Assembly: GCA_001596155.1 (NCBI GenBank)
Contig: CP014771.1
Coordinates: 1,798,001 to 1,862,000 of the forward strand
Origin: Hymenobacter psoromatis
GTDB lineage: Bacteria > Bacteroidota > Bacteroidia > Cytophagales > Hymenobacteraceae
Direction: 5' to 3'
DNA length: 64,000 bases
The notes below the pieces were generated by a model, which saw nothing but the letters and a program-made list of their open reading frames with translations, did not search any database and was not told where the DNA came from. Numbering within the stretch: position 1 is the first letter of the stretch; each line of letters opens with the position of its first letter. Below, piece by piece: positions 1-64,000 of this stretch. The position numbers and the translations under genes were made by a program.

Positions 1-1
1 C

Positions 2-1876
2 AAAACGGCGATTGCCGAAGGCCTGGCCCTGCGCATTATCCAGAAAAAAGTGAGCCGCGTGCTGTTCAACAAGCGCGTAGTGACCCTGGATTTGGCCTCG
101 CTGGTGGCCGGCACCAAGTACCGCGGCCAGTTTGAGGAGCGCATGAAGGCCGTGATGAACGAGCTGGAAAAGTCGCCCGACGTGATTCTGTTCATTGATG
201 AGCTGCACACGATTGTGGGTGCCGGCGGGGCTTCGGGCTCGCTCGATGCCTCGAACATGTTCAAGCCGGCCCTGGCCCGCGGCGAAATTCAATGCATCGG
301 CGCGACTACGCTGGACGAGTATCGGCAATATATTGAGAAGGATGGCGCGCTGGCCCGTCGCTTCCAGATGGTGATGGTGGACCCCACTACCCCCGAGGAA
401 ACGATTGAGATTCTGCACAATATCAAGGATAAGTACCAAGACCACCACCACGTGGTGTACACGGACAAGGCCATTGAGCAGTGCGTGAAGCTGAGCGACC
501 GCTACATGAGCGACCGCTTTTTGCCGGACAAAGCCATCGATATTCTCGACGAAGCCGGTGCCCGCGTGCACATCAACAACATCGTGGTGCCGGAGGATAT
601 TCTCAAGCTCGAAGAGCAGATTGAGAACATCAAGGGTGAGAAAAACCGCGTGGTGAAATCGCAGCGCTACGAGGAAGCCGCCAAGCTTCGCGACACGGAG
701 AAGAAGCTATTGGAGCAGCTCGAATCGGCTAAGAAAAGCTGGGAAGACGAGACCAAGAAGAAGCGCTACACGGTGAAGGAGGAAAACGTGGCCGAGGTAA
801 TCGCCATGATGACCGGCATTCCCGTGAACCGCGTGGCCCAGAACGAAAGTCAGAAGTTGCTCAACATGGGTGAGGAACTTCAGGGCAAGGTAATCGGCCA
901 GGAAAAAGCCATCAAGCAGTTGGTGAAAGCCATCCAGCGCACCCGCGTGGGCCTGAAAGACCCGAAGAAGCCAATTGGTTCGTTCGTGTTCCTCGGCCCG
1001 ACGGGGGTAGGCAAAACGGAATTGGCGAAGGTGCTGGCTACCTATCTCTTCGACAAAGAAGATGCGCTGGTGCGCGTGGATATGTCGGAGTATATGGAGA
1101 AGTTCAGCGTCTCGCGCCTGGTGGGCGCGCCTCCCGGCTACGTGGGCTACGAAGAGGGTGGCCAGCTGACGGAGAAAATCCGTCGTAAGCCCTACTCGGT
1201 TATCCTGCTCGACGAGATTGAAAAGGCGCACCCCGACGTGTATAACCTGTTGTTGCAGGTGCTGGACGACGGCATTCTGACTGACGGTCTGGGCCGCAAG
1301 GTGGACTTCCGCAACACGATTATCATCATGACCTCGAACATTGGGGCGCGTGACTTGGCGGACTTCGGCGCGGGCATCGGCTTCGGCACGAAGTCGCGCA
1401 ACGAGAACATGGATGAGTTGACGAAGGGCACGATTACTAACGCCTTGAAGAAGACTTTCTCGCCCGAGTTCCTCAACCGCTTGGATGATGTGATTGTCTT
1501 CAACTCGCTGGAGAAGAAGGATATCCATAAGATTATCGAAATCAGCCTCAGCAAGCTACTGAGCCGTGTGCTAGCGCTTGGCTACAAGGTGGAGCTGACG
1601 GAGAAAGCCAAGGATTTCGTGTCCGAGAAAGGCTACGACCCCAAGTACGGCGCACGGCCGCTAAACCGGGCCATCCAGAAATACATCGAAGACCCGATTG
1701 CCGAGGAAATCCTGAAAGCCCAATTGTTGCACGGCGACATCATCACGGCCGACTACGAAGAGGGTAAGGAGGAATTGACATTCAGCATCGCCAAGAGCGA
1801 TGAGGCGCCCAACCTGCCTAGCGACGAGCGGCCCGAAGAAGCGCCCTCGGAGCCGGAGGCTGGCGAGGCCAAGTAA
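2..1876 (+). CDS. clpC: ATP-dependent Clp protease ATPase subunit ClpC (5' end outside window)
   Basis: AAA+ unfoldase that feeds proteins to ClpP in the cytoplasm. The frame is open from base 2, so the N-terminal Clp-N domain and the start lie upstream; 624 residues remain. The fragment opens inside the first Walker A (KTAIAEG), followed by Walker B ILFIDELHT. A central UVR-type coiled region (KSQRYEEAAKLRDTEKKL) separates ClpC from ClpB. The second ATPase has [11 protein letters not shown] (about fragment residue 331) and [14 protein letters not shown]. An IGFG motif fits a ClpP-docking loop. The C-terminal small domain (GYDPKYGARPLNRAI) is followed by an acidic tail. A strong terminator follows the stop. 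The internal GTG at 50 is not a real start. Confidence 0.95.
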   Translation, partial: KTAIAEGLALRIIQKKVSRVLFNKRVVTLDLASLVAGTKYRGQFEERMKAVMNELEKSPDVILFIDELHTIVGAGGASGSLDASNMFKPALARGEIQCIGATTLDEYRQYIEKDGALARRFQMVMVDPTTPEETIEILHNIKDKYQDHHHVVYTDKAIEQCVKLSDRYMSDRFLPDKAIDILDEAGARVHINNIVVPEDILKLEEQIENIKGEKNRVVKSQRYEEAAKLRDTEKKLLEQLESAKKSWEDETKKKRYTVKEENVAEVIAMMTGIPVNRVAQNESQKLLNMGEELQGKVIGQEKAIKQLVKAIQRTRVGLKDPKKPIGSFVFLGPTGVGKTELAKVLATYLFDKEDALVRVDMSEYMEKFSVSRLVGAPPGYVGYEEGGQLTEKIRRKPYSVILLDEIEKAHPDVYNLLLQVLDDGILTDGLGRKVDFRNTIIIMTSNIGARDLADFGAGIGFGTKSRNENMDELTKGTITNALKKTFSPEFLNRLDDVIVFNSLEKKDIHKIIEISLSKLLSRVLALGYKVELTEKAKDFVSEKGYDPKYGARPLNRAIQKYIEDPIAEEILKAQLLHGDIITADYEEGKEELTFSIAKSDEAPNLPSDERPEEAPSEPEAGEAK

Positions 1877-1895
1877 GTGATTTAGGAGTTGAAGA

Positions 1896-1927
1896 GGCCG
1901 GTCCCGCTCTGCGGGACCGGCCTTTTT
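1896..1927 (+). terminator. Rho-independent terminator of clpC
   Basis: An 11-bp perfect stem (GGCCGGTCCCG at 1896-1906, CGGGACCGGCC at 1912-1922) with a 5-nt loop and a T-tract, 20 nt after the clpC stop. Confidence 0.9.
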
Positions 1928-1966
1928 ATTGGGCGTGGCGCGGGACCTTCTTATTCAACCACTAGC

Positions 1967-1997
1967 TTTATGTATCCTATTGACTTACATAGTTTTG
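1967..1997 (+). promoter_or_regulatory. Candidate Bacteroidota promoter for the DUF4142 gene
   Basis: TAGTTTTG (1990-1997) fits the Bacteroidota -7 consensus TAnnTTTG. TTTA (1967-1970) sits 19 nt upstream, where the -33 TTTG is expected. The site would give a leader of about 115 nt before the ATG at 2119. It is a motif match only. Confidence 0.4.
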
Positions 1998-2118
1998 TGA
2001 GCAAAAATTTATTCAATCCGTAAAGGCTTGCAACCGGATTGCTGGCGGCGGGAGTAAACTAAATCTGGCAAGTCTCGTTCGTTCAGTTGTTTAACCAACT
2101 CATCTTTTCCACTACCCC

Positions 2119-2730
2119 ATGAAAATCACCTCCCTAAGCGTCGCCCTCGTGAGCGGCTTGCTCTTTGCCAGCAGCTGCTCGTCGAGCACCGATAGCAAGA
2201 AAATGGCTGATGATGCCAACGATAAGAAGATTGAGAAGACGGATTCGGCCAACACCAACGGCGGCGCGATGGCCACCGCCGGCTCGGAAGGCAACGCCAA
2301 AGACGTGTCCGATTACATGGTGGCGCTGGCCAACACCGGCCGCGCCGAGTATGAGATGAGCCAGGTAGCGGCCAAGCGAGCCACCAACCCGGCCCTGAAG
2401 GAATTTGCCACCAAAGTAACGGGCACGCACGCCAAGGACGAGGAGGAGATGAAAGGCGAAGCAGCCAAGCTCAACATCACGCTGCCTACTACGCTCTCCA
2501 ACGACAGCCAGGACATGCTCAATGGCCTGAATAAGGAGACGAAGACAATGGACTTCGAGAAGAAGTATCTCGACAACATGGTGGATATCAACGATAAGGC
2601 CATCAGTAAGGAGAAGGATATGATGGGCAAAACCACCAACACCGACCTCAAAGCCTACGCGCAGAAAATGATGGACGACGACCAGAAGCACATGGCCGAA
2701 GCCAAAACGCTACGCAGCACGATGAAATAG
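2119..2730 (+). CDS. DUF4142 domain-containing lipoprotein
   Basis: A 203-aa exported lipoprotein. Residues 1-19 are a hydrophobic signal ending in the lipobox LFASSC, so Cys20 is the predicted lipidated residue. A low-complexity Ser/Asp/Lys/Gly linker (21-65) follows. The rest is a helical DUF4142 (ferritin-like) domain with the typical pattern of AEYEMSQVAAKRA, an Asn/Pro turn, FATKVTGTHAKDEEEM and a late DDDQKHMAEAK. DUF4142 proteins are common in Bacteroidota, often stress-linked, with unproven biochemistry. The gene stands alone, with a terminator on each side. Family assignment is firm; function is unknown. Confidence 0.88.
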   Translation: MKITSLSVALVSGLLFASSCSSSTDSKKMADDANDKKIEKTDSANTNGGAMATAGSEGNAKDVSDYMVALANTGRAEYEMSQVAAKRATNPALKEFATKVTGTHAKDEEEMKGEAAKLNITLPTTLSNDSQDMLNGLNKETKTMDFEKKYLDNMVDINDKAISKEKDMMGKTTNTDLKAYAQKMMDDDQKHMAEAKTLRSTMK

Positions 2731-2757
2731 GCCAGGTGCTAACCCGGCGACGTTAAC

Positions 2758-2806
2758 AAAGCCCCACCGGTGCTCCGCGATAAAAGCGGAGCACCGGTGG
2801 GGCTTT
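2758..2806. terminator. Bidirectional terminator between convergent genes
   Basis: A 21-bp perfect stem (2758-2778 pairing with 2786-2806) with a 7-nt AT loop. Both outer ends are AAA/TTT, so it can serve the DUF4142 gene (+) and the receptor gene (-) that ends at 2828. Confidence 0.88.
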
Positions 2807-2827
2807 GCTGTATCTGCTACTTTGCGC

Positions 2828-5340
2828 TTAGCCGCCCTGCTTGCTACCCCCGCTTTTGGTGTCGTCGTTGTTAATGCTTTTGCGCTGCTTGGTCTGGCTG
2901 GCCTGGCCAAAGCGGTAGGCGAAGCTGAACCGGAAGGCGCGCTGGTAGGAGCGCGACTCGGTGTGTTCGGTAAAGTACTGGGTAGTAGTGGTAGTGCGGT
3001 AGGGCCAGTAGGCGTTGAACGGGCTGCCGAAATTGAGCACGAGGTCGGCTTTTTCCTTTAGCAAGCTCTTTTTCACGCCCATCTGGTAGTAGAGGTTGGC
3101 GGGGCCGGTACCCTGAATTTCGGGGGTGCGCAGGGATGCATAGATAAATCCCTGCACCGTGAATCCTTTGTTCAGCTTGTAGGAAGTATTGCCATTAATA
3201 CCCGCCGTGAAGCCTTTGCGCTCCGCGTTGAGGGCCACGCTGCGGCGCACGATGTACTGCACGTCGGGGCCGGCGCTGAGGTCCCACTTGGGCAGCGGTT
3301 TGGCCGAGAGGTACACGTTGAACTGGTAGTAGGTGTTGGCCGCCACGTTGGCAAACGTCTGGACCGTCACGCTGGGGTCGGGCACGATGCTGGCGGGCAC
3401 CGCCACGAGCGGGTTGGTGGTGAGGAAGCGGACTTGCTCGATGGCATTGCCGGTGTGGCGCACCGACAGCGAAGCATTGATGCTCGTGGTTTTGATGTTG
3501 GTGTTGTAGCTCAGCTCGTAGGAATCCGTCAGCTCGGGGTTGAGATTGGGGTTGCCGAAAGAAATATTCTTGGCATCGGAGCGGTCGATAAACGGGTTGA
3601 GGTAATCGATATACGGCCGGGTAATGCGGCGGCTGTAGGCAGCGCGCAGGCTGGTGGCATCGCTGAAAGCATAGCGGGCGTTGCCATTGGGCAGCGGCGT
3701 CACGTAGCTGCGCGTGAAGCCGGGGCTATTCACAAAATCGGCCGCCAGACTGGTGCGCTCCACCCTACCCCCCAGGCTGGCGCTGAGCTTCTTACTCAAG
3801 CCAAAACCGTAGGTGGCGTAGGCCGCCTGCACATCCTGCGAATAGTTGAAATTGGTGGAGCGCCGGGCCGAGCGGGTAAAATCGGGCGACAGCGCTGAGT
3901 ACAGCGTATCGACGTCGGCAATGGAGCCAGTGCGGCGAAAAATGGCTTTGAGACCCATCTCCAGGGTTTTCTTATCGCCGAAGGGCTGCGTGAAATCGGT
4001 CTGAAACGTGAAGGTGTGGCCCGGCGTGCGGCCCCGGCTGCGTTCGCGGTAGCTGGCCTGGCTCTGCTCCAGCGGGATTGCCGAGTTGGGGTACTGGTCG
4101 AAGTCGTAGCCAAAAGTGCCAGTGTTGAGTGCGTACTGACCCAGGGCGCTCCACTCCTTGCGGGCCTGCTTAAAGGTGCGGGTGTAGGTGCCGGTGCCCT
4201 CCACGTTGAGGCCGCCAAAAATATTCTTGGTAGCGCGCGTGTACAGCGGATTACTCACCGGAAAAGCAGCCTGGTCCTGGCTAAAAAGGTTCTGCGTGGT
4301 GTTGCCGGCGTAGTGATTTATAGAGCCGGCCAGTGAAAAGCTGTGATGCTCGGCGGGGTCGTAGTCGAGGCCCAGCGTGCCGTATTGCCACATCCCTTTA
4401 TTATAAGAGGTACCGCTCTGGCGCAGGGTATCGTTGCCGAGGGAAGTGTAGTTGATGCGCTCGCGGCTGAAAGTGCCGGGATTGTACCAGGCACCCGCGT
4501 TGGCCGACGAGGTGAAGCCGATTTTCCCCTTCCGAAAATTCAGCGCGGAGTTGAAATTGCTGTTGCGGTTGCCTCCACTGGCCCCCACGCGGCCATTCAC
4601 GCCCTGGTCCACGCCTTTTTTCAGGATGATATTAATGATGCCCGCCGTGCCTTCGCCATCGTATTTGGCCGAGGGGGTAGTGATAATTTCCACGCTCTTA
4701 ATCTGGTCGGCCGGAATGCTCTTGAGCGCTTCGGCCAGGTTGCTGGCCAGCGTGGGCGAGGGCTTGTTATTAACGAGCACCTTGAAGTTGGCTGAGCCGC
4801 GCATTTTCACGTTGCCATCGCCATCCACGGCCAGCAGCGGGGCTTTGCGCAGCACGTCCTGGGCGGTGCCGCCGGCGTTGCTCACGTCCTGGTCGGCATT
4901 ATAGACGAGGCGGTCGGGCCGCACTTCCACCATCGGTTTCTGGCCCACTATCACGGCCTCGCCGAGCGCCTGGGCAGCGGTGGGCAGCAGGAAGGAGCCG
5001 ACCGCCGTGGCCCCTACCCCCACCGTCACGGGGCGGGTGCGGGTGCCGTAGCCCACATAGCTGGCCCGCAGCCGGAAGGTGCCGGCGGCCAGCTTGCTGA
5101 AGGAGAAATGGCCCTGGTCGTCGGCCGCTACGCCGGTGATGGGCTTTTCGCCGGCCGCCGGCAGCAGCAGCACCGTGGCGTAGGCCACTGGCTGGCGGCT
5201 CAGCGAGTCGAGCACCGTGCCGCTGAGCGAGCCAGTAGCACTGGGCACGGCGGGGGGGTAGGGGTCTGGGCGGCGGCCGGGCCACCCAGGCACGGCAGCA
5301 GCAGCAAGGCGGCCAGCCGCCAATACGTAGTTGTTTTCAC
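2828..5340 (-). CDS. Outer-membrane beta-barrel receptor (TonB-dependent-like), frameshifted near the start
   Basis: The protein has a carboxypeptidase-like regulatory domain (GTVLDSLSRQPVAYATV), a plug-like region (APLLAVDGDGNVKMRGSANF, VEIITTPSAKYDGEGTAGI) and a long beta-barrel ending in an aromatic-rich strand. This matches the OMP_b-brl_3 outer-membrane family. In the main frame (to 5323) the N-terminus is not a signal peptide. Another frame supplies one: GTG at 5340 reads VKTTTYWRLAALLLL then GPAAAQ. The two frames meet in a run of seven G (5252-5258, C7 on the coding strand), and one extra C restores a continuous gene. It is therefore a recent frameshift, a phase-variable tract or a sequencing error. 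An AraC-type regulator is encoded upstream on the same strand. Confidence 0.8.
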
Positions 5341-5601
5341 AAGTGAGCGATAAGAAAGCGCAGTATGGCGATATGGATGCTCCATCCTGCTTGTTGGTTG
5401 CTTAAGGGCCGGCTGTTTTTTTTCAGCCGCTGCCCCGCCTACCGGGTCAGCGGCCCAAATGTTACAGCGAGTTGCGCCGGGGGCCAGCATCAGGTTGTTT
5501 TTCACCATTAAAAAAGGGGGAGGGGGTAGGAGAAGACCGCAACAAAGGTCCGCCCCTACCCCCTGCCCGGCGCGCCAGGTCATTATCTGAGCCGTCCCAA
5601 C
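5341..5601. other. Intergenic region between the AraC-type gene and the receptor gene
   Basis: 261 bases with no convincing gene. It holds GGGGGTAGG/CCCCTACCCC words at 5519-5571 and presumably the receptor promoter on the minus strand. I could not place a TAnnTTTG box with confidence. Confidence 0.4.
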
Positions 5602-6885
5602 TTATGATTTGGGCCGCGTCACTTCGCTGGGTGCCTGGCCCAACAGCTTCTTAAACACGCGATTAAACGTTGATTTGGAGTTGAATCCGCTGTCCAGCGC
5701 CACGCCTACCAGCGAGTAGTGGCCAAAGCGCGGGTCGGCCAGCTTGCGGCGCGCCTCTTCCACGCGGTAGGTATTCACGAAGTCATTGAAATTCTGCCCG
5801 CAGCCCATATTAATGACTTTAGAGAGCACGCCGGGATTGGTGCGCAGGCGCTGGGCCAACTCGGTAAGGGTCAATTCGGGCTCCAGCCAGGGCTGCTCGG
5901 TGGCCATGAGGGCCAGCAGCTTGTCGCGCCAGGGCAGCAGCTCAGGTGGCAGCGCGGTGGGGCGCGCGGCGGCTTCGGCCTCAGCGAGGGGGGTAGGCGG
6001 GTCGGGGGCAACCGTTGGCAGCGGGGCGGCGGGGGCGGCTGCCGGCACTTGCGTTGCTGCTTGAGGCAGCGCCCCGGCCGGGCCGGGCACGGGTGCCCCG
6101 AAGCGCAGTGGCGTAGTAGCGGCGGCATAATTAGCCTGAATGCCGACCACGATGAGCCCGTAAATCAGGATACCATTCAGAGCATAAAAATACCAGGCCG
6201 TATCATAGCTGAAATCATACACAATACTAAGCGCCGAATAAAGTAGATTCACGGCTAGTACGGCCAACTGCAGGAGCAATAATTGCCGCAAACCGGCGAA
6301 GCGCAGGCGCTCGGGGTCCGAGAAATTATCGTTGAGGTAGTGGCGGTAGCGGCGATAATCAGCTAGTGTCCGTAGGCCGTAGGCTAGCAGCAGCCCATAA
6401 CCAAGCCAGGCCAGCGAGGTAGTAAGCGAGTCGAGAAACTTAGAAACCGGCCCCTGCGTGCCGAAATGGGCAGGCAGCACCCGCCCCCGCAGGCCGTGGT
6501 ACCACAGCAAGTCATAAACCGCAGCGCCCGCCCACAGGGCAACTTGCCCTAGACCCAGCCACAGTTGTCGCCCCTTTTGCCAGACAAACTCTTGATTAGT
6601 AAGGCTTCGGAAGTATAAGTAGTAAGCGGGTCCCAGGGCCAGGCCCGCCTGCCAGGGTATGTAGAACATGAAGGTGGAGTATCCGTCGTGGCTATCGTAC
6701 CAGCCGGCGTAGCCCAGCATCCAGTGGGCCACATTTAACGTGGGCAGCAGGATGAGCAGCGCCAGCAGCGCGTCGGGGGCGGCCCCGCGCCGGGCGGCCC
6801 GGCCCAGCAGCCACAGCGTAGCCACCGCCCCCGGCACCACAAACAGGAGCAGCAGCGAGCTGCGCGGACCAAAGCTGAAGAGCAT
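5602..6885 (-). CDS. AraC-family transcriptional regulator with N-terminal membrane domain
   Basis: 427 aa. The N-terminal half has about seven hydrophobic segments (starting SSLLLLFVVPGAVATLWLL), so it is an inner-membrane sensor module. A Pro/Ala-rich linker follows. The last 100 residues are an AraC double helix-turn-helix (LTELAQRLRTNPGVLSKVIN, then GVALDSGFNSKSTFNRVFKK). The longer reading to 6990 is rejected because it would run over the divergent promoter region. ATG 6885 starts the membrane domain directly. The gene lies upstream of the outer-membrane receptor on the same strand and may regulate it; this is inferred from position. Confidence 0.88.
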   Translation of the reverse strand: MLFSFGPRSSLLLLFVVPGAVATLWLLGRAARRGAAPDALLALLILLPTLNVAHWMLGYAGWYDSHDGYSTFMFYIPWQAGLALGPAYYLYFRSLTNQEFVWQKGRQLWLGLGQVALWAGAAVYDLLWYHGLRGRVLPAHFGTQGPVSKFLDSLTTSLAWLGYGLLLAYGLRTLADYRRYRHYLNDNFSDPERLRFAGLRQLLLLQLAVLAVNLLYSALSIVYDFSYDTAWYFYALNGILIYGLIVVGIQANYAAATTPLRFGAPVPGPAGALPQAATQVPAAAPAAPLPTVAPDPPTPLAEAEAAARPTALPPELLPWRDKLLALMATEQPWLEPELTLTELAQRLRTNPGVLSKVINMGCGQNFNDFVNTYRVEEARRKLADPRFGHYSLVGVALDSGFNSKSTFNRVFKKLLGQAPSEVTRPKS

Positions 6886-6890
6886 AGCCC

Positions 6891-6898
6891 CAAAAGTA
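6891..6898 (-). promoter_or_regulatory. Candidate -7 box for the AraC-type gene
   Basis: On the minus strand this reads TACTTTTG, matching TAnnTTTG, 5 nt before the ATG at 6885, which implies a very short or leaderless transcript. It faces the divergent box at 6935. Confidence 0.4.
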
Positions 6899-6934
6899 CG
6901 CCGCGAGCCATAAGGATTTATCGCTATTCTCCCG

Positions 6935-6942
6935 TAGCTTTG
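6935..6942 (+). promoter_or_regulatory. Candidate -7 box for the exonuclease gene
   Basis: TAGCTTTG matches the Bacteroidota -7 consensus TAnnTTTG, 30 nt upstream of the ATG at 6973. No clear -33 TTTG is seen. Confidence 0.5.
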
Positions 6943-6972
6943 GGGTATCTCCCCCGCTTTTCCGGCTCCGCT

Positions 6973-7779
6973 ATGCACATCCTCCGCCACGTTGAGTTAA
7001 CGCGTGTTTTCTTCGTCGATATCGAAACCGTGCCGGGCTACGCCACCCACGCTGAGCTACCCGAAGCCCACCAGCCGCTGTGGGAGAAATTTTGTGAGAA
7101 GCGCCACGCCCGCGAGCTGGCCGACGGCCAGACCCACGCGGAGCTATTTAGCAAGGGCGGCCTCTACGCCGAGTTTGGCAAGGTGGTGTGCATCTCGGTG
7201 GGCTTTTTCCGGCCGCTGAAGGATGAGACATTGGAGTTTCGCACCAAATCCTTCGCCGACGACGACGAGTGCGCGGTGCTGCGCGGCTTTGGGCAGTTTT
7301 TGCAGCGCTACGCTCCCTACGGCGGCCGCTACGCCAAGCTCGACACGGCGGGCCCCGACGGCCACTTTCTCTGCGCCCACAATGGCCGCGAGTTCGACTA
7401 CGCCTACTTGGGCCGGCGTATGCTCATCTGCGGGCAGCCCATTCCGCCCATGCTCGACGTGGCCGGCCACCGGCCCTGGGACCTGCCCCACCTGCTCGAC
7501 ACGATGGACCTCTGGAAGTTTGGCGACAACAAGGGCCACATTTCCCTACCCCTGCTGGCGGGCTTGTTCAACATCCCTTCGCCCAAAGACGATATCGACG
7601 GCTCGCAGGTAGCCCACGTTTACTGGGAAGAGAAGAATCTGGGCCGCATCGTGGTGTATTGCGAGAAAGACGTTATCACGACGGCGCGCGTTTACCTGCA
7701 CTACACCGGCCAGCAAGCGCTTTGGCCCGAAGTGCAGCTCACGCAGGTGGCCTGGCAGGTAACGCCCGCCGCCACCTGA
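6973..7779 (+). CDS. Predicted 3'-5' exonuclease, PolB-like DEDDy family
   Basis: 268 aa. It carries the three exonuclease motifs: Exo I FFVDIETVPG (DxE metal ligands near the N-terminus), Exo II CAHNGREFDYAYLGRR and Exo III VVYCEKDVITTARVYL (YxxxD type). It lacks polymerase domains, so it is a stand-alone proofreading-like nuclease of the PF10108 type. The start was set at ATG 6973 because upstream residues would overlap the -7 box. It is divergent from the AraC-type gene and followed by its own terminator. The substrate is not known; DNA repair is the likely role. Confidence 0.85.
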   Translation: MHILRHVELTRVFFVDIETVPGYATHAELPEAHQPLWEKFCEKRHARELADGQTHAELFSKGGLYAEFGKVVCISVGFFRPLKDETLEFRTKSFADDDECAVLRGFGQFLQRYAPYGGRYAKLDTAGPDGHFLCAHNGREFDYAYLGRRMLICGQPIPPMLDVAGHRPWDLPHLLDTMDLWKFGDNKGHISLPLLAGLFNIPSPKDDIDGSQVAHVYWEEKNLGRIVVYCEKDVITTARVYLHYTGQQALWPEVQLTQVAWQVTPAAT

Positions 7780-7810
7780 TTTATAGTCTCCAGTACCATG
7801 CTCCCAGTAG

Positions 7811-7837
7811 AAGGTCGCCTCCCGGCGGCCTTTTTTT
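7811..7837 (+). terminator. Terminator of the exonuclease gene
   Basis: A 9-bp stem (AAGGTCGCC / GGCGGCCTT, one G-U pair) with a 4-nt loop, then seven Ts. Confidence 0.8.
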
Positions 7838-8178
7838 GTATCCAACCGGGTAGCACATCATGCTACGCCAGCAAGCTTAATCACTTTAATCCAATTTGCA
7901 TAATTTCCGCAATTAGTTTAAAGTTTTATAAACGCCTTTTTTCATTCACTCTAAATCTCGAATTAATTCAATAAAATTGAAAATATTTCTGCTTAATAGC
8001 GCTAAAAACGCGCATTTTCGAAATTTTCTCCTACATTTACTATCGCTTAGCTAGCAGTTAAAAGAAAGCAATTGCGAATTATCATTAGTTTATTTTTTAG
8101 TAGAATAATTATAATTATCAACTCAACAAGCTATTGTTAGAAAACTACTATTTGGTTAAACCCTTTACCTTTTACTTC
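7838..8178. other. AT-rich intergenic region upstream of a secreted protein gene
   Basis: About 340 bases, clearly richer in A+T than the surroundings, with no open frame of note. TACATTTAC near 8032 resembles a -7 box (TAnnTTT). The region is probably the promoter and leader of the gene at 8179. Confidence 0.45.
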
Positions 8179-9210
8179 ATGCGTTTACCTTTATCATTAT
8201 CTCTACTACTATTAGCAGGTTTACTAAGTAACTTTACCGCCCTGGCCCAAGTAGTAGCGCCCAGCCAGGGCGGTGAGGTTGGCTTGGTCTTGGTAACGTC
8301 CAGCACGCTGGAAATAACTTTTGGCACCACCGGCAATGGCCAGGGACGGGTAATTGCCATAGCAGCTACGAAAGATGGGATGCCCGTGAAACTGGCCGCA
8401 ACCAATGGCACTTTTTACAGCGCCGCTACTGCATATGGGCAGGGTAGCGCCTTGAGCCAGGGGTACGTGGTATATGTTGGAACCGGCCACTCTGCCACCA
8501 TTACCGGGCTTAAACCGAGCACGTCCTACTACATTACTGATACGGAATACAATACTGATAATACTGATATTTTATACAATACATATGGTGTTAGCATGTC
8601 CGTATCTACCAGACCTGCCACAGCACCGATTATAGCCCCTCTTCCTGTTGAGCTAACCACTTTCACCGGCGCGGTTGATATCCGCAATCTGGCTACCTTA
8701 AATTGGACTACCGCTACTGAGCAAAACACTGCTTATTTCGCCCTTGAGCGTTCAGCCGACGGCACTGCATTCGCCGAGGTTGGCCGAATTGCGGCGGCTT
8801 CTACCAGCAACAAACCGCTTAACTACCAGTGGCCAGACAAGCAGCCGTTGCAGGCAGTTACTTATTATCGCCTGCGGCAAGTTGACCAGGATGGCACAGC
8901 TCATTACAGCCAGGTACTCACGCTGCTACCCACGGCTGCTACCAGCTCGGCGAAGTCCGTGGATGTATATCCAAATCCGAGTGCTGGCCAAACCATCCAA
9001 TTGCTAGTGCAAGGCTATACCGGAGAGCCGCTTCACTTACACCTGGCTGATGCACTGGGCCGTACGGTTATGACTCAGACTATTATTCCCGCCGACGCCC
9101 ATTATCTTACTGCCCTATCCCTTCCCCAGGACATCGCTTCCGGCACTTATATCTTAACGCTCGCCGGTAGCGGCAGTCCCATCCAAAAGCGCATCGTTGT
9201 GTCTGATTAG
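8179..9210 (+). CDS. Secreted protein with T9SS type A sorting domain
   Basis: 343 aa. ATG 8179 was chosen because it directly precedes the signal peptide (MRLPLSLSLLLLAGLL, cleavage after ALAQ). Residues 25-150 look like a fibronectin-III-like beta-sandwich (STLEITFGTT, TITGLKPSTSYYI). A second beta domain follows, with the Hymenobacter-type motif LNWTTATEQNTAYFALERS. The last 75 residues are a T9SS sorting domain (VYPNPSAGQ, then LGRTVMTQT, ending GTYILTLAG and KRIVVSD). It is exported across the outer membrane by T9SS and probably anchored or released at the surface. The specific function is unknown. Confidence 0.82.
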   Translation: MRLPLSLSLLLLAGLLSNFTALAQVVAPSQGGEVGLVLVTSSTLEITFGTTGNGQGRVIAIAATKDGMPVKLAATNGTFYSAATAYGQGSALSQGYVVYVGTGHSATITGLKPSTSYYITDTEYNTDNTDILYNTYGVSMSVSTRPATAPIIAPLPVELTTFTGAVDIRNLATLNWTTATEQNTAYFALERSADGTAFAEVGRIAAASTSNKPLNYQWPDKQPLQAVTYYRLRQVDQDGTAHYSQVLTLLPTAATSSAKSVDVYPNPSAGQTIQLLVQGYTGEPLHLHLADALGRTVMTQTIIPADAHYLTALSLPQDIASGTYILTLAGSGSPIQKRIVVSD

Positions 9211-9266
9211 TTATAAGACAAGGTTAGTTATTTTTATCGCATATTATTTAGTTACCTGAAGAAGGT

Positions 9267-9297
9267 AAAAAGCTCCTCTTTGCAGAGGAGCTTTTTT
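9267..9297 (+). terminator. Terminator after the T9SS protein gene
   Basis: Perfect GCTCCTCT / AGAGGAGC stem extended by A5/T pairs, 4-nt loop and a T-run. Confidence 0.88.
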
Positions 9298-9486
9298 ATT
9301 TGGCCCCGCTGCGTAGAGGCCGATTTCATGCAGGTTTATGGAGCGAATTGGGCGGTTGGTCGTACGTAGCCTGCCAGTCGCCCTTCGCATATACCTCACC
9401 TCTTGATGCCGGACTCAGACACCAGAAGATTTTTGTCGAAAATTCCTAAAAATTATGATAAAATAGCACATTAGTCACATTTTTTT

Positions 9487-9494
9487 TACATTTG
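9487..9494 (+). promoter_or_regulatory. Candidate -7 box of the gene at 9560
   Basis: TACATTTG matches TAnnTTTG, 65 nt upstream of the chosen ATG, inside an AT-rich stretch. Confidence 0.4.
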
Positions 9495-9559
9495 GCTAGC
9501 TGAACCGGATGTTCGTCGTATATTTGATTGTCGATTTTCTCCTGTTTCTTATTGACATC

Positions 9560-11776
9560 ATGCAAACACTTCTAAACACATATTCATTCGCTTCTCATAC
9601 CGCATGGATGCGAATGACCGCTAGGGCCAGCTATGGGCTCTTAGCCAGCCTCACGCTACTGCTATTGCTGGGCTTCGGCAATCAGGCGAAAGCAGCCGAT
9701 TTTGTCCAAAACTCCGTTACGTTCAGTAGCGGTGGGGGCCAATACGGAGGTTCGAATACCACAAATGGCACTTATTATACGAATGTGGCGGGCAGCCCCG
9801 GTCCCAAGTTCACTACTTCCGTCACGAACCTGGGCTCGTTCGACCGCGGCACTGGCTTCCTAACGTTGGGGGCCGCGTCGGTTACGACAGAAGCCAGCAA
9901 CGAAAATATTGTTTCAACGCAGGTATTTTACCGGGTTTACCAGGTTATACCGGGCACCACTACTCCAATAGCTGCAAATCCACCAGCCTCCTCGCCGCTG
10001 GTTCTACTGCAGTCAACTAGTCAGCTAAACAGCACTAACGGCGTTACAACCAGGACCTGGCAATCTACCAACGCGGCTGATATCCTGAATGCTACTCCAG
10101 GGGAGGGTTCCTACGTGCTGGATTTTTTCTTCCAGTTCACTAATAACACGACCACCACTGACTCTAATGGTAATGTCACCACTACTGCTACCACTAAGAA
10201 TGATGACAACAGTGGCAATTTTTACAGCACCACTTTTACGGTAACGGGTAGCGTACCAGCAACCTGGACCGCAGCTGCTAACAACAACGACTGGTCTAAT
10301 GGTAGTAACTGGTCTACGGGAATTCCGCCCGGTAAGACCACCGATGTCACGATTCCTTTTGTTGACCCTTCAGTTAATAAATCTTTTCCTTACCCGGTGG
10401 TTGCCGATGGGCAGCGAGTTCAGGCGCGCACGCTCACTTTAACCCCCGACCCCAATAGCCCCTCGGGAGGCACGGTAACTATAAACGGTGGCGAGCTGCA
10501 ACTGTTTGGTGACCTTAAAGACCCCACCGGGACCGGCCTTTCTCAAAACGGGGGACTGTTCACCCTAGCTGGTGGCAACCAAGCCTTTGACGGTGAAACG
10601 TTCACAGACATTGTGATACAGGGACAAGGTGCTAAAACGCTTAAAAATAAAATGTATGTAACTTCCAGTCTGACGTTTGCTCCTTCTGCCGGGGGCAATA
10701 CACTCATAACTCAAACTGGAAACGCTACTCTTTACAATGTTGAATTAGAATCCGGTGCTGTAGTGAATGGTGAAACTGAGAACAGCTTTGTATTGGGCTA
10801 CATCCGTGTGACTTCACGACCTATGCTACCGAATACTAGCAATGATTTCGGTAATATCGGGGTTTTTCTAACGACTACATCCGGTAGTAATTTCAATATA
10901 ACAACAACTCGTTATACTGGGTATGCCTATAAGAGCGCGGATGGACGGAGTGCTAGTGTAAAGAGAAGCTTTACGTTTTCACCCGACAAGGCAACTTCTT
11001 TCAGCTATATCATCTCAATTCATTACCTCAATTCAGAACTTAATGGCAACACCGGGTCTAGTCTGGTTGTTTTCAGCTCCCCTTCGCGGACATCTAATTT
11101 TACCTATGTTGGTAAAACGGCTTATGACGCGGGCAATCAATTAGTAACGGCTCAAGGAACGGGCACGCTTGCTACTACGTTTATTCTCGCCGAAATCGCC
11201 CCGCTACCCGTTACACTTGTCAGCTTCACGGCTACTGCCACGGCGCAGGGCGCGGCGCTGCTACGCTGGGTTACGGCTACGGAAACCAGCAACCGGGGCT
11301 TCGACATTGAGCGGCAGCTGAATGCTAACGATACCTGGCAGTCGGTGGGCTTCGCGGCGGCAGGTGCCACCACGGGCAGCACCTACGTGTTCACGGACAA
11401 GAGCCTGACGAGCGCGCCGGCTTCGACCCAGGCTTACTACCGCCTGCGGCAGGAAGATTTGGACGGCAAGGTGACGTTCTCGCCGGTGGCGGTTATCAAC
11501 CGCAACGCGGCCATAGCCTCTACGGAGCTCACGCTGAGCCCGGTGCCGGTTGGCGGCAGCGATAACCTGTCGGTAGGGCTGGCGGAAGCCGGGCAAGCCG
11601 GAATTATGGTTGCCGTTATCAACACGCAGGGTCAGCGCCTGCTAAGCTTCACCACGCAGGCCAGCGCCGACGCGGCCCTGAGCCTGCCGGTAACCAGCCT
11701 GGCGGCCGGCGTTTACATCGTGACCGTGCAAGTGCCGGGTCAGGCCGCGCGCCACGCGCGCTTCGTGAAGCTGTAA
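9560..11776 (+). CDS. Large secreted beta-rich protein with T9SS type A sorting domain
   Basis: 738 aa. The chosen start gives a long signal peptide (hydrophobic core LLASLTLLLLLGF, cleavage near QAKAADF). Upstream in-frame residues are hydrophobic but lie over the promoter box, so they were excluded. The body is Thr/Ser/Asn-rich and beta-structured. It has a WTAAANNNDWSNGSNWSTG motif typical of Bacteroidota surface proteins, followed by right-handed-helix-like repeats (GGTVTINGGELQLFGDL). A fibronectin-like segment (LRWVTATETSNRGFDIERQ) precedes the C-terminal sorting domain (LSPVPVGGSD, GVYIVTVQVPG, ARFVKL). It is likely a surface or matrix adhesin; no enzyme motif is seen. Confidence 0.82.
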   Translation: MQTLLNTYSFASHTAWMRMTARASYGLLASLTLLLLLGFGNQAKAADFVQNSVTFSSGGGQYGGSNTTNGTYYTNVAGSPGPKFTTSVTNLGSFDRGTGFLTLGAASVTTEASNENIVSTQVFYRVYQVIPGTTTPIAANPPASSPLVLLQSTSQLNSTNGVTTRTWQSTNAADILNATPGEGSYVLDFFFQFTNNTTTTDSNGNVTTTATTKNDDNSGNFYSTTFTVTGSVPATWTAAANNNDWSNGSNWSTGIPPGKTTDVTIPFVDPSVNKSFPYPVVADGQRVQARTLTLTPDPNSPSGGTVTINGGELQLFGDLKDPTGTGLSQNGGLFTLAGGNQAFDGETFTDIVIQGQGAKTLKNKMYVTSSLTFAPSAGGNTLITQTGNATLYNVELESGAVVNGETENSFVLGYIRVTSRPMLPNTSNDFGNIGVFLTTTSGSNFNITTTRYTGYAYKSADGRSASVKRSFTFSPDKATSFSYIISIHYLNSELNGNTGSSLVVFSSPSRTSNFTYVGKTAYDAGNQLVTAQGTGTLATTFILAEIAPLPVTLVSFTATATAQGAALLRWVTATETSNRGFDIERQLNANDTWQSVGFAAAGATTGSTYVFTDKSLTSAPASTQAYYRLRQEDLDGKVTFSPVAVINRNAAIASTELTLSPVPVGGSDNLSVGLAEAGQAGIMVAVINTQGQRLLSFTTQASADAALSLPVTSLAAGVYIVTVQVPGQAARHARFVKL

Positions 11777-11791
11777 ACTTGATTTGATACT

Positions 11792-11840
11792 AAAAGCAGA
11801 ACGACCAGCCGGGCTAGCCTCGGCTGGTCGTTCTGCTTTT
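11792..11840 (+). terminator. Terminator after the large T9SS protein
   Basis: A 19-bp perfect stem (11792-11810 with 11822-11840) flanked by AAAA/TTTT. Confidence 0.9.
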
Positions 11841-11923
11841 GGGCTACTGGTGAAACACTTGGATTATCTGGTTTCGTGTCGTTGCTTTGCCGGCTCATCT
11901 TGCATAAAGGCACTGTTGGCGGC

Positions 11924-14251
11924 ATGACTACTCCTTTTCTTCGTCGGCTGCCGCTGGTTGGGCTTCTATTGGTTGCCAGCCTGGAGGTATTTCTGGTGCG
12001 TCCGCCCCGGCCAGCGCCGGCTACGGCACCGGGTTCCGAGTTTTCGGCGCAACGCGCGCTCCGCGACGTAGCCGTGATAGCGAGCCAGCCGCACCCGCTG
12101 GGGTCGCCCGCGAATGCTCGCGTGCGGGACTACTTGCTGAAGCGCTGCCGCGAGCTGGGGCTGACGGCAACTGTGCAGGATACCAGCATTGTATTGGCTG
12201 AAAATGGCCAGCTGCTGGCAGGGCGCGTGCAGAATATCATTGCCCGGCTACCCGGCCGGCAGCCGGGCGGCCGGGCGGTGCTGGTGCTGGCGCACTACGA
12301 CTCGCAGCCCCACGCGCCTGGTGCCGGCGACGATGGCGCGGGCGTAGCCGCGATGCTCGAAACCATGCGGGCGCTCCGGGCCGGGCCACCACTTCTGCAC
12401 GATGTTATCTGGCTGTTCAGCGACGGCGAGGAAGCGGGCCTGCTCGGGGCGCGGGCCTACGCGCGCGATACGGCCCGCTTGCGGCGTGAGGTGGGGGTAG
12501 CGCTCAATTTTGAGGGCCGGGGCAACGCGGGTCCCAGCCTGACGTTCGAAGTCAGCCCGCAAAACGGCTGGGTGATGCGTGAATACGCCCGCGCGGTTCC
12601 CTACCCCATCGCCTCGTCGCTGTTCTACGAAGCCTACCGGCACCTGCCGAATGATACGGATTTTACGCCCCTGCGCGCCGCGGGCCTGACGGGACTCAAC
12701 TTCGCGTTTGTGGGCGGCTACCCCTACTACCACAGCCCCGCCGACACGCCCGCGCACCTCGACCTGGGCTCGCTGCAACACCACGGCTCGTATATGCTGA
12801 GCCTGGTGCGGCATTTTGGCAGCATCTCGCTGGCCCAGACCAAGGCCCCCGATGAAACGTTTTTCAACCCGATAGGCCACTGGCTGGTGCACTACCCGGC
12901 CGCCTGGAACCTACCGTTTACCCTGTTGTCGCTCGGCCTGCTGGGGCTGGCTATCGTGGTGGCCTACCAGCGGGGGCGGCTGAGCATCGGCAGCCTGCTG
13001 GGTGGCGCGCTGGCCTGGCTGGGCGGGCTGGCGCTCATGCTGGGGGTAGGCTGGGGCTTACTCAAACTAATTGCCGCGCTCTACCCGCAATACGGCGCGT
13101 TCTATGACCAGGCTTCGTACAACGCGCCGGCTTACCAAACGGCGCTGCTGGCGCTGGGCGTGGGCGTTTTCACGGCCTACTATGGGTGGCTGAGCCGCTA
13201 CTTGCGGCCGGGCTCACTGGTGGGCGGGGCGCTGCTGCTGGTGGCCTTGCTGGCAGGGCTGCTGCAATGGCAAGCGTCCTCCTCGGCCTTCCTGCTCACG
13301 CTGCCGCTGCTGGCCGCTACCCTGGCCTGGGGCCTGCGCCTGAGCCAGGCGGCCAGCCCTACCCGCCAACCTGGCATCGGGCTGGGGCAATGGCTGCTGG
13401 CGCTGCCGGCAGTGGCGCTGCTCAGCCAGTTGATAGCCTTGTTTTTCGTGATATTTGGGCTGGGCCTGCTGGTGCTGGTGCCACTGCTGGTGAGCGCGGT
13501 GCTGCTGGGTTTGCTGCTGCCCGTGCTGCTGCCCATCGTGAGCCCGCCCGCGGGGCCAAATCGGCGGGCGGCTATCAGCTGGGCTTTGCCGGCGCTGGCT
13601 TTTGCCGCGGCGCTGGTAGCGCTGGGGGTAGGGCACATCACCCGCCAGCCCACGGCCGACCGGCCGCAGCAGACGTATCTTTTATATGCCCTTGATGCCG
13701 CGCGGCAGCGGGCTTATTGGCTATCGGCCCTGGCCCGGCCCGATGCCTGGACTAGCCACGTTCTGACCCAGCCGCAGTATCAGCCGCTGCCGACGCTCTA
13801 CCCGCAGTCAACCGTGCCCATTCTGCACCAGGCCGCGCCCGTGCTGGCCCTGTCTCCGCCTACCCTCGTCCTTTTGGCCGATGAAAGCACGCCCGCCCAA
13901 CGGCGGCTGCGCGTGCGGCTGGCACCCGGCCGGGCAGACGTAAGCAGCTTAGTAATAAGCATAACCACAGCTACCCGCGTGCAGACGCTGCGTGTGGCAG
14001 GCCAGGCCATAGCGCCCGCAGACTTGCTTCCCAAGGCCGGCACTACCAGCCTTACGTTCTTCGCGCCGCGCGCGGCGGGGGAGCTTATCGAGCTGAGCAC
14101 AGCGGGCAAAGGGCCGGTGCAGCTGGCCGTTACGACGCGCAGCCTGGGCCTGCCCCCCGTGCCGGGCCTACCGCCCCTACCCCCCACTACGGTGCCGGAG
14201 CCCGGCTACAACAGCTTCACTACCCAGGTGCGGCAGGAGTTCCGGCTGTAA
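11924..14251 (+). CDS. Membrane-anchored M28 family metallopeptidase
   Basis: 775 aa. One N-terminal hydrophobic segment (LPLVGLLLVASLEVFLV) is followed by an M28 aminopeptidase-like domain. Its zinc motifs are HYDSQPHAPGAGDDGAG (from about residue 123), DGEEAGLLGARAYA (about 167), EGRGNAG, NDTDFTPL (about 243) and a final YYHSPADT. After residue 315 come about 8-9 transmembrane helices and a beta-rich extracytoplasmic tail. This architecture resembles ERMP1-like/M28 membrane peptidases common in Bacteroidota. The active site faces the periplasm. ATG 11924 was preferred because the longer reading adds a non-signal stretch. The stop is 9 nt from a convergent gene, with no terminator between. 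Confidence 0.86.
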   Translation: MTTPFLRRLPLVGLLLVASLEVFLVRPPRPAPATAPGSEFSAQRALRDVAVIASQPHPLGSPANARVRDYLLKRCRELGLTATVQDTSIVLAENGQLLAGRVQNIIARLPGRQPGGRAVLVLAHYDSQPHAPGAGDDGAGVAAMLETMRALRAGPPLLHDVIWLFSDGEEAGLLGARAYARDTARLRREVGVALNFEGRGNAGPSLTFEVSPQNGWVMREYARAVPYPIASSLFYEAYRHLPNDTDFTPLRAAGLTGLNFAFVGGYPYYHSPADTPAHLDLGSLQHHGSYMLSLVRHFGSISLAQTKAPDETFFNPIGHWLVHYPAAWNLPFTLLSLGLLGLAIVVAYQRGRLSIGSLLGGALAWLGGLALMLGVGWGLLKLIAALYPQYGAFYDQASYNAPAYQTALLALGVGVFTAYYGWLSRYLRPGSLVGGALLLVALLAGLLQWQASSSAFLLTLPLLAATLAWGLRLSQAASPTRQPGIGLGQWLLALPAVALLSQLIALFFVIFGLGLLVLVPLLVSAVLLGLLLPVLLPIVSPPAGPNRRAAISWALPALAFAAALVALGVGHITRQPTADRPQQTYLLYALDAARQRAYWLSALARPDAWTSHVLTQPQYQPLPTLYPQSTVPILHQAAPVLALSPPTLVLLADESTPAQRRLRVRLAPGRADVSSLVISITTATRVQTLRVAGQAIAPADLLPKAGTTSLTFFAPRAAGELIELSTAGKGPVQLAVTTRSLGLPPVPGLPPLPPTTVPEPGYNSFTTQVRQEFRL

Positions 14252-14260
14252 GACGCGCGG

Positions 14261-14851
14261 CTACCAGTTATCGTCGGCCACTTTGCCGCTCACGCGCTGG
14301 CGAATGCTGCTGGCCTGCTGGCGGCCGCTGCGGTAGATGGCGTCGATGGTGGATTGCAGCACCGGGCGGGGGTAGCCGTTGGCATCAAAGGTTAGTGCGT
14401 TGGGCGTCAGGTAATTTTCGATGGGCGTAACGGCGCCCTGGCCCTGGCCGCTGTCGAAGGCAAAGTCGGTGATGATGTAGCGGAAGCGGCCGGGCTTCAC
14501 CTGGATAGTGACGCTGCGCCAGAGCGGCACCTGCACATTGGCCCCCAGCAGATTCTGCATCACCAGCTCGCTGGCCTTGCCGCTCAAAATGCCACCGGCC
14601 TCGTCGGCCTGGCTGAGGGTAGGCTTCACGGGGCCGGGCGCGGTGGCAAACCACTCTCTGGCGCGGGCGTAGAGCTGGGCCTGGGTAGCGCCCGGCACCT
14701 GCACCACCGCCCGAAACGACACCTTGCCGGTGGCCGAATCCGTGGGCAGCGGGTTGACCCAGCCACGCGGCCGGGGCAGCTTCAACTGGGTTTGCGCGGC
14801 GGCAGGTGAGCCCGCGCCCAGTAGCGCGAGCAGAAGGAGAACGTATTTCAT
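14261..14851 (-). CDS. DUF4468 domain-containing exported protein
   Basis: 196 aa with a clear signal peptide (MKYVLLLLALLGAGSPAAAQ). The mature part follows the DUF4468 pattern: FRAVVQVPGATQAQLYARAREWF, GILSGKASELV, an even-spaced beta stretch (VTIQVKPGRFRYIITDFAFD) and a C-terminal helix. DUF4468 has a TBP-like fold, is found almost only in Bacteroidota envelope proteins and has no known activity. The gene is monocistronic and convergent with the M28 peptidase gene. Confidence 0.8.
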   Translation of the reverse strand: MKYVLLLLALLGAGSPAAAQTQLKLPRPRGWVNPLPTDSATGKVSFRAVVQVPGATQAQLYARAREWFATAPGPVKPTLSQADEAGGILSGKASELVMQNLLGANVQVPLWRSVTIQVKPGRFRYIITDFAFDSGQGQGAVTPIENYLTPNALTFDANGYPRPVLQSTIDAIYRSGRQQASSIRQRVSGKVADDNW

Positions 14852-14978
14852 AAGCTGGGTTTACGCAAAGCAGCTGCGGCGGGGTTGTGCGGCACGAAGC
14901 GGCCGGCAGCCAGGCACTTTGCAACTATCCTTCCAATTCGCAATGCCAGGGCACCAGCGCTGTTTTATACTCCTCGCG

Positions 14979-15070
14979 AAGTAGGGTGCGGGGCTTACCC
15001 CCGCCCATCGTTGAACATTTAGCGCTGGATTTGTGCAACGACGGGCGGGGGCAAGCCCCGCACCCTACTT
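14979..15070. repeat. Long palindromic repeat with GTAGGGTGCGGGGCTT ends
   Basis: Inverted arms of 35 bp (14979-15013 and 15036-15070, three mismatches or fewer by eye) around a 22-nt centre. No coding potential. It has the size and ends of a dispersed palindromic (REP/MITE-like) element. It lies between a gene start and a terminator. Confidence 0.75.
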
Positions 15071-15105
15071 TTGTTCGCAGACCATTTCGCGACGATTATA
15101 CCACT

Positions 15106-15144
15106 AAAAAAGCCCGCCAGACGCAAGGTCCGGCGGGCTTTTTT
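15106..15144. terminator. Bidirectional terminator downstream of the alcohol dehydrogenase
   Basis: A 13-bp stem AAAAAAGCCCGCC / GGCGGGCTTTTTT with a 13-nt loop. On the minus strand it would end transcripts from the dehydrogenase gene, whose stop is 285 nt away. Confidence 0.75.
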
Positions 15145-15429
15145 GGTATTTACTTTTCAAGTACGCTAGTTAAAGCTATGTCCTTTAGGGCAAGACTTTA
15201 GTTGCTACTCACTTTTGCCGGTCTTGTTCAGGCAAGGCTGTTTAATTTTTGATTGTCAGTTAGTTATTGCTATTTGCTCAATGACCGACGCCAGCGTTTA
15301 GCCAGCAGAATTTTATTCTAAAGCGACCCACTTTCAGTGGCTTCTTTCAGTCGGCTTTAGCCGAAACCGCCGAATTCCATTCGCTTTCAAACCTATGGAC
15401 TTACAGTCCATAGTCGTTTAGTACGGGCG
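15145..15429. other. Intergenic region with small hairpins
   Basis: 285 bases without a gene. It holds short perfect hairpins, such as TATGGACT-TAC-AGTCCATA near 15394-15412 and CGGCTTTAGCCG near 15353-15364. These resemble remnants of palindromic repeats or the 3' untranslated region of the dehydrogenase gene. Confidence 0.45.
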
Positions 15430-16479
15430 TTAATTCAGCGACGCCACGTCAATCACGAAGCGGTATTTCACGTCGCCTTTCAGCATGCGCTCGTAGGCTT
15501 CGTTGATGTGCTGGATATCAATCAGCTCAATATCCGACATGATATTGTGCTCGGCGCAGAAGTCGAGCATTTCCTGCGTTTCGGCGATGCCGCCGATGAG
15601 CGAGCCGACCATGCGGCGGCGCTTGGCGATGAGGTTGAAGGCGTGCAGGTGCGGCGCTTCGGAAGGCACGCCCAGCAGAATCATGGTGCCGTCGAGGCGC
15701 AGCAGGTTCACGTAGGCACCCAGGTCAAGTTGGGCCGATACGGTGTTGATAATGAAGTCGAAGTAGTTGCCCACCGCCTTCAGCTGCTCCTTGTCTTTGG
15801 TCACCACAAACTTGTGGGCACCCAGGGCTTTGGCATCGGCTTCTTTGCCGGCCGAGGTGCTGAGCACGGTTACTTCGGCGCCGAGGGCAGCGGCGAATTT
15901 CACGGCCATGTGGCCGAGGCCGCCCAGGCCCATTACGGCCACGCGGTGGCCGGCGCCTACTTTCCACTGGCGCAGGGGCGAGTAGGTGGTGATGCCGGCG
16001 CACAGCAGCGGGGCCACGCGGGCCAGGTCGAGCTTCTCGCTCACCTGAAGAGTATATTTCTCATCGACCACAATCTGCTGCGAGTAGCCGCCGTAGGTGG
16101 GCTGGCCGGTGGCGATTTCGCGGGCATTGTAGGTGCCGACCATGCCGGTGGTTTCGCAATATTGCTCCAGACCTTGCTGGCACGATGAGCACTCGCGGCA
16201 CGAATCGACCATGCAGCCCACGCCGGCTAGGTCGCCCACTTTGAAGCCCTTTACGTGGTCGCCCACGGCCGATACGCGGCCCACGATTTCGTGGCCGGGC
16301 ACCATCGGGAAAATCGAGCCGCCCCACTCATCGCGAATCTGGTGCAGGTCGGAGTGGCACACGCCGCAGAAAAGGATATCGATTTGCACATCGTGCGGGC
16401 CGGGCGCGCGGCGCTCCACGGTAAACGGCTCAAGGGGAATACTGGCGGCGGGGGCCGCGTAAGCTTTAGTGGCAGACAT
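15430..16479 (-). CDS. NAD(P)-dependent zinc alcohol dehydrogenase, YahK/CAD type
   Basis: 349-aa medium-chain dehydrogenase/reductase. It has catalytic zinc ligands Cys41 (CGVCHSD) and His63 in the GHE motif, with the structural zinc set Cys94, Cys97, Cys100 and Cys108 (CRECSSCQQGLEQYC). A Rossmann motif GLGGLGHM follows near residue 180, and the C-terminal part ends INEAYERMLKGDVKYRFVID. Length and sequence closely follow E. coli YahK, an NADPH-dependent aldehyde reductase, so aldehyde-to-alcohol reduction is the likely reaction. It is a monocistronic gene with a distal terminator. Confidence 0.9.
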   Translation of the reverse strand: MSATKAYAAPAASIPLEPFTVERRAPGPHDVQIDILFCGVCHSDLHQIRDEWGGSIFPMVPGHEIVGRVSAVGDHVKGFKVGDLAGVGCMVDSCRECSSCQQGLEQYCETTGMVGTYNAREIATGQPTYGGYSQQIVVDEKYTLQVSEKLDLARVAPLLCAGITTYSPLRQWKVGAGHRVAVMGLGGLGHMAVKFAAALGAEVTVLSTSAGKEADAKALGAHKFVVTKDKEQLKAVGNYFDFIINTVSAQLDLGAYVNLLRLDGTMILLGVPSEAPHLHAFNLIAKRRRMVGSLIGGIAETQEMLDFCAEHNIMSDIELIDIQHINEAYERMLKGDVKYRFVIDVASLN

Positions 16480-16563
16480 TAATGGCTGGTTTTAGTGAAA
16501 AATGCCTACAAAAACGCCGCGACGGCCCGGTGGGCAGCGGCGGCGCTTAGGTAGGGTTACGGG

Positions 16564-17250
16564 TTAACCAGCCGGGGCGGGCAAAGGTTGGGGCTGGGCC
16601 AGGGCTTCGGCCACCAGCCCGCGCATGCGCACCAGCGACTGCCGGGCGAAGCGGCGCTGCAACATGCGCCCGAACACCTTGAAACCCACCCAGTAGAACG
16701 GGTTGCGAATCGTGCCCTTCTGCGACATGGCATGAATGCGAAATTGCACCGCGCCGGTCGCCAGGTTTTTATGCACCGAAAAGTTAATCTGCCCCCGCTC
16801 GAAGTGGCCTTCGAGGGTGCGGTAGCCGTAGCCCCACACCCGCTCAGCGCCGCCGGAGGAGGGTAGGGCGGCCTCGTCCACCACATCCACGATGCGCACG
16901 CCGAAGAAAAAATGAAACACCAGAAACTGCGCCCGCAGCACCATCACGCGCTCGTCCAGCGGCTGGCTGGGGTCAAAATAGCCGGTTATCAGGTTGGGCG
17001 GCGGGAAGGCGTAGCGGCGCATAATGTCCTGAGCGGCCGCAAACGCGCCGGCCGGCGCGGGTGGGCCGGGGGCTTCGGCAGGCAGGTCGGTGGCGTAGTC
17101 GTCGAGGCGCCAGCCGCTGGCCGCCGTGTAGGCGTGCTGGTCGTCGGTGTCGTAGTTGACCTTGGTATGCGCGTACGTGGCGAGCCGGTCGCGGTATCGC
17201 CGCCAGGCAGCGGGGGGGGTAGGGGCGGGCAACGGCAGGGGGCTACTCAT
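16564..17250 (-). CDS. DUF1990 family protein, second gene of a pair
   Basis: 228 aa from ATG 17250. The DUF1990 (YndJ/UPF0548-like) signature is visible: the VWGYGYRTLEGHFERGQINF strand pair, then SVHKNLATGAVQFRIHAMSQ and a C-terminal helical segment (RRFARQSLVRMRGLV). The ATG overlaps the end of the upstream gene by 8 nt, implying translational coupling. Its neighbour belongs to the same family, so the two products may form a heteromer or be a split duplication. No catalytic residues are known for the family. The longer frame to 17277 would overlap more and is less likely. Confidence 0.78.
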   Translation of the reverse strand: MSSPLPLPAPTPPAAWRRYRDRLATYAHTKVNYDTDDQHAYTAASGWRLDDYATDLPAEAPGPPAPAGAFAAAQDIMRRYAFPPPNLITGYFDPSQPLDERVMVLRAQFLVFHFFFGVRIVDVVDEAALPSSGGAERVWGYGYRTLEGHFERGQINFSVHKNLATGAVQFRIHAMSQKGTIRNPFYWVGFKVFGRMLQRRFARQSLVRMRGLVAEALAQPQPLPAPAG

Positions 17251-17818
17251 GCGAAACCTGCTGACTGGTGGTGCCATCGAGGGCGCGGCGCACGGTTTCG
17301 ACTACCACCGGGCCCAGCGCCTCGCCGCCGCTGGCCTGGCCCACGCGCTGGCAAAACTCGACCCAGGTGGCTTCCTGCATCAGCCGGCCGCCGCCGAGCG
17401 TGTCGTAGGCGAAAGCCACCAGCCCGTCGCGCGAGCGGGCCAGCGAGTGAATCTCGAAGCGCAACGCATCAGGATAATTGTCCAGGGCGTGTACTTCGAA
17501 GCGAATGCGCCCGGCCTCGGGATGGCCTTCGAGGGTCACGAACTCAAAAAACGTGGCCCCGACCTCGGTCACGCGCACGCTGCCGTTCCAGGGACCCAGA
17601 ATTTTGATGTGGAACTCGTCGCCGACGCGCAGCTGGCCGCGCTCGCCGTTGGTTTGCTCAAAATCGGCCAGCAGGCCCGGCGAAAACTGCGGCAAATCGG
17701 CCTGCACCAGCGCCATTATCTGCGCGGGCGGGTGATGCGGGCGCGCCACATCGAGGTAGTAGCGGCGCTCCAGGGCCGGGCCATCGCCACGGGCGGCCGG
17801 CTGCTCGGGATGAGACAT
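17243..17818 (-). CDS. DUF1990 family protein, first gene of a pair
   Basis: 191 aa. It has the core DUF1990 strands, GPWNGSVRVTEVGATFFEFV followed by TLEGHPEAGRIRFEVH, and a closing helix (GGRLMQEATWVEFCQRV). No signal peptide is present, so it is probably cytoplasmic. It is followed by an overlapping second DUF1990 gene. The upstream 170 bases are AT-rich and contain repeated TTTTTAATT words flanking the divergent endonuclease V gene. Function is unknown. Confidence 0.75.
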   Translation of the reverse strand: MSHPEQPAARGDGPALERRYYLDVARPHHPPAQIMALVQADLPQFSPGLLADFEQTNGERGQLRVGDEFHIKILGPWNGSVRVTEVGATFFEFVTLEGHPEAGRIRFEVHALDNYPDALRFEIHSLARSRDGLVAFAYDTLGGGRLMQEATWVEFCQRVGQASGGEALGPVVVETVRRALDGTTSQQVSHE

Positions 17819-17991
17819 TTTTATAAGTTAAAAATTAAAAATGCAAAATTAAAAGTTGGAATAAGCAGCTGGAAATACCTGTTGATTCGGCTCCAATTTA
17901 CGTAGCGTAGCCCACGGCAAAAGGTTGTCGGCTACGCATGGCAGCCAGACCCAATTTTTAATTCATAATTCATAATTTTTAATCCAACAGA

Positions 17992-18681
17992 ATGGCCTAC
18001 TTCCGTCCGCCCGGCCCCGCGCCCGACCCGGCGCTGGTGCGCAGCCTCACCGAGCAGCAGCACGAGCTGCGCCAGCGGGTGCGCATGGAGCCCCTACCCC
18101 ACCCGCCGCGCCTGATAGCGGGTTGCGACTCGTCCTTTCCGACGCCCGAAACCATTTTATCGGTGTTCGTGGTGCTGAAATTTCCGTCGTTGGAAGTGGT
18201 GGAGAAGGTCTATAATTACGGCCCGGTGCCGCTGCCGTACATCCCCGGCCTGCTGTCGTTTCGCGAGGCACCTAATGTTATCCAAACCTTTGCCAAGCTC
18301 ACGCACCGGCCCGACGTAATTATGGTGGACGGCCACGGCATTGCGCACCCGCGCCGCATGGGCATTGCCGCGCACCTAGGCGTGCTGCTCGACATGCCCA
18401 CTTTCGGCGTGGCCAAGAACAAGCTGACCGGCACTTTCCAGGAGCCCGCGCCCGAAAAAGGCAGCATCACTCCCCTGCTCGACGCCAAAACCGGCGAGTT
18501 GATTGGCGAAGTTATTCGCAGCAAAGACAAGGTGCTGCCGCTGTTCGTGAGCCCCGGCCACCGCTGCGACCAGGCCACCGCCACGCGCCTCACGCTGGCT
18601 TGCCTGCGCGGCTACAAGCTGCCCGAGCCCACCCGCCTGGCCGACTACTGGGCCGAGGAATTCAAGAAAGAAGTGCGGTAG
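17992..18681 (+). CDS. nfi: Endonuclease V (deoxyinosine 3' endonuclease)
   Basis: 229 aa, the usual length. It acts in repair of deaminated bases, cutting the second phosphodiester 3' of deoxyinosine. Visible motifs are AGCDSSF (Asp46, catalytic metal ligand), YIPGLLSFREAP (wedge region with the conserved Tyr and Glu), PDVIMVDGHGIAHPRRMGIAAHLG and VSPGHRCDQATATRLTL. The start ATG 17992 is the first in frame after a short AT-rich leader. It is divergent from the DUF1990 pair, and its stop is followed by a long palindrome that could act as a transcript end. Confidence 0.93.
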   Translation: MAYFRPPGPAPDPALVRSLTEQQHELRQRVRMEPLPHPPRLIAGCDSSFPTPETILSVFVVLKFPSLEVVEKVYNYGPVPLPYIPGLLSFREAPNVIQTFAKLTHRPDVIMVDGHGIAHPRRMGIAAHLGVLLDMPTFGVAKNKLTGTFQEPAPEKGSITPLLDAKTGELIGEVIRSKDKVLPLFVSPGHRCDQATATRLTLACLRGYKLPEPTRLADYWAEEFKKEVR

Positions 18682-18710
18682 GTGGTGAGTGGTGAAATGG
18701 TGATTAATAG

Positions 18711-18806
18711 AACGTCATTCCGAGCTTGCCGAGGAATCTCGCTCGCGCCGTTCGGGTTTCGTGCCGTTATGCGAGCGAGATTCCTCGGCAAGCTCGGAAT
18801 GACGTT
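18711..18806. repeat. Palindromic repeat, GTCATTCCGAGC family, copy 1
   Basis: Perfect 36-bp inverted arms (18711-18746 and 18771-18806) with a 24-nt centre. The outer sequence AACGTCATTCCGAGC recurs in variant form at four other loci in this window (28342, 32643, 46538 and 52651). Confidence 0.85.
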
Positions 18807-18910
18807 CTTTCGTTTACTGTTCATTGCTCACCGCTCATTACTCATCCGTCCTTAGCTTTACCCAAAGGCTGATTCTAACTTTTTAACAACGCCGGCAAAA
18901 CGCGTTTTTT

Positions 18911-21604
18911 ATGACAAAATACGCGGCGCTGCTGGCTTGGGTGGGTTTTTGGATGCTTGGCCTGGAGGCCGCGGGCCAGGCCCTGCCCCCCGCCGGCCCG
19001 CGCACCTGCGGCACTCAGCAGGCCGATGCCTGGCAGCAGGCCCAGCTGCAACAACGCCTGCCCGGCTACCGCGCCTCCAAACCCACGACCCGCGCCCTGC
19101 GCGCGCAACTGCGCACTACGGCCGCTACTACTTACACGCTGCCGGTGGTGGTGCATATCGTGTTCGATGGCGAGGCGGTGGGCACTGGCCTCAACATCAG
19201 CCAGGCGCAGGTGCAGTCGCAGCTTGATGTGCTGAACGAGGACTACCGCAACCGCAATGCTAACGGCGCTTCGGTGCCCGCGCCGTTTCAGCCGTTGCGG
19301 GCCGATGCGCAGTTTCAGTTTGTGCTGGCCCAGCGCGACCCGGCCGGCCGGCCGCTGGCCGAGCCGGGCATCGACCGCATCGACCGCAATGCCCAGGGCT
19401 TCGCGGCTCCGCCCTACGCGCAGGCGTATATCGATGGCACCATTAAGCCGGCTACTGACTGGAACCCCGACCAGTACGTGAATATCTGGGTTACTAATCT
19501 GAGCAACAATATCCTGGGCTATGCCCAATTTCCGGACAATACGGCCGGGCTGGCGGGGCTGAGCGCGCTGGGCGGCGCGGCCAACACGGATGGGGTCGTG
19601 ATACTGTACTCCGCTTTTGGGCGGGTAGGGACCCTCACGACGCCCTACGACCAGGGCCGCACCCTCACCCACGAACTGGGCCACTTTCTGGGCCTGCGCC
19701 ACACCTGGGGCGACAGCGACTGCGGCGACGACTATTGCGCCGACACGCCCACCCAGCAGGGCCCCGACTACGGCTGCCCCACTTTTCCGCACGTAACCTG
19801 CTCGAATGGGCCAAACGGTGACCTGTTTCAGGACTACCTGGACTATTCAAACGATGCCTGCATGGCGCTGTTTTCGCAGGACCAAAAGGGCCGGATGCAG
19901 GACGTGATGGCCGCCGGCACGCCGCGCCGGGCCATCTTGCTGACCTCGCCGGCCCTGTGCAGCGGCAGCCCGCTGGCCGCCACCGCCACCAACAGCGGGC
20001 CGGTGTGCGCTGGCAGCAGCGCCACGCTCGGCGCCACTGGCCCGGCCGGGGCCAGCTACGACTGGGTGGGCCCCAACAACTTCACCAGCACGTTGCAAAA
20101 CCCGGTTTTGCCAGCCGCCACCACCGACCAGGCGGGCATTTATACCGTGCGGGTATCCGTCACGACCGGGCAGTGCGCCGGCGCGGCCAGCACCAAGCTG
20201 GTGGTGAACCCCGCCCCGCCCACGCCGGTGCTGGCGGCCTCCAGCGCCACGTTCTGCCCCAGCGGGGGGGTAGGGCTCACACTTAGTACTACCAACCCGC
20301 CCGCGGGCGGCATTTATACCTGGACGGTGGTGAGTGGCGATGGCTTGCCGGCGGTGGCTACTACCCCCAGTATTTATGTTAATCCTACGCAATCAGCCAT
20401 TTATCGCTTAACACTGGGCTTGGTGGGTTCAGCGTGCACGTCGTCGGCCACGGTGAGCGTGCAGGCGGTAGCGCCCGTGTGGAGTGGCGCGGCGGGCACC
20501 GGCAACTGGTTTGATGCCGCCAACTGGAACGGCTGCGTGCCCAGCCGCTACACCGACGCGCTCATTCCGGCCGGCTTATCAACTCCCTACCCCCTCCTCA
20601 GCGGCGGCACGGCCGAGGTGCGCGCGCTCACCCAGCAGGGCAGCCTGGCGCTGAGCGGCGGCGAGCTGGCGCTGTATGGCGACTACGCCGGCCCCGGCCC
20701 GCTCACCCAAACCGGCGGCACGGTGGCCACCCGCGGCCCCGGCGCCCAAAGCCTGCGGCCGGGCACTTACCAAACACTGCTCATCGCCGGCGCGGGCACT
20801 AAAACCATCGGCGCGGCCACCATCAGCACGGCACTGATAATGGGGGGCGCTATTTTAACTACCGATGTGAATGGGCTTACGCTGGCACCCACGGCCACCC
20901 TCACCGAAACCGACGTCAGCTACGTGCTGGGCCAGGTGCAAACCACGCGCGCCGTGGGCACGGCCACGGAGGCTTTTGGCGGCCTGGGCGTGCGCATTAC
21001 GGCCGCGACCGCGCTCGGCCTGACCACCGTGCGCCGCACCACCGGCCAGGCAGCAGGCACTGGCGGCGGCAGCATCAGCCGCTACTACGACATAACGCCG
21101 GCCACGACCAGCGTGGCCGGCACCACGCTCGCGCTGGCCTACCTGCCGCACGAGCTACATGGCCTGCCCGAAGCCCAGTTGACGCTGTTTCACTCGCTCG
21201 ATGCCGGGACCACTTGGAGCAACGAAGGCGCTTCGCGGCGCGATGCTCCGGCCCGCCTCGTGAGCCGCGACTACGTGGCTGGCCTGGCCGGCCGCTGGAC
21301 GCTGGCCAGCCCCAACGCCACCCTACCCCCAGCGGCTATCACCTACGCTATCAATGCGTTCCCGGTGCCCTTCGCGGCCGATGGCTTGTCGATTCAGGTA
21401 ACCACGGCCACCGCCGGGCCGCTCGATGTGAAGCTCTACGACGTGCTGGGCCGTATCATCTACGACCAGCCGGTAGCCAATGTGGAAGTCGGGACGAGCG
21501 TGGTCAGTCTGGCCGGCTCGGGGCAATTGCTGGCGGCCAAGTACATTCTCGTTGTGCGCCAGGGCACCCAGGAAATCCGCCTGAACGTAGTGAAGCAGGG
21601 GTAG
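18911..21604 (+). CDS. Secreted M43 (pappalysin/cytophagalysin-like) zinc metalloprotease with T9SS domain
   Basis: 897 aa. A signal peptide (LLAWVGFWMLGLEAAGQ) precedes a short propeptide and the M43B protease. The zinc site HELGHFLGLRH sits near residue 253, followed by Cys-rich SDCGDDYCADTPTQ and NDACMALFSQDQKGRMQDVM, all typical of the family. Ig/PKD-like beta domains (about residues 360-530) come next. A WSGAAGTGNWFDAANWNG module follows and then a C-terminal T9SS sorting domain (INAFPVPFAADG, VLGRIIYDQPV). It is exported and probably digests extracellular protein. Its stop codon lies inside a 104-bp repeat that recurs inverted at 27323-27426. Confidence 0.88.
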   Translation: MTKYAALLAWVGFWMLGLEAAGQALPPAGPRTCGTQQADAWQQAQLQQRLPGYRASKPTTRALRAQLRTTAATTYTLPVVVHIVFDGEAVGTGLNISQAQVQSQLDVLNEDYRNRNANGASVPAPFQPLRADAQFQFVLAQRDPAGRPLAEPGIDRIDRNAQGFAAPPYAQAYIDGTIKPATDWNPDQYVNIWVTNLSNNILGYAQFPDNTAGLAGLSALGGAANTDGVVILYSAFGRVGTLTTPYDQGRTLTHELGHFLGLRHTWGDSDCGDDYCADTPTQQGPDYGCPTFPHVTCSNGPNGDLFQDYLDYSNDACMALFSQDQKGRMQDVMAAGTPRRAILLTSPALCSGSPLAATATNSGPVCAGSSATLGATGPAGASYDWVGPNNFTSTLQNPVLPAATTDQAGIYTVRVSVTTGQCAGAASTKLVVNPAPPTPVLAASSATFCPSGGVGLTLSTTNPPAGGIYTWTVVSGDGLPAVATTPSIYVNPTQSAIYRLTLGLVGSACTSSATVSVQAVAPVWSGAAGTGNWFDAANWNGCVPSRYTDALIPAGLSTPYPLLSGGTAEVRALTQQGSLALSGGELALYGDYAGPGPLTQTGGTVATRGPGAQSLRPGTYQTLLIAGAGTKTIGAATISTALIMGGAILTTDVNGLTLAPTATLTETDVSYVLGQVQTTRAVGTATEAFGGLGVRITAATALGLTTVRRTTGQAAGTGGGSISRYYDITPATTSVAGTTLALAYLPHELHGLPEAQLTLFHSLDAGTTWSNEGASRRDAPARLVSRDYVAGLAGRWTLASPNATLPPAAITYAINAFPVPFAADGLSIQVTTATAGPLDVKLYDVLGRIIYDQPVANVEVGTSVVSLAGSGQLLAAKYILVVRQGTQEIRLNVVKQG

Positions 21605-21701
21605 CCCAAGACTAAGAACAGAAATTGCCGCTAAGGTTATGCGCTATGTTCAATAGGTGCCTCACAGGTGCTCAGCGAGCTGTTAACACTTTTCAAAACC
21701 A
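21598..21701 (+). repeat. 104-bp repeat, left copy (inverted match at 27323-27426)
   Basis: From GGGGTAG to CTTTTCAAAACCA this matches the reverse complement of 27323-27426 with only a few differences. Its first half also matches 27157-27208 in direct orientation. It overlaps the last codon and stop of the M43 protease gene. Probably a truncated copy of the inverted-repeat element at 27157-27426. Confidence 0.8.
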
Positions 21702-21856
21702 GGCACCGAAACCATCCTGGCCAGCGCCGCCCACGTCGCGGAAGTCAACCGTTACAACCACGACCTGAAAACGGGTAAAGTCAAAGCCAGCCGCAATCCG
21801 GGGGCCTGCTGCTCGTGCGCCTGGGCCTGGTCAAGGCCAAAGCCCCTACCACCTAG
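21702..21856 (+). pseudogene. Relic of a 3' gene end, possibly a replication initiator
   Basis: Directly after the repeat, a coding-like stretch reads ETILASAAHVAEVNRYNHD and LKTGKVKASRNPG. One base shift then continues GLLLVRLGLVKAKAPTT and a stop at 21854. The NPGG-L-L pattern near the end resembles the C-terminus of plasmid Rep proteins, but this is only a resemblance. No start, promoter or intact domain is present. Confidence 0.35.
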
Positions 21857-22127
21857 TGGCTACTTTAACCAGCTAAGGCTTAAAGACAAACTAAGCTGAA
21901 CGGGTGCTGCTGGCCGTCGAAAATTATTTTTTTGTTAAAGAGTACTGTTATTGAAAATTCCGGCTATATTTGGTCTATCGCTCTTCTTTTTTCCACGCTG
22001 TGCAGCCGCCGCACTATCCTTCCGGGTCACCAGCTACTTAGCGTGCGCTTACTCCGACAAAGCTTCATCCGACCTCGGCCAATTCGGTCCTCGTAGCCCC
22101 TGCCTCAATGGGGCCTAACCACTGCAC
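21857..22127. other. Gene-free stretch
   Basis: About 270 bases with no supported gene; stop codons interrupt all frames. It is part of the mobile-element mosaic. Confidence 0.5.
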
Positions 22128-22287
22128 CTAGAGCAGTTTCCAAGTCGGTGTACAGGGCGGGCTGCCGGCTTTTCGCCGGCTGTCCGCTCTTCGCCAGAAC
22201 AAACGGCGCGAACGACGAGCGGACAGCCGGCGAAAAGCCGGCAGCCCGCACCGGTCAATCTGTACACTGACCTGGAAACTGCTCTAG
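22128..22287. mobile_element. 160-bp MITE-like inverted-repeat element
   Basis: The ends CTAGAGCAGTTTCC and GGAAACTGCTCTAG are reverse complements, and a longer inner palindrome (GCGGGCTGCCGGC and a further 20 bases or so) pairs across the element. It encodes nothing. CTAG at both ends could contain a short target duplication (TA or CTAG). Confidence 0.75.
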
Positions 22288-22488
22288 CTCCTCGATAGAG
22301 CTCTTTTAGTGCTGCAAATTTGCACTTTCACCCTAAGCGAAGCGTATTATATTTTCCCCTTTGATTCTGGGAAAAGTCACTTCACATTAAGATGGGTTGT
22401 CGGACACTTCTTGAGAAAAGGTCAGTTTTTGAGTTTTATCTAGGATACGGTCAGCCTGGTATTTTTGTCAGAATTAGGCAGTCTCTAT
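22288..22488. other. Gene-free spacer between two MITE-like elements
   Basis: About 200 bases with no coding signal. It includes a partial GAGCTC-like echo (CTCGATAGAGCTC near 22291) and TTTAGTGCTGC. Confidence 0.35.
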
Positions 22489-22763
22489 AGGGTGTTGTTA
22501 AACAAATAGTAAAAAACCTCCGGGTCCGTGGCCAACTGACGTAGTTGCTCGTGATAAGGGGCGAAAACGGTATAATAGCATCGAAAATCCGATAGCTTTA
22601 CACGCTCCTTAACGCAATCGAAATAGGGTATCGAAAACGAACGTTAAGACTATCGTTTTGGCCACATTTTAGGTAACGCATTGGCAAACAAGGCGCTAAT
22701 CATGAAAATTAGGCAGCTATGCACCCGAGTCGGAGGTTTTCCCTATTTGTTTAACAACACCCT
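22489..22763. mobile_element. 275-bp MITE with CTAT target duplication
   Basis: Terminal inverted repeats AGGGTGTTGTTAAACAAATAG (22489 on) and its complement (ending 22763) bound 275 bases with no long frame. CTAT stands immediately outside both ends (22485-22488 and 22764-22767), a clear 4-bp target duplication. It is non-autonomous; its mobiliser is not in the window. Confidence 0.85.
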
Positions 22764-22882
22764 CTATACTAAAAAATACTTTAGGTCTGTTACATAAGTG
22801 TTAAGCAATTAAATTTTCCTGTGCTAACTGCCCGCGTAGCCTCTATCTTGCCGACCAATCCTTTTCCTCTTTGCTGCTCTGC

Positions 22883-24403
22883 ATGACTTCACGCCTACTC
22901 CTCCCCACTTGCTTGTTGCTACTTGGCCTACGGGTCGCTTACGGGCAAACTACCCCGCCCTACCTGCTCAGCGGTGAAGAAGCCAATGCTACTGCCGAAG
23001 AAGCCCTGTTCCCAGGGCTTCATACCGTGCGGCAGGTCGCCCCTCAACTCGCCCACACGGGCCAAGCCGCCGTGCGCCTGGCTGCGCAAACCCTGCCCTC
23101 GGCCCTCCTCCCGGTGCAGGCTGGGCAGCAGTTGACCCTAACGGCCTACGCCTATGCGCCCACCCAGCCCATACGCCGCTGGCTCGGTCCCGCTGTCCAG
23201 GCAGTCGTTGGTAGCATGCTGGTGGAAGCGAGGTCGCCGATGGGGCCGACCGTGTCCGAGCAGCCTCGCCTGAGCGGCCGCCGGGACCTACCTTACCTGG
23301 GTCTGGGGGTCTCCATAGCCCTGCCCCGCCTGCGGCAGTCGGCCCCCGTAGCCCCAGTCGGAACTTACCTTCAGTACCGCCTCTACGACGCAGCCGGCAC
23401 CTATATGGGAGGTAGCCAACAAATCATGGGAGGCCGAGCTGACGGTTGGCAAGTACTGACCTTGGCGGTACAAGTGCCCCGCAAGGGCTTTGTGCAAGTA
23501 GTGCTGGGGAACGCCAGTGCCACCCCCGTTTGGTTTGATGACTTGGCCCTCACGGTGGGACAGACCCAAAAGCTCCCATTATCCTATAAGGAACTACCCG
23601 CTCCAACTCACAAGAGTACCATAGGCGGCCCCCCAGTCTGGGACCAGCCTGTAACGAATTATCAATGCAATTGCAGTGGTACCCCGGAAGACCCGGACCC
23701 CCCTACTGGCCCTACAGGAGATGGAGGAGGTTATGGCACACCTGTTACTCTGCCAGATATACCGATTTCGGGCACACCTCCCTCCTACCCAGCGCCCCCC
23801 ACTATCCCTCTTCCTGGCAACCCGACCACACCGCCGCCAAACCCCACTAATCCCTTCCCGACCAACGGCGGGGGTGGAGGAGGGGGAACTCAACCAACCC
23901 CTAACCCGCCTCTTACTACTCCAAAAGTAATTGTTGGTGAATGTACTGGCCTTAAGGCTGCATTAGCTTTACAAGCCACAAATCATAAAGAAGTAGCAGG
24001 TTTTACTGCTAGTAATGGTACTGTTATCCTATTACCTATGACTGACCCTAGGACTACCGATAGTCACTTTGGAATTACATTCCCTATCTACGATCCTAAT
24101 GATAGCTCTCACAAAATCACTAATGGCCCTTTCAAGGACGCAACCGGATGGCATATAGAAATTAATAGTTGGGTTAATGGTGTACATGTAATACCAGCTG
24201 CCTCTTATGACCTTCTATATTTTTTTCACACCCATCCTATTGGCACCGCGCCGGACGGTAGTACTTACAATCCTTACTTTTTAGATGATGAAGATAAGGC
24301 TAATGCTTATTCTGGCATGGGAAACGCTATAATTACAAATGATAGATTTGTGTCGTATAACTCGACGCAAATAATATTTGATCAGCAGAACTCTTGTCCT
24401 TAA
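22883..24403 (+). CDS. Secreted polymorphic-toxin-like protein with HTHP (JAB-like) C-terminal domain
   Basis: 506 aa. A signal peptide (LLLPTCLLLLGLRVAYGQ) leads a beta-sandwich of about 200 residues. Its closing strand, VQVVLGNASATPVWFDDLALT, is typical of modules in Bacteroidota Rhs-type proteins. A Pro/Gly-rich linker (about 250-345) follows. The last 155 residues form a distinct domain with FFHTHPIG and GSTYN, then FLDDEDKANAY. HTHP plus a Ser seven residues later resembles the JAMM/JAB metalloprotease motif HxHPx7SxxD, here with Asn in place of the last Asp. The DNA turns AT-rich from about 23930. That switch, and a small gene 6 nt downstream, fit a toxin tip with an immunity partner. 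The toxic activity itself is inferred. Confidence 0.65.
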   Translation: MTSRLLLPTCLLLLGLRVAYGQTTPPYLLSGEEANATAEEALFPGLHTVRQVAPQLAHTGQAAVRLAAQTLPSALLPVQAGQQLTLTAYAYAPTQPIRRWLGPAVQAVVGSMLVEARSPMGPTVSEQPRLSGRRDLPYLGLGVSIALPRLRQSAPVAPVGTYLQYRLYDAAGTYMGGSQQIMGGRADGWQVLTLAVQVPRKGFVQVVLGNASATPVWFDDLALTVGQTQKLPLSYKELPAPTHKSTIGGPPVWDQPVTNYQCNCSGTPEDPDPPTGPTGDGGGYGTPVTLPDIPISGTPPSYPAPPTIPLPGNPTTPPPNPTNPFPTNGGGGGGGTQPTPNPPLTTPKVIVGECTGLKAALALQATNHKEVAGFTASNGTVILLPMTDPRTTDSHFGITFPIYDPNDSSHKITNGPFKDATGWHIEINSWVNGVHVIPAASYDLLYFFHTHPIGTAPDGSTYNPYFLDDEDKANAYSGMGNAIITNDRFVSYNSTQIIFDQQNSCP

Positions 24404-24409
24404 TTAAAA

Positions 24410-24958
24410 ATGAAAATCATTTTTATTTTCGCTTCCATCTATTGGAACTATCTTTCATTTTTAGGTCAACCCTGTCAGCAGGTTGAATTTGAAAGTAAAC
24501 CTAAAGAGTTTACTATACTAAGACAATACATAAATTCTTGCAGGGAGAAAAGATATTTTTTTGACGATAAAGGAGTTGTAAAACTTGTTATTTATAAAGA
24601 CTCTAATGGATTGACTTGCTGGCGCTTGAGCGCAATTATTGATGATAGATATTTGACATCACCACCTGAACAGTATGCGTTTGTTGGTAATGATGCTGTA
24701 TTAGTGTATAGTGGAGATATCAATGGCAACCTGTTGACATTATCATCAGACTTACGTACTCGTAGCGCTTGTATTGAGGAAATACTGGGTACCAGAGTGT
24801 ACAAGTATACTGCTGGCTCACAATTCGTTTACTCTCGTGATTCTAAGGGCGTAATGCAGAAAACCCCTGTTACTTATTTGTCAGGTGGCAACTCACACAA
24901 TAATGTTATTATTAAATTTAATTCCGATAATACGACAACTATGTTCAAGCCAACATAA
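24410..24958 (+). CDS. Probable immunity protein for the upstream toxin-like protein
   Basis: 182 aa with no family I recognise. A weak N-terminal hydrophobic stretch (MKIIFIFASIYWNYLSFLGQ) could be a signal peptide, which would place it in the periplasm. The rest is mixed alpha/beta with alternating strands (AFVGNDAVLVYSGDINGN) and two Cys after the signal. It starts 6 nt after the toxin-like gene and shares its strong A+T bias, unlike the flanks. Position, size and composition fit an immunity gene co-acquired with the toxin tip. No functional motif proves this. Confidence 0.5.
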   Translation: MKIIFIFASIYWNYLSFLGQPCQQVEFESKPKEFTILRQYINSCREKRYFFDDKGVVKLVIYKDSNGLTCWRLSAIIDDRYLTSPPEQYAFVGNDAVLVYSGDINGNLLTLSSDLRTRSACIEEILGTRVYKYTAGSQFVYSRDSKGVMQKTPVTYLSGGNSHNNVIIKFNSDNTTTMFKPT

Positions 24959-25299
24959 TTTTTAAACAATTATCTTACTCATAATCAGGTATTTCTTTTG
25001 TCTCAATAAATCAAGTTCCGTGGTTAGCTAGGAATTGCCGCTTGCTAAAAATTCTATCGGTAACGGCAAGTTGGCTCCTACGGGCCTGTCAACACCGCCT
25101 GCGTCACCGCCAAGCCCAGCTGATTCTGTGCAGCGCGTCGGCGGACGTGGAGCAGGCGCTGCAGTAAGTTTTCTCCCCTGACGACCTGTGTTTGGTCCTC
25201 ACCCTTGACGATGCGGTGAATCCCCTGGCTGTCGGCTGCGGGCTGGAGGCTAGTTGAGGTCAGCATATGCAAAGCAGTTCCTGCCTCACCTTCCCGGTG
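24959..25299. other. Gene-free stretch within the mobile mosaic
   Basis: About 340 bases. The first 90 are AT-rich; GC-rich sequence returns near 25070. A 64-codon minus-strand frame (25078-25272) has no start context or recognisable motif and is not called. Confidence 0.4.
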
Positions 25300-25611
25300 T
25301 CACGGGGTAGCAGGGGCCACGTACTTCGGAAAATAAGGGGCGGCTTTGGGAAACTTGGCCCGGTAGCTCTTCACCTGGTCCAAGTAGAAGGTACCTTCCT
25401 TGGTCAACCGGGCGTTGTACTGCCGAAGTTGCTCATTTTCAGCTTGTACCTTCTCCAAATCGGCTTTAGGCACCCGCGAAAAATGCCCGGTGCAAAGCAT
25501 CGTTAACAGTATCAGGACTACCGGACCAAGTGTAAAACCGACCGTCGAGCGCCAGTTTTCAAACACGTTCAAGGGCACCGAATCAAGTATTTGCTGCGCC
25601 GTGGCTTTCAA
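25300..25611 (-). CDS. Hypothetical protein with one membrane segment and a coiled coil
   Basis: 103 aa from a TTG at 25611. The frame is open further, to a TGA at 25684-25686, adding a helical stretch (ALTTALDERVAALKAAETS), so the true start is uncertain. A transmembrane helix (VGFTLGPVVLILLTMLCTG) is followed by a coiled coil (ADLEKVQAENEQLRQYNARL). The layout recalls small helper proteins next to mobilisation genes on Bacteroidota plasmids, which is only a guess. It lies just downstream of a gene fragment cut by the IS. Confidence 0.5.
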   Translation of the reverse strand: MKATAQQILDSVPLNVFENWRSTVGFTLGPVVLILLTMLCTGHFSRVPKADLEKVQAENEQLRQYNARLTKEGTFYLDQVKSYRAKFPKAAPYFPKYVAPATP

Positions 25612-25713
25612 GCTGGTCTCGGCCGCTTTCAGGGCCGCTACGCGCTCATCAAGCGCGGTCGTTAGGGCTTTTTGCCTGTCGTCTCAATAGTTAATCGGCT
25701 GATAGCCTATATC

Positions 25714-25896
25714 CTAAAATACTTTCGCCTGCTGGTCTACTTTGCCGATAAGCTGCTTGGCCACTGCCTCGCTGTCCACATGCAACGTCAGCGGCCGGTC
25801 CCGCCCAGCCAGCTGCACCAGGGCCTTCACCTGATCCTCGGTGGCTGGCGCAGGACGTTTGTTGTAAGCGCGTAGCTCCTGGGCAATGCGTTCAAT
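25714..25896 (-). pseudogene. 3' fragment of a gene interrupted by the insertion sequence
   Basis: Minus-strand frame open from the IS boundary to a TAG at 25714. It includes IAQELRAYNKRPAPATEDQ, QLAGRDRPLTLHVDSEAVA and KQLIGKVDQQAKVF. It has good codon use and no start, so the 5' part was lost or displaced by the IS. It is followed by the membrane/coiled-coil gene, with which it probably formed an operon. Family not recognised. Confidence 0.5.
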
Positions 25897-26865
25897 AGAG
25901 TTGTTATTGACTAAAAATCAATAACTTGTGTAACATTGCTTGAAACAGGCTAACTCAGTACACAGGGAGAAGGCATCGGCTAATTTTTCCCTCTTTCTCA
26001 TCCGATTTTCTATCCGCAATACGAAAAAAGCTTTTAGCTGGGCGATGCTATTCTCTACGGCTACCCGAACAGATGCTAAACAGTGATTAATCGTTTTTTG
26101 AAAAGTAGTAAGTGGATGATTTTTTCGCGATTTAAATGGAATAAAAACGTACTTACAATCAATAAATTTGGCAATACCCATAAAGCCTAAATCAACATGA
26201 ACTCGGTAATTTTCTAAGGTTAAGTGGGCAAAGAAGTCTTTAAAAATGGTGAAGTCATGGGTACTGCCATTACACCACTTGCTAACCCACAAAATACGCC
26301 TATCAAGCGTACTAATAAGTAACCACTTTACCGGGTGGAATTTTTTTTACCACTGTCATCTTCCTCCTGTACTTCTTGCTTAACAGCACGTTCGATAGGA
26401 ACTTCGGTTACATCAATCACCAAGTCTGTCACCTCCGCGAAGCGTTGGTCAAAGTCGGCTTGATTCTTAAATAACGTACTTTTATCAATTCCTTGGTCCT
26501 GTAAGGCAGCCTTTAAACACGGCTTTATTCGTTCTAAATAGACACTCGCGGCGAAATTAGAAAATCCAAAATACATACCTAGATTTTGCAGGGTTGGATA
26601 GGCTTTATAGTAATGCAGGATAAAGAATAAGGCTTCCCTTTTATCTGTCAAAACCGGGCTACCAGAAGTAGTATAAGGATTAAGTTGTTTAGGCTCCTAG
26701 TACCGAGCAAACCAGGGATAGAGCGCATTGAATGCCGCTTGACTCAGCCCGGTTGCCGCTTTGTATTGTGCGTCAGTCCGAACGTTTTGATAGATACTAG
26801 TTGCCATAGGAAGAGTGAACAACTATAAACCCGTAATGTTTTGGCTAACAAGTAATAACAACTCT
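25897..26865 (-). mobile_element. Insertion sequence, IS5-like, about 970 bp
   Basis: The ends read AGAGTTGTTATT (25897 on) and AATAACAACTCT (to 26865), imperfect inverted repeats. TA or AAT outside each end may be the target duplication. The element contains one transposase gene on the minus strand, interrupted by a frameshift and a stop codon. Confidence 0.8.
25918..26807 (-). pseudogene. IS5-family (DDE_Tnp_4-like) transposase, -1 frameshift and in-frame TAG
   Basis: ATG 26807 starts MATSIYQNVRTDAQYKAATG and runs to a TAG at 26697-26699. The same frame then continues with a helix-turn-helix-like region (LQNLGMYFGFSNFAASVYLE) and the first DDE motif IDVTEVPIER. At A8 (about 26340-26347 region) the frame must slip by -1. 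It then reads KKFHPVKWLLISTLDRRILW, CNGSTHDFTIFKDFF, VDLGFMGI and RVAVENSIAQLKAFF. The A8 slip fits programmed frameshifting known in IS transposases. The TAG at about codon 37 would abolish full-length product, so the copy is probably inactive. Confidence 0.78.
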
Positions 26866-26871
26866 AATGCT

Positions 26872-27133
26872 GGCCTTGGTTAAAAGTTCGGTCCAAAAGT
26901 AGCATTTGGCAGCTAGCAGACTCGCTTTGCGTACCGGAAAGCCATTAGGAGCGCCTAAACGGTACTTTGATTGGGTAAACCTGTTTTGGGTACCACTTTT
27001 TTACTAGGTGAGGGTCTAAGCTAACGATAAGCTCGCTAGTACCCCAAAGAGCCGTTTTCGTACCTCTCCGACCGTTTTTCAAGTTCGCACATGGGTCAGA
27101 TGCGACTTTCGGACCAAACTTTTAACCAAGGCC
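26872..27133. mobile_element. 262-bp MITE-like element beside the IS
   Basis: The ends GGCCTTGGTTAAAAGTT and its complement (30-bp terminal inverted repeats with a few mismatches) bound a non-coding interior. It starts 6 nt from the IS end. No target duplication could be assigned. Confidence 0.75.
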
Positions 27134-27156
27134 ACTAACGCAACTCGGTGTAAAAT

Positions 27157-27426
27157 GGGTAGCCCAAGACCAGGAACAGAAATTCCCGCTAAGATTATGC
27201 GCTATGTCCAATATGATTTCAAAGGCATTTTCAGCGGGTACTTGGTTAGAATGCCAGGCTAAAAAGTAGGATTGGCACAGGGGCAGGAAGCGGTAAACAA
27301 GCTTACTAACATTTTCTGAACGTGGTTTTGAAAAGTGCTAACAGCTCGCTGAGCACCTGTGAGGCACCTATTGAACATAGCGCATAACCTTAGCGGCAAT
27401 TTCTGTTCCTGGTCTTGTCCTACCCC
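27157..27426. mobile_element. 270-bp inverted-repeat element with GGGTAGCCCAAGACC ends
   Basis: The left arm (27157-27208) and right arm (27372-27426) are inverted copies (GAACAGAAATT, CGCTAAG, TTATGCGCTATG). The right 104 bases match the solo copy at 21598-21701. Non-coding. It ends 37 bases from the stop of the gluQ-like gene. Confidence 0.75.
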
Positions 27427-27463
27427 AAACAGTAGGAACGTGCTACGGCGCATCCCTACCCCC

Positions 27464-28351
27464 CTAACTTGTGGCCATGCCGGCTTGCAGCGCCGCCAGC
27501 GACTCGCCCGCTTCGGTGGGCAGGCCCAGCAGCCGCGCCACGGCCCGGTACACTGCTGCCGGGCCGGCCGGGTGGGCCAGCACGCCCGCCTCACCAGCTG
27601 CCTGGGTTGATTTGCTGAGCTTCTGGCCCGCCGCGTCGGTCAGCAGCGGGTGGTGATAAAACTGCACGCGCGCCGGGTTAAATGCCTGCGTTTCGGGCAG
27701 CTGCGCGGCCAGCCAGAGCTGGGCGGCGGTGCTGGGCAGCAGGTCGAGGCCGCGCACGAGGAGCGTGGTGCCCAGCCGCAGGTCATCCACCACGGAGGCC
27801 AGCTGGTAGGCCGCTACCCCGTCTTTTTTGCGGACGATGAAGTCGGGTATTTCCGCGCCCAGCGGCACGCTCGCTACCCCCCGCCCGGCATCGGTAAAGG
27901 TGATGATGGTGCCGGGCGGCACCTGCGCCCGCCACGCCACGCCGGGCGTGGTGAGGGGCACCAACCCCGCGCCTACCCCCTCACTGGTGCGGGTGCGCTG
28001 GCTGCCATATATTAGGCCCGGCCGCTGAGCCAGCCGGCGCAGCATGCGGTTGTAATCAGGCAGGTGTAGCAGTTGGGAATGGTGCGCCAGGAAATCATCG
28101 GGACCGCTGGGGCCGTGGTCGTAGTCAATTTCCAGCCAGTCAATTACCCGAAAAATATTCTCCAGATAAACCCGCCGCAGCCGGGCGCGGTCGAGGTCGT
28201 CGATGCGCAGGTGCAGGGTGCCGCCGGCCCGGCGCACCAGCAACCAGGTCAGCACAAAGTTGACCGCGTTGCCGAGATGCAGGTAGCCGCTGGGGGTAGG
28301 CGCCAGCCGGCCGACGACTAATTGCGGAGCTTTATTTTTAACGTTTGTCAT
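27464..28351 (-). CDS. gluQ: Glutamyl-Q tRNA(Asp) synthetase-like protein
   Basis: 295 aa, the length of truncated GluRS paralogues that charge queuosine of tRNA-Asp with glutamate. The class I signature is PTPSGYLHLGNAVNF (HIGH equivalent HLGN) and the second signature is KLSKS near the C-terminus. The anticodon-binding domain is absent, as expected. The zinc-binding cysteines of E. coli GluQ are missing (IYGSQRTR occupies the site). The ATG at 28351 lies inside the end of a 54-bp-arm palindrome, so the start codon and ribosome site are supplied by repeat DNA. Specificity (tRNA-Asp against other targets) is inferred. Confidence 0.82.
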   Translation of the reverse strand: MTNVKNKAPQLVVGRLAPTPSGYLHLGNAVNFVLTWLLVRRAGGTLHLRIDDLDRARLRRVYLENIFRVIDWLEIDYDHGPSGPDDFLAHHSQLLHLPDYNRMLRRLAQRPGLIYGSQRTRTSEGVGAGLVPLTTPGVAWRAQVPPGTIITFTDAGRGVASVPLGAEIPDFIVRKKDGVAAYQLASVVDDLRLGTTLLVRGLDLLPSTAAQLWLAAQLPETQAFNPARVQFYHHPLLTDAAGQKLSKSTQAAGEAGVLAHPAGPAAVYRAVARLLGLPTEAGESLAALQAGMATS

Positions 28352-28463
28352 TGCGAGCGCAACGAAGTGGAGCGCGGCAATCTTTCCTTGCCGTTGGGGT
28401 TACTAATCTAACGGCAAGGAAAGATTGCCGCGCTCCACTTCGTTGCGCTCGCAATGACAAACG
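28342..28463. repeat. Palindromic repeat, GTCATTGCGAGC family, copy 2
   Basis: Perfect 54-bp inverted arms (28342-28395 and 28410-28463) with a 14-nt loop. It fills the space between selD and the gluQ-like gene, and its left end contains the ATG of the latter. Confidence 0.9.
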
Positions 28464-28485
28464 GTTTATTGACAAGCGATTTTAT

Positions 28486-29547
28486 TTACTCCACCACAAT
28501 CCACGGCTGACCTTCCTGGTGCGGCCGCAGCTCGCCGAAGCTGTGCAGCGCCAGCCCGTGCTGGGCAAAAACTGCCTGGGCCGCCGTTTCGGCCGCGCCG
28601 GGCTCTACGCAGACCAGCAGGCCCCCCGAGGTTTGCGGGTCGCAGAGGTATAATTTTTGCTCGTCGGTGAGCGGGCTGATTTTGTGGCCGTAGCTCTGGA
28701 AGTTGCGGAGGGTGCCGCCCGGCACCGCGCCTTGCAACAGGTAGCGCTCGGCCTGGGCCAGGCGCGGCACGTCCAGGTAATTGATAACAGCCTTAAAATC
28801 ACTACCCTCACATACTTCGGCCAGGTGCCCGAGCAAGCCGAAGCCCGTGACGTCGGTCATGGCCCGAATGCCGGGAATCTCGCCCAGCTCGGCCCCGATT
28901 TTATTGAGCTGGCGCATCTGGGCCGGGGCCACGTCGGCGTCTTCGGGCCGCAGAATTTCGCGCTTCTGGGCGGTGGTTAGAATCCCTACCCCCACTGGTT
29001 TGGTCAGGTAGAGGCGGCAGCCGGCGGTGGCGGTGTCGTTGCGCTTGAGGTTCTTTTCATCGACCAAACCCGTGACGGCCAGCCCAAAAATCGGCTCCGG
29101 CGAGTCGATGCTGTGGCCGCCGGCCAGCGGAATGCCCGCCTCGGCGCAGATGGCGCGGGCACCCTCCGTCACGCGTGCGGCCACCTCGGGCGCGAGCTTG
29201 TCAATGGGCCAGCCCAGCACCGCGATGGCCAGCAGTGGCCGCCCGCCCATCGCGTACACGTCCGAGATGGCGTTGGCCGAGGCGATGCGCCCGAAGTCGA
29301 AGGCATCATCGACGATGGGCATAAAAAAATCGGTGGTGCTGATGACACACTGCCCTGCTTGGCCCGGCAGGCGGTACACGGCCGCGTCGTCGCGGCTGCC
29401 GTTGCCCACCAGCAGATTCTCGTAGTTGGGCTGGGGCAGGCTGCTGTGCAGGATTTTATCGAGCACGCTGGGCGCAATTTTGCAGCCGCAGCCCGCGCCG
29501 TGGCTGTATTGAGTGAGGCGGATGTGGTCGAGGTCGGGGGTAGTCAT
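28486..29547 (-). CDS. selD: Selenide, water dikinase (selenophosphate synthase)
   Basis: 353 aa. It makes selenophosphate from selenide and ATP. The active-site segment [10 protein letters not shown] has Cys20, Cys22 and Lys23 equivalent to E. coli Cys17, Cys19 and Lys20, so this is the Cys form, not the selenocysteine form. Other marks are [33 protein letters not shown] and [14 protein letters not shown] 29547 sits at the family N-terminus; the upstream extension is not conserved-looking. It is the third gene of an operon with mnmH and a VOC gene. This points to 2-selenouridine in tRNA as the use of selenium here. Confidence 0.94.
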
Positions 29548-29561
29548 AATGAGGGCAGAGT

Positions 29562-29951
29562 TTAAAAATTCCAGGCAGCTTGGTATAGCACCACCCGATA
29601 ACCGTCGGGGTCCGCAAAGGTGCGGCCCTGGCGGTCCCAATAGGCATTGTGGGCGGGCACCGCTGCGTACCCGTGCGCTTGCAGCCGGGCTACGGCGGCC
29701 GCCCAGTCGGCCCGTTCGGGCAGGTAGAAAACCAGCAGGTTTTCGGCCGTGGGCGCGGGTGGTGCCACGTGGCCCCGCTGCTGCGTAAACTCCAGGTGGT
29801 AAGGCGATTGTGGATGCCCAACCATCAGTCCATCAAAGCCATCGTGACCGGCGAAGGCGTAAAGCTCTGTCAGGCCTAATCCTTCCACGTAGAAGCGGCG
29901 CAAAGCCAGTAGGTCGTTAGTGGGCCGGGCCACTCGCAGCTTCGGAGTCAT
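29562..29951 (-). CDS. VOC (glyoxalase/dioxygenase-superfamily) protein in the selenium operon
   Basis: 129 aa with paired beta-alpha-beta-beta-beta modules: [20 protein letters not shown], then LEFTQQ, and later [13 protein letters not shown]. It resembles the bleomycin-resistance/glyoxalase subgroup with possible metal ligands His and Glu in YHLEF and Glu/Asp near the end. It overlaps mnmH by 4 nt (ATGA) and ends 14 nt before selD, so it is co-translated with selenium genes. No established selenium role exists for such a protein; the linkage may be functional or incidental. Confidence 0.8.
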
Positions 29952-30964
29952 GCAACAGGGGTAGCAACCGCCGCCCGCACCCGCGCCGAATTGGCCGCCG
30001 CGTCAGTACCCTCAGCGGCCACCGTCACGGCGGGGCGGCCTTCCAGACCGTAGCCGTAGGTTTTGTCATAATAGGCCAGCACCAGCTCCACCATGCGGGC
30101 CATGTCGCCGTCGGCGATGGCACCCAGCGCTTCTTTGGTGACGAGGCCGCCAAGGCGCTTGCTCAGGCGCAGCACGGCCAGGGCCAGGCCGCCGGCATCC
30201 TGGCGGCCGTAGCTGCCGGCCAGGTACTGCACGCGGGCGGCCTGGGGCACGGCCAGCACCACCAGCGGGGCGGCCTGCATCTGGGTAAAGAAGGGGGTAG
30301 GGATGGTGAGGCTGCCAATGTTGCGGCTCTCATCCTCCACCCAAATCGGTTTATCGGGGGGTAGGGCGGCCAGCGCGGCGGCCAGGTCGTTCTCAAACTG
30401 CTCCTGGGTGGGCTGCGGCGGCTGGCCCAGCGCCCCAAACGACGAGCCCAGGTGATTGGCCAGGCCCTCGAGGTCGAGCACGGGTTCGCCCTGGGCAGCC
30501 AGCGCGTGCAGCACGGCGGTTTTGCCGCTGCCGGTGTAGCCGCCCAGCACCCGCAGCTGGCGCGGGCGCGCAAACTCGGCCAAGGCCCAGTGGCGGTAGT
30601 CCTTGTAGCCTTTATCGAGCAGGTTTACCCGGAGGCCGCCCAGCTCCAGCAGCCACTGCACGGCCCCGCTGCGCATGCCGCCGCGCCAGCAGTGCAGGCG
30701 CACTTCCTGGCCAGGCGCCAGCTTACGGGCCTGCTCCACCATCGCACGCATTTTGGGGCCGAAGAAATCGAGACCCAGCAAAACAGCCTTGTCGGGATTG
30801 ACCTGCTTGTAGGTGGTGCCGATGCGCGCGCGCTCCTCGTCGGTGAAGAGGGGTAGGCTGAGCGCGCCCGGAATGTGGCCCTGCGCGTACTCGGCCGGGG
30901 CGCGCACGTCGAGGATGGGGCCAGCGGCGGCACTGAGAAAATCGGTAATGGAGTGGCGAGGCAT
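29948..30964 (-). CDS. mnmH: tRNA 2-selenouridine synthase (MnmH/SelU)
   Basis: 338 aa. It replaces sulfur by selenium in 2-thiouridine at the tRNA wobble position, using selenophosphate. The N-terminal rhodanese domain contains DVRAPAEYAQGHIPGA and the catalytic Cys92 in HCWRGGMRSG. The C-terminal P-loop GGYTGSGKT spans residues 141-149. ATG 30964 was chosen because the longer frame adds a basic stretch lacking in the family. It is the first gene of the mnmH-VOC-selD operon, divergent from nuoM. Confidence 0.94.
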   Translation of the reverse strand: MPRHSITDFLSAAAGPILDVRAPAEYAQGHIPGALSLPLFTDEERARIGTTYKQVNPDKAVLLGLDFFGPKMRAMVEQARKLAPGQEVRLHCWRGGMRSGAVQWLLELGGLRVNLLDKGYKDYRHWALAEFARPRQLRVLGGYTGSGKTAVLHALAAQGEPVLDLEGLANHLGSSFGALGQPPQPTQEQFENDLAAALAALPPDKPIWVEDESRNIGSLTIPTPFFTQMQAAPLVVLAVPQAARVQYLAGSYGRQDAGGLALAVLRLSKRLGGLVTKEALGAIADGDMARMVELVLAYYDKTYGYGLEGRPAVTVAAEGTDAAANSARVRAAVATPVA

Positions 30965-31154
30965 CCCCACAAACTTACGGGAAAGCCGCGCGAGGCGACT
31001 GCCCTGCCAGCACGTAGTGCCTACCCCCCAGCCGAAGCTTCGCGCTACTTTTAGCCGCGCCGGGTGCCCACCTTCCCGGCGCACGCAGTAAGTTTGCAGC
31101 TAATTCGCGGTTTGGCGCGCCGGGCTTCCGGCCGCGACCGCCCCGTTTGCGCTA

Positions 31155-32633
31155 ATGCTGACAGCTTTTCTAGTTTTTTTCCCGCTGGCCGCCGCTCTGC
31201 TGCTTCACTTTGCCAAAGGCAGCGCGGCCCGCATCCTAGCCCTGGGGGCCGCCTTTCTGGAATTAGCCGTGGCCGTGTTCGCGGCCATTACCTACGCCCG
31301 CAGCGGGCCAACCGGCTTCGACTTCAACCTCAGTTGGATACCTTCGGCGGGCATCAATTTTCACCTCGGTATCGACGGCCTGAGCCTGTGCCTGGTGCTG
31401 CTCACGACGGTGCTGGTGCCCATTATTCTGGCCACCGCGTTCCGCCACGAGGAGTACGAGAACCCCGGCGCGTTCTACGCCCTGGTGCTCTTCATGCAGA
31501 CCGGCCTGCTGGGCGTGTTCACGGCGATGGACGCGTTCGTGTTCTACTTTTTCTGGGAAGTGGCGCTGATTCCGATTTATTTCCTGGCCGGGGCCTGGAG
31601 CCGGAGCGACCGCCGCGTTCAGATTACGTTCAAGTTTTTCCTGTACACCATCATCGGCTCGCTGTTTATGCTGGCCGGCTTCGTGTACCTGTATTTGCAG
31701 ACGGCCCCGGCCGCCGGCTCGCTGGCCGCGCACTCCTCTGATATTCAGGCGTTCTACGCGGCTGGCAAGCAGCTGGCCGCCTCGCAGCAGGCATGGCTGT
31801 TCTGGCTCATCTTCGCGGCTTTCGCGGTGAAGATGCCGATTTTTCCCTTCCACACCTGGCAGCCCGACACCTACACCGAGTCGCCGGCTCCGGCCACGAT
31901 GCTGCTCTCGGGCATCATGCTGAAAATGGGCATTTACGGCTGCCTGCGCTGGCTGCTACCCGTCGTGCCGCTGGGCGTGACGCAGTGGCAGCAGCTGGTG
32001 ATGGTGCTGGCCATTATCGGCATCATCTACGGGGCCATTATCGCTATCCGTCAGCAGGATATGAAGCGGCTCATCGCCTACTCGTCGCTCTCGCACGTGG
32101 GCCTGATGATTGCCGGCGTGTTCTCGCTCAAAGCCATTGGCCTGCAAGGCGCGGTGGTGCAGATGTTGGCCCACGGCGTGAACGTGGTGGGCATGTTCCT
32201 GGTGGCCGACGCCATTGAGCGCCGCACCGGCACGCGCCTCATTGCCGACCTGGGCGGCCTCACGCGCCGCACGCCGCTGCTCAGCGTATGCTTTATCGTC
32301 ATGCTGCTCAGCACGGTGGCCCTACCCCTCACCGGCGGCTTCGTGGGCGAGTTTCTGCTGCTGGCGGGCGTGTATGAGTTCAATATGTGGGCCGGTGCGG
32401 TGGCCGGCCTTACCATTATTTTCTCGGCCGTGTACCTGCTACGCATGTACCAGCGCGTGATGCTGGGGCCTGATTCGGCGCACTCCGACACCATGACTGA
32501 CCTCACCGGAGCCGAGCTGACGATGTTCGTGCCGCTCATCGCGCTGGTGTTCTGGCTGGGTTTGTTTCCCGGCACTTTCCTGCATTTATCCGAGCCGACC
32601 ATCAGCAGCATTCTAACCGCGGTTGGCCGCTAA
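31155..32633 (+). CDS. nuoM: NADH-quinone oxidoreductase subunit M
   Basis: 492 aa, about 14 transmembrane helices. It is an antiporter-like proton-pumping subunit of complex I in the inner membrane. Typical segments are FHLGIDGLSL, FYFFWEVALIPIYFL, FPFHTWQPDTYTESPAPATMLLSG (the antiporter Lys/His region) and LIAYSSLSHVGLMI. It is followed by nuoN after 123 bases that contain a palindromic repeat. The other nuo genes are not adjacent: upstream is the divergent mnmH, so the complex I genes are at least partly split here. Confidence 0.95.
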   Translation: MLTAFLVFFPLAAALLLHFAKGSAARILALGAAFLELAVAVFAAITYARSGPTGFDFNLSWIPSAGINFHLGIDGLSLCLVLLTTVLVPIILATAFRHEEYENPGAFYALVLFMQTGLLGVFTAMDAFVFYFFWEVALIPIYFLAGAWSRSDRRVQITFKFFLYTIIGSLFMLAGFVYLYLQTAPAAGSLAAHSSDIQAFYAAGKQLAASQQAWLFWLIFAAFAVKMPIFPFHTWQPDTYTESPAPATMLLSGIMLKMGIYGCLRWLLPVVPLGVTQWQQLVMVLAIIGIIYGAIIAIRQQDMKRLIAYSSLSHVGLMIAGVFSLKAIGLQGAVVQMLAHGVNVVGMFLVADAIERRTGTRLIADLGGLTRRTPLLSVCFIVMLLSTVALPLTGGFVGEFLLLAGVYEFNMWAGAVAGLTIIFSAVYLLRMYQRVMLGPDSAHSDTMTDLTGAELTMFVPLIALVFWLGLFPGTFLHLSEPTISSILTAVGR

Positions 32634-32642
32634 TTCATTTCT

Positions 32643-32734
32643 GTCATGCTGAGTTTGCCGAAGCATCTCGCCCGTTTCGTTGGGGGTAGTAATCCAACGG
32701 CGCGGACAAGATGCTTCGGCAAGCTCAGCATGAC
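32643..32734. repeat. Palindromic repeat, GTCATGCTGAG family, copy 3
   Basis: 26-bp inverted arms (32643-32668 and 32709-32734, one mismatch) between nuoM and nuoN. It can form a hairpin in the operon transcript. Confidence 0.8.
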
Positions 32735-32756
32735 GTTCTTTTCTTGAGGTTCGCTC

Positions 32757-34178
32757 ATGCTCCCACTAGTTCTCCTCTCCGTCTTCGGCATCATCAACCT
32801 GTTCTTCGGCTTTTTGCGCTCCAACCGGGCGCTGCTGCCGTTTGCGCTGGTGGTGTTGGCCCTCGTGTTTGGCATTAACCTGCTCGACTGGAACCACGCC
32901 GGTAGCATCACGGGCCTATTCGACTCGCCCTACGTGAGGCAGATGCTTACCGTGGACAACTACTCGGTGGCCTTCAGCGGCATCGTGCTGCTCACGGCCC
33001 TGGTGCTGCTGCCGTTTTCGCGCTCCTACGTGGTGGCCGGCGAGCCCAACCTGGCCGAGTACTACTCGTTGCTGCTGTTCTCGCTGGTGGGGGCTATTAT
33101 GATGGTGAGCTACAACCACCTCATCATGCTCTTCGTGGGTATTGAAATCCTAAGTATCAGCATGTATTGCCTGGCCGGCTCCGACAAGCGCAACGTGCGC
33201 TCGAACGAGGCGGCCCTCAAATACTTTTTGCAAGGCGCGTTTGCCACCGGCATTCTGCTCTTCGGCATCGCGCTGGTGTATGGCGCTACCGGCACGTTCC
33301 AGCTCAATGAGCTGGCCGCCGCCATTGCTACCCCCGCCAATGCCAGCCTGCAGCCCATGCTCTACGTGGGCGTGCTGCTGATGGTGATTGGTATCGGCTT
33401 CAAGGTGTCGGCCGCGCCGTTCCACTTCTGGACGCCCGACGTGTACGAGGGCACGCCTACGTTCTTCACCGCTTTTATGAGCACGGTGGTAAAAACGGCG
33501 GGCTTCGCAGCTTTTCTTAAGCTGCTGCTGGTGGCCCTGCCCGGTGCCAGCGCCGTGTGGCTGCCCACCATCGTGGCCATGTGCGTGCTCACACTGCTGC
33601 TCGGCAACCTGGGCGCGGCGGTGCAAACCAGCGCCAAGCGCATGCTGGCCTATTCCAGCGTGAGCCACGCGGGCTACCTGCTGCTGGGCCTCGTGGCCGG
33701 CCGGGGCCAGCTCGACGGGCCAGCCGCGCAGGCCATTTTTTTCTACAGCCTGGCCTACTCCGTGGCTACGGTGGCGGCTTTCGGCGTGCTCAAGCTCGTG
33801 GCGGACCAGCGCCAGCGCGAAGACTACGCGGGCCTCGCCGGCCTGGCGCGCACCAACCCGCTGCTGGCTTTTTCGATGACGGTGGCGATGCTGTCGCTGG
33901 GTGGCATTCCGCTCACGGGCGGCTTTTTCGGTAAGTTTTTCATCTTCACGGCCGTGGTGGCGCAGGGCTACATTTGGCTAGTAGTGTTCGCGGTGCTGAT
34001 GAGCATGGTGGGCATCTACTACTACCTGCGCCCCGTTATCGCCATGTATATGCGCCCCGCCGAGCCGGGCACTACCCCCATCATGGTCGATAGCTTTCAG
34101 TCGGCTACGCTGGTGCTGCTGGCCATTATGACGCTGGTGCTGGGTATTTTGCCCGGCTTTTTGAGCGGCTTGCTGTAG
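32757..34178 (+). CDS. nuoN: NADH-quinone oxidoreductase subunit N
   Basis: 473 aa, about 14 helices. It is the second antiporter-like subunit here. Marks include MFVGIEILSISMYCLAG-like LFVGIEILSISMYCLAG, NEAALKYFLQGAFATGI, FHFWTPDVYEGTPT and MLAYSSVSHAGYLLLGL. It starts right after the inter-gene palindrome, in the same direction as nuoM, and probably shares its transcript. The stop is 42 nt from the convergent response-regulator gene. Confidence 0.95.
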   Translation: MLPLVLLSVFGIINLFFGFLRSNRALLPFALVVLALVFGINLLDWNHAGSITGLFDSPYVRQMLTVDNYSVAFSGIVLLTALVLLPFSRSYVVAGEPNLAEYYSLLLFSLVGAIMMVSYNHLIMLFVGIEILSISMYCLAGSDKRNVRSNEAALKYFLQGAFATGILLFGIALVYGATGTFQLNELAAAIATPANASLQPMLYVGVLLMVIGIGFKVSAAPFHFWTPDVYEGTPTFFTAFMSTVVKTAGFAAFLKLLLVALPGASAVWLPTIVAMCVLTLLLGNLGAAVQTSAKRMLAYSSVSHAGYLLLGLVAGRGQLDGPAAQAIFFYSLAYSVATVAAFGVLKLVADQRQREDYAGLAGLARTNPLLAFSMTVAMLSLGGIPLTGGFFGKFFIFTAVVAQGYIWLVVFAVLMSMVGIYYYLRPVIAMYMRPAEPGTTPIMVDSFQSATLVLLAIMTLVLGILPGFLSGLL

Positions 34179-34220
34179 GCGCACACGGCCAGTTTTCAGA
34201 ATCCCTGGCAGCCCCCTGGC

Positions 34221-34982
34221 CTACTCGCCGCGCAGCTGCTGGTCGGCCATATGGCCGTTCTCGAACTGCAAGCTGCCGCAGTACACGTACTTGTCGTCGT
34301 AGCCGTGGATGTGCTGCTGGTTGAGCAAGGTGCTCCGGTTGACGCGTAGAAACTGCCCCCGCAGGTGGTCGGGAATGAGTTGGTAGAGCACGTAGGCGAG
34401 CGAGCCCCGGATGGCGTGTACGATTTGCCGCACGGGCGCGCGCAGGGTCACGTAGTTTTTACCAGCTTCGAGGCTGGCCACGTCGTCCCAGTAAATCTTG
34501 GTGAGCTGTAACCCCACTTTCACAAAAAAATAGTCGGTAGGCCCCACGCTGGGGTTGTCGGGGTCAAGCAGGAGGTCCGACTGCCGGCTGGTACTGTGCT
34601 CGATAGCCGTTTGGATGGCGGCAAACAGGGCCGCATCGTTGGCGGGCTTGATGAGATAGCCGCTGGGGCGCAGCCGGGTGGCCTGCCGGATGGTGTCGAG
34701 GTCGTTGTAGGCGGTGAGAAAAATGAAGGGCGGGGGCACGGGGCGCTCGTGCAGCTGCTGGGCCAGGGCCAGGCCGTTGTGGGTCGGGTTGGGGCTGCGC
34801 AGGTTGATGTCGAGTAGCACGAGGTCGGGTTGGTACTGGGCGAAAGCCTGCCGGGCTTCGACGTAGGAAAGGCAGGTGGCCAGCACGTAGTAGCCCAGGT
34901 CTTGCAGGGTATTGCTCAGCTCTTGGGCTATCAGGGCTTCATCTTCGACTACGATAAGGTTGAGTTTAGGCAATAGCGACAT
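34221..34982 (-). CDS. LytTR-family response regulator
   Basis: 253 aa. The receiver domain (VVEDEALIAQEL, phospho-acceptor Asp58 in LVLLDINLRS, Lys in YLIKPAN) is followed by a LytTR DNA-binding domain (FFVKVGLQLTKIYWDDVASL, then RVNRSTLLNQQHIHGYDDKY). ATG 34982 overlaps the kinase gene by 17 nt, and the longer frame merely runs through that gene. It forms a two-component system with the upstream kinase and probably binds direct repeats in target promoters. Confidence 0.92.
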   Translation of the reverse strand: MSLLPKLNLIVVEDEALIAQELSNTLQDLGYYVLATCLSYVEARQAFAQYQPDLVLLDINLRSPNPTHNGLALAQQLHERPVPPPFIFLTAYNDLDTIRQATRLRPSGYLIKPANDAALFAAIQTAIEHSTSRQSDLLLDPDNPSVGPTDYFFVKVGLQLTKIYWDDVASLEAGKNYVTLRAPVRQIVHAIRGSLAYVLYQLIPDHLRGQFLRVNRSTLLNQQHIHGYDDKYVYCGSLQFENGHMADQQLRGE

Positions 34983-36792
34983 GGGGCAGGCACAGTTCGT
35001 AATGGAAGGGCTGGTCGGGGCGGGTGGTGAGGGTAGCGTGGAGCTGGCGGGCCAGTAGCGTAATAATCTGGGTGCCAAGGCCACCCAACTCGTGCTCGGC
35101 GCTAACTGGCGCGGAACGGGCAGCCTCGGGCGGGCGGCCGTTGTCGGCATAAGTAATGCAGGTGTTGTCGGCGCGGCGCGCCACGCTCACGTTGATTTCC
35201 AGGGCCTGTCCGGCCGTGTCGGCATACTTGATGGAGTTCGTTACCCACTCGTTCAAAATGAGCGAAAGCGGAAAATGGCTGTCGGTGGGCAGGTCAAGGT
35301 CGTCGGTGCGCAGGTGCGTCACCACTTGGCGGCCGTTGGCCAGGCAAGCTACCACGGCCGAGATGAGCGCCCGCATATAATCGGCCACGTCCAGGCCGGC
35401 GGGGTTGCGCAGCAGCTGGTTGTGCAGGGTGGCAATGCTTTCGACGCGCAGGCGGGCGGCCTGCAGCTGCTCCAGCACCTCGGGGTTGTCGGTGCGGCGC
35501 TCCTGCATACGCAGCAAGCTATATATCATGTGTAAATTATTTTTGACGCGGTGCTGGATTTCCTTGTTCAGCAGCTCCACCTGGGCCACTTTGCCATCGA
35601 GCTGCTGGTTGGCTGCGGCCACGGCCTGGTTGGCGGTAGCCAGCTCCTGGTTGGCCGCACCCAGCTCCTGGTTCATGGTCGCCAGCCGCCGCGCCTGGCG
35701 GTTGGCGCGCGCCCCCTGGCGGGCCAAGTAAAAACTCAGCAGGGAGATAATGACCAACCCCACGCTCAGCCCCCACAGCATGCGGGTGCGAGCCACGTTA
35801 CTGGCAGCCTCGGCCGCGCTTTGCTGGTTGGCGGCGGCCTCTTCCGAGCGCATCAGCGCCTGCCGCAGCCGGCCCACGTCGGCACTGCCGCGCAGGCTGT
35901 CGCCCAGGTGCTGGTAGTCGCTCAGGTAGCGGTAGGCCAGGGCATACTGCCCGGCGGCGGCGGCTAGCCGGGCTAAGTTTTCGGCATAGAAGAGGCGGTC
36001 GGGGGTGGGGCGGGTGCGGCGGTAAGCCCCCGCAAGCGAGTCGAGGTAGGGCGAGTGCAGGCGGTGCCGGCCCAGGATGTCGAGGCGGCTGTGCACCAGG
36101 TAATAGTGGGTGAGGTGGTCGTAGGTTTCGGGGTCGTTGCGCACCCAGGGCCGGCGCGTGAGGGTAGTGAGCAGCGAGTCGGCCAGGGCATAGTGGCCGA
36201 CCTCGGTGGCAATGAGGGCCATTTCGACAGTGAAGGGCAGCTGGCGCAGGAGGGCGGGGGGCTGCCTGGCCAGCTCGCGCCGGATAGCCCGCAGCTCGGC
36301 AATGGTGCGCAGCGTGTCGGGCACCTTATCGTAGGCGTGGGCCACCAGGTGCCAGGCGTAGTAGTAGCGCAGGCGCTGGGCGGGCACCCGCCGAAACAGC
36401 GCCGTGGCCTGCCGCAACAGGGCCACCGTGGTTTGCGGCTCCTTATTCCAGGCATCGTAGATGCGGCCCCTGGCAAAAACGGCCTCGGCCAGCAGCAGCG
36501 TATCGTTGGTGGCGGCGGCCAGCGCCTGGGCCCTGGTGTAGTAGTTGAGGCTGCGGGCCAGCGACTCGTCGCCGCGCTTGAGGGCATACACCGAGTCGCC
36601 GGCGTGCAGCAGGGCGAAGAAGGGTGCCTGGCTGGCGGTGACGGGCGCGGGCAGGTGGTCGGCCAGCGGCGCGGCGGCCGCACGACCAACCGGGGCGGGC
36701 TGGCCGGCGGCGCTGGCTACTGCCAGCAGCCCCAGCAGCAGCCCCAGCGCCGCCCCGCCCCGCCGCTGCCAGCGGATAAAGAATGAAGCCAT
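34966..36792 (-). CDS. Sensor histidine kinase, HisKA_2 type, with TPR-like sensor
   Basis: 608 aa. A signal sequence or first membrane anchor (GGAALGLLLGLLAVASAAG) precedes a periplasmic all-helical, TPR-like region (about 40-330). A transmembrane helix (MLWGLSVGLVIISLLSFYLA) and a coiled coil with ANQELATANQAVAAANQQ repeats follow. The HisKA_2 box EIQHRVKNNLHMIYSLL has its phospho-His near residue 413. The HATPase domain has NEWVTNSIKYAD and ends at LPHVAIA. This YehU/LytS-like Bacteroidota layout pairs with the overlapping LytTR regulator. The signal is unknown. Confidence 0.9.
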   Translation of the reverse strand: MASFFIRWQRRGGAALGLLLGLLAVASAAGQPAPVGRAAAAPLADHLPAPVTASQAPFFALLHAGDSVYALKRGDESLARSLNYYTRAQALAAATNDTLLLAEAVFARGRIYDAWNKEPQTTVALLRQATALFRRVPAQRLRYYYAWHLVAHAYDKVPDTLRTIAELRAIRRELARQPPALLRQLPFTVEMALIATEVGHYALADSLLTTLTRRPWVRNDPETYDHLTHYYLVHSRLDILGRHRLHSPYLDSLAGAYRRTRPTPDRLFYAENLARLAAAAGQYALAYRYLSDYQHLGDSLRGSADVGRLRQALMRSEEAAANQQSAAEAASNVARTRMLWGLSVGLVIISLLSFYLARQGARANRQARRLATMNQELGAANQELATANQAVAAANQQLDGKVAQVELLNKEIQHRVKNNLHMIYSLLRMQERRTDNPEVLEQLQAARLRVESIATLHNQLLRNPAGLDVADYMRALISAVVACLANGRQVVTHLRTDDLDLPTDSHFPLSLILNEWVTNSIKYADTAGQALEINVSVARRADNTCITYADNGRPPEAARSAPVSAEHELGGLGTQIITLLARQLHATLTTRPDQPFHYELCLPHVAIA

Positions 36793-36960
36793 AGCGGGAG
36801 CTGTAAAAAGAAAGCGAAGAAGCCGTTTAGAAAGGCTAGCTGAGCGCCGCTCGCGCCTACTTCCTAAACAGCCTCAAAGGTACCGGCTCCCCAATGGCTT
36901 AACCAGCGCCGCCAGCCACAAATTAGCCGGTTGCCGACCTCATTTTTTGAGGTCGGGCGT

Positions 36961-36994
36961 GTGAAGTATTCTTGTTTTTTATAGAATACTTCAC
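36961..36994. promoter_or_regulatory. Palindromic operator 1 upstream of the XRE gene
   Basis: GTGAAGTATT, 14 nt, AATACTTCAC: a perfect 10-bp inverted repeat in a 34-bp site. It is repeated with the same geometry 52 bp downstream. Confidence 0.75.
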
Positions 36995-37012
36995 AAATAA
37001 TAACGACTTGGT

Positions 37013-37046
37013 GTGAAGTATTTTTGACTTTTATAAAATACTTCAC
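37013..37046. promoter_or_regulatory. Palindromic operator 2 upstream of the XRE gene
   Basis: GTGAAGTATT, 14 nt, AATACTTCAC, identical half-sites to operator 1. It ends 19 nt before the ATG of the XRE gene, where a bound repressor would block transcription or translation start. Confidence 0.75.
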
Positions 37047-37065
37047 ACTTTTTCCCGCTTCCGCA

Positions 37066-37656
37066 ATGCCGCGCCGCGCCCGCCCCTCTGCCCACCTGCT
37101 GGCCCGCGTGCGGGCCTGGTTTGGCCTCTCGCAGGCCGAGCTGGCCCTGTACCTGGGCATCAGCCCGGCGCTGCTCAGCTCGCTGGAAGGGGGCAGCCGG
37201 GCCTTGAGCGCCACCGTGCGCGCGGCCCTGCTGCCGCTGCTGCCCCACCTACCCGCCGCCCCCGAGCCGGCCCCGGCCCCTACCGCCGCCCTAGCCGTCG
37301 GCACCGCCCCGCCCGAAGCTGCCGCCCTGGACCTACGCCGCCGCCAGTGCCAGCAGCGGGCCACTCACCTGCTGGCCCAGGCCGCCGCCCTGGCCGACCA
37401 GGCCCAAGTGGCGCGGCACTGGCAGGCCGCCCTACCCGCCCTGCTGGCCACCGCCACTGCCGAGGCCGCCGCCCCTGCCGAGGCCGCCGCCGCCCCCGAT
37501 GCCGATGCCTTAGCCCGCGCCACCTGGCGCACCGGCTGGCTGCACCGCCACGCCCGCCCCCTGCCCGCCGCCACCGCCACCCAGCACCGCCTGCTGCTGG
37601 CCCGCGCCGCCGGCCTGCTCGCCGAAGCCGCCGCCCTGGCCGAGGGCGGCGGCTAG
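37066..37656 (+). CDS. XRE-type helix-turn-helix regulator with Ala-rich helical tail
   Basis: 196 aa. Residues 8-45 form a helix-turn-helix (RVRAWFGLSQAELALYLGIS, then LLSSLEGGSRALSATVRAAL). The rest is very Ala-rich and predicted helical, with blocks such as CQQRATHLLAQAAALADQAQ, and is probably for dimerisation or ligand response. ATG 37066 was preferred over an upstream in-frame ATG lying inside operator 2. Two identical palindromes in front suggest autoregulation and possibly control of the divergent kinase operon. Confidence 0.72.
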   Translation: MPRRARPSAHLLARVRAWFGLSQAELALYLGISPALLSSLEGGSRALSATVRAALLPLLPHLPAAPEPAPAPTAALAVGTAPPEAAALDLRRRQCQQRATHLLAQAAALADQAQVARHWQAALPALLATATAEAAAPAEAAAAPDADALARATWRTGWLHRHARPLPAATATQHRLLLARAAGLLAEAAALAEGGG

Positions 37657-37745
37657 GGGTGGCTTGGTCGCCCTCCGCGTTGTGCTGTCTCGCCCTCCGC
37701 GGTGCGCCTCCCACCCTCCGCGTTGCGCTGTTTCGCCTCAACGGT

Positions 37746-37871
37746 GCGCCTCATCCCCTAACCCCTTCTCCGAAAAGGAGAAGGGGGACTAGCTCTAGCT
37801 TCTAGCTTTTTTTAGGACTAAAAACTAGTTCCCCTTCTCCTTTTCGGAGAAGGGGCTAGGGGATGAGGCGC
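37746..37871. repeat. Nested palindromic repeat, CCCTAACCCCTTCTCCG type
   Basis: Outer arms of about 47 bp (37746-37792 and 37825-37871) are near-perfect inverted copies. Each arm also contains its own small hairpin (CCCCTTCTCC-GAAAA-GGAGAAGGGG). Imperfect CCCTCCGCG(G/T)TGCGC words (37670-37745) flank it. Non-coding. Confidence 0.8.
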
Positions 37872-37996
37872 ACGCGGAGGGCGAAACTCAACTCTGGGGC
37901 AACCAATTAAAGCAGCATTGGCTTGTCCGAATGCTTAGGCGCTCTATATTTACGGCGTGTTCACCAATTTTTCATTTTTTCAGTTCCCCCAGTAGT

Positions 37997-38408
37997 ATGT
38001 ATTACTCCGCCCTCACCAGCCGCGCCGAGTGCGACACGGCCACCGCCGAAGTTGATTTTGAGTTGCGCACCTACCAGGGCCGCGACGCGGCCGCCGACCT
38101 CAGCACCGAGCGAGCCGGCCGCACCCAGGCCAGCACCACCAGCGAGCTGGCCAAAGTGGAGGCCAAAATAAGCCAGCGCCAACGCCGTGCTGGCCGCCCC
38201 CGGCATCGATGCCGGCCTCACCGAAACCACCGACGAGCTGGCCGCCCTGCAAGTGCAGCGCACCCGCCTGGCCAAGCGCGGCCGCCTGAGCACGGGCGTC
38301 ACGCGCTTCCTGGCCGTGGTCGATAGCGAGCAGGTGGCCCAGCAGGTGGCTACCCTCACCACGGTGAAGGCCGGCATTGCCGCCCACCGCGCCACGCTGC
38401 CCGCCTAG
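37997..38408 (+). pseudogene. Hypothetical helical protein, broken by a frameshift
   Basis: ATG 37997 starts MYYSALTSRAECDTATAEVD and reads well to about 38170 (SELAKVEAKIS). The coding signal then moves one frame over: NAVLAAPGIDAGLTETTDEL, TGVTRFLAVVDSEQVAQQVA, ending HRATLPA and a stop at 38406. Total length is one base more than a multiple of three, so one inserted base or two lost bases near 38170-38185 would explain it. Family unknown. A terminator follows. Confidence 0.6.
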
Positions 38409-38430
38409 CCGGCCCGCCCACTCCCGGCCC

Positions 38431-38473
38431 GCAAAAAGCCCCGGTACCGCCCTGCGGTGCCGGGGCTTTTTGC
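38431..38473 (+). terminator. Terminator after the frameshifted gene
   Basis: A 20-bp stem (38431-38450 with 38454-38473, one G-U pair), with GCAAAAAGCCCC ends giving T5 on either strand. Confidence 0.85.
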
Positions 38474-38897
38474 GGGGGTAGGGGCCAGGCCCCCGCTGCC
38501 CGTGGCACTACCCGGCGAAAGAATATTACGATTCTGATTTTGGCCGCCGCCCCGACCTCAAAAGCTGAGGCTGAGGCTCAAATGTCTTGCGGAAGGCGGC
38601 GGGCGGTGGGTGCTTTGTACTCCCAATCGCTGCGTGGACCGCCAGAATACCAAACACCATCTTTTACTCACATTTCATATTTTGACTTATTCCCGAATAA
38701 AAAATCGGTCATTTTCCAAGCAGTATTTGGAGCTGGAGACGGTGGCTGCACGAAGAACCAGCGGATACCGCCTTAGCCAAGTAAAAAGGTCTTCCCAACT
38801 GCCTGAAGCAGCAAGAATTTTCAGCCATTTCTTATTCGGAAACAAGTCTACTCATTCACTCCATTCATTTTTTTCATCACCCCCAATCTCTTTTCTT
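38474..38897. other. Long leader region of the collagen-like gene
   Basis: About 420 bases. A plus-strand frame is open here but lacks coding character; the real signal peptide starts at 38898. The second half is AT-rich and probably holds the promoter. TATTTTGAC near 38676 is a loose -7 match. Confidence 0.4.
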
Positions 38898-40157
38898 GTG
38901 AAAAAATTTACGCTATCTGCCGCCACCTTGCGTGGCTGGCTGCTGCCCGCCCTGCTCCTCGCCGGAGCTACTACCGCCGCCCAGGCCCAGAATAACATCG
39001 GCATCGGCACCACCACCCCCAATGCCTCGGCTGCCCTCGATGTGAGCAGCACCACCCAGGGCCTGCTTACTCCGCGCCTCACGGCCAGCCAGCGCGGCAG
39101 CATTGCCAGCCCCGCTACCGGCCTGCTCGTGTACCAGACCGACGGCACGGCCGGCTTCTACTTCTACAACGGCACCGCCTGGACGGCCCTGAGCGGCGGC
39201 AGCGGCGGCAGTGGCTCGCAGGGTCCGAAAGGCGATACCGGTGCCGCTGGCCCAAAAGGCGATAAGGGCGACACCGGCGCGGCTGGTTTAGCTGGTTTGG
39301 CGGGCGCAAAAGGCGATAAGGGCGACACCGGCGCGGCTGGTTTGGCGGGTGCGAAAGGCGATAAAGGTGACGCTGGCACGGCCGGTACGAAGGGCGACAA
39401 AGGCGATGCTGGCACCGCCGGCCCAAAAGGTGACAAGGGCGACACCGGCACGGCTGGCACCGCAGGCGCGAAGGGCGATACCGGCGCGGCCGGCGGCCAG
39501 GGTCCGAAAGGGGATGCTGGTACGGCTGGGGCAAAAGGCGATACCGGCGCGGCCGGCTCCAATGGCCAGGGCGTGCCCACCGGCGGCACGGCCGGGCAGG
39601 TGCTGAGCAAGGTGGATGGCACCAACTACAATACGCAGTGGAGCACGCCCACCGGGAGCAGCGGGGCCTACCCCAGCATTGAGTTGAACACCTCTGTAGC
39701 CTCCTCGCAAGCCGTCACTCCTCTTGCAGGGTCAAACACTTATGTACCCCTTGTTTTTTCAAGCAGTAACGGCACAGGGGCAGCCCTTTCCGGGGGTAAT
39801 GCCTGGAACGGCAGCGTCTTCACGGTGGGTAGTGCCGGGGCTGGAACCTATCAGGTTACGGTACAAATGATGCCGATAACCAGTACTGGGACGCTTACCA
39901 ACGTCGGGGTGCAGTATTTTCTCGACAAGAACAACGCTATTGGCAATACCACTTTGGGTACCTATCCCTACGCCCTGAGTACCTATAACCTCAATCCCAG
40001 CGGCTTCAACTACCGCTTCAACTCGACCATCAGCACGGTGATTTACCTGGCGGCCGGCGACCAAATTACTTTTCGCGGCGAAAGTATCAGTACCAGCGCC
40101 ACCGCCTATACCAGCACCGATGGCAGCTCGAACCTGCAAATCGTGCGGCTGAAGTAG
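38898..40157 (+). CDS. Secreted collagen-like (Gly-X-Y) protein with C1q/TNF-like C-terminal domain
   Basis: 419 aa from a GTG start, chosen because it directly gives a signal peptide (KKFTLSAATLRGWLLPALLL, cleavage after AQAQ). Residues 34-100 are the phage-tail-like module found in Bacteroidota proteins (NNIGIGTTTPNASAALDVSS, GLLVYQTDGTAGFYFYN). A Gly-X-Y run (about 115-225) is rich in GDKGDTGAAG and GAKGD. The end is a beta jelly-roll-like domain (FTVGSAGAGTYQVTVQM, VIYLAAGDQITFRG). It probably forms surface trimers. A longer upstream frame exists but lacks coding signal. Confidence 0.82.
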   Translation: MKKFTLSAATLRGWLLPALLLAGATTAAQAQNNIGIGTTTPNASAALDVSSTTQGLLTPRLTASQRGSIASPATGLLVYQTDGTAGFYFYNGTAWTALSGGSGGSGSQGPKGDTGAAGPKGDKGDTGAAGLAGLAGAKGDKGDTGAAGLAGAKGDKGDAGTAGTKGDKGDAGTAGPKGDKGDTGTAGTAGAKGDTGAAGGQGPKGDAGTAGAKGDTGAAGSNGQGVPTGGTAGQVLSKVDGTNYNTQWSTPTGSSGAYPSIELNTSVASSQAVTPLAGSNTYVPLVFSSSNGTGAALSGGNAWNGSVFTVGSAGAGTYQVTVQMMPITSTGTLTNVGVQYFLDKNNAIGNTTLGTYPYALSTYNLNPSGFNYRFNSTISTVIYLAAGDQITFRGESISTSATAYTSTDGSSNLQIVRLK

Positions 40158-40190
40158 CCCCTGGGCTTTATCCCTTAGCTCCTTCCAGCC

Positions 40191-42140
40191 ATGAATCAGT
40201 TTCCTACCCCCTCCCGCCGCCTGACCCTGCTGGGGCTGGGCCTGCTGGCGGCCGGCCCACTGGCCGCCCAAACCATCCTGACCAACAACGGGGCCACCCT
40301 CTTCGTGAACACCGGCGGCGTACTCACTGTGAATGGCGGCCTTGCCCAAACCGGCGCGGCCCGCCTTACCACCACCGGCACGGCCACCGTGAGCGGCGAC
40401 GTGAGCAGCGCCGCCGCCAGCACCCTCGACCTGAGCACCGGCCTGCTGAGCGTGGCCGGCAACGTGGCCCAGGCCGGTACCACCGCCGGCAGCACCGGCA
40501 CGCTGCGCCTGAGCGGCACCGCCGCCCAAAGCCTCGGCCTGAGCGGCGGCACCGTGCCCAACCTCACCGTGGACAAAGCCAGCGGCACCGCCACCCTGGC
40601 CAACGCTGCCCAGGTCGCCCGCGTGCTCACCCTGGCCGATGCCGGCGACCTGGCCACCGGCGGCAACGCCCTGACCCTGCTGAGCAGCGCCACCGGCACG
40701 GCCCTGGTCGTGAACAGCAGCACTGGTATCGTGAGCGGCAACCTCACGGTGCAGCGCTACGTGGATGGCACCCTGAACGCCGGCGCGGGCTACCGCCACT
40801 ACAGCGCCCCGGTGCGTACCACCGTGGCCGACCTGGCTACCCCCGGTTTCACGCCGACCCTCACCCAGAGCTACAACACGAGCGCCACGCCGGGCACCAC
40901 CCTGCCCTTCCCCACGGTGTTTGGCTACGACCAGGCCCGCCTGGCTTCGGCCACCAACAACCTGAGCGCCTTTGACAAGGGCTTCGTGGTGCCGCAAAGC
41001 ACTGATGCCCTCCCCGCCGGCCGGGGCTACGCCGTGAATATTGACGCGGGCCAGCTCGTGGACTTCGTGGGCACGGCCAACAATGGCGACCTGACCCTGC
41101 CCCTGAGCCGGGGCACCGATGCCGCCGCCGGCTGGCAGCTGGTGGGCAACCCCTACCCCGCCCCCCTCGACCTGAGCCAGATGAGCAGCGACCGCACCAA
41201 CCTCGACGCGGCTACCTACGTGGTGCAAAGCAGCGGGCAGTATGCCGGCGGCTACCGCAGCTTCGTGAATGGCCAGAGCACGACGGGCAGCAACAGCCCG
41301 CTCATCGCCAGTAGCCAGGGCTTCTTCGTGCGGGTGAGCAGCGGCCAGACCACCGGCTCGCTCACCTTCCGCAATGCCCAGCGCGTGACCACCTTCGCCG
41401 ACCAGGCCACTTTCCAGCGCACCGCCGCCGACGCCCGCCCCGCCCTGCGCCTCACGCTGGCCGGCAACGGCCTGGCCGATGCCTGGGTGGCCTACGCCGA
41501 AGCCGGGGCTACCCCCGCCTTCGACAGCCAGCTCGACGCGGCCAAGCTGCCCAACACGACCGGCCTGAACCTGAGCAGCGTGGCCGGTGCTGACCAACTC
41601 GCCATTGATGGCCGCCCGGCGTTCACGACCGCCACGGCGCTGCCGCTGGCCGTGGGCGTGCCCGCCGCCGGGGCTTACACCCTCACGGCTTCGGCCCTCG
41701 ACAACCTGCCGGCTGGCCTCACCGCCTACCTGCGCGACGCGCTCACCGGCACCACCACGGCCCTGACCGTGGGCCAGCCCTACAGCTTCTCGGTGAGTGC
41801 CACCCAGGCCGCGGCCCCGCTGACGGGTCGCTTCACGGTGGTCTTCGCGCCGAATACGACCCTGGCTGCCACGCCGGCCGCGCTGGCGGCCGCCGTCACG
41901 CTCTACCCCAACCCCGCCACCGAGCAGGTGACGGTAGCCCTGCCCGGCGTTGCCGGAGCCAGCGCCGTGCAGGTAGAGCTGCTCAACACCCTGGGCCAGG
42001 TGGTGCTGCGCCAGTCGGCCAGCCTGCCCGCGTCCGGCACTACCCTTACCCTACCCACCGCCGGGCTGGCCACGGGGGTGTATGTCGTGCGCCTGACGGC
42101 CGGCGCGCAGCTCATCACCAAGCGCCTCACTATTCAATAA
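40191..42140 (+). CDS. Secreted repeat protein with T9SS type A sorting domain
   Basis: 649 aa. A signal peptide (RRLTLLGLGLLAAGPLAAQ) is followed by about 150 residues of Thr/Gly/Ala-rich beta-helix-like repeats (TNNGATLFVNTGGVLTVNGG, TGTATVSGDVSS). A conserved middle region (HYSAPVRTTVADL, GYAVNIDAG, GWQLVGNPYPAPLDLSQM) marks Bacteroidota surface proteins. The last 80 residues are the T9SS domain (LYPNPATEQVTVALPG, GVYVVRLTAG, KRLTIQ). It begins 33 nt after the collagen-like gene and is probably co-transcribed. Confidence 0.83.
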   Translation: MNQFPTPSRRLTLLGLGLLAAGPLAAQTILTNNGATLFVNTGGVLTVNGGLAQTGAARLTTTGTATVSGDVSSAAASTLDLSTGLLSVAGNVAQAGTTAGSTGTLRLSGTAAQSLGLSGGTVPNLTVDKASGTATLANAAQVARVLTLADAGDLATGGNALTLLSSATGTALVVNSSTGIVSGNLTVQRYVDGTLNAGAGYRHYSAPVRTTVADLATPGFTPTLTQSYNTSATPGTTLPFPTVFGYDQARLASATNNLSAFDKGFVVPQSTDALPAGRGYAVNIDAGQLVDFVGTANNGDLTLPLSRGTDAAAGWQLVGNPYPAPLDLSQMSSDRTNLDAATYVVQSSGQYAGGYRSFVNGQSTTGSNSPLIASSQGFFVRVSSGQTTGSLTFRNAQRVTTFADQATFQRTAADARPALRLTLAGNGLADAWVAYAEAGATPAFDSQLDAAKLPNTTGLNLSSVAGADQLAIDGRPAFTTATALPLAVGVPAAGAYTLTASALDNLPAGLTAYLRDALTGTTTALTVGQPYSFSVSATQAAAPLTGRFTVVFAPNTTLAATPAALAAAVTLYPNPATEQVTVALPGVAGASAVQVELLNTLGQVVLRQSASLPASGTTLTLPTAGLATGVYVVRLTAGAQLITKRLTIQ

Positions 42141-42202
42141 CTCACCATCGGAGCCAGCCCTGGCCAGGGGCTGGCTCCCCTAATAATTTGTCTTTCTGCG
42201 CT

Positions 42203-42403
42203 ATGAAAAACGTCTTTTTCCTACTCTTGTTCCTGGGGCTATCGCAGCTAGCGGCGGCTCAGACCCCCGTCAGCACTGGCCCTACCCCCACCCCGGCCGC
42301 CGGCCCCACGGCCGTACCCATCGATGGGGGAGCCTCCCTGCTGCTGGCCTCCGGCGTGGCCTATGGCCTGCGCCGGCTGCGCCGCCGCCAGCAGTCGTGC
42401 TAA
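42203..42403 (+). CDS. Small PID-CTERM-type sorted protein
   Basis: 66 aa. A signal peptide (MKNVFFLLLFLGLSQLAAAQ) leads a short Thr/Pro spacer. It ends in PIDGGASLLLASGVAYGLRR, where Pro-Ile-Asp-Gly-Gly, a hydrophobic helix and a basic tail form the PID-CTERM sorting signal of Bacteroidota. Such tails suggest processing by a dedicated sortase-like enzyme, which is not in this window. The gene follows two surface-protein genes by 62 nt and ends in a strong terminator. Confidence 0.75.
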   Translation: MKNVFFLLLFLGLSQLAAAQTPVSTGPTPTPAAGPTAVPIDGGASLLLASGVAYGLRRLRRRQQSC

Positions 42404-42474
42404 AAAAGGGCTTACTGCGTAACAGCACTACGTAATTCTCGCTAATCTATCCGCTATAAACACTCTCACGCCTT

Positions 42475-42534
42475 CTGCTAGCCAAAACAAAGCCTCCGTA
42501 GCATTTGCTGCGGAGGCTTTGTTTTGGCTAGCAG
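42475..42534 (+). terminator. Strong terminator of the surface-protein cluster
   Basis: A 24-bp perfect stem (42475-42498 with 42511-42534), 12-nt loop. Confidence 0.85.
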
Positions 42535-42808
42535 TCGAGAGAGGCTAACTTATACTCGCCGCGAAGTGAGTTGCCTTCAACATGCAATTAGTCAGAATAA
42601 AATTCGCTGGAACTTGCGCAAAGAGTTATTTTTTCAGCCCCGCTAGGGCTGGCTATTAACCATTTTGCGTAAATCCTATTTGCTTGAAAGCCTCCGATAT
42701 CGGCTAACAGCTCACTACCTACAGCCCATCCCATTAGGCATTGGGCGATGCCGGCTCAACCCCGGCGGCCGTCCCGTTTGCTTGCCCAGAAGCTGCGCTG
42801 ACAAGGCG
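42535..42808. other. Intergenic region between convergent genes
   Basis: About 270 bases without a gene. CAGCCCCGCTAGGGCTG near 42635 is a hairpin. A plus-strand frame across 42665-43405 is a shadow of the dehydrogenase gene. Confidence 0.45.
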
Positions 42809-44188
42809 CTAGCGGTTTGCAACCGGCTCCTGAATGGCGGGCGGCGGCGCGTTGTATTCGGGGGTGGAAGCGCGCTCTTCGGCGGCGAGCTTCTCGGGCG
42901 CGCTCAGGTCGCGGCGGTGAAAAGGCCGGATGATGAGCCGCAACGCCTGCCCCGAGCTGAAATAGCTGAAGGCCCAGTCCACGAGCGCCACCAGCTTGTT
43001 GCGGAAGCCTACCAGCAGAATAAGGTGAATAAACAGCCACGCCAGCCAGCCCAAAAAGCCGTTGAAGTGAATGCTCTTGGGCAGGTCCACCACGGCTTTA
43101 TTGCGGCTCACGATGGCCATCACGCCCTTGTTGAGATAGGCAAAAGCTTTGGGCTGCTCGCCGCGCAGGAGGCGCTGGAGGTTGTTGGCCAGCAGGCTGG
43201 CCTGCTGCTGGGCCACCGGCGCGAGCATGGGCATTCCCTTGGGCATGTCGGGCGTGACGAGGTTGGCCACGTCGCCGATGGCGAAAATATGGGGTTCGCC
43301 CTCCACTTGGTTCCAGCGGTTGACGGTGATGCGCTTGTTGCGGGTCACTACCGCGTCGGGCAGGCCGGGCACGGCCGCGCCGTTCACGCCGGCCGCCCAG
43401 ATTAGATTACCGGCCTCAATATATTCGGTATCAGAATAATATGCCCGGTCGTTCTCGTACTTTTTGATGGCCGTGTTCAGCCGAATCTCTACCCCCAGCT
43501 TTTCGAGGTAGCGTTGCGCGTCGCGGTGCGAGGCTTCCGACATCGGGTTCAGCACGGCCGGGCTGGCCTCGACCAGGATGATGCGCATCTGGCTCAGGTC
43601 CAGCTCGGGGTAGTCTTTGGGCAGTACGCCCTGGCGCATTTCGGCCAGCGAGCCGCTGATTTCGACGCCCGTCGGGCCGCCGCCCACCACCACTATCGTC
43701 AGCAGCGTCTGCCGATGAGCTGGGTCGTCGGTGAGTACTGCCTGTTCCAGATTCTGGAAGATGAAGCTGCGCAGGTTCAGCGCGTTGGGGATGCTCTTAA
43801 TCTGCATCGCATTTTTTTCGATGCTCTCGATACCGAAAAAATTGGTGAGCGAACCAGTCGCCAGCACCAGGTAGTCGTAGCTGATATCGCCAATGTCGGT
43901 GCGCACCGTTTTCAGGGCCGGGTCCACGGCCTGCACGTCGGCCACCCGAAAAAAGAAGTTCTTCTGGCCCGCGAAAATCTTGCGCACCGGATAGGCAATG
44001 CTGTCGGCCTCCAGCGCGCCGGTGGCCACCTGGTAGAGCAGCGGCTGGAAATTGTGGTAGTTGTTGCGGTCCACCATCACCACCTGCACGGGCGCGCTGG
44101 CCAGCTCCTGCGCCAGCTTGAGGCCCGCGAAGCCGCAGCCGATTATCACCACGCGCGGCTGCGCTGAAACCGGAAGATTTGTATTCAT
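42809..44188 (-). CDS. Type II NADH:quinone dehydrogenase-like flavoprotein
   Basis: 459 aa. It oxidises NADH and reduces quinone without proton pumping, bound to the inner membrane face. FAD motif VVIIGCGFAGLKLAQEL lies near the N-terminus; the NADH motif is VVVGGGPTGVEISGSLAEM, and the second FAD motif is HIFAIGDVANL. The hydrophobic C-terminal segment (FLGWLAWLFIHLILLVGFRN) matches membrane anchoring in NDH-2. The final 30 residues are charged and variable. ATG 44188 was preferred because it immediately precedes the Rossmann fold. It complements the nuoMN complex I genes elsewhere in the window. Confidence 0.9.
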   Translation of the reverse strand: MNTNLPVSAQPRVVIIGCGFAGLKLAQELASAPVQVVMVDRNNYHNFQPLLYQVATGALEADSIAYPVRKIFAGQKNFFFRVADVQAVDPALKTVRTDIGDISYDYLVLATGSLTNFFGIESIEKNAMQIKSIPNALNLRSFIFQNLEQAVLTDDPAHRQTLLTIVVVGGGPTGVEISGSLAEMRQGVLPKDYPELDLSQMRIILVEASPAVLNPMSEASHRDAQRYLEKLGVEIRLNTAIKKYENDRAYYSDTEYIEAGNLIWAAGVNGAAVPGLPDAVVTRNKRITVNRWNQVEGEPHIFAIGDVANLVTPDMPKGMPMLAPVAQQQASLLANNLQRLLRGEQPKAFAYLNKGVMAIVSRNKAVVDLPKSIHFNGFLGWLAWLFIHLILLVGFRNKLVALVDWAFSYFSSGQALRLIIRPFHRRDLSAPEKLAAEERASTPEYNAPPPAIQEPVANR

Positions 44189-44275
44189 CAGAACGAACAA
44201 AAGGTGGCAATTGACTGCCACCTTGCTTAACCCGAAAACCTGGGGTAGGGTTGTAAAAATCCGGCCGCCAGCGAG

Positions 44276-44950
44276 TTAGTAATCTACCCCCTCTTTTTTC
44301 TTGAACGTGCCGTCCTTCACCTGCTTCACGAGCTGGAGCCAGCTGAAGGGGTTCAGCAACGGGTTGTTGCTGTAGGGGTTAGGCGCGGTGCCCATGCGCC
44401 GGTCGAGGTTATACTGCTGCTGCGACATGGTTTGGCGGTAGTTGGCCGTGGGTCCCATCGGCTGCGAGTTGAAAATCTTGCGCATCAGCTCCTGGTTGAG
44501 GTTGTCGGCGGCGGCCGTGCCTTTTTCGTCGGGTAGGCGCAGGGCCAGGAAAGCGCGCTTAAAATCTTTTTCGGTGGCGTAAGGGAAAATGCGCACCTCG
44601 GGCAGCATGGTGGGGTCATCCTGCATCGTCACGATTACCGAAAAGCTTTGGCGCTGATAGTCAGCCGGAATGATGATGGTCTGGTTGCGGTAGCCGAGCG
44701 AGCGAAACACGATGCTGTCGCCGGCCAGCACGGGCATCGAGAAGTAGCCGTAGGCGTTGGAGGTGGTGCCGCGGCCGGCCTTGGGCACATAGACCGACGC
44801 GCCGGGCACGCCCAGCAGGCTGTCGCCGCTGGCCACGATACCCGTAAACTGCACCACGCGGCGCTTGCCCTGGGCCCAGGCATGGGGCGCGGCTAGTAGT
44901 CCGGTCAAGAGTACCAGACTGAGCAGCAAGAGGAAACGACGACTATTCAC
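44276..44950 (-). CDS. Exported protein with carboxypeptidase-like regulatory domain
   Basis: 224 aa. A signal peptide (FLLLLSLVLLTGLLAAPHAWAQ) precedes a CarboxypepD_reg-like beta domain (GVPGASVYVPKAGRGTTSNA, then GYFSMPVLAGDSIVFRSLGY). A C-terminal region with Gln/Asn-rich helices follows (NYRQTMSQQQYNLDRRMG, NPFSWLQLVKQVKDGTFKKK). It is a small periplasmic or outer-membrane-associated protein common in Bacteroidota, of unknown activity. It lies downstream of its own TATATTTG box and divergent from the ArsR gene. Confidence 0.8.
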   Translation of the reverse strand: MNSRRFLLLLSLVLLTGLLAAPHAWAQGKRRVVQFTGIVASGDSLLGVPGASVYVPKAGRGTTSNAYGYFSMPVLAGDSIVFRSLGYRNQTIIIPADYQRQSFSVIVTMQDDPTMLPEVRIFPYATEKDFKRAFLALRLPDEKGTAAADNLNQELMRKIFNSQPMGPTANYRQTMSQQQYNLDRRMGTAPNPYSNNPLLNPFSWLQLVKQVKDGTFKKKEGVDY

Positions 44951-44981
44951 GGCGGGAAGAGGAATTGGGAGGATGCGTTAA

Positions 44982-44989
44982 CAAATATA
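44982..44989 (-). promoter_or_regulatory. -7 box of the exported-protein gene
   Basis: Minus-strand TATATTTG matches TAnnTTTG, 31 nt before the ATG at 44950. Divergent from the box at 45014. Confidence 0.5.
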
Positions 44990-45013
44990 CGAACCTGCCC
45001 GGCCGGACGGTCG

Positions 45014-45021
45014 TACTTTTG
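45014..45021 (+). promoter_or_regulatory. -7 box of the ArsR-type gene
   Basis: TACTTTTG matches TAnnTTTG, 41 nt before the ATG at 45063. Confidence 0.5.
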
Positions 45022-45062
45022 AAGGGCGGAGCCGCGGCCGGCTAAGCCCTTCCTAACGGCAG

Positions 45063-45461
45063 ATGCGCGTAAAACATTTTTCAGTTGCATTCGGGCAGCA
45101 GCTTTTTAAAGCTTTGAGTGACGAAAGCCGCGTGCGCATCCTGCATTTGCTGTGGCGCAACCAGGAAATGGTGGTCGGCGACCTGGAGCAGGTGCTCGAT
45201 TTTACCCAGACCAAAACTTCGCGCCAACTGGCTTATTTAAAGAATGCCAGCCTGGTGAACGTGCGCCGGCTCGATAACTGGATGTATTATTTTCTGCGCG
45301 ACGAGACGGCCGAATTACTTCCGCAAATTCTGGGTTGGATGGAGCGCGACCCACAGCTGATGCGCGACCAGCAAGTGTACCAAACGCTGTGGAACAACCG
45401 CGAGCTGGCGGCCTATAAGATTCAGAACCGCCGCTGGCTGCCCCCTACCCCCCCTCTCTAG
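45063..45461 (+). CDS. ArsR-family winged-helix regulator
   Basis: 132 aa. Winged-helix pattern: FKALSDESRVRILHLLW, VGDLEQVLDFTQTKTSRQLA (recognition helix) and NVRRLDNWMYYFLRD (wing). It lacks the Cys pair of metal-sensing ArsR proteins, so another signal is likely. It heads a compact same-strand run with a 2Fe-2S protein gene (14 nt) and a HAD phosphatase gene (36 nt). The trio is probably one operon. Confidence 0.88.
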   Translation: MRVKHFSVAFGQQLFKALSDESRVRILHLLWRNQEMVVGDLEQVLDFTQTKTSRQLAYLKNASLVNVRRLDNWMYYFLRDETAELLPQILGWMERDPQLMRDQQVYQTLWNNRELAAYKIQNRRWLPPTPPL

Positions 45462-45475
45462 CCCCAACTACCCAG

Positions 45476-45793
45476 ATGCAGCGCCGAATATTTGTTTGTA
45501 CCAACCAGAAGTCGGGCGTCGGCGAAGATGTCGCCAAGGCCCTCAAAAAAGAACTAAAGATTCAGGGCGTAAAAAACCTGCTGGTGCGCGGCGAAAAACT
45601 GCACACCCGCGTGCAAACCTGCAACTGCCTGGACCTGTGCAAGCACTGCAAAAAAGGCCCCGGCGCGGCGCTCATCGTGTATCCCGAGGGCGAGGTATAT
45701 GGCAAGATGACGCCCAAAGATGCCGCCGGCCTGGTGCAGTACCTGGCGGGCACCGCCAGGCAGCCCAGCCAATTATTAGGCGACGAAAGCTAA
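45476..45793 (+). CDS. Thioredoxin-like [2Fe-2S] ferredoxin
   Basis: 105 aa. Cys8 (IFVCTN) and the cluster Cys49, Cys51, Cys55, Cys58 (TCNCLDLCKHCKKG) supply the ligands of a thioredoxin-fold 2Fe-2S domain. GAALIVYPEGEVYG is the family's strand after the cluster. It probably acts as an electron carrier in the cytoplasm. Located between ArsR and HAD genes. Confidence 0.88.
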   Translation: MQRRIFVCTNQKSGVGEDVAKALKKELKIQGVKNLLVRGEKLHTRVQTCNCLDLCKHCKKGPGAALIVYPEGEVYGKMTPKDAAGLVQYLAGTARQPSQLLGDES

Positions 45794-45829
45794 TCTTTTC
45801 GGGCCTCGGCCCTACCCCCCCTCCCGCGC

Positions 45830-46528
45830 ATGAAAGCCTATCGCCACCTGTTTTTTGACCTCGACCACACGCTCTGGGACTTTGAAACCAACGCCAATGA
45901 GACACTGGAGCAGCTGTTTACGGAGTATGACCTGGCCCGCCACGGGCTGTTTTCGTTTGCCGAATTCAGCGCCCGCTACCGCGACGTGAACCACGCGCTG
46001 TGGCGGCTGTACCAGAGCAACAAAGTGACGCAGAAGCAGCTGCGCGAGGTGCGCTTCGTGCGGACGCTGACCCGGCTGGGCGTGGCGGAGGCCGATGTGC
46101 CCACCGATATGTCGGCGCGCTTCACCGATATTCTGCCCCACAAGGCGGCCGTGTTTCCGCATACCCACGAGGTGCTGGGCTATTTGCAAGGCAAAGGCTA
46201 CCGCCTGCACTTGATTACCAATGGCTTTGAGGACGTGCAACATATCAAGCTAAAGTCGTCGGACCTGACGCGGTATTTTGAGGAAGTGATTACCTCCGAG
46301 CACAGCGGCCACCTCAAGCCCGACCCGCGCATGTTTGCCCACGCGCTGGCCCGCACCGGCGCCACTGCCGCCGAGAGCCTGATGGTGGGCGATAACCTGG
46401 AATGCGACGTGCTGGGGGCTTACAATTCCGGCATCGACCAGGTGTATTTCAACCCCGATAAGCGCCGGCACTTTGCCGAAACGACCTACGAAATCAGCAG
46501 TTTAGATGAGCTGCGCGATTTTTTGTAA
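45830..46528 (+). CDS. yjjG: YjjG-type HAD pyrimidine nucleotidase
   Basis: 232 aa. HAD motif I FFDLDHTLWDFE (Asp10, Asp12), motif II LITNGF, motif III Lys in SGHLKPDPRMF and motif IV VGDNLECDVLGA. The cap region with ARYRDVNHALWRLYQ fits the YjjG subgroup, which dephosphorylates non-canonical pyrimidine nucleotides (house-cleaning). The long palindrome beginning 10 nt after the stop may stabilise or end the message. Confidence 0.9.
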   Translation: MKAYRHLFFDLDHTLWDFETNANETLEQLFTEYDLARHGLFSFAEFSARYRDVNHALWRLYQSNKVTQKQLREVRFVRTLTRLGVAEADVPTDMSARFTDILPHKAAVFPHTHEVLGYLQGKGYRLHLITNGFEDVQHIKLKSSDLTRYFEEVITSEHSGHLKPDPRMFAHALARTGATAAESLMVGDNLECDVLGAYNSGIDQVYFNPDKRRHFAETTYEISSLDELRDFL

Positions 46529-46537
46529 ACGTTGAAC

Positions 46538-46634
46538 CGTTTGTCATTGCGAGCTTGCGAAGCAATCGCACCAGAACGAAATCGTTCGAGCATCGTTCTG
46601 GTGCGATTGCTTCGCAAGCTCGCAATGACAAACG
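46538..46634. repeat. Palindromic repeat, GTCATTGCGAGC family, copy 4
   Basis: Perfect 42-bp arms (46538-46579 and 46593-46634) with a 13-nt loop, between the HAD gene and pruA. Confidence 0.88.
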
Positions 46635-46697
46635 CTCAAAACCAAAAAACAGCGATAACCCGCACACGCTAAAGCGTATGCTACATTTCCCTACCCT

Positions 46698-48362
46698 ATG
46701 TCCAACGCCTTTTTCCGCGTCCCTACCCCCATCAATGAGCCCGTGAAGGGCTACGCGCCCGGCGCGCCCGAGCGCATCGAGCTGGTGAAAGAGCTCAAGC
46801 GCATCAAGCAGGTGGAGGGCGATATTCCGATGCACATCGGTGGCCAGGAAGTGCGCACCGGCCGCACGCTGCCTCTGGCCCCGCCCCACGACCACCAGCA
46901 TGTACTGGCCCACTTTCACGAGGGCGATGCGGGCCACGTGACGCAGGCCATCGACGCGGCGCTGGCGGCCCGCCCTGCCTGGGCCGGTCTGCCCTGGGAG
47001 GAGCGCGCCGCCGTTTTCCTGAAGGCCGCCGAGCTGCTGGCCGGCCCTTACCGCGCCCGCATCAACGCGGCTACTATGTTGGGGCAGAGCAAGAATGCGT
47101 TTCAGGCGGAGATTGACGCGGCGTGCGAGTTGATTGATTTTCTGCGGTTTAACGTGTATTTTGCGCAGGAAATTTACCGCCAGCAGCCCGAGTCGTCGCC
47201 CGGCATGTGGAACCGCCTGGAGCACCGCCCGCTCGAAGGCTTCGTGTTCGCGCTCACGCCGTTCAACTTCACGTCCATTGCCGCCAACCTGCCGATGGCG
47301 GCCGCGCTCATGGGCAACGTGGTGGTGTGGAAGCCCGCCTACCCCCAGATTTATTCGGCGCAGGTGCTGATGGAATTGTTCATCGAAGCGGGCGTGCCGG
47401 CGGGCGTCATCAACCTGATTTACGTGGATGGACCGGTGGCCGGCGACGTGATTTTTAAGCACCCCGATTTCGCGGGCATTCACTTCACGGGCTCGACCAA
47501 GGTTTTCCAGACCATCTGGCAGGAGATTGGGCAGAATATTCACCGCTATAAGTCCTACCCCCGCATAGTGGGCGAAACCGGCGGCAAGGACTTTATTGTG
47601 GCGCACCCGTCGGCCCACGCCAAGGCGGTGGCCACGGCCATCTCGCGCGGCGCGTTTGAGTACCAGGGTCAGAAGTGCTCGGCCGCTTCGCGCGTCTATC
47701 TGCCTTCCAACCTGGCCGATGAGATTCTGGGCTACGTGAAGCAGGACGTGGAATCTATGAAAATGGGTGACGTGGAGGACTTTACCAACTTTATCAACGC
47801 CGTGATTACCGAAGCCAGCTTTGATAAACTGGCCAAGTTTATTGATGAGGCCAAGGCCAGCCCGGACGCCGAAATCGTGGTGGGCGGCCACCACGATAAG
47901 TCGAAAGGCTACTTCGTGCAGCCGACCGTGATTCGGGCCAAAGACCCGAAATACGTGACGATGTGCGAGGAGCTATTCGGACCTGTGGTGACGGTATATG
48001 TTTATGACGCTGACCAATTTGAACAGACACTAGAACTGGTAGATTCGACCTCACCCTACGCCCTGACCGGCGCTATTTTCTCGCAGGACCGCTACACCAT
48101 CGACCTGGCTACCAGGAAATTGGTGAACGCGGCCGGCAACTTCTACATCAACGACAAGCCGACCGGCGCGGTGGTGGGCCAGCAGCCGTTTGGCGGGGCT
48201 CGCGCCTCGGGCACCAATGATAAAGCCGGCTCGCTGCTCAATTTGCAGCGCTGGGTGTCGCCCCGCGCCATTAAGGAGACGTTCAATCCGCCCACGGCGT
48301 ATCCCTACCCCTTCATGGGGGCCGAACCGAAGGAGAATTTGAGCCTGGACAAAGGTCTTTAA
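46698..48362 (+). CDS. pruA: L-glutamate gamma-semialdehyde dehydrogenase
   Basis: 554 aa. It oxidises glutamate semialdehyde (from proline) to glutamate with NAD. Marks are NFTSIAANLPMAAALMGNVV, FTGSTKVFQTIW, catalytic Glu in GETGGKDF and catalytic Cys in EYQGQKCSAASR, and the C-terminal PFGGARASGTNDKAG. The length fits the stand-alone enzyme; no PutA proline dehydrogenase domain is present. TACATTTC 15 nt upstream is a loose -7 box. Confidence 0.95.
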   Translation: MSNAFFRVPTPINEPVKGYAPGAPERIELVKELKRIKQVEGDIPMHIGGQEVRTGRTLPLAPPHDHQHVLAHFHEGDAGHVTQAIDAALAARPAWAGLPWEERAAVFLKAAELLAGPYRARINAATMLGQSKNAFQAEIDAACELIDFLRFNVYFAQEIYRQQPESSPGMWNRLEHRPLEGFVFALTPFNFTSIAANLPMAAALMGNVVVWKPAYPQIYSAQVLMELFIEAGVPAGVINLIYVDGPVAGDVIFKHPDFAGIHFTGSTKVFQTIWQEIGQNIHRYKSYPRIVGETGGKDFIVAHPSAHAKAVATAISRGAFEYQGQKCSAASRVYLPSNLADEILGYVKQDVESMKMGDVEDFTNFINAVITEASFDKLAKFIDEAKASPDAEIVVGGHHDKSKGYFVQPTVIRAKDPKYVTMCEELFGPVVTVYVYDADQFEQTLELVDSTSPYALTGAIFSQDRYTIDLATRKLVNAAGNFYINDKPTGAVVGQQPFGGARASGTNDKAGSLLNLQRWVSPRAIKETFNPPTAYPYPFMGAEPKENLSLDKGL

Positions 48363-48418
48363 GAGGGTAGTACTCACTCGGAAATCCCATTCTTACCCCC
48401 GCCATCCGGGGTAGGAAG

Positions 48419-48458
48419 CAACGGGCGGCTTCTCGAAAGAGGGGCCGCCCGTTGGTTT
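48419..48458 (+). terminator. Terminator of pruA
   Basis: CAACGGGCGGC / GCCGCCCGTTG stem (48419-48429, 48444-48454), 14-nt loop, short T-rich tail. Confidence 0.7.
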
Positions 48459-48488
48459 TACCGCCGGCGTTGTATTTTACCTCAAATT

Positions 48489-49772
48489 ATGGCAACTGAC
48501 CTGCTTCCGCCCCGGCCGCCAGCCGCTGCCACCCCCCGGCCCCGGTCGGCGGCCGGCGGTCCGCTGCCCGTGTTTCTGGACCTGGCGCAACGGCGAATTT
48601 TGCTGGTAGGCGGCGCCAAGGAGGCGCTGGAGCAGCTCACGGCCGTGCTCGACGCCCAGCCCACGGCGGTTGTCACGGTGGTGGCGCCGCAGCTGCTGCC
48701 CGGATTGCGCACGCTAGCGGCGCGCCACCCGTCGGTGGTGCTGCTGGAGCGTGCCTTTCAACCCGACGACCTGCCCGGCCACGACCTCGTGCTGGTGGCC
48801 ACCGACGATGCCGTGCTGCACGGCCTGGTGCGCGCCGGCGCGGCCGCCCGACGCCTGCACGCCGTAGCCGCCCTCGGCCCGCCCGACGAGGCGGCGGCCA
48901 TTGAGCACTGGCAGCGCGTGGCCACAATTTCGCTGGTGGCGTTCGCAGTCTTCCTGGCTGTCAATATCTTATCGTATTACTTCACCTGGCCGCAGGTGTG
49001 GGAGGTAGCGCGCAACTCGGGCACGTTCTACGCTTTCGTGGCGGTGGGCTTCGGGGCGCAGCTCATCGATGGGATGCTAGGCATGGGCTACGGCGTGGTG
49101 TCGGCCATCAGCCTGATGTCGCTGGGCCTGAACCCAGTAGCGGTAAGCGCCAGCATTCACACGGCCGAAATGTTTGCCAGCGGCGCGTCGGGCTACCACC
49201 ACTACCGCTTCGGCAACGTGAACAAGCGGCTGTTCAAGGTGCTGCTCCTACCCGGCATTATCGGCTCGGTGAGCGGCGCGCTGCTGCTGTCTCACTTCGG
49301 GGTAAAATATGCCGACTATATCAAGCCGATTCTGGCCGTTTACCTACTTATTCTGGGCCTGCGTATCATCAGCAAGGCGGTGCGCAAGCAGCCGCAGGTG
49401 CGCCGCAAGGTGAAAAACGCGGGCTGGCTGGCCGGCGCGGGCGGCTTTTTGGATTCGTTCGGCGGCGGGGGCTGGGGGCCGCTGGTCACGAGCACGCTCA
49501 TCGCCAACGGCCGCACGCCCAACTTCGTTATCGGCACGGTGAGTCTGGTCGAGTTTTTCGTGACTTTAGCCAGCGCGCTCACATTTTTCTCGCTGGGCGG
49601 CCTCTCGCACTGGCAGATTGTGGCGGGCCTCATCGTGGGGGGCGTCACGGCCGCGCCGCTGGCCGCCCGCCTGGCCGGGCGCATCCCTACCCGCCTGATG
49701 TTCATCGGCGTGGGGCTCATGGTGGTAGTTTGGAGCCTGTGGGCGCTGCGCAAAGTGTTTATGCTGCTTTAA
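48489..49772 (+). CDS. Siroheme-synthase-like domain fused to a TauE/SafE (TSUP) membrane transporter
   Basis: 427 aa. Residues 25-125 form a Rossmann domain of the SirC/CysG N-terminal type (PVFLDLAQRRILLVGGAKEA, VVTVVAPQLLPGLRTLA). A helix follows and then a TSUP permease of about seven helices (FYAFVAVGFGAQLIDGMLGMG, VSASIHTAEMFASGASGY, FLDSFGGGGWGPLV). Precorrin-2 dehydrogenase activity is doubtful because the C-terminal CysG parts are missing. TSUP proteins move sulfite, sulfonates or related anions, so a link of sulfur transport with NAD(P) binding is suggested. Fusion order is seen directly in one uninterrupted frame. Confidence 0.85.
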   Translation: MATDLLPPRPPAAATPRPRSAAGGPLPVFLDLAQRRILLVGGAKEALEQLTAVLDAQPTAVVTVVAPQLLPGLRTLAARHPSVVLLERAFQPDDLPGHDLVLVATDDAVLHGLVRAGAAARRLHAVAALGPPDEAAAIEHWQRVATISLVAFAVFLAVNILSYYFTWPQVWEVARNSGTFYAFVAVGFGAQLIDGMLGMGYGVVSAISLMSLGLNPVAVSASIHTAEMFASGASGYHHYRFGNVNKRLFKVLLLPGIIGSVSGALLLSHFGVKYADYIKPILAVYLLILGLRIISKAVRKQPQVRRKVKNAGWLAGAGGFLDSFGGGGWGPLVTSTLIANGRTPNFVIGTVSLVEFFVTLASALTFFSLGGLSHWQIVAGLIVGGVTAAPLAARLAGRIPTRLMFIGVGLMVVVWSLWALRKVFMLL

Positions 49773-49826
49773 ATGGATTGACGACTATTCGCTCCCTACC
49801 CCCTTGTTTGTCGTCATCAGGCGGGC

Positions 49827-49861
49827 AAGCCCCGCTAGCAAGTGACTGGCGGGGCTTTTTT
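49827..49861 (+). terminator. Terminator of the TSUP fusion gene
   Basis: AAGCCCCGC / GCGGGGCTT stem (49827-49835, 49849-49857) followed by Ts. Confidence 0.82.
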
Positions 49862-49955
49862 GCGCGCTTCATTTTCAGGATATTTCATTTTGATTTTCAA
49901 CTAATTAAGCTTAATTTTCATAACCGTTTACCCACTTACTACCCCCCCTTGCCCT

Positions 49956-50804
49956 ATGGAAGCCGCCCTCGCTCACATCCGCGACCAGCAACAGCAAACC
50001 TGGGATTCGTTTTCGCCCGGCTGGCGGAAGTGGGATTCCTAGACGATGGATTTTCTGCGCCCAATGGGCACGAAGATTATCGAAGCGCTCCACATTCAGC
50101 CCACCGACCAGGTGCTGGACATTGCCACCGGCACCGGCGAGCCGGGCCTGAGCATCGCGCGGCTCGCGGCGCGGGGTAGCGTAGTCGGCCTCAACCTTTC
50201 CGAAGGGATGCTGGCCGTGGCCCGCGACAATGCCGCCCGGCAAGGCCTGGCCAACTACGCCGCCGTGGCCGGCGATGCCTGCGCCCTACCCTTCCCCAGC
50301 CAGCGCTTCGATGCCGTGAGCTGCCGCATGGGCTTCATGTTTTTCCCCGATATGCTACTGGCCGCCAGGGAGATGTATCGGGTGCTGAAACCCGGCGGCC
50401 GGCTGGTCACCTGCGGGTGGTCGGCCCCGGCCCACAACCCCTGGATAGCCACCATGATGGGCAGCGTGAGCGCCCACCTGACGCTGCCCGCACCCGCGCC
50501 GCTGGCCCCCGGCATGTTTCGCTGCGCCCAGCCAGGAATGCTGGCCGGCTTGCTCGAAAAGGCCGGCTTTTCGGACGTGCGCGCCGAAGAAGTGCAAAGC
50601 ACCGTCGAGTTTGCCAGCCCCGAGGATTACTGGCAAAACATGATGGAAATAGCCGCCCCCGTAGTGGCCGCCATGAGCCAGGCCGATGAAGCCACCCGCG
50701 CCGCCATCAAGGCTACCCTCTTCAGCAAGCTGGAGCCGCTGGTCGTGAATGGGAAGCTAGCGCTACCCTTTGGCTCACTGGTGCTTACCGGTAATAAAGC
50801 CTGA
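49956..50804 (+). pseudogene. Class I SAM methyltransferase with an in-frame amber codon
   Basis: Translation from ATG 49956 gives MEAALAHIRDQQQQTWDSFS then PGWRKWDS and TAG (50040-50042). The same frame then continues TMDFLRPMGTKIIEALH for 254 more residues. Motif I is LDIATGTGEPGLSIARLA; post-I motifs are DACALPFPSQRFDAVSCRM and LKPGGRLVTCGW. Both sides of the stop are coding-like and join naturally, so a point nonsense change (or read error) is likely. Restart at ATG 50046 would give 252 aa lacking only the N-terminal helix, which may still be active. UbiE/COQ5-like; substrate unknown. Confidence 0.78.
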
Positions 50805-50822
50805 AATAGACCTGGTTCTTAC

Positions 50823-52130
50823 CTAGCTTGGGCACCGGGCCAGCAGGGTGCGGGCGGCCATTTGGCCGCTCACCAGCGCCGCCTCTACCGTGCCGCCGTA
50901 GGGCCCTTCATACACGCCCTCGCCCGCAAAAAACAGCGTATCGGCCACGGGCGCCGCCAGCGCGGCGCGGGCAGCGGATGCCCCTATGGTAGGGTAAGAA
51001 TAGGCCCCGTACGCGTAGGGCTCCCTACCCCAGTTGTGCACGGAGTGGGCGCGCAGCTGCGCTTGCAGCGCAGCCAGGGGGGTAGCGAGCAGGTAGCTGA
51101 GCGACTCCAGCGCCTGCTGCAACACCGTTTCGGGCGGGGCATCGCGCAGGCGGTGCGCGGCGGGTCCGGCCAGCCAGCCGGTGAGCTGGGGGGTAGGGGC
51201 CGGCAGCTGGCTCCACCACGTCGGCACCGACGCATCGGAGAGCAGAAACTCCAGCTCGGGCAGCCGGCCGTGCCAGAAGGGCGTTTCAAATTCGAGGATA
51301 ATCTTGATGACTGACCCAAACCCCAGCTGAGCGGCTGCCGCCCGGTGCGCGGGTATTTCCGGCTCAATGTGCAGGTAGCCCGGCTGGCCAGCAGCGAGTT
51401 GCCACACCCCAAGCGGCACCGTGCACAGCAGCTGCCGGGCCTGGTACACCGCGCCGCTTGCCGCCCGCACCAGCACCGAGCCCGGCTGCCAACTGATTTC
51501 CTGGATGGGGGTAGCCAAATGCAACGTGGCTCCGGCAGCCTGCGCCTGCGCGGCCAGCCAGTGCAGCAGCGGCCCATAGCCGCCCACCAGACGCGGCGAG
51601 TCGTCGGCGCCACCGGCGGCCCACTCGTCGCGCAGGGCCCAGGCGCTTACGCGGCTCGCATCGGCCGCGTCGTAGCCTTCGGCAAACTGGGTGGCAAACG
51701 CCCGCAACGCCACGTGTTCATCGCCCGCAAACTCGCGGGCTAGAAACTCGGCCAGGGGCAGGTCGTGGGCCAGCGCGCCCAGCTTTTCGAGCAGCAGGGG
51801 CAGCTGCGCGAAGTAGTCGGCATCCAGTTGAAGCTGGCCGTTTTGCACCTGGTAGGTCTGGCCATCAGCGGCCTCCCACCCTATGCCGGCCTCGACCAGC
51901 AGGCTGCGGGTCAGGGGCACTGCCCCGTGCAGGAACTCGGCCCCGGCTTCAATGGCCTGGGTGAAGCCGGGGGGTAGCAGCGTATGCACGCGGCCCCCTA
52001 TTCTATCGCGGGCTTCTAGCAGGCACACGCGCCGCCCGGCGGCAGCCATCTCGCGGGCAGCCAGCAGCCCCGCCGCGCCCGCCCCAATAATAAGAATATC
52101 TGCACTGTATTTCGTACTCTCAGCAACCAT
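50823..52130 (-). CDS. Flavin amine oxidase (FAD-dependent monoamine-oxidase-like)
   Basis: 435 aa. FAD motif ILIIGAGAAGLLAAREMAAA, then LEARDRIGGRVHTL, the amine-oxidase pattern AIEAGAEFLHG, and C-terminal LFFAGEGVYEGPYGGTVEAAL that binds the flavin. No signal peptide, so cytoplasmic. Convergent with the methyltransferase gene (18 nt). A terminator-like hairpin lies upstream of its start, which belongs to the other side. Confidence 0.88.
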   Translation of the reverse strand: MVAESTKYSADILIIGAGAAGLLAAREMAAAGRRVCLLEARDRIGGRVHTLLPPGFTQAIEAGAEFLHGAVPLTRSLLVEAGIGWEAADGQTYQVQNGQLQLDADYFAQLPLLLEKLGALAHDLPLAEFLAREFAGDEHVALRAFATQFAEGYDAADASRVSAWALRDEWAAGGADDSPRLVGGYGPLLHWLAAQAQAAGATLHLATPIQEISWQPGSVLVRAASGAVYQARQLLCTVPLGVWQLAAGQPGYLHIEPEIPAHRAAAAQLGFGSVIKIILEFETPFWHGRLPELEFLLSDASVPTWWSQLPAPTPQLTGWLAGPAAHRLRDAPPETVLQQALESLSYLLATPLAALQAQLRAHSVHNWGREPYAYGAYSYPTIGASAARAALAAPVADTLFFAGEGVYEGPYGGTVEAALVSGQMAARTLLARCPS

Positions 52131-52153
52131 AGTAACGCAAGAGCCAGCAAAAC

Positions 52154-52190
52154 AAAAAGCCCCGCCAGCATAACGCCCGCGGGGCTTTTT
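52154..52190. terminator. Terminator hairpin upstream of the amine oxidase gene
   Basis: AAAAAGCCCCGC / GCGGGGCTTTTT perfect 12-bp stem (52154-52165, 52179-52190), active on either strand. It separates the core genes from the toxin-antitoxin-rich island. Confidence 0.82.
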
Positions 52191-52368
52191 GGTTAAAGTG
52201 ACTTAGTTGCCCCCGCGCCCCCGGCCCTACCCTGCCGGGCGCGGTTTGGGGTTGTTGGCTCACTTGCCCTGCCTGCACCGACGACCCGACAGCGGCGGGA
52301 ATTGACGATGGCTTCTTGCTACTACTCTCTGATAATGGTGAGCAGGAATCTTCATGAAGGGCTCTTAC
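52191..52368. other. Boundary region of the accessory island
   Basis: About 180 bases with no gene. CCCCGCGCCCCCGGCC and CTACCCTGCCGGGCGCGG near 52210-52244 look like a diverged copy of the GC-rich hairpin repeats found further in. Confidence 0.4.
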
Positions 52369-53240
52369 TCATGCTTGCCGCATCCAAGCACGGCGAAACC
52401 ACTCCGGCATCTCTTAGCCCATGCTAGTGAGTTTGCGCGGTTCGTATTCAGCAAACCACCAGATGTTGGCTCCCGAGTTGTCAAATAGCTAGGGCCGGTC
52501 AACCAGTTGCATCATTTCGACCAGTAGCCCCAGGCTTTTGATATAGCGGCCCACTATTTTTTCTACCGCAACGCCGTGCCCACCTTTACTTACCCGGTTA
52601 CTAACCCGGTCAATATTTACCGCTGGCGTTTCCGTTGCGATGTAATACAATAGGACTTACGCAAAAGACGTCTGTCATGGCGAGCGAAGCGCGGCAATCG
52701 CACCAGAACGACTGGCGCGGGTATCGTTCTGGGGCGATTGCTTCGCTTTGCTCGCCATGACAGACGATTTGCGTAAGTCCTAGACAAATACGTTCGGTAG
52801 CCCTTGGAGGCAGCCAGACGCAGAAAATCCAGCTTCGAGCGGTGCGACATCACCGACTCAAACGTAAAGCTTATGCTGTTTGCTAGCAGCTGATGCCTCA
52901 GAAAATCGGCTACCGTGGCTGCTACGTAGGAATCGAGGGCTGCTTCTGGCCGCAACACGATAATATTTTCGGTTATCCGTAGCCCCAGCTTTTCGCTGGT
53001 TTGCATGCCTGCCGCCGTCTGGCCGCTCGCCAGAAACTCATCCAGTCCGGCGTGCGACACTTGCAACTGATAATCAGCGGCATGTAAAAATCCCTGCCGA
53101 TTCAGCAGTTTCTCAATCTCGTCCGCATTTATGTAAACCCCCAGGTTGAACTGCCCACCTAATTCTTCCAGCAAGGCTAACTTCCCTGACCTGTTCGGCC
53201 CGGAAAAAAGCTTCACCCGTGGCACCGTTGCCCCTACCAT
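52369..53240 (-). pseudogene. Zeta-toxin/COG4185-type P-loop kinase, disrupted by a MITE
   Basis: A close paralogue of the intact gene at 55276-56010. ATG 53240 reads MVGATVPRVKLFSGPNRSGK; the Walker A is GPNRSGKL, where the paralogue has GPNGSGKS, so it has already lost its Ser/Thr. At residue 151 the frame enters a 133-bp MITE (52651-52783). After the MITE, the kinase resumes (YYIATETPAVNIDRVSNRVS, KGGHG) and is broken by two more stops before AWMRQA and TGA at 52369. It is clearly dead. Its small upstream partner gene remains intact. Confidence 0.85.
52651..52783. mobile_element. 133-bp MITE inserted in the kinase pseudogene (GTCAT-GCGAGC family, copy 5)
   Basis: Terminal inverted repeats TAGGACTTACGCAAA and TTTGCGTAAGTCCTA. 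Inside is the same GTCATGGCGAGC palindrome seen in copies 1-4. ACAA flanks both ends (52647-52650 and 52784-52787), a 4-bp target duplication. Removing the element and one ACAA restores the paralogous reading frame (TYLYYIATET). Confidence 0.88.
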
Positions 53241-53243
53241 GCG

Positions 53244-53441
53244 TTACGCCTTACTGGCGGCATCGCGGTAGTTATCGGCCACTACCTCGCGCTGCCCGTT
53301 GGCGTGAATACGCACCAGCTTGCCACTTTCATACACCGTCACAGTCAGGCCCAACGCCCGGCTCTCACTCACGGCCCGCAACGATGCCCGGCGCGTCGCC
53401 GCCTGGAATATCTCCGCTGGAATATCTTCTGGATTTTTCAT
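53244..53441 (-). CDS. Small antitoxin-like protein, partner of the broken kinase
   Basis: 65 aa. Its paralogue at 56010-56210 shares most residues (EDIPAE, QAATR, ASLRA, SESRALGLTVTVYE, VRIH-NGQREVV). The N-terminal half is helical and the C-terminal half is a beta hairpin. It ends 3 nt before the kinase pseudogene. By its size, order and coupling it is the likely antitoxin; the family is not one I can name. Confidence 0.65.
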   Translation of the reverse strand: MKNPEDIPAEIFQAATRRASLRAVSESRALGLTVTVYESGKLVRIHANGQREVVADNYRDAASKA

Positions 53442-53581
53442 TTTGTCGCCGCCTGTTTTGCCAGGTATTTATTCATACAATATATGAACACTCTGCCGCT
53501 ACGTGTCCCCGGCCCCGCCGTGCCGAGGGCGGCTAGCAGATGATTAAGACTTTGCGCGGTTTGCGCGTTTCCGGCCCCCGC

Positions 53582-53618
53582 CCCCGGCCGCCACCCCAGC
53601 GGCGAGGGTAGCGGGAGT
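53582..53618. repeat. GC-rich hairpin repeat, copy 1
   Basis: CCGGCCGCCACCCC, loop, GGGTAGCGGG; nearly all positions pair. It lies between TA-type cassettes. Confidence 0.7.
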
Positions 53619-53711
53619 TGCTGTGCCTTGCAGCAAGAGCTTACGATGTATAAGGCACCCTTTTATGATTGGGTGGCGTTATCTTGCTTTGCCATTAGCC
53701 TGCTAGAAATT

Positions 53712-53933
53712 ATGTCACCTGCAACTCCAACTCAACCAACCAAGCTCAATAGTCTACAGCTAAGCCTGCTTCGTCTTTTTGACCGGGGCATGAGCGACGA
53801 GGATACGTTGGAAATTCGGCGGCTGCTGGTAACACACCTATCCAAGAAGCTGCAAGACGAAGTGCAGCGCATTGATAAAGAACGCGGCTACACGGCCGAA
53901 GACTACGAACGGATGCTGAACGAGCCTTCCTGA
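53712..53933 (+). CDS. Antitoxin of a PIN-domain module
   Basis: 73 aa. The start ATG 53712 was chosen over the longer frame because the preceding residues are hydrophobic and unlike the rest. The protein is helical and charged (LSLLRLFDRGMSDEDTLEIR, LSKKLQDEVQRIDKERGYTA). It overlaps the PIN toxin gene by one base (TGATG), typical of co-translated TA pairs. Confidence 0.72.
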   Translation: MSPATPTQPTKLNSLQLSLLRLFDRGMSDEDTLEIRRLLVTHLSKKLQDEVQRIDKERGYTAEDYERMLNEPS

Positions 53934-54340
53934 TGCCAAGCGCCGTCATCGACACGAATTGTCTGCTGGTCTTGCTTAACGCCAAAAGCCCCTATTACCG
54001 CTTGTATGAGCTGTTTGCTGCCGAAGCATTCGTTTGGGTGTTAAGCAACGAAATACTGACAGAGTACACGGAGGTGTTGACTCGCCATTATTCAGCCAGC
54101 ACCGCCAACCGGGTACTGGAAATTCTGGTAGCGGCTCCCAATATTCTGCACCAGGAAGCCTACTACAAATGGCAGTTGATAAGCGACGACCCCGACGACA
54201 ACAAATTCGTGGACGTGGCCATTGCCGCCGGGGCCGACTATCTGGTTACGAATGACCGCCACTTCCAGCCGCTCCTACAACTGGATTTTCCTCGGGTGCC
54301 TATCGCCACGCTGCAAGCATTTCTGGCAGCAATGCTGTGA
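53933..54340 (+). CDS. PIN-domain ribonuclease toxin
   Basis: 135 aa. Acidic active-site residues: Asp7 in AVIDTNCLLVLL, Glu in SNEILTEYTEVL, and Asp/Asn in DDNKFVDVAIAAGADYLVTND. It belongs to the COG1569-like PIN family, which cut RNA. It pairs with the upstream 73-aa antitoxin through a one-base overlap. Confidence 0.85.
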   Translation: MPSAVIDTNCLLVLLNAKSPYYRLYELFAAEAFVWVLSNEILTEYTEVLTRHYSASTANRVLEILVAAPNILHQEAYYKWQLISDDPDDNKFVDVAIAAGADYLVTNDRHFQPLLQLDFPRVPIATLQAFLAAML

Positions 54341-54400
54341 GTTTTCCTACACCGACTCACCGCATAATCAGAACAAAAGCTAACGGCTAATAGCTACCAG

Positions 54401-54447
54401 CCCCCCCGCCCCCCAGCTGCCACCCCAGCGGCGGCAGTAGCGGCAGT
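54401..54447. repeat. GC-rich hairpin repeat, copy 2
   Basis: Variant with CTGCCACCCCAGCGGCGGCAGTAGCGGCAGT, located between two convergent PIN modules. (Motif given in parts: CTGCCACCCC and AGTAGCGGCAGT.). Confidence 0.6.
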
Positions 54448-54455
54448 GTCCTGAG

Positions 54456-54851
54456 CTACTTCACTACGTCCACGCCATACAGATGAAACTTGCCATCCGA
54501 GGTCAGCACCGGCAAGTTTTCGGTTAGGGCCTGCGCGATAATGAGCAAATCGAATGGGTCGCCGTGGTCTTTCACCTTTGGCAGCGTGGCAATGTAGAGG
54601 AGCTGACTTTGCTTGATGGGCAGTAGGTGAATGCCAAACTTGCGGCGAATGACCGTTGCGAATGTTTCCAGTGAAAGGCCGTTCAGGTCCAGCTTGCCCA
54701 GGCGCACTTTGATAGCCATCTCCCAAAGGCTGGCCGGGCTGATAACAAACGCATTGCGCTGGTCAATCAAAATGCTTTGCACCTCTGCCGATAACAACCC
54801 AAAATCAGTGCCCAGCACGATTAGGGCGTTGGTATCAAGCAAATACTTCAC
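54456..54851 (-). CDS. vapC: VapC-type PIN-domain toxin
   Basis: 131 aa. Active-site residues: Asp6 in YLLDTNALIV, Glu in SPASLWEMAIKVRLGKL, and Asp pair in DHGDPFDLLIIAQAL, then LTSDGKF. This is the PIN subgroup with the DPFD motif (PilT N-terminus type). Its ATG overlaps the upstream antitoxin gene by 4 nt (ATGA). Confidence 0.88.
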   Translation of the reverse strand: MKYLLDTNALIVLGTDFGLLSAEVQSILIDQRNAFVISPASLWEMAIKVRLGKLDLNGLSLETFATVIRRKFGIHLLPIKQSQLLYIATLPKVKDHGDPFDLLIIAQALTENLPVLTSDGKFHLYGVDVVK

Positions 54852-55033
54852 TTGCCGCTCGGCCAGTTGGCGGGCCGGTCATGCTCATCAAAGAAATCGG
54901 GATGCACGATAATCTTACCCTTAAAGTAGTTGGGGATAATATTCGATTTCTTGGCTGGTTTGACAACCGGCTTCTTAATAGCGCTGGCCTTTTTGGCCGG
55001 GGCGGCTGTCTTCTTGGGGGCGATGGCAGGCAT
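54848..55033 (-). CDS. Antitoxin of the VapC module
   Basis: 61 aa from ATG 55033. The longer frame covers two GC-rich repeats and is rejected. A Lys/Ala/Pro-rich N-terminus (APKKTAAPAKKASAIKKP), probably contacting DNA or RNA, precedes NIIPNYFKGKIIVHPDFFDE and ends in NWPSGK. The 4-nt overlap with vapC supports the TA pairing. No classic AbrB or RHH motif is obvious. Confidence 0.65.
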   Translation of the reverse strand: MPAIAPKKTAAPAKKASAIKKPVVKPAKKSNIIPNYFKGKIIVHPDFFDEHDRPANWPSGK

Positions 55034-55161
55034 AGTGGTACGGGTTGAATGAGGTAAAGATAACGCCTGCTCCCGGCATCTGGTTCGCGTTAGGAAAGCG
55101 CTCAAGACGGCATGAACGAGAGCAAACTGCCAGCCGCTAAAAGCTGCTGGCTCACTTCTCC

Positions 55162-55204
55162 TCCGCGCCCCAGCCGCAACCCCAGCGGCGGGGGTAGCGG
55201 CAGT
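55162..55204. repeat. GC-rich hairpin repeat, copy 3
   Basis: CGCCCCAGCCGCAACCCC then AGCGGCGGGGGTAGCGGC. Between vapB-like and kinase genes. Confidence 0.65.
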
Positions 55205-55228
55205 TTCTACTGACGATAAAACACCTCG

Positions 55229-55274
55229 CCCCCGCGCCCCGGCCGCCACCCCAAGCGGCGAGGGTAGCGGGAGT
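55229..55274. repeat. GC-rich hairpin repeat, copy 4
   Basis: CCGGCCGCCACCCC, AAGCGGC, GAGGGTAGCGGGAGT; ends 1 nt before the kinase stop, possibly its terminator. Confidence 0.7.
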
Positions 55275-55275
55275 G

Positions 55276-56010
55276 TTAGCAGGTTCCCATCCAAGCGCGC
55301 CGAAACCATTCTGGTATCTCCTCCCCAATCGTCGTCAATTTACCTGGTTCATATTCGGCAAACCACCAGATGGCCGCGCCTGAATTGTCGAACAAATAAG
55401 CCCGGCTGACCTGCTGCATCGTTTCGGCCAGCAGGCCCAGGCTTTTCGCGTACCGACTCACAATTTTCTCCGTCGAAACGCCGTGTCCGCCTTTGCTTAC
55501 CCGGTTGCTTACCCGGTCTACATTTACGGCCGGGGTTTCCGTAGCAATGTAGTAGAGATAGGTGCGATACCCCTGAGTCGCCGCCAGTTGCAAAAACTCT
55601 AGTTTTGACCGGTGCGACATGACCGATTCAAACGTAAAGCTGAGCCGGGCGGCCAGTAACTGGTGCCGCAGAAAATCGGCCACCGTGGCCGCCACGTAAG
55701 AGTTTACGGCTGCTTCCGGCCGCATGACCACGATGTTTTCCGCAATGTGCAGCCCGGTTTCCTGACTGGTTTGCGCCCCCACGGCCGTTTTCCCGCCCGC
55801 CAGAAACGCCGCAAAATCGGCCTGCGTTGCGGTCAGTTGGTAATCGGAGAGATGCAGGAACCGCTGTCGGACCAATTGCTTCTCTAGCTCATCGGCATTC
55901 ACATACACGCCCAGATTGAACTGTCCGCGCAATTCATCCAGTAGCGCCGATTTGCCCGAGCCGTTGGGGCCTGCGAATAAGCGCAGGCGCGGAGTAGCAC
56001 TTATCACCAT
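55276..56010 (-). CDS. Zeta-toxin/COG4185-type P-loop kinase (intact)
   Basis: 244 aa. Walker A GPNGSGKS (residues 14-21), then YVNADELEKQL as the zeta-type lid/catalytic Asp region, FTFESVMSHRSKLEFL, and the family mark RVSNRVSKGGHGVSTEKIVS with RYAKSLGLL. These are zeta-type phosphotransferases; the bona fide zeta toxin phosphorylates UDP-GlcNAc, but this subgroup's substrate is not known. It overlaps its small partner by one base (TGATG). A disrupted paralogue lies 2.3 kb away. Confidence 0.8.
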   Translation of the reverse strand: MVISATPRLRLFAGPNGSGKSALLDELRGQFNLGVYVNADELEKQLVRQRFLHLSDYQLTATQADFAAFLAGGKTAVGAQTSQETGLHIAENIVVMRPEAAVNSYVAATVADFLRHQLLAARLSFTFESVMSHRSKLEFLQLAATQGYRTYLYYIATETPAVNVDRVSNRVSKGGHGVSTEKIVSRYAKSLGLLAETMQQVSRAYLFDNSGAAIWWFAEYEPGKLTTIGEEIPEWFRRAWMGTC

Positions 56011-56210
56011 CAGTTAGCCTTGCGGCCAGGGTTCTGGTACTGGTCTGTCACTACTTCGCGCTGCCCGTTGGGATGAATCCGTACTAATTGGCCGTTTTCG
56101 TAAACCGTCACGGTGAGGCCCAGCGCCCGGCTCTCGCTCATGGCCCGCAACGAGGCTTGCCGCGTAGCCGCTTGCAGCACTTCGGCGGGTATATCTTCGG
56201 TCTTTTTCAT
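56010..56210 (-). CDS. Small antitoxin-like protein, partner of the intact kinase
   Basis: 66 aa: helical start (EDIPAEVLQAATRQASLRAM), then beta hairpin LGLTVTVYENGQLVRIH and NGQREVVTDQY. It overlaps the kinase start by one base. Paralogue at 53244. The epsilon/zeta gene order (antitoxin first) fits, but this protein is not epsilon-like in sequence. Confidence 0.65.
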   Translation of the reverse strand: MKKTEDIPAEVLQAATRQASLRAMSESRALGLTVTVYENGQLVRIHPNGQREVVTDQYQNPGRKAN

Positions 56211-56280
56211 GGTATCGTGGCCTGCTTCATCAGGCGTTTGCTCGTCTAAGATACGACGAACGAAAACGAACAGCTAACAA

Positions 56281-56328
56281 CCTCCCCGCGCCCCGGCCGC
56301 CACCCCAAGCGGCGGGCGTAGCGGCAGT
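56281..56328. repeat. GC-rich hairpin repeat, copy 5
   Basis: CCCCGGCCGCCACCCC, AAGCGGC, GGGCGTAGCGGCAGT. It lies between two minus-strand genes. Confidence 0.7.
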
Positions 56329-56351
56329 GGCTATAGGTGAGCGCAAATCAT

Positions 56352-57269
56352 CTAGAAACCAAACTGGTCGCCATTTCCACTTTCCAACCCACGCATTATA
56401 TTTTCCTCATCATCGTCTCTATCATAATATTTCTCATTATCATAATATCCCTCATTATCATCATCAGAATAATATTCTTGCCTAGAATCAAGGGTCTTTT
56501 GGTCTTCTAAGTATTCTGTCAGCTTCCTATAATTTTCAGTTATAGTTCGCTTATCTGCTGATTTGAAATGGACTTTTAAATTCATTTGGAATTCAAAAGA
56601 GAAATCGGCCTTTATATCCTTAGTTTTGAACGAGTCAAAGTCAAACATTGGACTCTCATTTAGGCCGGTTATTTCATTCTTATTACCGGGAAGACAAAAT
56701 CCATCCACATTTCTAATGCACCAATAAATATATTCTGGATTTGGCTCCGCAGCGTTTAGCTTGTCTTCAAAATCGTCGGCTATATAAAATTCAATTCCAG
56801 GCCGAAGTTTACCAATTCCATTAACCCAATGCTGTTGAAGGTCACCAGTCATGTATTTGCTTGCTAACTCACAAGCGAATTTTGATAATTTTTTGTCTAG
56901 CATCCCTCCTTTACTCACAACTAACTTAACTTTGTTACCGTCGACTATAAAATCGCATTGCGCTCCACGGTAGAAAGCCAAAATAAACTCAACCCAGCCT
57001 TCCTCGTCTATACCTTCTATATTTATGTGAGGGCCGGTAATTCTATTATCAACTTCTTTGTAAGTTTCTTTTGAGAATATTTTTTCAAAAGACGCATAAA
57101 GCATTTCTCTGTAACGATTTACTAATTCTATGTGATTTCCGCTATACACTCGTGTAACTGATAAGCCTGCGTACTTGCCGAACGCAAAACGGGAATCCAA
57201 ATTGTAGAGGCCTTGCTTAGGATACATTTCCGCGCTGATTTTTTTATTCGAGATTTTTGGCAGTCGCAT
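56352..57269 (-). CDS. AT-rich hypothetical protein, FGKY motif near the N-terminus
   Basis: 305 aa. The gene is far more A+T-rich than its neighbours, so it was probably acquired. RFAFGKYAGLSVTRVYSG resembles the FGKYxG motif of exonuclease X-like C-terminal/DUF3820 segments. The middle is mixed alpha/beta (VEFILAFYRGAQCDFIVDG). The C-terminus is highly acidic with Tyr (SDDDNEGYYDNEKYYDRDDD). No signal peptide. The function is unknown; the context suggests an accessory or defence-type gene. Confidence 0.6.
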   Translation of the reverse strand: MRLPKISNKKISAEMYPKQGLYNLDSRFAFGKYAGLSVTRVYSGNHIELVNRYREMLYASFEKIFSKETYKEVDNRITGPHINIEGIDEEGWVEFILAFYRGAQCDFIVDGNKVKLVVSKGGMLDKKLSKFACELASKYMTGDLQQHWVNGIGKLRPGIEFYIADDFEDKLNAAEPNPEYIYWCIRNVDGFCLPGNKNEITGLNESPMFDFDSFKTKDIKADFSFEFQMNLKVHFKSADKRTITENYRKLTEYLEDQKTLDSRQEYYSDDDNEGYYDNEKYYDRDDDEENIMRGLESGNGDQFGF

Positions 57270-57378
57270 AGCGCCGCAACAAGATACACCGTTTAGACGA
57301 ATTATTCAGATAAACCGGAAACGTAAAAAGCCCCGCCAGCACCACGCCGACGGAGCTTCCCCACAAACATACACCACC

Positions 57379-57663
57379 CTACACCGTCGGCAGCCCCACG
57401 TTCTCAAACCGCACGCCGCCATCCTCCAACACCGCCTCCACGACGGCATCTTTGGACACGCGACCAGATAAAATCTCCTTGCTCAACTCGTTCAAAATCA
57501 CGCGCTGCAACACGTGCTTGAGGGGCCGAGCGCCGAACTGCGGGTCGAAGCCCTGCTCGCCGAGGTAGTCGAGCACTTCGGGGGTAGCTTCGAGGCTGAT
57601 GCCGGCTTCGGCCAGACGCTGCTGGATTTGCTTGAACTGGCTGCCCACGATACGGCGGACGCA
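57379..57663 (-). pseudogene. Diverged 3' fragment of clpB
   Basis: About 89 codons ([50 protein letters not shown]) match the end of the intact ClpB, with about eight residue differences and many silent ones. So it is not a recent copy of the neighbour. The fragment starts abruptly at 57663 and stops at the normal stop. An antitoxin-like and a kinase gene lie between it and clpB. Confidence 0.85.
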
Positions 57664-57720
57664 CCTTTTTCCGAAACTTTGGCGTTACTTTACCCATACT
57701 GCTTATTGAGCATCCGACCC

Positions 57721-57948
57721 ATGATTTCTCCCTCGCCGCCTTCTGAGTCCGCTACCTTAGCTGCGCAATTGGACAACCTCGCCAACATGGCCGAACGGGT
57801 GGCCTCGCCGGAGTTTAAGCGGGGCTTTCAGGAATTTGTGCGGGCGCGGGCCAAAGCAGCCAATTCCTATTTGACTTACCGCAATGCCCAGAGTCAGTTG
57901 GTGCAAGAATGGCCCGCAACGGGCCGGATAGATATTCTGGCTGACTAA
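57721..57948 (+). CDS. Small antitoxin-like protein, partner of the third kinase
   Basis: 75 aa from ATG 57721; the longer frame runs antisense to the clpB fragment and is rejected. It is an all-helical protein (LAAQLDNLANMAERVASPEF, KRGFQEFVRARAKAANSYLT) unlike the other two partners. It ends 10 nt before the kinase gene. Confidence 0.62.
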   Translation: MISPSPPSESATLAAQLDNLANMAERVASPEFKRGFQEFVRARAKAANSYLTYRNAQSQLVQEWPATGRIDILAD

Positions 57949-57958
57949 TCTGGCACTG

Positions 57959-58549
57959 ATGCCTGTTTCCGCGCCTACGGTGTATATCCTGGCCGGGCCA
58001 AATGGTGCGGGTAAAACGTCGCTTTTTCAGTACGAAGCAGTGGCCGTGCCGCGCCTGAACGGCGATAGCCTGTATCAACAGGGCTTAGGGGCAGCCGAAG
58101 TAGATGCCGCGTTGCGGCAGCAGTTGACCACGTGGCTCGCGCAGCGACTATCGTTTGTCATAGAAACCAACGCCGCCAGCGAACGGGATTACGGCTTGTT
58201 CAACGCCTTGAAAAAAGCGGGCTACCACCTCGAATTTCGCTACGTTGGGTTGAATTCGGTGGCGCTATGTCAGAGCCGCGTAGCGCAACGGGTACTAGAA
58301 GGTGGCCACGATGTGCCATTAGCTTTGATTCAGCAGCGTTATTCCAATGGCCTGTCGCTACTGAAACGGCACTACCAGCTTTTCGACCGGCTCCAACTCT
58401 ACGATAACACGGGCCCGGTAATTCGGCAACTAGCTGATTTTACCCCCGGTCAGCCATTGCAGCAAATAGGTAAACCCGTTGCCTGGGCATTGCCAGTCGT
58501 GGTGCATATTCAGCAAATGGAAGGTATTTACCAGCGTTTTCAAAAATAA
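57959..58549 (+). CDS. Zeta-toxin/COG4185-type P-loop kinase, third copy
   Basis: 196 aa. Walker A ILAGPNGAGKTSLFQ, then RLNGDSL, ETNAASERDYGLFNALKKAG and the family mark RVAQRVLEGGHDVPLALIQQ with RYSNGL. It is shorter than and only distantly related to the 244-aa copy, so it came separately. A bidirectional terminator divides it from clpB. Toxicity and the antitoxin role of its neighbour are inferred from organisation. Confidence 0.78.
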   Translation: MPVSAPTVYILAGPNGAGKTSLFQYEAVAVPRLNGDSLYQQGLGAAEVDAALRQQLTTWLAQRLSFVIETNAASERDYGLFNALKKAGYHLEFRYVGLNSVALCQSRVAQRVLEGGHDVPLALIQQRYSNGLSLLKRHYQLFDRLQLYDNTGPVIRQLADFTPGQPLQQIGKPVAWALPVVVHIQQMEGIYQRFQK

Positions 58550-58582
58550 AAAGCCCCACCAGCACAATGCCAGCGGGGCTTT
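58550..58582. terminator. Bidirectional terminator between the third kinase and clpB
   Basis: AAAGCCCC / GGGGCTTT stem (58550-58557, 58575-58582) with A/T flanks. A degenerate relative stands at 57325-57358 downstream of the clpB fragment. Confidence 0.75.
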
Positions 58583-58600
58583 ACCATTCAAAACCAGCAG

Positions 58601-61219
58601 TTAAACGGTCGGCATCTCCACGTTCTCAAATCGCACGCCGCCATCCTCCAACACCGCCTCCACCACGGTATCCTTGGATACGCGGCCGGAGAGAATCTCT
58701 TTACTCAACTCGTTGAGAATCACGCGCTGCAACACGCGCTTCAACGGCCGCGCCCCGAACTGCGGGTCGAAGCCCTGCTCGCCGAGGTAGTCGAGTACCT
58801 CGCCGGTGGCTTCAAGGCTGATGCCGGCTTCGGCCAGGCGCTGCTGGATTTGCCGGAACTGGATATCCACAATCTTGCGGATTTCCCGGCGATTGAGGGG
58901 CTGGAACAGCACGATTTCGTCAATGCGGTTCAGAAACTCCGGGCGCATATGCTCCTTGAGGCGGTCCATCACCTCGTCGCGGGTGCGGTCCACGATGACT
59001 TCTACTTCCTCCGGGTCGTGCTCGGGCAGGTCCTTGAAATTGCGCTGAATGATGTCGGCCCCCGTGTTCGAGGTCATGATGATGATGGTGTTCTTGAAGT
59101 TCGCTACCCGGCCTTTGTTGTCGGTGAGGCGGCCATCGTCCAGCACTTGCAGCAGGATGTTGAACACGTCGGGGTGCGCCTTTTCGATTTCATCGAGCAG
59201 CACCACCGAGTAGGGCTTGCGGCGCACGGCCTCCGTGAGCTGCCCGCCCTCGTCGTAGCCCACGTAGCCGGGAGGCGCCCCGATGAGGCGCGACACGGAA
59301 TGGCGCTCCTGAAACTCGCTCATGTCGATGCGCACCATCGCGTTCTCATCGTTGAATAAGTATTCGGCTAGGGCCTTGGCCAACTCGGTTTTCCCTACCC
59401 CCGTCGTGCCCAGGAAGATGAACGAGCCGATGGGCCGCTTAGGGTCTTGCAGGCCGGCGCGCGAGCGGCGCACGGCATCCGAGATGGCGGCGATGGCCTC
59501 GCTTTGACCGGCCACGCGCTTACCCAGCTCGTTTTCGAGGTTGAGCAGTTTGTCGCGGTCGGCTTGCAGCATCTTGCTCACGGGGATGCCCGTCCACTTG
59601 GCCACTACCTCGGCAATATCCTCACTGGTAACGACTTCCTGGAGCATTCCGCCGTTTTCCTTCTGGGCGTTGGCTTCGTCTTGTAATATTTTGAGGCGCT
59701 GCTCGGCTTCCTGAATCTTGCCATAGCGCAGTTCGGCCACGCGCCCATACTCACCCTGGCGCTCAGCCTGCTCAGCTTCGGTTTTGAAGCGCTCGATGTT
59801 CTCTTTCTCGGTCTGGATGTTGGTGAGCACGGCTTTTTCGCCCTCCCACTTGGCCTTCAGCTCGTCGCGCTGGCTGCCCAGCTCGGCTAGCTCCTTGCTC
59901 AGCACGGCCTCGCGGTCGTGGTTGTCTTCGCGCCGGATGGCCTCGCGCTCAATCTCCAACTGCATCATACGGCGCTGCACCTCGTCCAGCTCTACGGGCA
60001 TGGAATTCAGCTCGATACGCAGCTTGGCGGCGGCCTCATCCATCAGGTCGATGGCCTTATCGGGCAAAAAGCGGTCGGTGATGTAGCGGCTGCTTAGCTC
60101 CACGGCCGCAATCACGGCATCGTCGGTGATGCGCACGCCGTGGTGCAGCTCGTACTTCTCCTTGATGCCGCGCAGGATGCTGATGGCGTCGGGCACGCTC
60201 GGCTCATCCACCATCACGGCCTGAAAGCGACGCTCCAGGGCCTTGTCCTTTTCGATGTACTTCTGGTATTCCTTGAGCGTAGTCGCGCCGATGGCGTGCA
60301 GCTCGCCACGCGCCAGAGCAGGCTTAAGCAGGTTGGCCGCATCCATCGCGCCCTCGCCGCCGCCGCCGGCCCCAATCAGGGTGTGTATCTCATCAATGAA
60401 AAGCAGAATCTGCCCTTCCGAGTCGGTCACTTCCTTGATAACGGCCTTGAGGCGCTCCTCAAATTCGCCCTTGTACTTGGCCCCTGCGACTAGCAGGCCT
60501 AGGTCGAGGCTCATCAACACCTTGTCTTTCAAGTTCTCGGGCACGTCGCCGGCCACGATGCGCTGGGCCAGGCCCTCGGCAATGGCGGTTTTCCCTACCC
60601 CCGGCTCGCCGAGCAATACGGGGTTGTTCTTGGTGCGACGGCTCAGAATCTGGAGCACCCGCCGAATCTCCTCGTCGCGCCCGATTACGGGGTCCATCTT
60701 GCCCTGGCGCACGCGCTCGTTCAGGTTCACGGCGTAGCGGTTGAGGCTCTGGTATTGCTCCTCCGCCGTTTGGCTGGTGACCTTACGCCCGCCCCGCAGC
60801 TCCTGGATGGCGGCCTTCAGGTCTTTTTCGGTAAAGCCGTTGTCTTTCAGCAGCGTAGCCACACTATCCTTGCCGCCCAGGATGCCCAGCAGCAGGTGCT
60901 CGACGGACACGAACTCGTCGCCCATGTCGCGCATCTGGGTGTTGGCGCGCTGCACGGCGTTGGCCGCGTCGTTGGCGAGGTAGGGCGAGCCGCCGCTCAC
61001 CTTGGGGTAGGCCGTCACGATGGTATCGAGCCGCTGGCCGAGATTGGCCAGGTTCGCGCCCACCTTCTTGCCCAGGAAGCTCAGGGTATTCTCGTCGTTC
61101 TGGAGCAAGGCCTTCAGCAAGTGGCCGGTTTCGATGGCCTGCTGCTGGTTGGCTCCCGCTAGCTCAGTGGCCTTCTGCACGGCCTCCTGCGCCTTGATTG
61201 TGAAGTTTTTAAAGTCCAT
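58601..61219 (-). CDS. clpB: ATP-dependent chaperone ClpB
   Basis: 872 aa, full length. The N domain ([20 protein letters not shown]), first Walker [19 protein letters not shown], Walker [17 protein letters not shown], a long middle coiled-coil domain (about 400-530), second Walker [18 protein letters not shown] and Walker [16 protein letters not shown] are all present. It lacks a ClpP loop and disaggregates proteins with DnaK. Normal ClpB has Pro where this second Walker A has the first Thr, a mild change. Fragments of other clpB alleles flank it on both sides. Confidence 0.97.
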
Positions 61220-61353
61220 TTTGATGCTAGAGTCTTAGGTGATGCTTCGGGTTAGGAAGCTGTACGTAAGGCGTAGCAAACGGGGTGCTAGAGGGGAAAG
61301 CGGACTTTTTGACGGAAAAATGCAATTTATCACCAACTCACTACGCCATAATT

Positions 61354-61923
61354 TCAGGCTGGTCCGTCCGGCGCAATAGGCTTGCCGTTTTCTATCGCGT
61401 CGGGCACAATGTATAAATCCCTGAACATCTGCTCTACCGTAGCCAGCAACTCTGGCTCAGGGTTGGCGCGGCACTCCAGAAAGTACGCGCTGATAGCGAG
61501 CAGCGGGTGGTGGACAAAGCGCATCGGACCAATAAAAGCCGTCACCATTTTGAGGTAGACGCGGAATTGTTTCGTACTGACTGACCCCTCCCCTACCAAT
61601 GCCTCCCCCACAAAACCAGCCGAAGCCAAGACATCGCGCCGGCAGATATCCAGGAAAATCTGCGTGCAGGTAGTCAGGATGCGGAAAGCATCGCCATCAT
61701 TCACCAGCAGCTTAAATCGATTGGGCGAGGCCTTGAGCGCCAGCGGGTAATATTTCAGCACGTACACATGGTGTTGGTATTGCTCGGCTTCTACCACGTA
61801 GCGCCGGTTTTTGCGGGTGCGAAACGTGTAGTAGGGCGTGCAAACCAAAGGGCCATCCTTGTGAGACGGCCCTTTGCGGTAATGAAACGAATAGCCTTCA
61901 CCTAGCTCGCGCTCAAATGGCAT
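61354..61923 (-). CDS. Hypothetical 189-aa protein of a putative TA-like pair
   Basis: No recognised family. Pattern: a basic N-terminus (GYSFHYRKGPSHKDGPLVCT), beta strands TFRTRKNRRYVVEAEQYQHH and VYVLKYYPLALKASPNRF, then helices (ILTTCTQIFLDICRRDVLAS) and a C-terminal MFRDLYIVPDAI. It overlaps the upstream 55-aa gene by 11 nt. It sits between clpB and a clpB 5' fragment, in the same position type as the kinase cassette on the other side. That is the basis for suspecting a toxin-antitoxin or defence role. Confidence 0.6.
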   Translation of the reverse strand: MPFERELGEGYSFHYRKGPSHKDGPLVCTPYYTFRTRKNRRYVVEAEQYQHHVYVLKYYPLALKASPNRFKLLVNDGDAFRILTTCTQIFLDICRRDVLASAGFVGEALVGEGSVSTKQFRVYLKMVTAFIGPMRFVHHPLLAISAYFLECRANPEPELLATVEQMFRDLYIVPDAIENGKPIAPDGPA

Positions 61924-62080
61924 ATTTATAGGCGTTACGGCGCAAGCGGATTAAATCCTCCTCCGAAAGCGTGTCAAACTTGAACTGCTTGGCATACTCG
62001 CGGGCCTGCGCTAACCGCTCTTCTTTCGTCAGGCTGGCGGCGGTAGCGGACTGCGGCTTTTTGTTGTCGGTAGTACCCAT
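61913..62080 (-). CDS. Small 55-aa partner gene of the 189-aa protein
   Basis: ATG 62080 to TGA 61913, too small for simple ORF filters. It reads MGTTDNKKPQSATAASLTKE, then ERLAQAREYAKQFKFDTLSE and EDLIRLRRNAYKYAI. It is charged and helical, like many antitoxins. The stop lies within the start of the 189-aa gene (11-nt overlap), a strong sign of translational coupling. Confidence 0.6.
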   Translation of the reverse strand: MGTTDNKKPQSATAASLTKEERLAQAREYAKQFKFDTLSEEDLIRLRRNAYKYAI

Positions 62081-62139
62081 GATTCGGCAGGTTTACAGGT
62101 AACTGGTTTTCCTCACTACCACGAAGATACCAGAGAAGG

Positions 62140-62234
62140 TTCAGCAAGTGGCCGGTTTCGAGGGCCTGCTGCTGGTTGGCCCTGGCGAGTTCGGTGGCCT
62201 CCTGCGCCTTGATGGTGAAGTTTTTAAAGTCCAT
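62140..62234 (-). pseudogene. Diverged 5' fragment of clpB
   Basis: ATG 62234 gives [20 protein letters not shown] and QQQALETGHLL, matching ClpB residues 1-36 minus four residues (VQKA), then breaks off. The upstream 100 bases (62235-62335) also resemble those upstream of clpB (61220-61315: TTCGGGTTAGGAAG, TAGCAAAC-GGGTGCTA, CGGACTTTTTG). So promoter and start were duplicated, not only coding DNA. Confidence 0.85.
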
Positions 62235-62368
62235 GATTCGCTAGGTTCTGGTAGGTGATTCGGGTTAGGAAGTCTGTACGAGAGGGATAGCAAACCGGGT
62301 GCTAAGCAAGTATTTCGGACTTTTTGGCGGGAACACATGGTTCGAAAATTATCCATTCGGACGAAATT

Positions 62369-63379
62369 TCAGTGGTCGCTTCCACCTCTATACTTTTTAA
62401 CGCCAAAAAACTTTTCTGAATAGGGCAATGACAGAACATTAAAAGTCCCGGTCTTGTGAGAGCAGAATTTGGCGACTGAGCAATTCACGCACTTAGCCGG
62501 ATTTAAACTGCCCACGTTAAAAGGTATTTCGTAGCCGGATTTTAGCTTGATGATGCTCTTATAAATATCAGTTATTTCAATTTTAAATTGTTGGGCCTTA
62601 TCAATCTTGAGCACATTACAATGCTGAACAACAGGTTTTTCGTTTACGTAATCATAGCTCCAATACACTAAGTACCCGTACGCTGCATTTACAGAATCCA
62701 ACCCAAACAAATATGAAGCTAACTGTAGCTTATGACTTTGTCGAGCGTTTAAATCACTGTTTGATTGTTTAATGTATCGAAACTTTTCTTCTACTATAAA
62801 TTTCTGCTCGATTTTATTTTTGAAAATATAATCAGGCTGACCCACGAAATTACCCCTGCTACTGAACAAATTCTCAGTTTTTTCCGCGTGCCCTAAATAT
62901 TCCACTTCTGAAGAGCAAACGTCAGCGAAAAAGAAATTTGTCTTTTCATTTTTAACCGAAACAGCATAAGCATTGTGGCTTAAAGGTGAGCGTTCGCCTT
63001 TTTTGGCAACAGTGATAAGCCTATTTTCGAGATGCAAATCGGTACCTAATTTAGTTTCGTTTGTTTCTATCTTTTTAAAGCTTTTTCCTATGCAGAAACT
63101 AGCTGGACAAAATGAAAAGTCAGCTATTTCACTTGCTGACACATAAGATGATTCTACATAATCAACAACATGGTCAGAAATCTTGCCTCTATCCAAAACG
63201 ATGTCTTGTTCAGACACTGGGCTTCTAAAAATGTACTCGGCAGTTAGTTTCCAATAAACTCGTTCTATTTCCAAATTTTTAGAAAGTTCGTTTAAATATC
63301 TCTCCCTGACCGTAAGATTGTCAAACCGTAATAAACCCAACAAACGGTTATAAATAATTTCTTGATTCTTCGTAAGCAT
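62369..63379 (-). CDS. Cas4-like Fe-S PD-(D/E)XK nuclease
   Basis: 336 aa. The nuclease core shows GQPDYIF (catalytic Asp), FIVEEKFRY (ExK) and KLQLASYLFGL (the Gln-Tyr motif). Cys residues in ADFSFCPASFCIGK and the C-terminal AKCVNCSVAKFCSHK form the four-Cys iron-sulfur cluster arrangement of Cas4/AddB-type proteins. The N-terminal 90 residues are an extra helical domain. The gene is AT-rich, suggesting transfer. No cas1, cas2 or CRISPR array is in the window, so it is a stand-alone (solo Cas4-like) nuclease, possibly of a defence system or mobile element. Confidence 0.8.
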   Translation of the reverse strand: MLTKNQEIIYNRLLGLLRFDNLTVRERYLNELSKNLEIERVYWKLTAEYIFRSPVSEQDIVLDRGKISDHVVDYVESSYVSASEIADFSFCPASFCIGKSFKKIETNETKLGTDLHLENRLITVAKKGERSPLSHNAYAVSVKNEKTNFFFADVCSSEVEYLGHAEKTENLFSSRGNFVGQPDYIFKNKIEQKFIVEEKFRYIKQSNSDLNARQSHKLQLASYLFGLDSVNAAYGYLVYWSYDYVNEKPVVQHCNVLKIDKAQQFKIEITDIYKSIIKLKSGYEIPFNVGSLNPAKCVNCSVAKFCSHKTGTFNVLSLPYSEKFFGVKKYRGGSDH

Positions 63380-63470
63380 AATCAGTCGTCTAAATTTTCG
63401 CTTTCAGACCAGATGGTTTGCAAATACCATGTCCAGCCATTATTTTTTAGGAACCACCAACCCAAATATC

Positions 63471-63875
63471 ATGTCTACTCCCGACCTCGCAAATGCTAAG
63501 TTGCGTTCTAAAAAACGAATTGAAGGACCATATGCAGAGCGAATGGAACGAATCCACGAGGATGTGATGCAGTCTTTCTTTGCCGCTTATCGGCGACTAG
63601 AAAACTACGTGACTGATATTCAGCCTGAAAAAGAACTGATTGCAAGACGACTCAAAATTCTGGATGAGCGCATTAACGTTTTCAAACCAGGCACTGTGAC
63701 TTGGCCTCAGAAGTTTGAAGCTCGGCTGCTAGCAGCCGTTAGTGATGCTCGTTCGGTTGCTGATTTAGAATTTGAGGTGCAAAAGTTAATTGATTATCAG
63801 GAGGAGAGGTTCGCCACTCTCCTTAACGCTTACCGAACCCTTCAACCCACTACCCCCGCTTTGGAGCACAAGTAA
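63471..63875 (+). CDS. Hypothetical helical protein
   Basis: 134 aa from ATG 63471 (an in-frame ATG at 63429 would add 14 residues). All-helical and charged (RIEGPYAERMERIHEDVMQS, RRLKILDERINVF, EVQKLIDYQEERFATLLNAY), no signal. Divergent from the nuclease gene. The family is not recognised. Its base composition is nearer to the AT-rich genes than to the core. Confidence 0.55.
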   Translation: MSTPDLANAKLRSKKRIEGPYAERMERIHEDVMQSFFAAYRRLENYVTDIQPEKELIARRLKILDERINVFKPGTVTWPQKFEARLLAAVSDARSVADLEFEVQKLIDYQEERFATLLNAYRTLQPTTPALEHK

Positions 63876-63891
63876 TTGAAGCGCCTGTTTC

Positions 63892-63935
63892 TTCAGCGGC
63901 GGGGGTAGCGGGCGGGGGGGGCGCAGTAGCGGCAG
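63892..63935. repeat. GC-rich hairpin repeat, copy 6 (partial)
   Basis: TCAGCGGCGGGGGTAGCGGG and GCAGTAGCGGCAGC resemble the right half of copies 1-5. It ends the accessory island within the window. Confidence 0.55.
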
Positions 63936-64000
63936 CTACGCCAGCAGCGGTGGTTTCGCGCAGGCGGGACCGGCGGGGCGTGAGGCGGTTTAGCTAAAGC

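Follow-up and report, generated by a model that had tools for sequence, protein, structure and literature searches.

Recurrent putative toxin-antitoxin-like cassettes beside duplicated ends of clpB in Hymenobacter

Across the genus Hymenobacter, copies of the ends of clpB recur beside the intact gene, and small gene cassettes lie between copy and gene. The arrangement occurs on both sides of clpB in Hymenobacter psoromatis, in the stretch of 64,000 nucleotides that we analyzed as a whole and call the window (GenBank assembly GCA_001596155.1, contig CP014771.1, positions 1,798,001 to 1,862,000). In a survey of the genus, clpB-end fragments were present in 26 of 115 clpB loci. The explanation that we favor, with a probability of roughly 0.55, is that cassettes were inserted with duplication of a gene end and then spread by homologous recombination through the clpB ends that travel with them.

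The clpB locus of the window and its counterparts in the genus

Self-comparison of the window identified a single intact clpB flanked on both sides by clpB-end fragments, which confirmed the original prediction that the gene lies between a 3' fragment and a promoter plus 5' fragment. The cassettes also lie where they had been placed, with the kinase pair in the 3' bracket and the pair encoding 55- and 189-amino-acid proteins (the 55/189 pair) in the 5' bracket (Table 1). Read in the sense of clpB, the order is 5' fragment, 55-aa gene, 189-aa gene, clpB, terminator, the convergent kinase pair, and the 3' fragment with a terminator of its own. The 3' copy, terminator included, matched positions 58547-58881 at 82.9% over 340 columns (E = 2e-96), and the 5' copy, which includes about 98 bp of promoter, matched 61113-61318 at 77.4% over 212 columns (E = 8e-39). 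The intact gene scored 1282.7 bits against the NCBIfam model for ClpB (cut-off, 1232.1). When the genome was searched with clpB, the five matches besides the full-length one were two ClpC pieces at the start of the window, both fragments, and one weak match.

Table 1. Features of the window's clpB locus (L116 in our numbering), with positions counted from the first letter of the window
Feature	Positions	Strand	Basis or remark
5' clpB fragment: promoter region and first ~36 codons	62140..62333	-	Self-comparison; junction at codon 36 as elsewhere
55-aa protein, upstream cassette gene 1; antitoxin-like from position alone	61913..62080	-	Without family match
189-aa protein, upstream cassette gene 2	61354..61923	-	Without family match or confident fold match
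Intact clpB, 872 aa	58601..61219	-	TIGR03346; sole full-length genome match
clpB terminator	58547..58582	-	Second copy at 57324-57359
Zeta-like kinase, 196 aa, convergent with clpB	57959..58549	+	PF06414
75-aa kinase partner, antitoxin-like from position	57721..57948	+	Adjoins kinase in other loci too
3' clpB fragment (~codon 773 to stop) with terminator	57324..57659	-	Self-comparison

For the survey, 115 of the 120 genomes of the genus each supplied a clpB locus of at most 20 kb, and five genomes (G074, G090, G093, G096, and G097) with short or partial contigs were left out. Each clpB was compared with its own flanks; a fragment was counted if its coding part came to 40 nt or more, and matches to the terminator only were dropped. 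Fragments of the 3' end were found in 22 loci (23 rows; L142 carries two in succession) and fragments of the 5' end in 8, with both kinds present in four loci (L116, L125, L131, and L162). Beside the fragment, clpB was full length and open in 24 of the 26 loci, the exceptions being a gene with a broken frame (L136) and one at a contig end (L229). The length of the repeat differed among insertions and was mostly about 80 to 460 bp.

Under a mechanical gene-end rule, clpB ends were duplicated in 13 of the 115 loci, compared with 10 events among the ~1630 other open reading frames there, some of which are paralogues of toxin-antitoxin (TA) genes. This rule was used in place of a plain count of direct repeats near clpB, which is uninformative by itself: the count returned 28 clpB-end pairs in 24 loci and 188 other pairs in 61 loci, and it was dropped because many of the latter, judged by position, look like intragenic repeats of large genes. 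No clpC-end repeat was found beside clpC in 12 control loci, four of which (L329 to L332) are short contigs; two controls (L321 and L322) contained one unrelated repeat each, and in a third (L324) a C-terminal match of ClpC type lay at a distance of about 5 kb. In other genera, a comparable repeat was present in 1 of 77 loci.

Among 108 loci, third-position divergence of clpB climbs from about codon 781, with a factor of 0.64 to 0.94 just before and 1.4 to 1.78 after; genes at contig ends (L228, L229, and L230) and genes with broken or incomplete frames (L136, L137, L138, and L226) were left out of this set. We set aside a reading of this rise as a genus-wide scar, since old end swaps and plain constraint are both possible.

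Cassettes, junctions, and empty sites

On the 5' side, the 55/189 pair lay between fragment and gene in all eight loci with a 5' fragment, and it lay directly upstream of clpB in 14 loci altogether. The match to the 189-aa protein ended 137 to 165 bp before clpB in 12 of these 14. In the other two the match was partial, the pair being in pieces in L162 and itself partial in L201, and the 189-aa gene contained a stop in three loci (L119, L163, and L224). The junction from fragment to cassette fell right after clpB codons 33 to 36 (..TGCTGAA) in five of the eight loci (L116, L119, L125, L131, and L163). A junction stub was kept behind an altered fragment in L193 and L224, and L162 was unmatched by the junction pattern. 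Six further loci (L144, L173, L198, L201, L208, and L216) kept the stub, GCTGAACCTTTT, with no fragment. Judging by the layout of Bacteroidota promoters, the stub may persist as part of the cassette promoter. In one locus (L229), a related pair of the 55/189 type sits downstream of clpB together with a 3' fragment.

Other cassettes in the same spot, which had been anticipated, were found on the 3' side, where the slot holds zeta kinase, PIN, MntA/HepT, and DUF6364/PIN pairs, among others; the 5' slot always held the 55/189 pair. Zeta_toxin, PIN, nucleotidyltransferase, and HepT-like domains scored above Pfam cut-offs in the cassettes, and the likeness to known zeta kinase, PIN, and MntA/HepT TA modules lies in these domains. 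Although 3' cassettes differ, 13 of the 26 tallied 3' rows had their left edge within one 50-nt span. The starts of the 3' fragments as a whole spread from nt 2218 to about nt 2580 of clpB. By eye, GGTGC stands just before the fragment in 8 of 11 kinase and PIN cassettes. Junctions cluster at codon 36 on the 5' side and near codons 773 to 783 on the 3' side.

That the window's cassettes are TA-like, as originally proposed, holds on domain evidence for the kinase, which exceeded the Zeta_toxin cut-off (33.3 versus 22.3 bits). Unlike known TA modules, the 55/189 pair matched nothing in Pfam, PADLOC, NCBIfam, or PHROGs at E ≤ 0.01; the same was true of the 75-aa partner of the kinase, and we therefore infer a TA-like character for these three proteins. 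The 75-aa protein had a weak match to RMF only, below the Pfam cut-off (E = 0.027), and a diverged antitoxin may escape such libraries; the 55-aa protein had a weak match to phrog_16443 in PHROGs (E = 0.071). The 189-aa protein, a putative toxin, has 58 relatives, itself included; of the nine with a source name, eight name Hymenobacter and one gives no organism. Its structure model was of moderate confidence (mean pLDDT, 71.4); the sequence had no match in the PDB, and a fold search with the model gave no convincing match. No recombinase domain was detected by Pfam or NCBIfam among the cassette proteins of the window.

Close homologs of the cassette genes were found mostly at clpB. The closest homologs of the 189-aa protein (identity of about 68% or higher along most of its length) adjoined clpB in 14 of 16 genomes, the exceptions lying about 6 kb from clpB (G009) and on another contig (G065). 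Of the 16 genomes with PIN homologs (at least 62%), 14 had them no more than 8.6 kb from clpB, and so did 6 of the 7 with kinase homologs (at least 60%). Relatives of the kinase and PIN proteins that are more distant in sequence sit mostly away from clpB. We inspected ten TA copies that seemed to lie off clpB. One (L242) is in fact a clpB locus with a 5' fragment, two (L299 and L307) lie in end duplications of another gene and may stem from one inherited event, two (L237 and L238) are accompanied by GC-rich repeats, and five (L265, L267, L268, L304, and L306) have neither end duplications nor GC-rich repeats.

Strict confinement to clpB, as implied by the original prediction, did not hold. In two genomes (G008 and G091), the 3' end of another gene, terminator included, occurs in four copies with off-clpB PIN cassettes among them; this gene encodes a hypothetical protein of about 235 aa and is intact nearby. 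No copy was found in the two further genomes searched. The pattern may represent a second address, although it was seen in two genomes that perhaps share it by common descent; clpB arms are thus not strictly required.

Elsewhere in the window, 46-nt GC-rich repeats separate TA genes at 53574-56329. An integron-like array was considered for these and rejected, since the repeats are palindromic and GC-rich repeats also flank the TA copies in L237 and L238. We read them as dispersed REP-like elements.

If a fragment is a former clpB end, the sequence beyond it should abut clpB where the cassette is missing. For 10 of 21 3' fragments tested, the flank beyond the fragment was found beside clpB in other species (L125, L127, L144, L147, L156, L170, L175, L178, L179, and L192; L142 had one shorter match), at projected positions that mostly fell +13 to +155 past the final codon, where about +60 was expected. 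The same was true of three of eight 5' fragments (L125, L131, and L193), for which long matches projected to -96 to -112 (about -95 expected). Two of the 3' cases (L170 and L179) rest on loci (L177 and L181) that themselves have clpB-end repeats further down, and these same flanks are often found at a greater distance from clpB in nearer relatives. In about half of the 3' cases, then, the fragment is likely a displaced former clpB end. The expected uninterrupted clpB in relatives that lack a cassette was thus recovered for part of the series; the flanks of the window's own two fragments had no match in the clpB loci of other species. We nonetheless read the window's 5' fragment as a displaced former clpB start.

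Origin of the fragments and spread of the cassettes

Under the favored explanation, small cassettes would use the clpB locus as a landing place throughout the genus. Each cassette family would carry one end of clpB along in copy: for the 55/189 pair, the stretch from about -100 to codon 36, and for most kinase and PIN pairs, the stretch from about codon 775 to a point just beyond the terminator. The founding step may have been illegitimate joining or insertion with a long target duplication. Incoming DNA, perhaps acquired by natural transformation, would then recombine with the resident clpB inside the shared end, through either a single Campbell-like crossover or a double one in which the fragment serves as second arm. 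The outcome would be a complete clpB, one end of which derives in part from the donor, followed by the cassette and then by the displaced resident end. Fragments would decay from disuse, and addiction would protect the cassette against loop-out between the direct repeats that flank it. Cassettes apparently arrive by recombination without an enzyme of their own. Genes for DprA and ComEC are present, but they are also present in most control genomes, E. coli among them, and therefore do no more than leave room for DNA uptake.

Recombination of this kind should leave a donor-like end on the intact gene. Such a foreign-looking start was found in three of the eight loci with a 5' fragment (L131, L163, and L224). 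In L131, the intact start was nearest to distant species (0.932, compared with 0.863 to 0.888 for the three nearest sisters), whereas it was a close relative that the fragment resembled most (0.893). In L224, the intact start was nearest to another clade, and so was the fragment. The clpB body of L163 is 99.0% identical to that of a cassette-less sister, L168, to which the fragment was slightly nearer (0.945) than the intact start was (0.932); further differences between the two cluster inside clpB and over kilobases upstream, so this is not a clean insertion. In all three loci, the foreign tract includes the promoter and ends within the first 50 to 107 nt, before codon 36, as would be expected from one crossover inside the shared end. 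The intact starts of the remaining five loci (L116, the window, with L119, L125, L162, and L193) gave no clear foreign signal; that of the window was as near to its cassette-less sister L117 (0.917) as the gene body was (0.933). Strong promoter differences were also seen between relatives that lack a cassette (L132 and L128, 0.30 and 0.22).

The idea that the window's fragments come from other alleles fits the 5' fragment, to which the clpB of other species was nearer (best, 0.849) than the gene beside it (0.792). It does not fit the 3' fragment, for which the adjacent gene was nearest (0.860; next, 0.849). The adjacent gene was likewise nearest for 9 of the 11 long 3' fragments, which local duplication or gene conversion would also fit. 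In L136 and L142, the 3' fragments resembled a sister more closely than the intact end does, and position profiles of 3' mosaics are only suggestive.

These 3' comparisons bear on the alternative that each fragment marks a separate de novo insertion, by long target duplication or by homology-facilitated illegitimate joining, with no traveling clpB arm. The nearness of 3' fragments to their own gene, the spread of their starts, and the PIN cassettes among 3'-end copies of another gene in two genomes would all be expected from it. It accounts poorly, however, for a single 5' junction common to diverged loci, including those that no longer have the fragment, for the foreign-looking intact starts, and for the near confinement of close cassette homologs to the clpB locus. 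We regard separate insertions as unlikely overall, though clearly the strongest competitor, and our confidence in spread through traveling ends is limited to the level given above because foreign starts were found in three of eight loci and the window has neither a foreign start nor an empty site.

Phages and integrative and conjugative elements (ICEs) integrate site-specifically at gene ends, and a site-specific recombinase acting in trans might place cassettes at fixed clpB sites. The clustering of junctions at codon 36 and near codons 773 to 783 is in keeping with such an enzyme. Against it stand the lack of a recombinase domain among the window's cassette proteins, the variation in 3' junctions and cassette sizes, repeats that mostly measure 80 to 460 bp, and the existence of another target gene, which together make this improbable.

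Inheritance was assessed on a tree of the clpB body for 112 loci (L228, L229, and L230, cut by contig ends, were left out). Occurrence on this tree required 20 changes for 3' fragments (21.1 for random draws), 8 for 5' fragments (7.8), and 13 for the 189-aa cassette (13.4). The 3' set here comprised 23 loci, including three that were dropped from the fragment tally (L135, L164, and L177) and excluding L217 and L229. Under a single gain, 38, 28, and 41 losses would be needed for 3' fragments, 5' fragments, and the 189-aa cassette, respectively. In an AU test of 13 loci, the trees of the 5' cassette and of clpB rejected each other (P = 1.2e-6 and 1.5e-19), and L173 and L193 share 96% of clpB versus 78% of the cassette. 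The tree conflict covers the 5' cassette, and there it speaks strongly for horizontal rather than vertical spread.

One old tandem duplication per side, passed down vertically while its copies underwent gene conversion and were lost many times, could explain why junctions are common within a cassette family and why many 3' fragments resemble their own gene, and direct repeats would permit precise loss, but the number of losses for 3' fragments and the 189-aa cassette, the mutual rejection of the 5' trees, the L173/L193 discrepancy, and the presence of different cassettes in the same slot render it the least credible of the alternatives, if only just behind a recombinase in trans. Old tandem duplications with no variation in cassettes, the outcome against which the insertion idea had been set, were not what we found. 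Repeated insertion at the ends of clpB is instead upheld by the frequency of fragments, the full-length open gene beside nearly all of them, the varied cassettes, the 5' tree conflict, and the empty sites.

Spread through traveling clpB ends can be extended to a fuller picture, which we offer tentatively and at somewhat less than even odds. In it, Hymenobacter would harbor recombinase-free mobile TA-like cassettes that are addressed by the start or end of clpB, cross species by homologous recombination, rebuild the gene, leave displaced ends behind, resist loop-out by addiction, and have a second address in the gene for the ~235-aa protein.

Relation to known systems and significance

Some phages and ICEs bring along a replacement for the end of the gene in which they integrate. 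As with the clpB cassettes, the element-borne end restores the gene and the native end is displaced to the far side. In contrast to these elements, the cassette proteins of the window include no integrase, and the cassettes mostly measure about 1 kb.

The original prediction knew of no described system that uses a gene in this way, but related processes have been reported. In two papers (PMC3031569 and PMC1643837), restriction-modification genes of Helicobacter pylori are described as inserting with long target duplication (Nobusato et al. 2000). As at clpB, these are small selfish complexes within long, variable direct repeats of the target, recognized by comparison with related genomes. Long direct repeats around the insert and variable repeat length were both found at clpB, and a single uninterrupted target in relatives was found for the 10 of 21 3' and 3 of 8 5' fragments with empty sites but for neither fragment of the window. 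By comparison, the clpB case recurs at both ends of one housekeeping gene throughout a genus, its cassettes are TA-like with family-specific junctions, and some loci have a foreign-looking intact end.

A second parallel is found in the type VI secretion system (T6SS) of V. cholerae, where effector-immunity modules leave displaced 3' ends in arrays and homology-facilitated illegitimate recombination has been proposed (PMC5361080). There, as at clpB, a conserved stretch serves as anchor for the incoming module, what is left of the resident 3' part ends up further downstream, and successive insertions stack. The gene displaced in those arrays is the variable toxin itself, whereas clpB is a conserved anchor that stays whole and receives insertions on both sides. 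Homology-facilitated illegitimate recombination involves one homologous and one illegitimate end at founding; at clpB only inherited junctions are visible.

To our knowledge, how solitary chromosomal TA pairs move without transposases is poorly understood. At the clpB locus, 115 species-level genomes form a natural series that allows the landing site, the remnant, and the cassette to be distinguished from one another. This locus suggests that gene ends, once duplicated, can act as homology arms and so turn one conserved gene into a common docking site, and the model yields testable predictions on integration, loop-out, and addiction.

The end of clpB and its neighbors

Across the genus, third-position divergence among close species goes up at about codon 781 of clpB, in the stretch spanning codons 781 to 872, and many of the 3' fragments start around there. 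Directly after clpB, a common convergent neighbor is a family of small proteins of about 140 amino acids (clpB loci L177, L181, L170, and many others), present in several copies at some loci and with an N-terminus that, judged by eye, resembles a signal peptide. Both genes just outside the window's two clpB fragments have relatives downstream of clpB elsewhere, the Cas4-like nuclease at loci L117 and L141 and the 305-aa protein at L137.

PIN cassettes apart from clpB fragments

A PIN/antitoxin pair in the window lies ~3 kb past the 3' clpB fragment, and no clpB fragment adjoins it. In other species, the same pair occupies the space between intact clpB and the 3' fragment. At two further loci, L337 and L336, a PIN cassette is located among four copies of the 3' end and terminator of a ~235-aa hypothetical gene, spread across 6 to 7 kb.

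Repeats and inserts among the toxin-antitoxin genes

The window's second zeta-like kinase gene is interrupted by a palindromic, MITE-like insert, to which another palindrome in the window is related. Successive toxin-antitoxin genes are separated by five copies of a GC-rich palindromic repeat, which we read as REP-like elements.

Positions of the features described (window coordinates unless a contig is named)
Feature	Position	Remarks
Cas4-like PD-(D/E)XK nuclease	62369-63379	336 aa
305-aa protein, no assigned function	56352-57269	weak C-terminal ExoX-like match
PIN/antitoxin pair	53628-54340	
L337	G008:C4, about 284490	
L336	G091:C1, about 4472078	
Second zeta-like kinase gene	52617-53240	
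MITE-like insert	52651-52782	~130 bp; TAGGACTTACGCAAA-type ends
Related palindrome	46535-46634	
46-nt repeats	53574-53619, 54403-54448, 55160-55205, 55230-55275, 56284-56329
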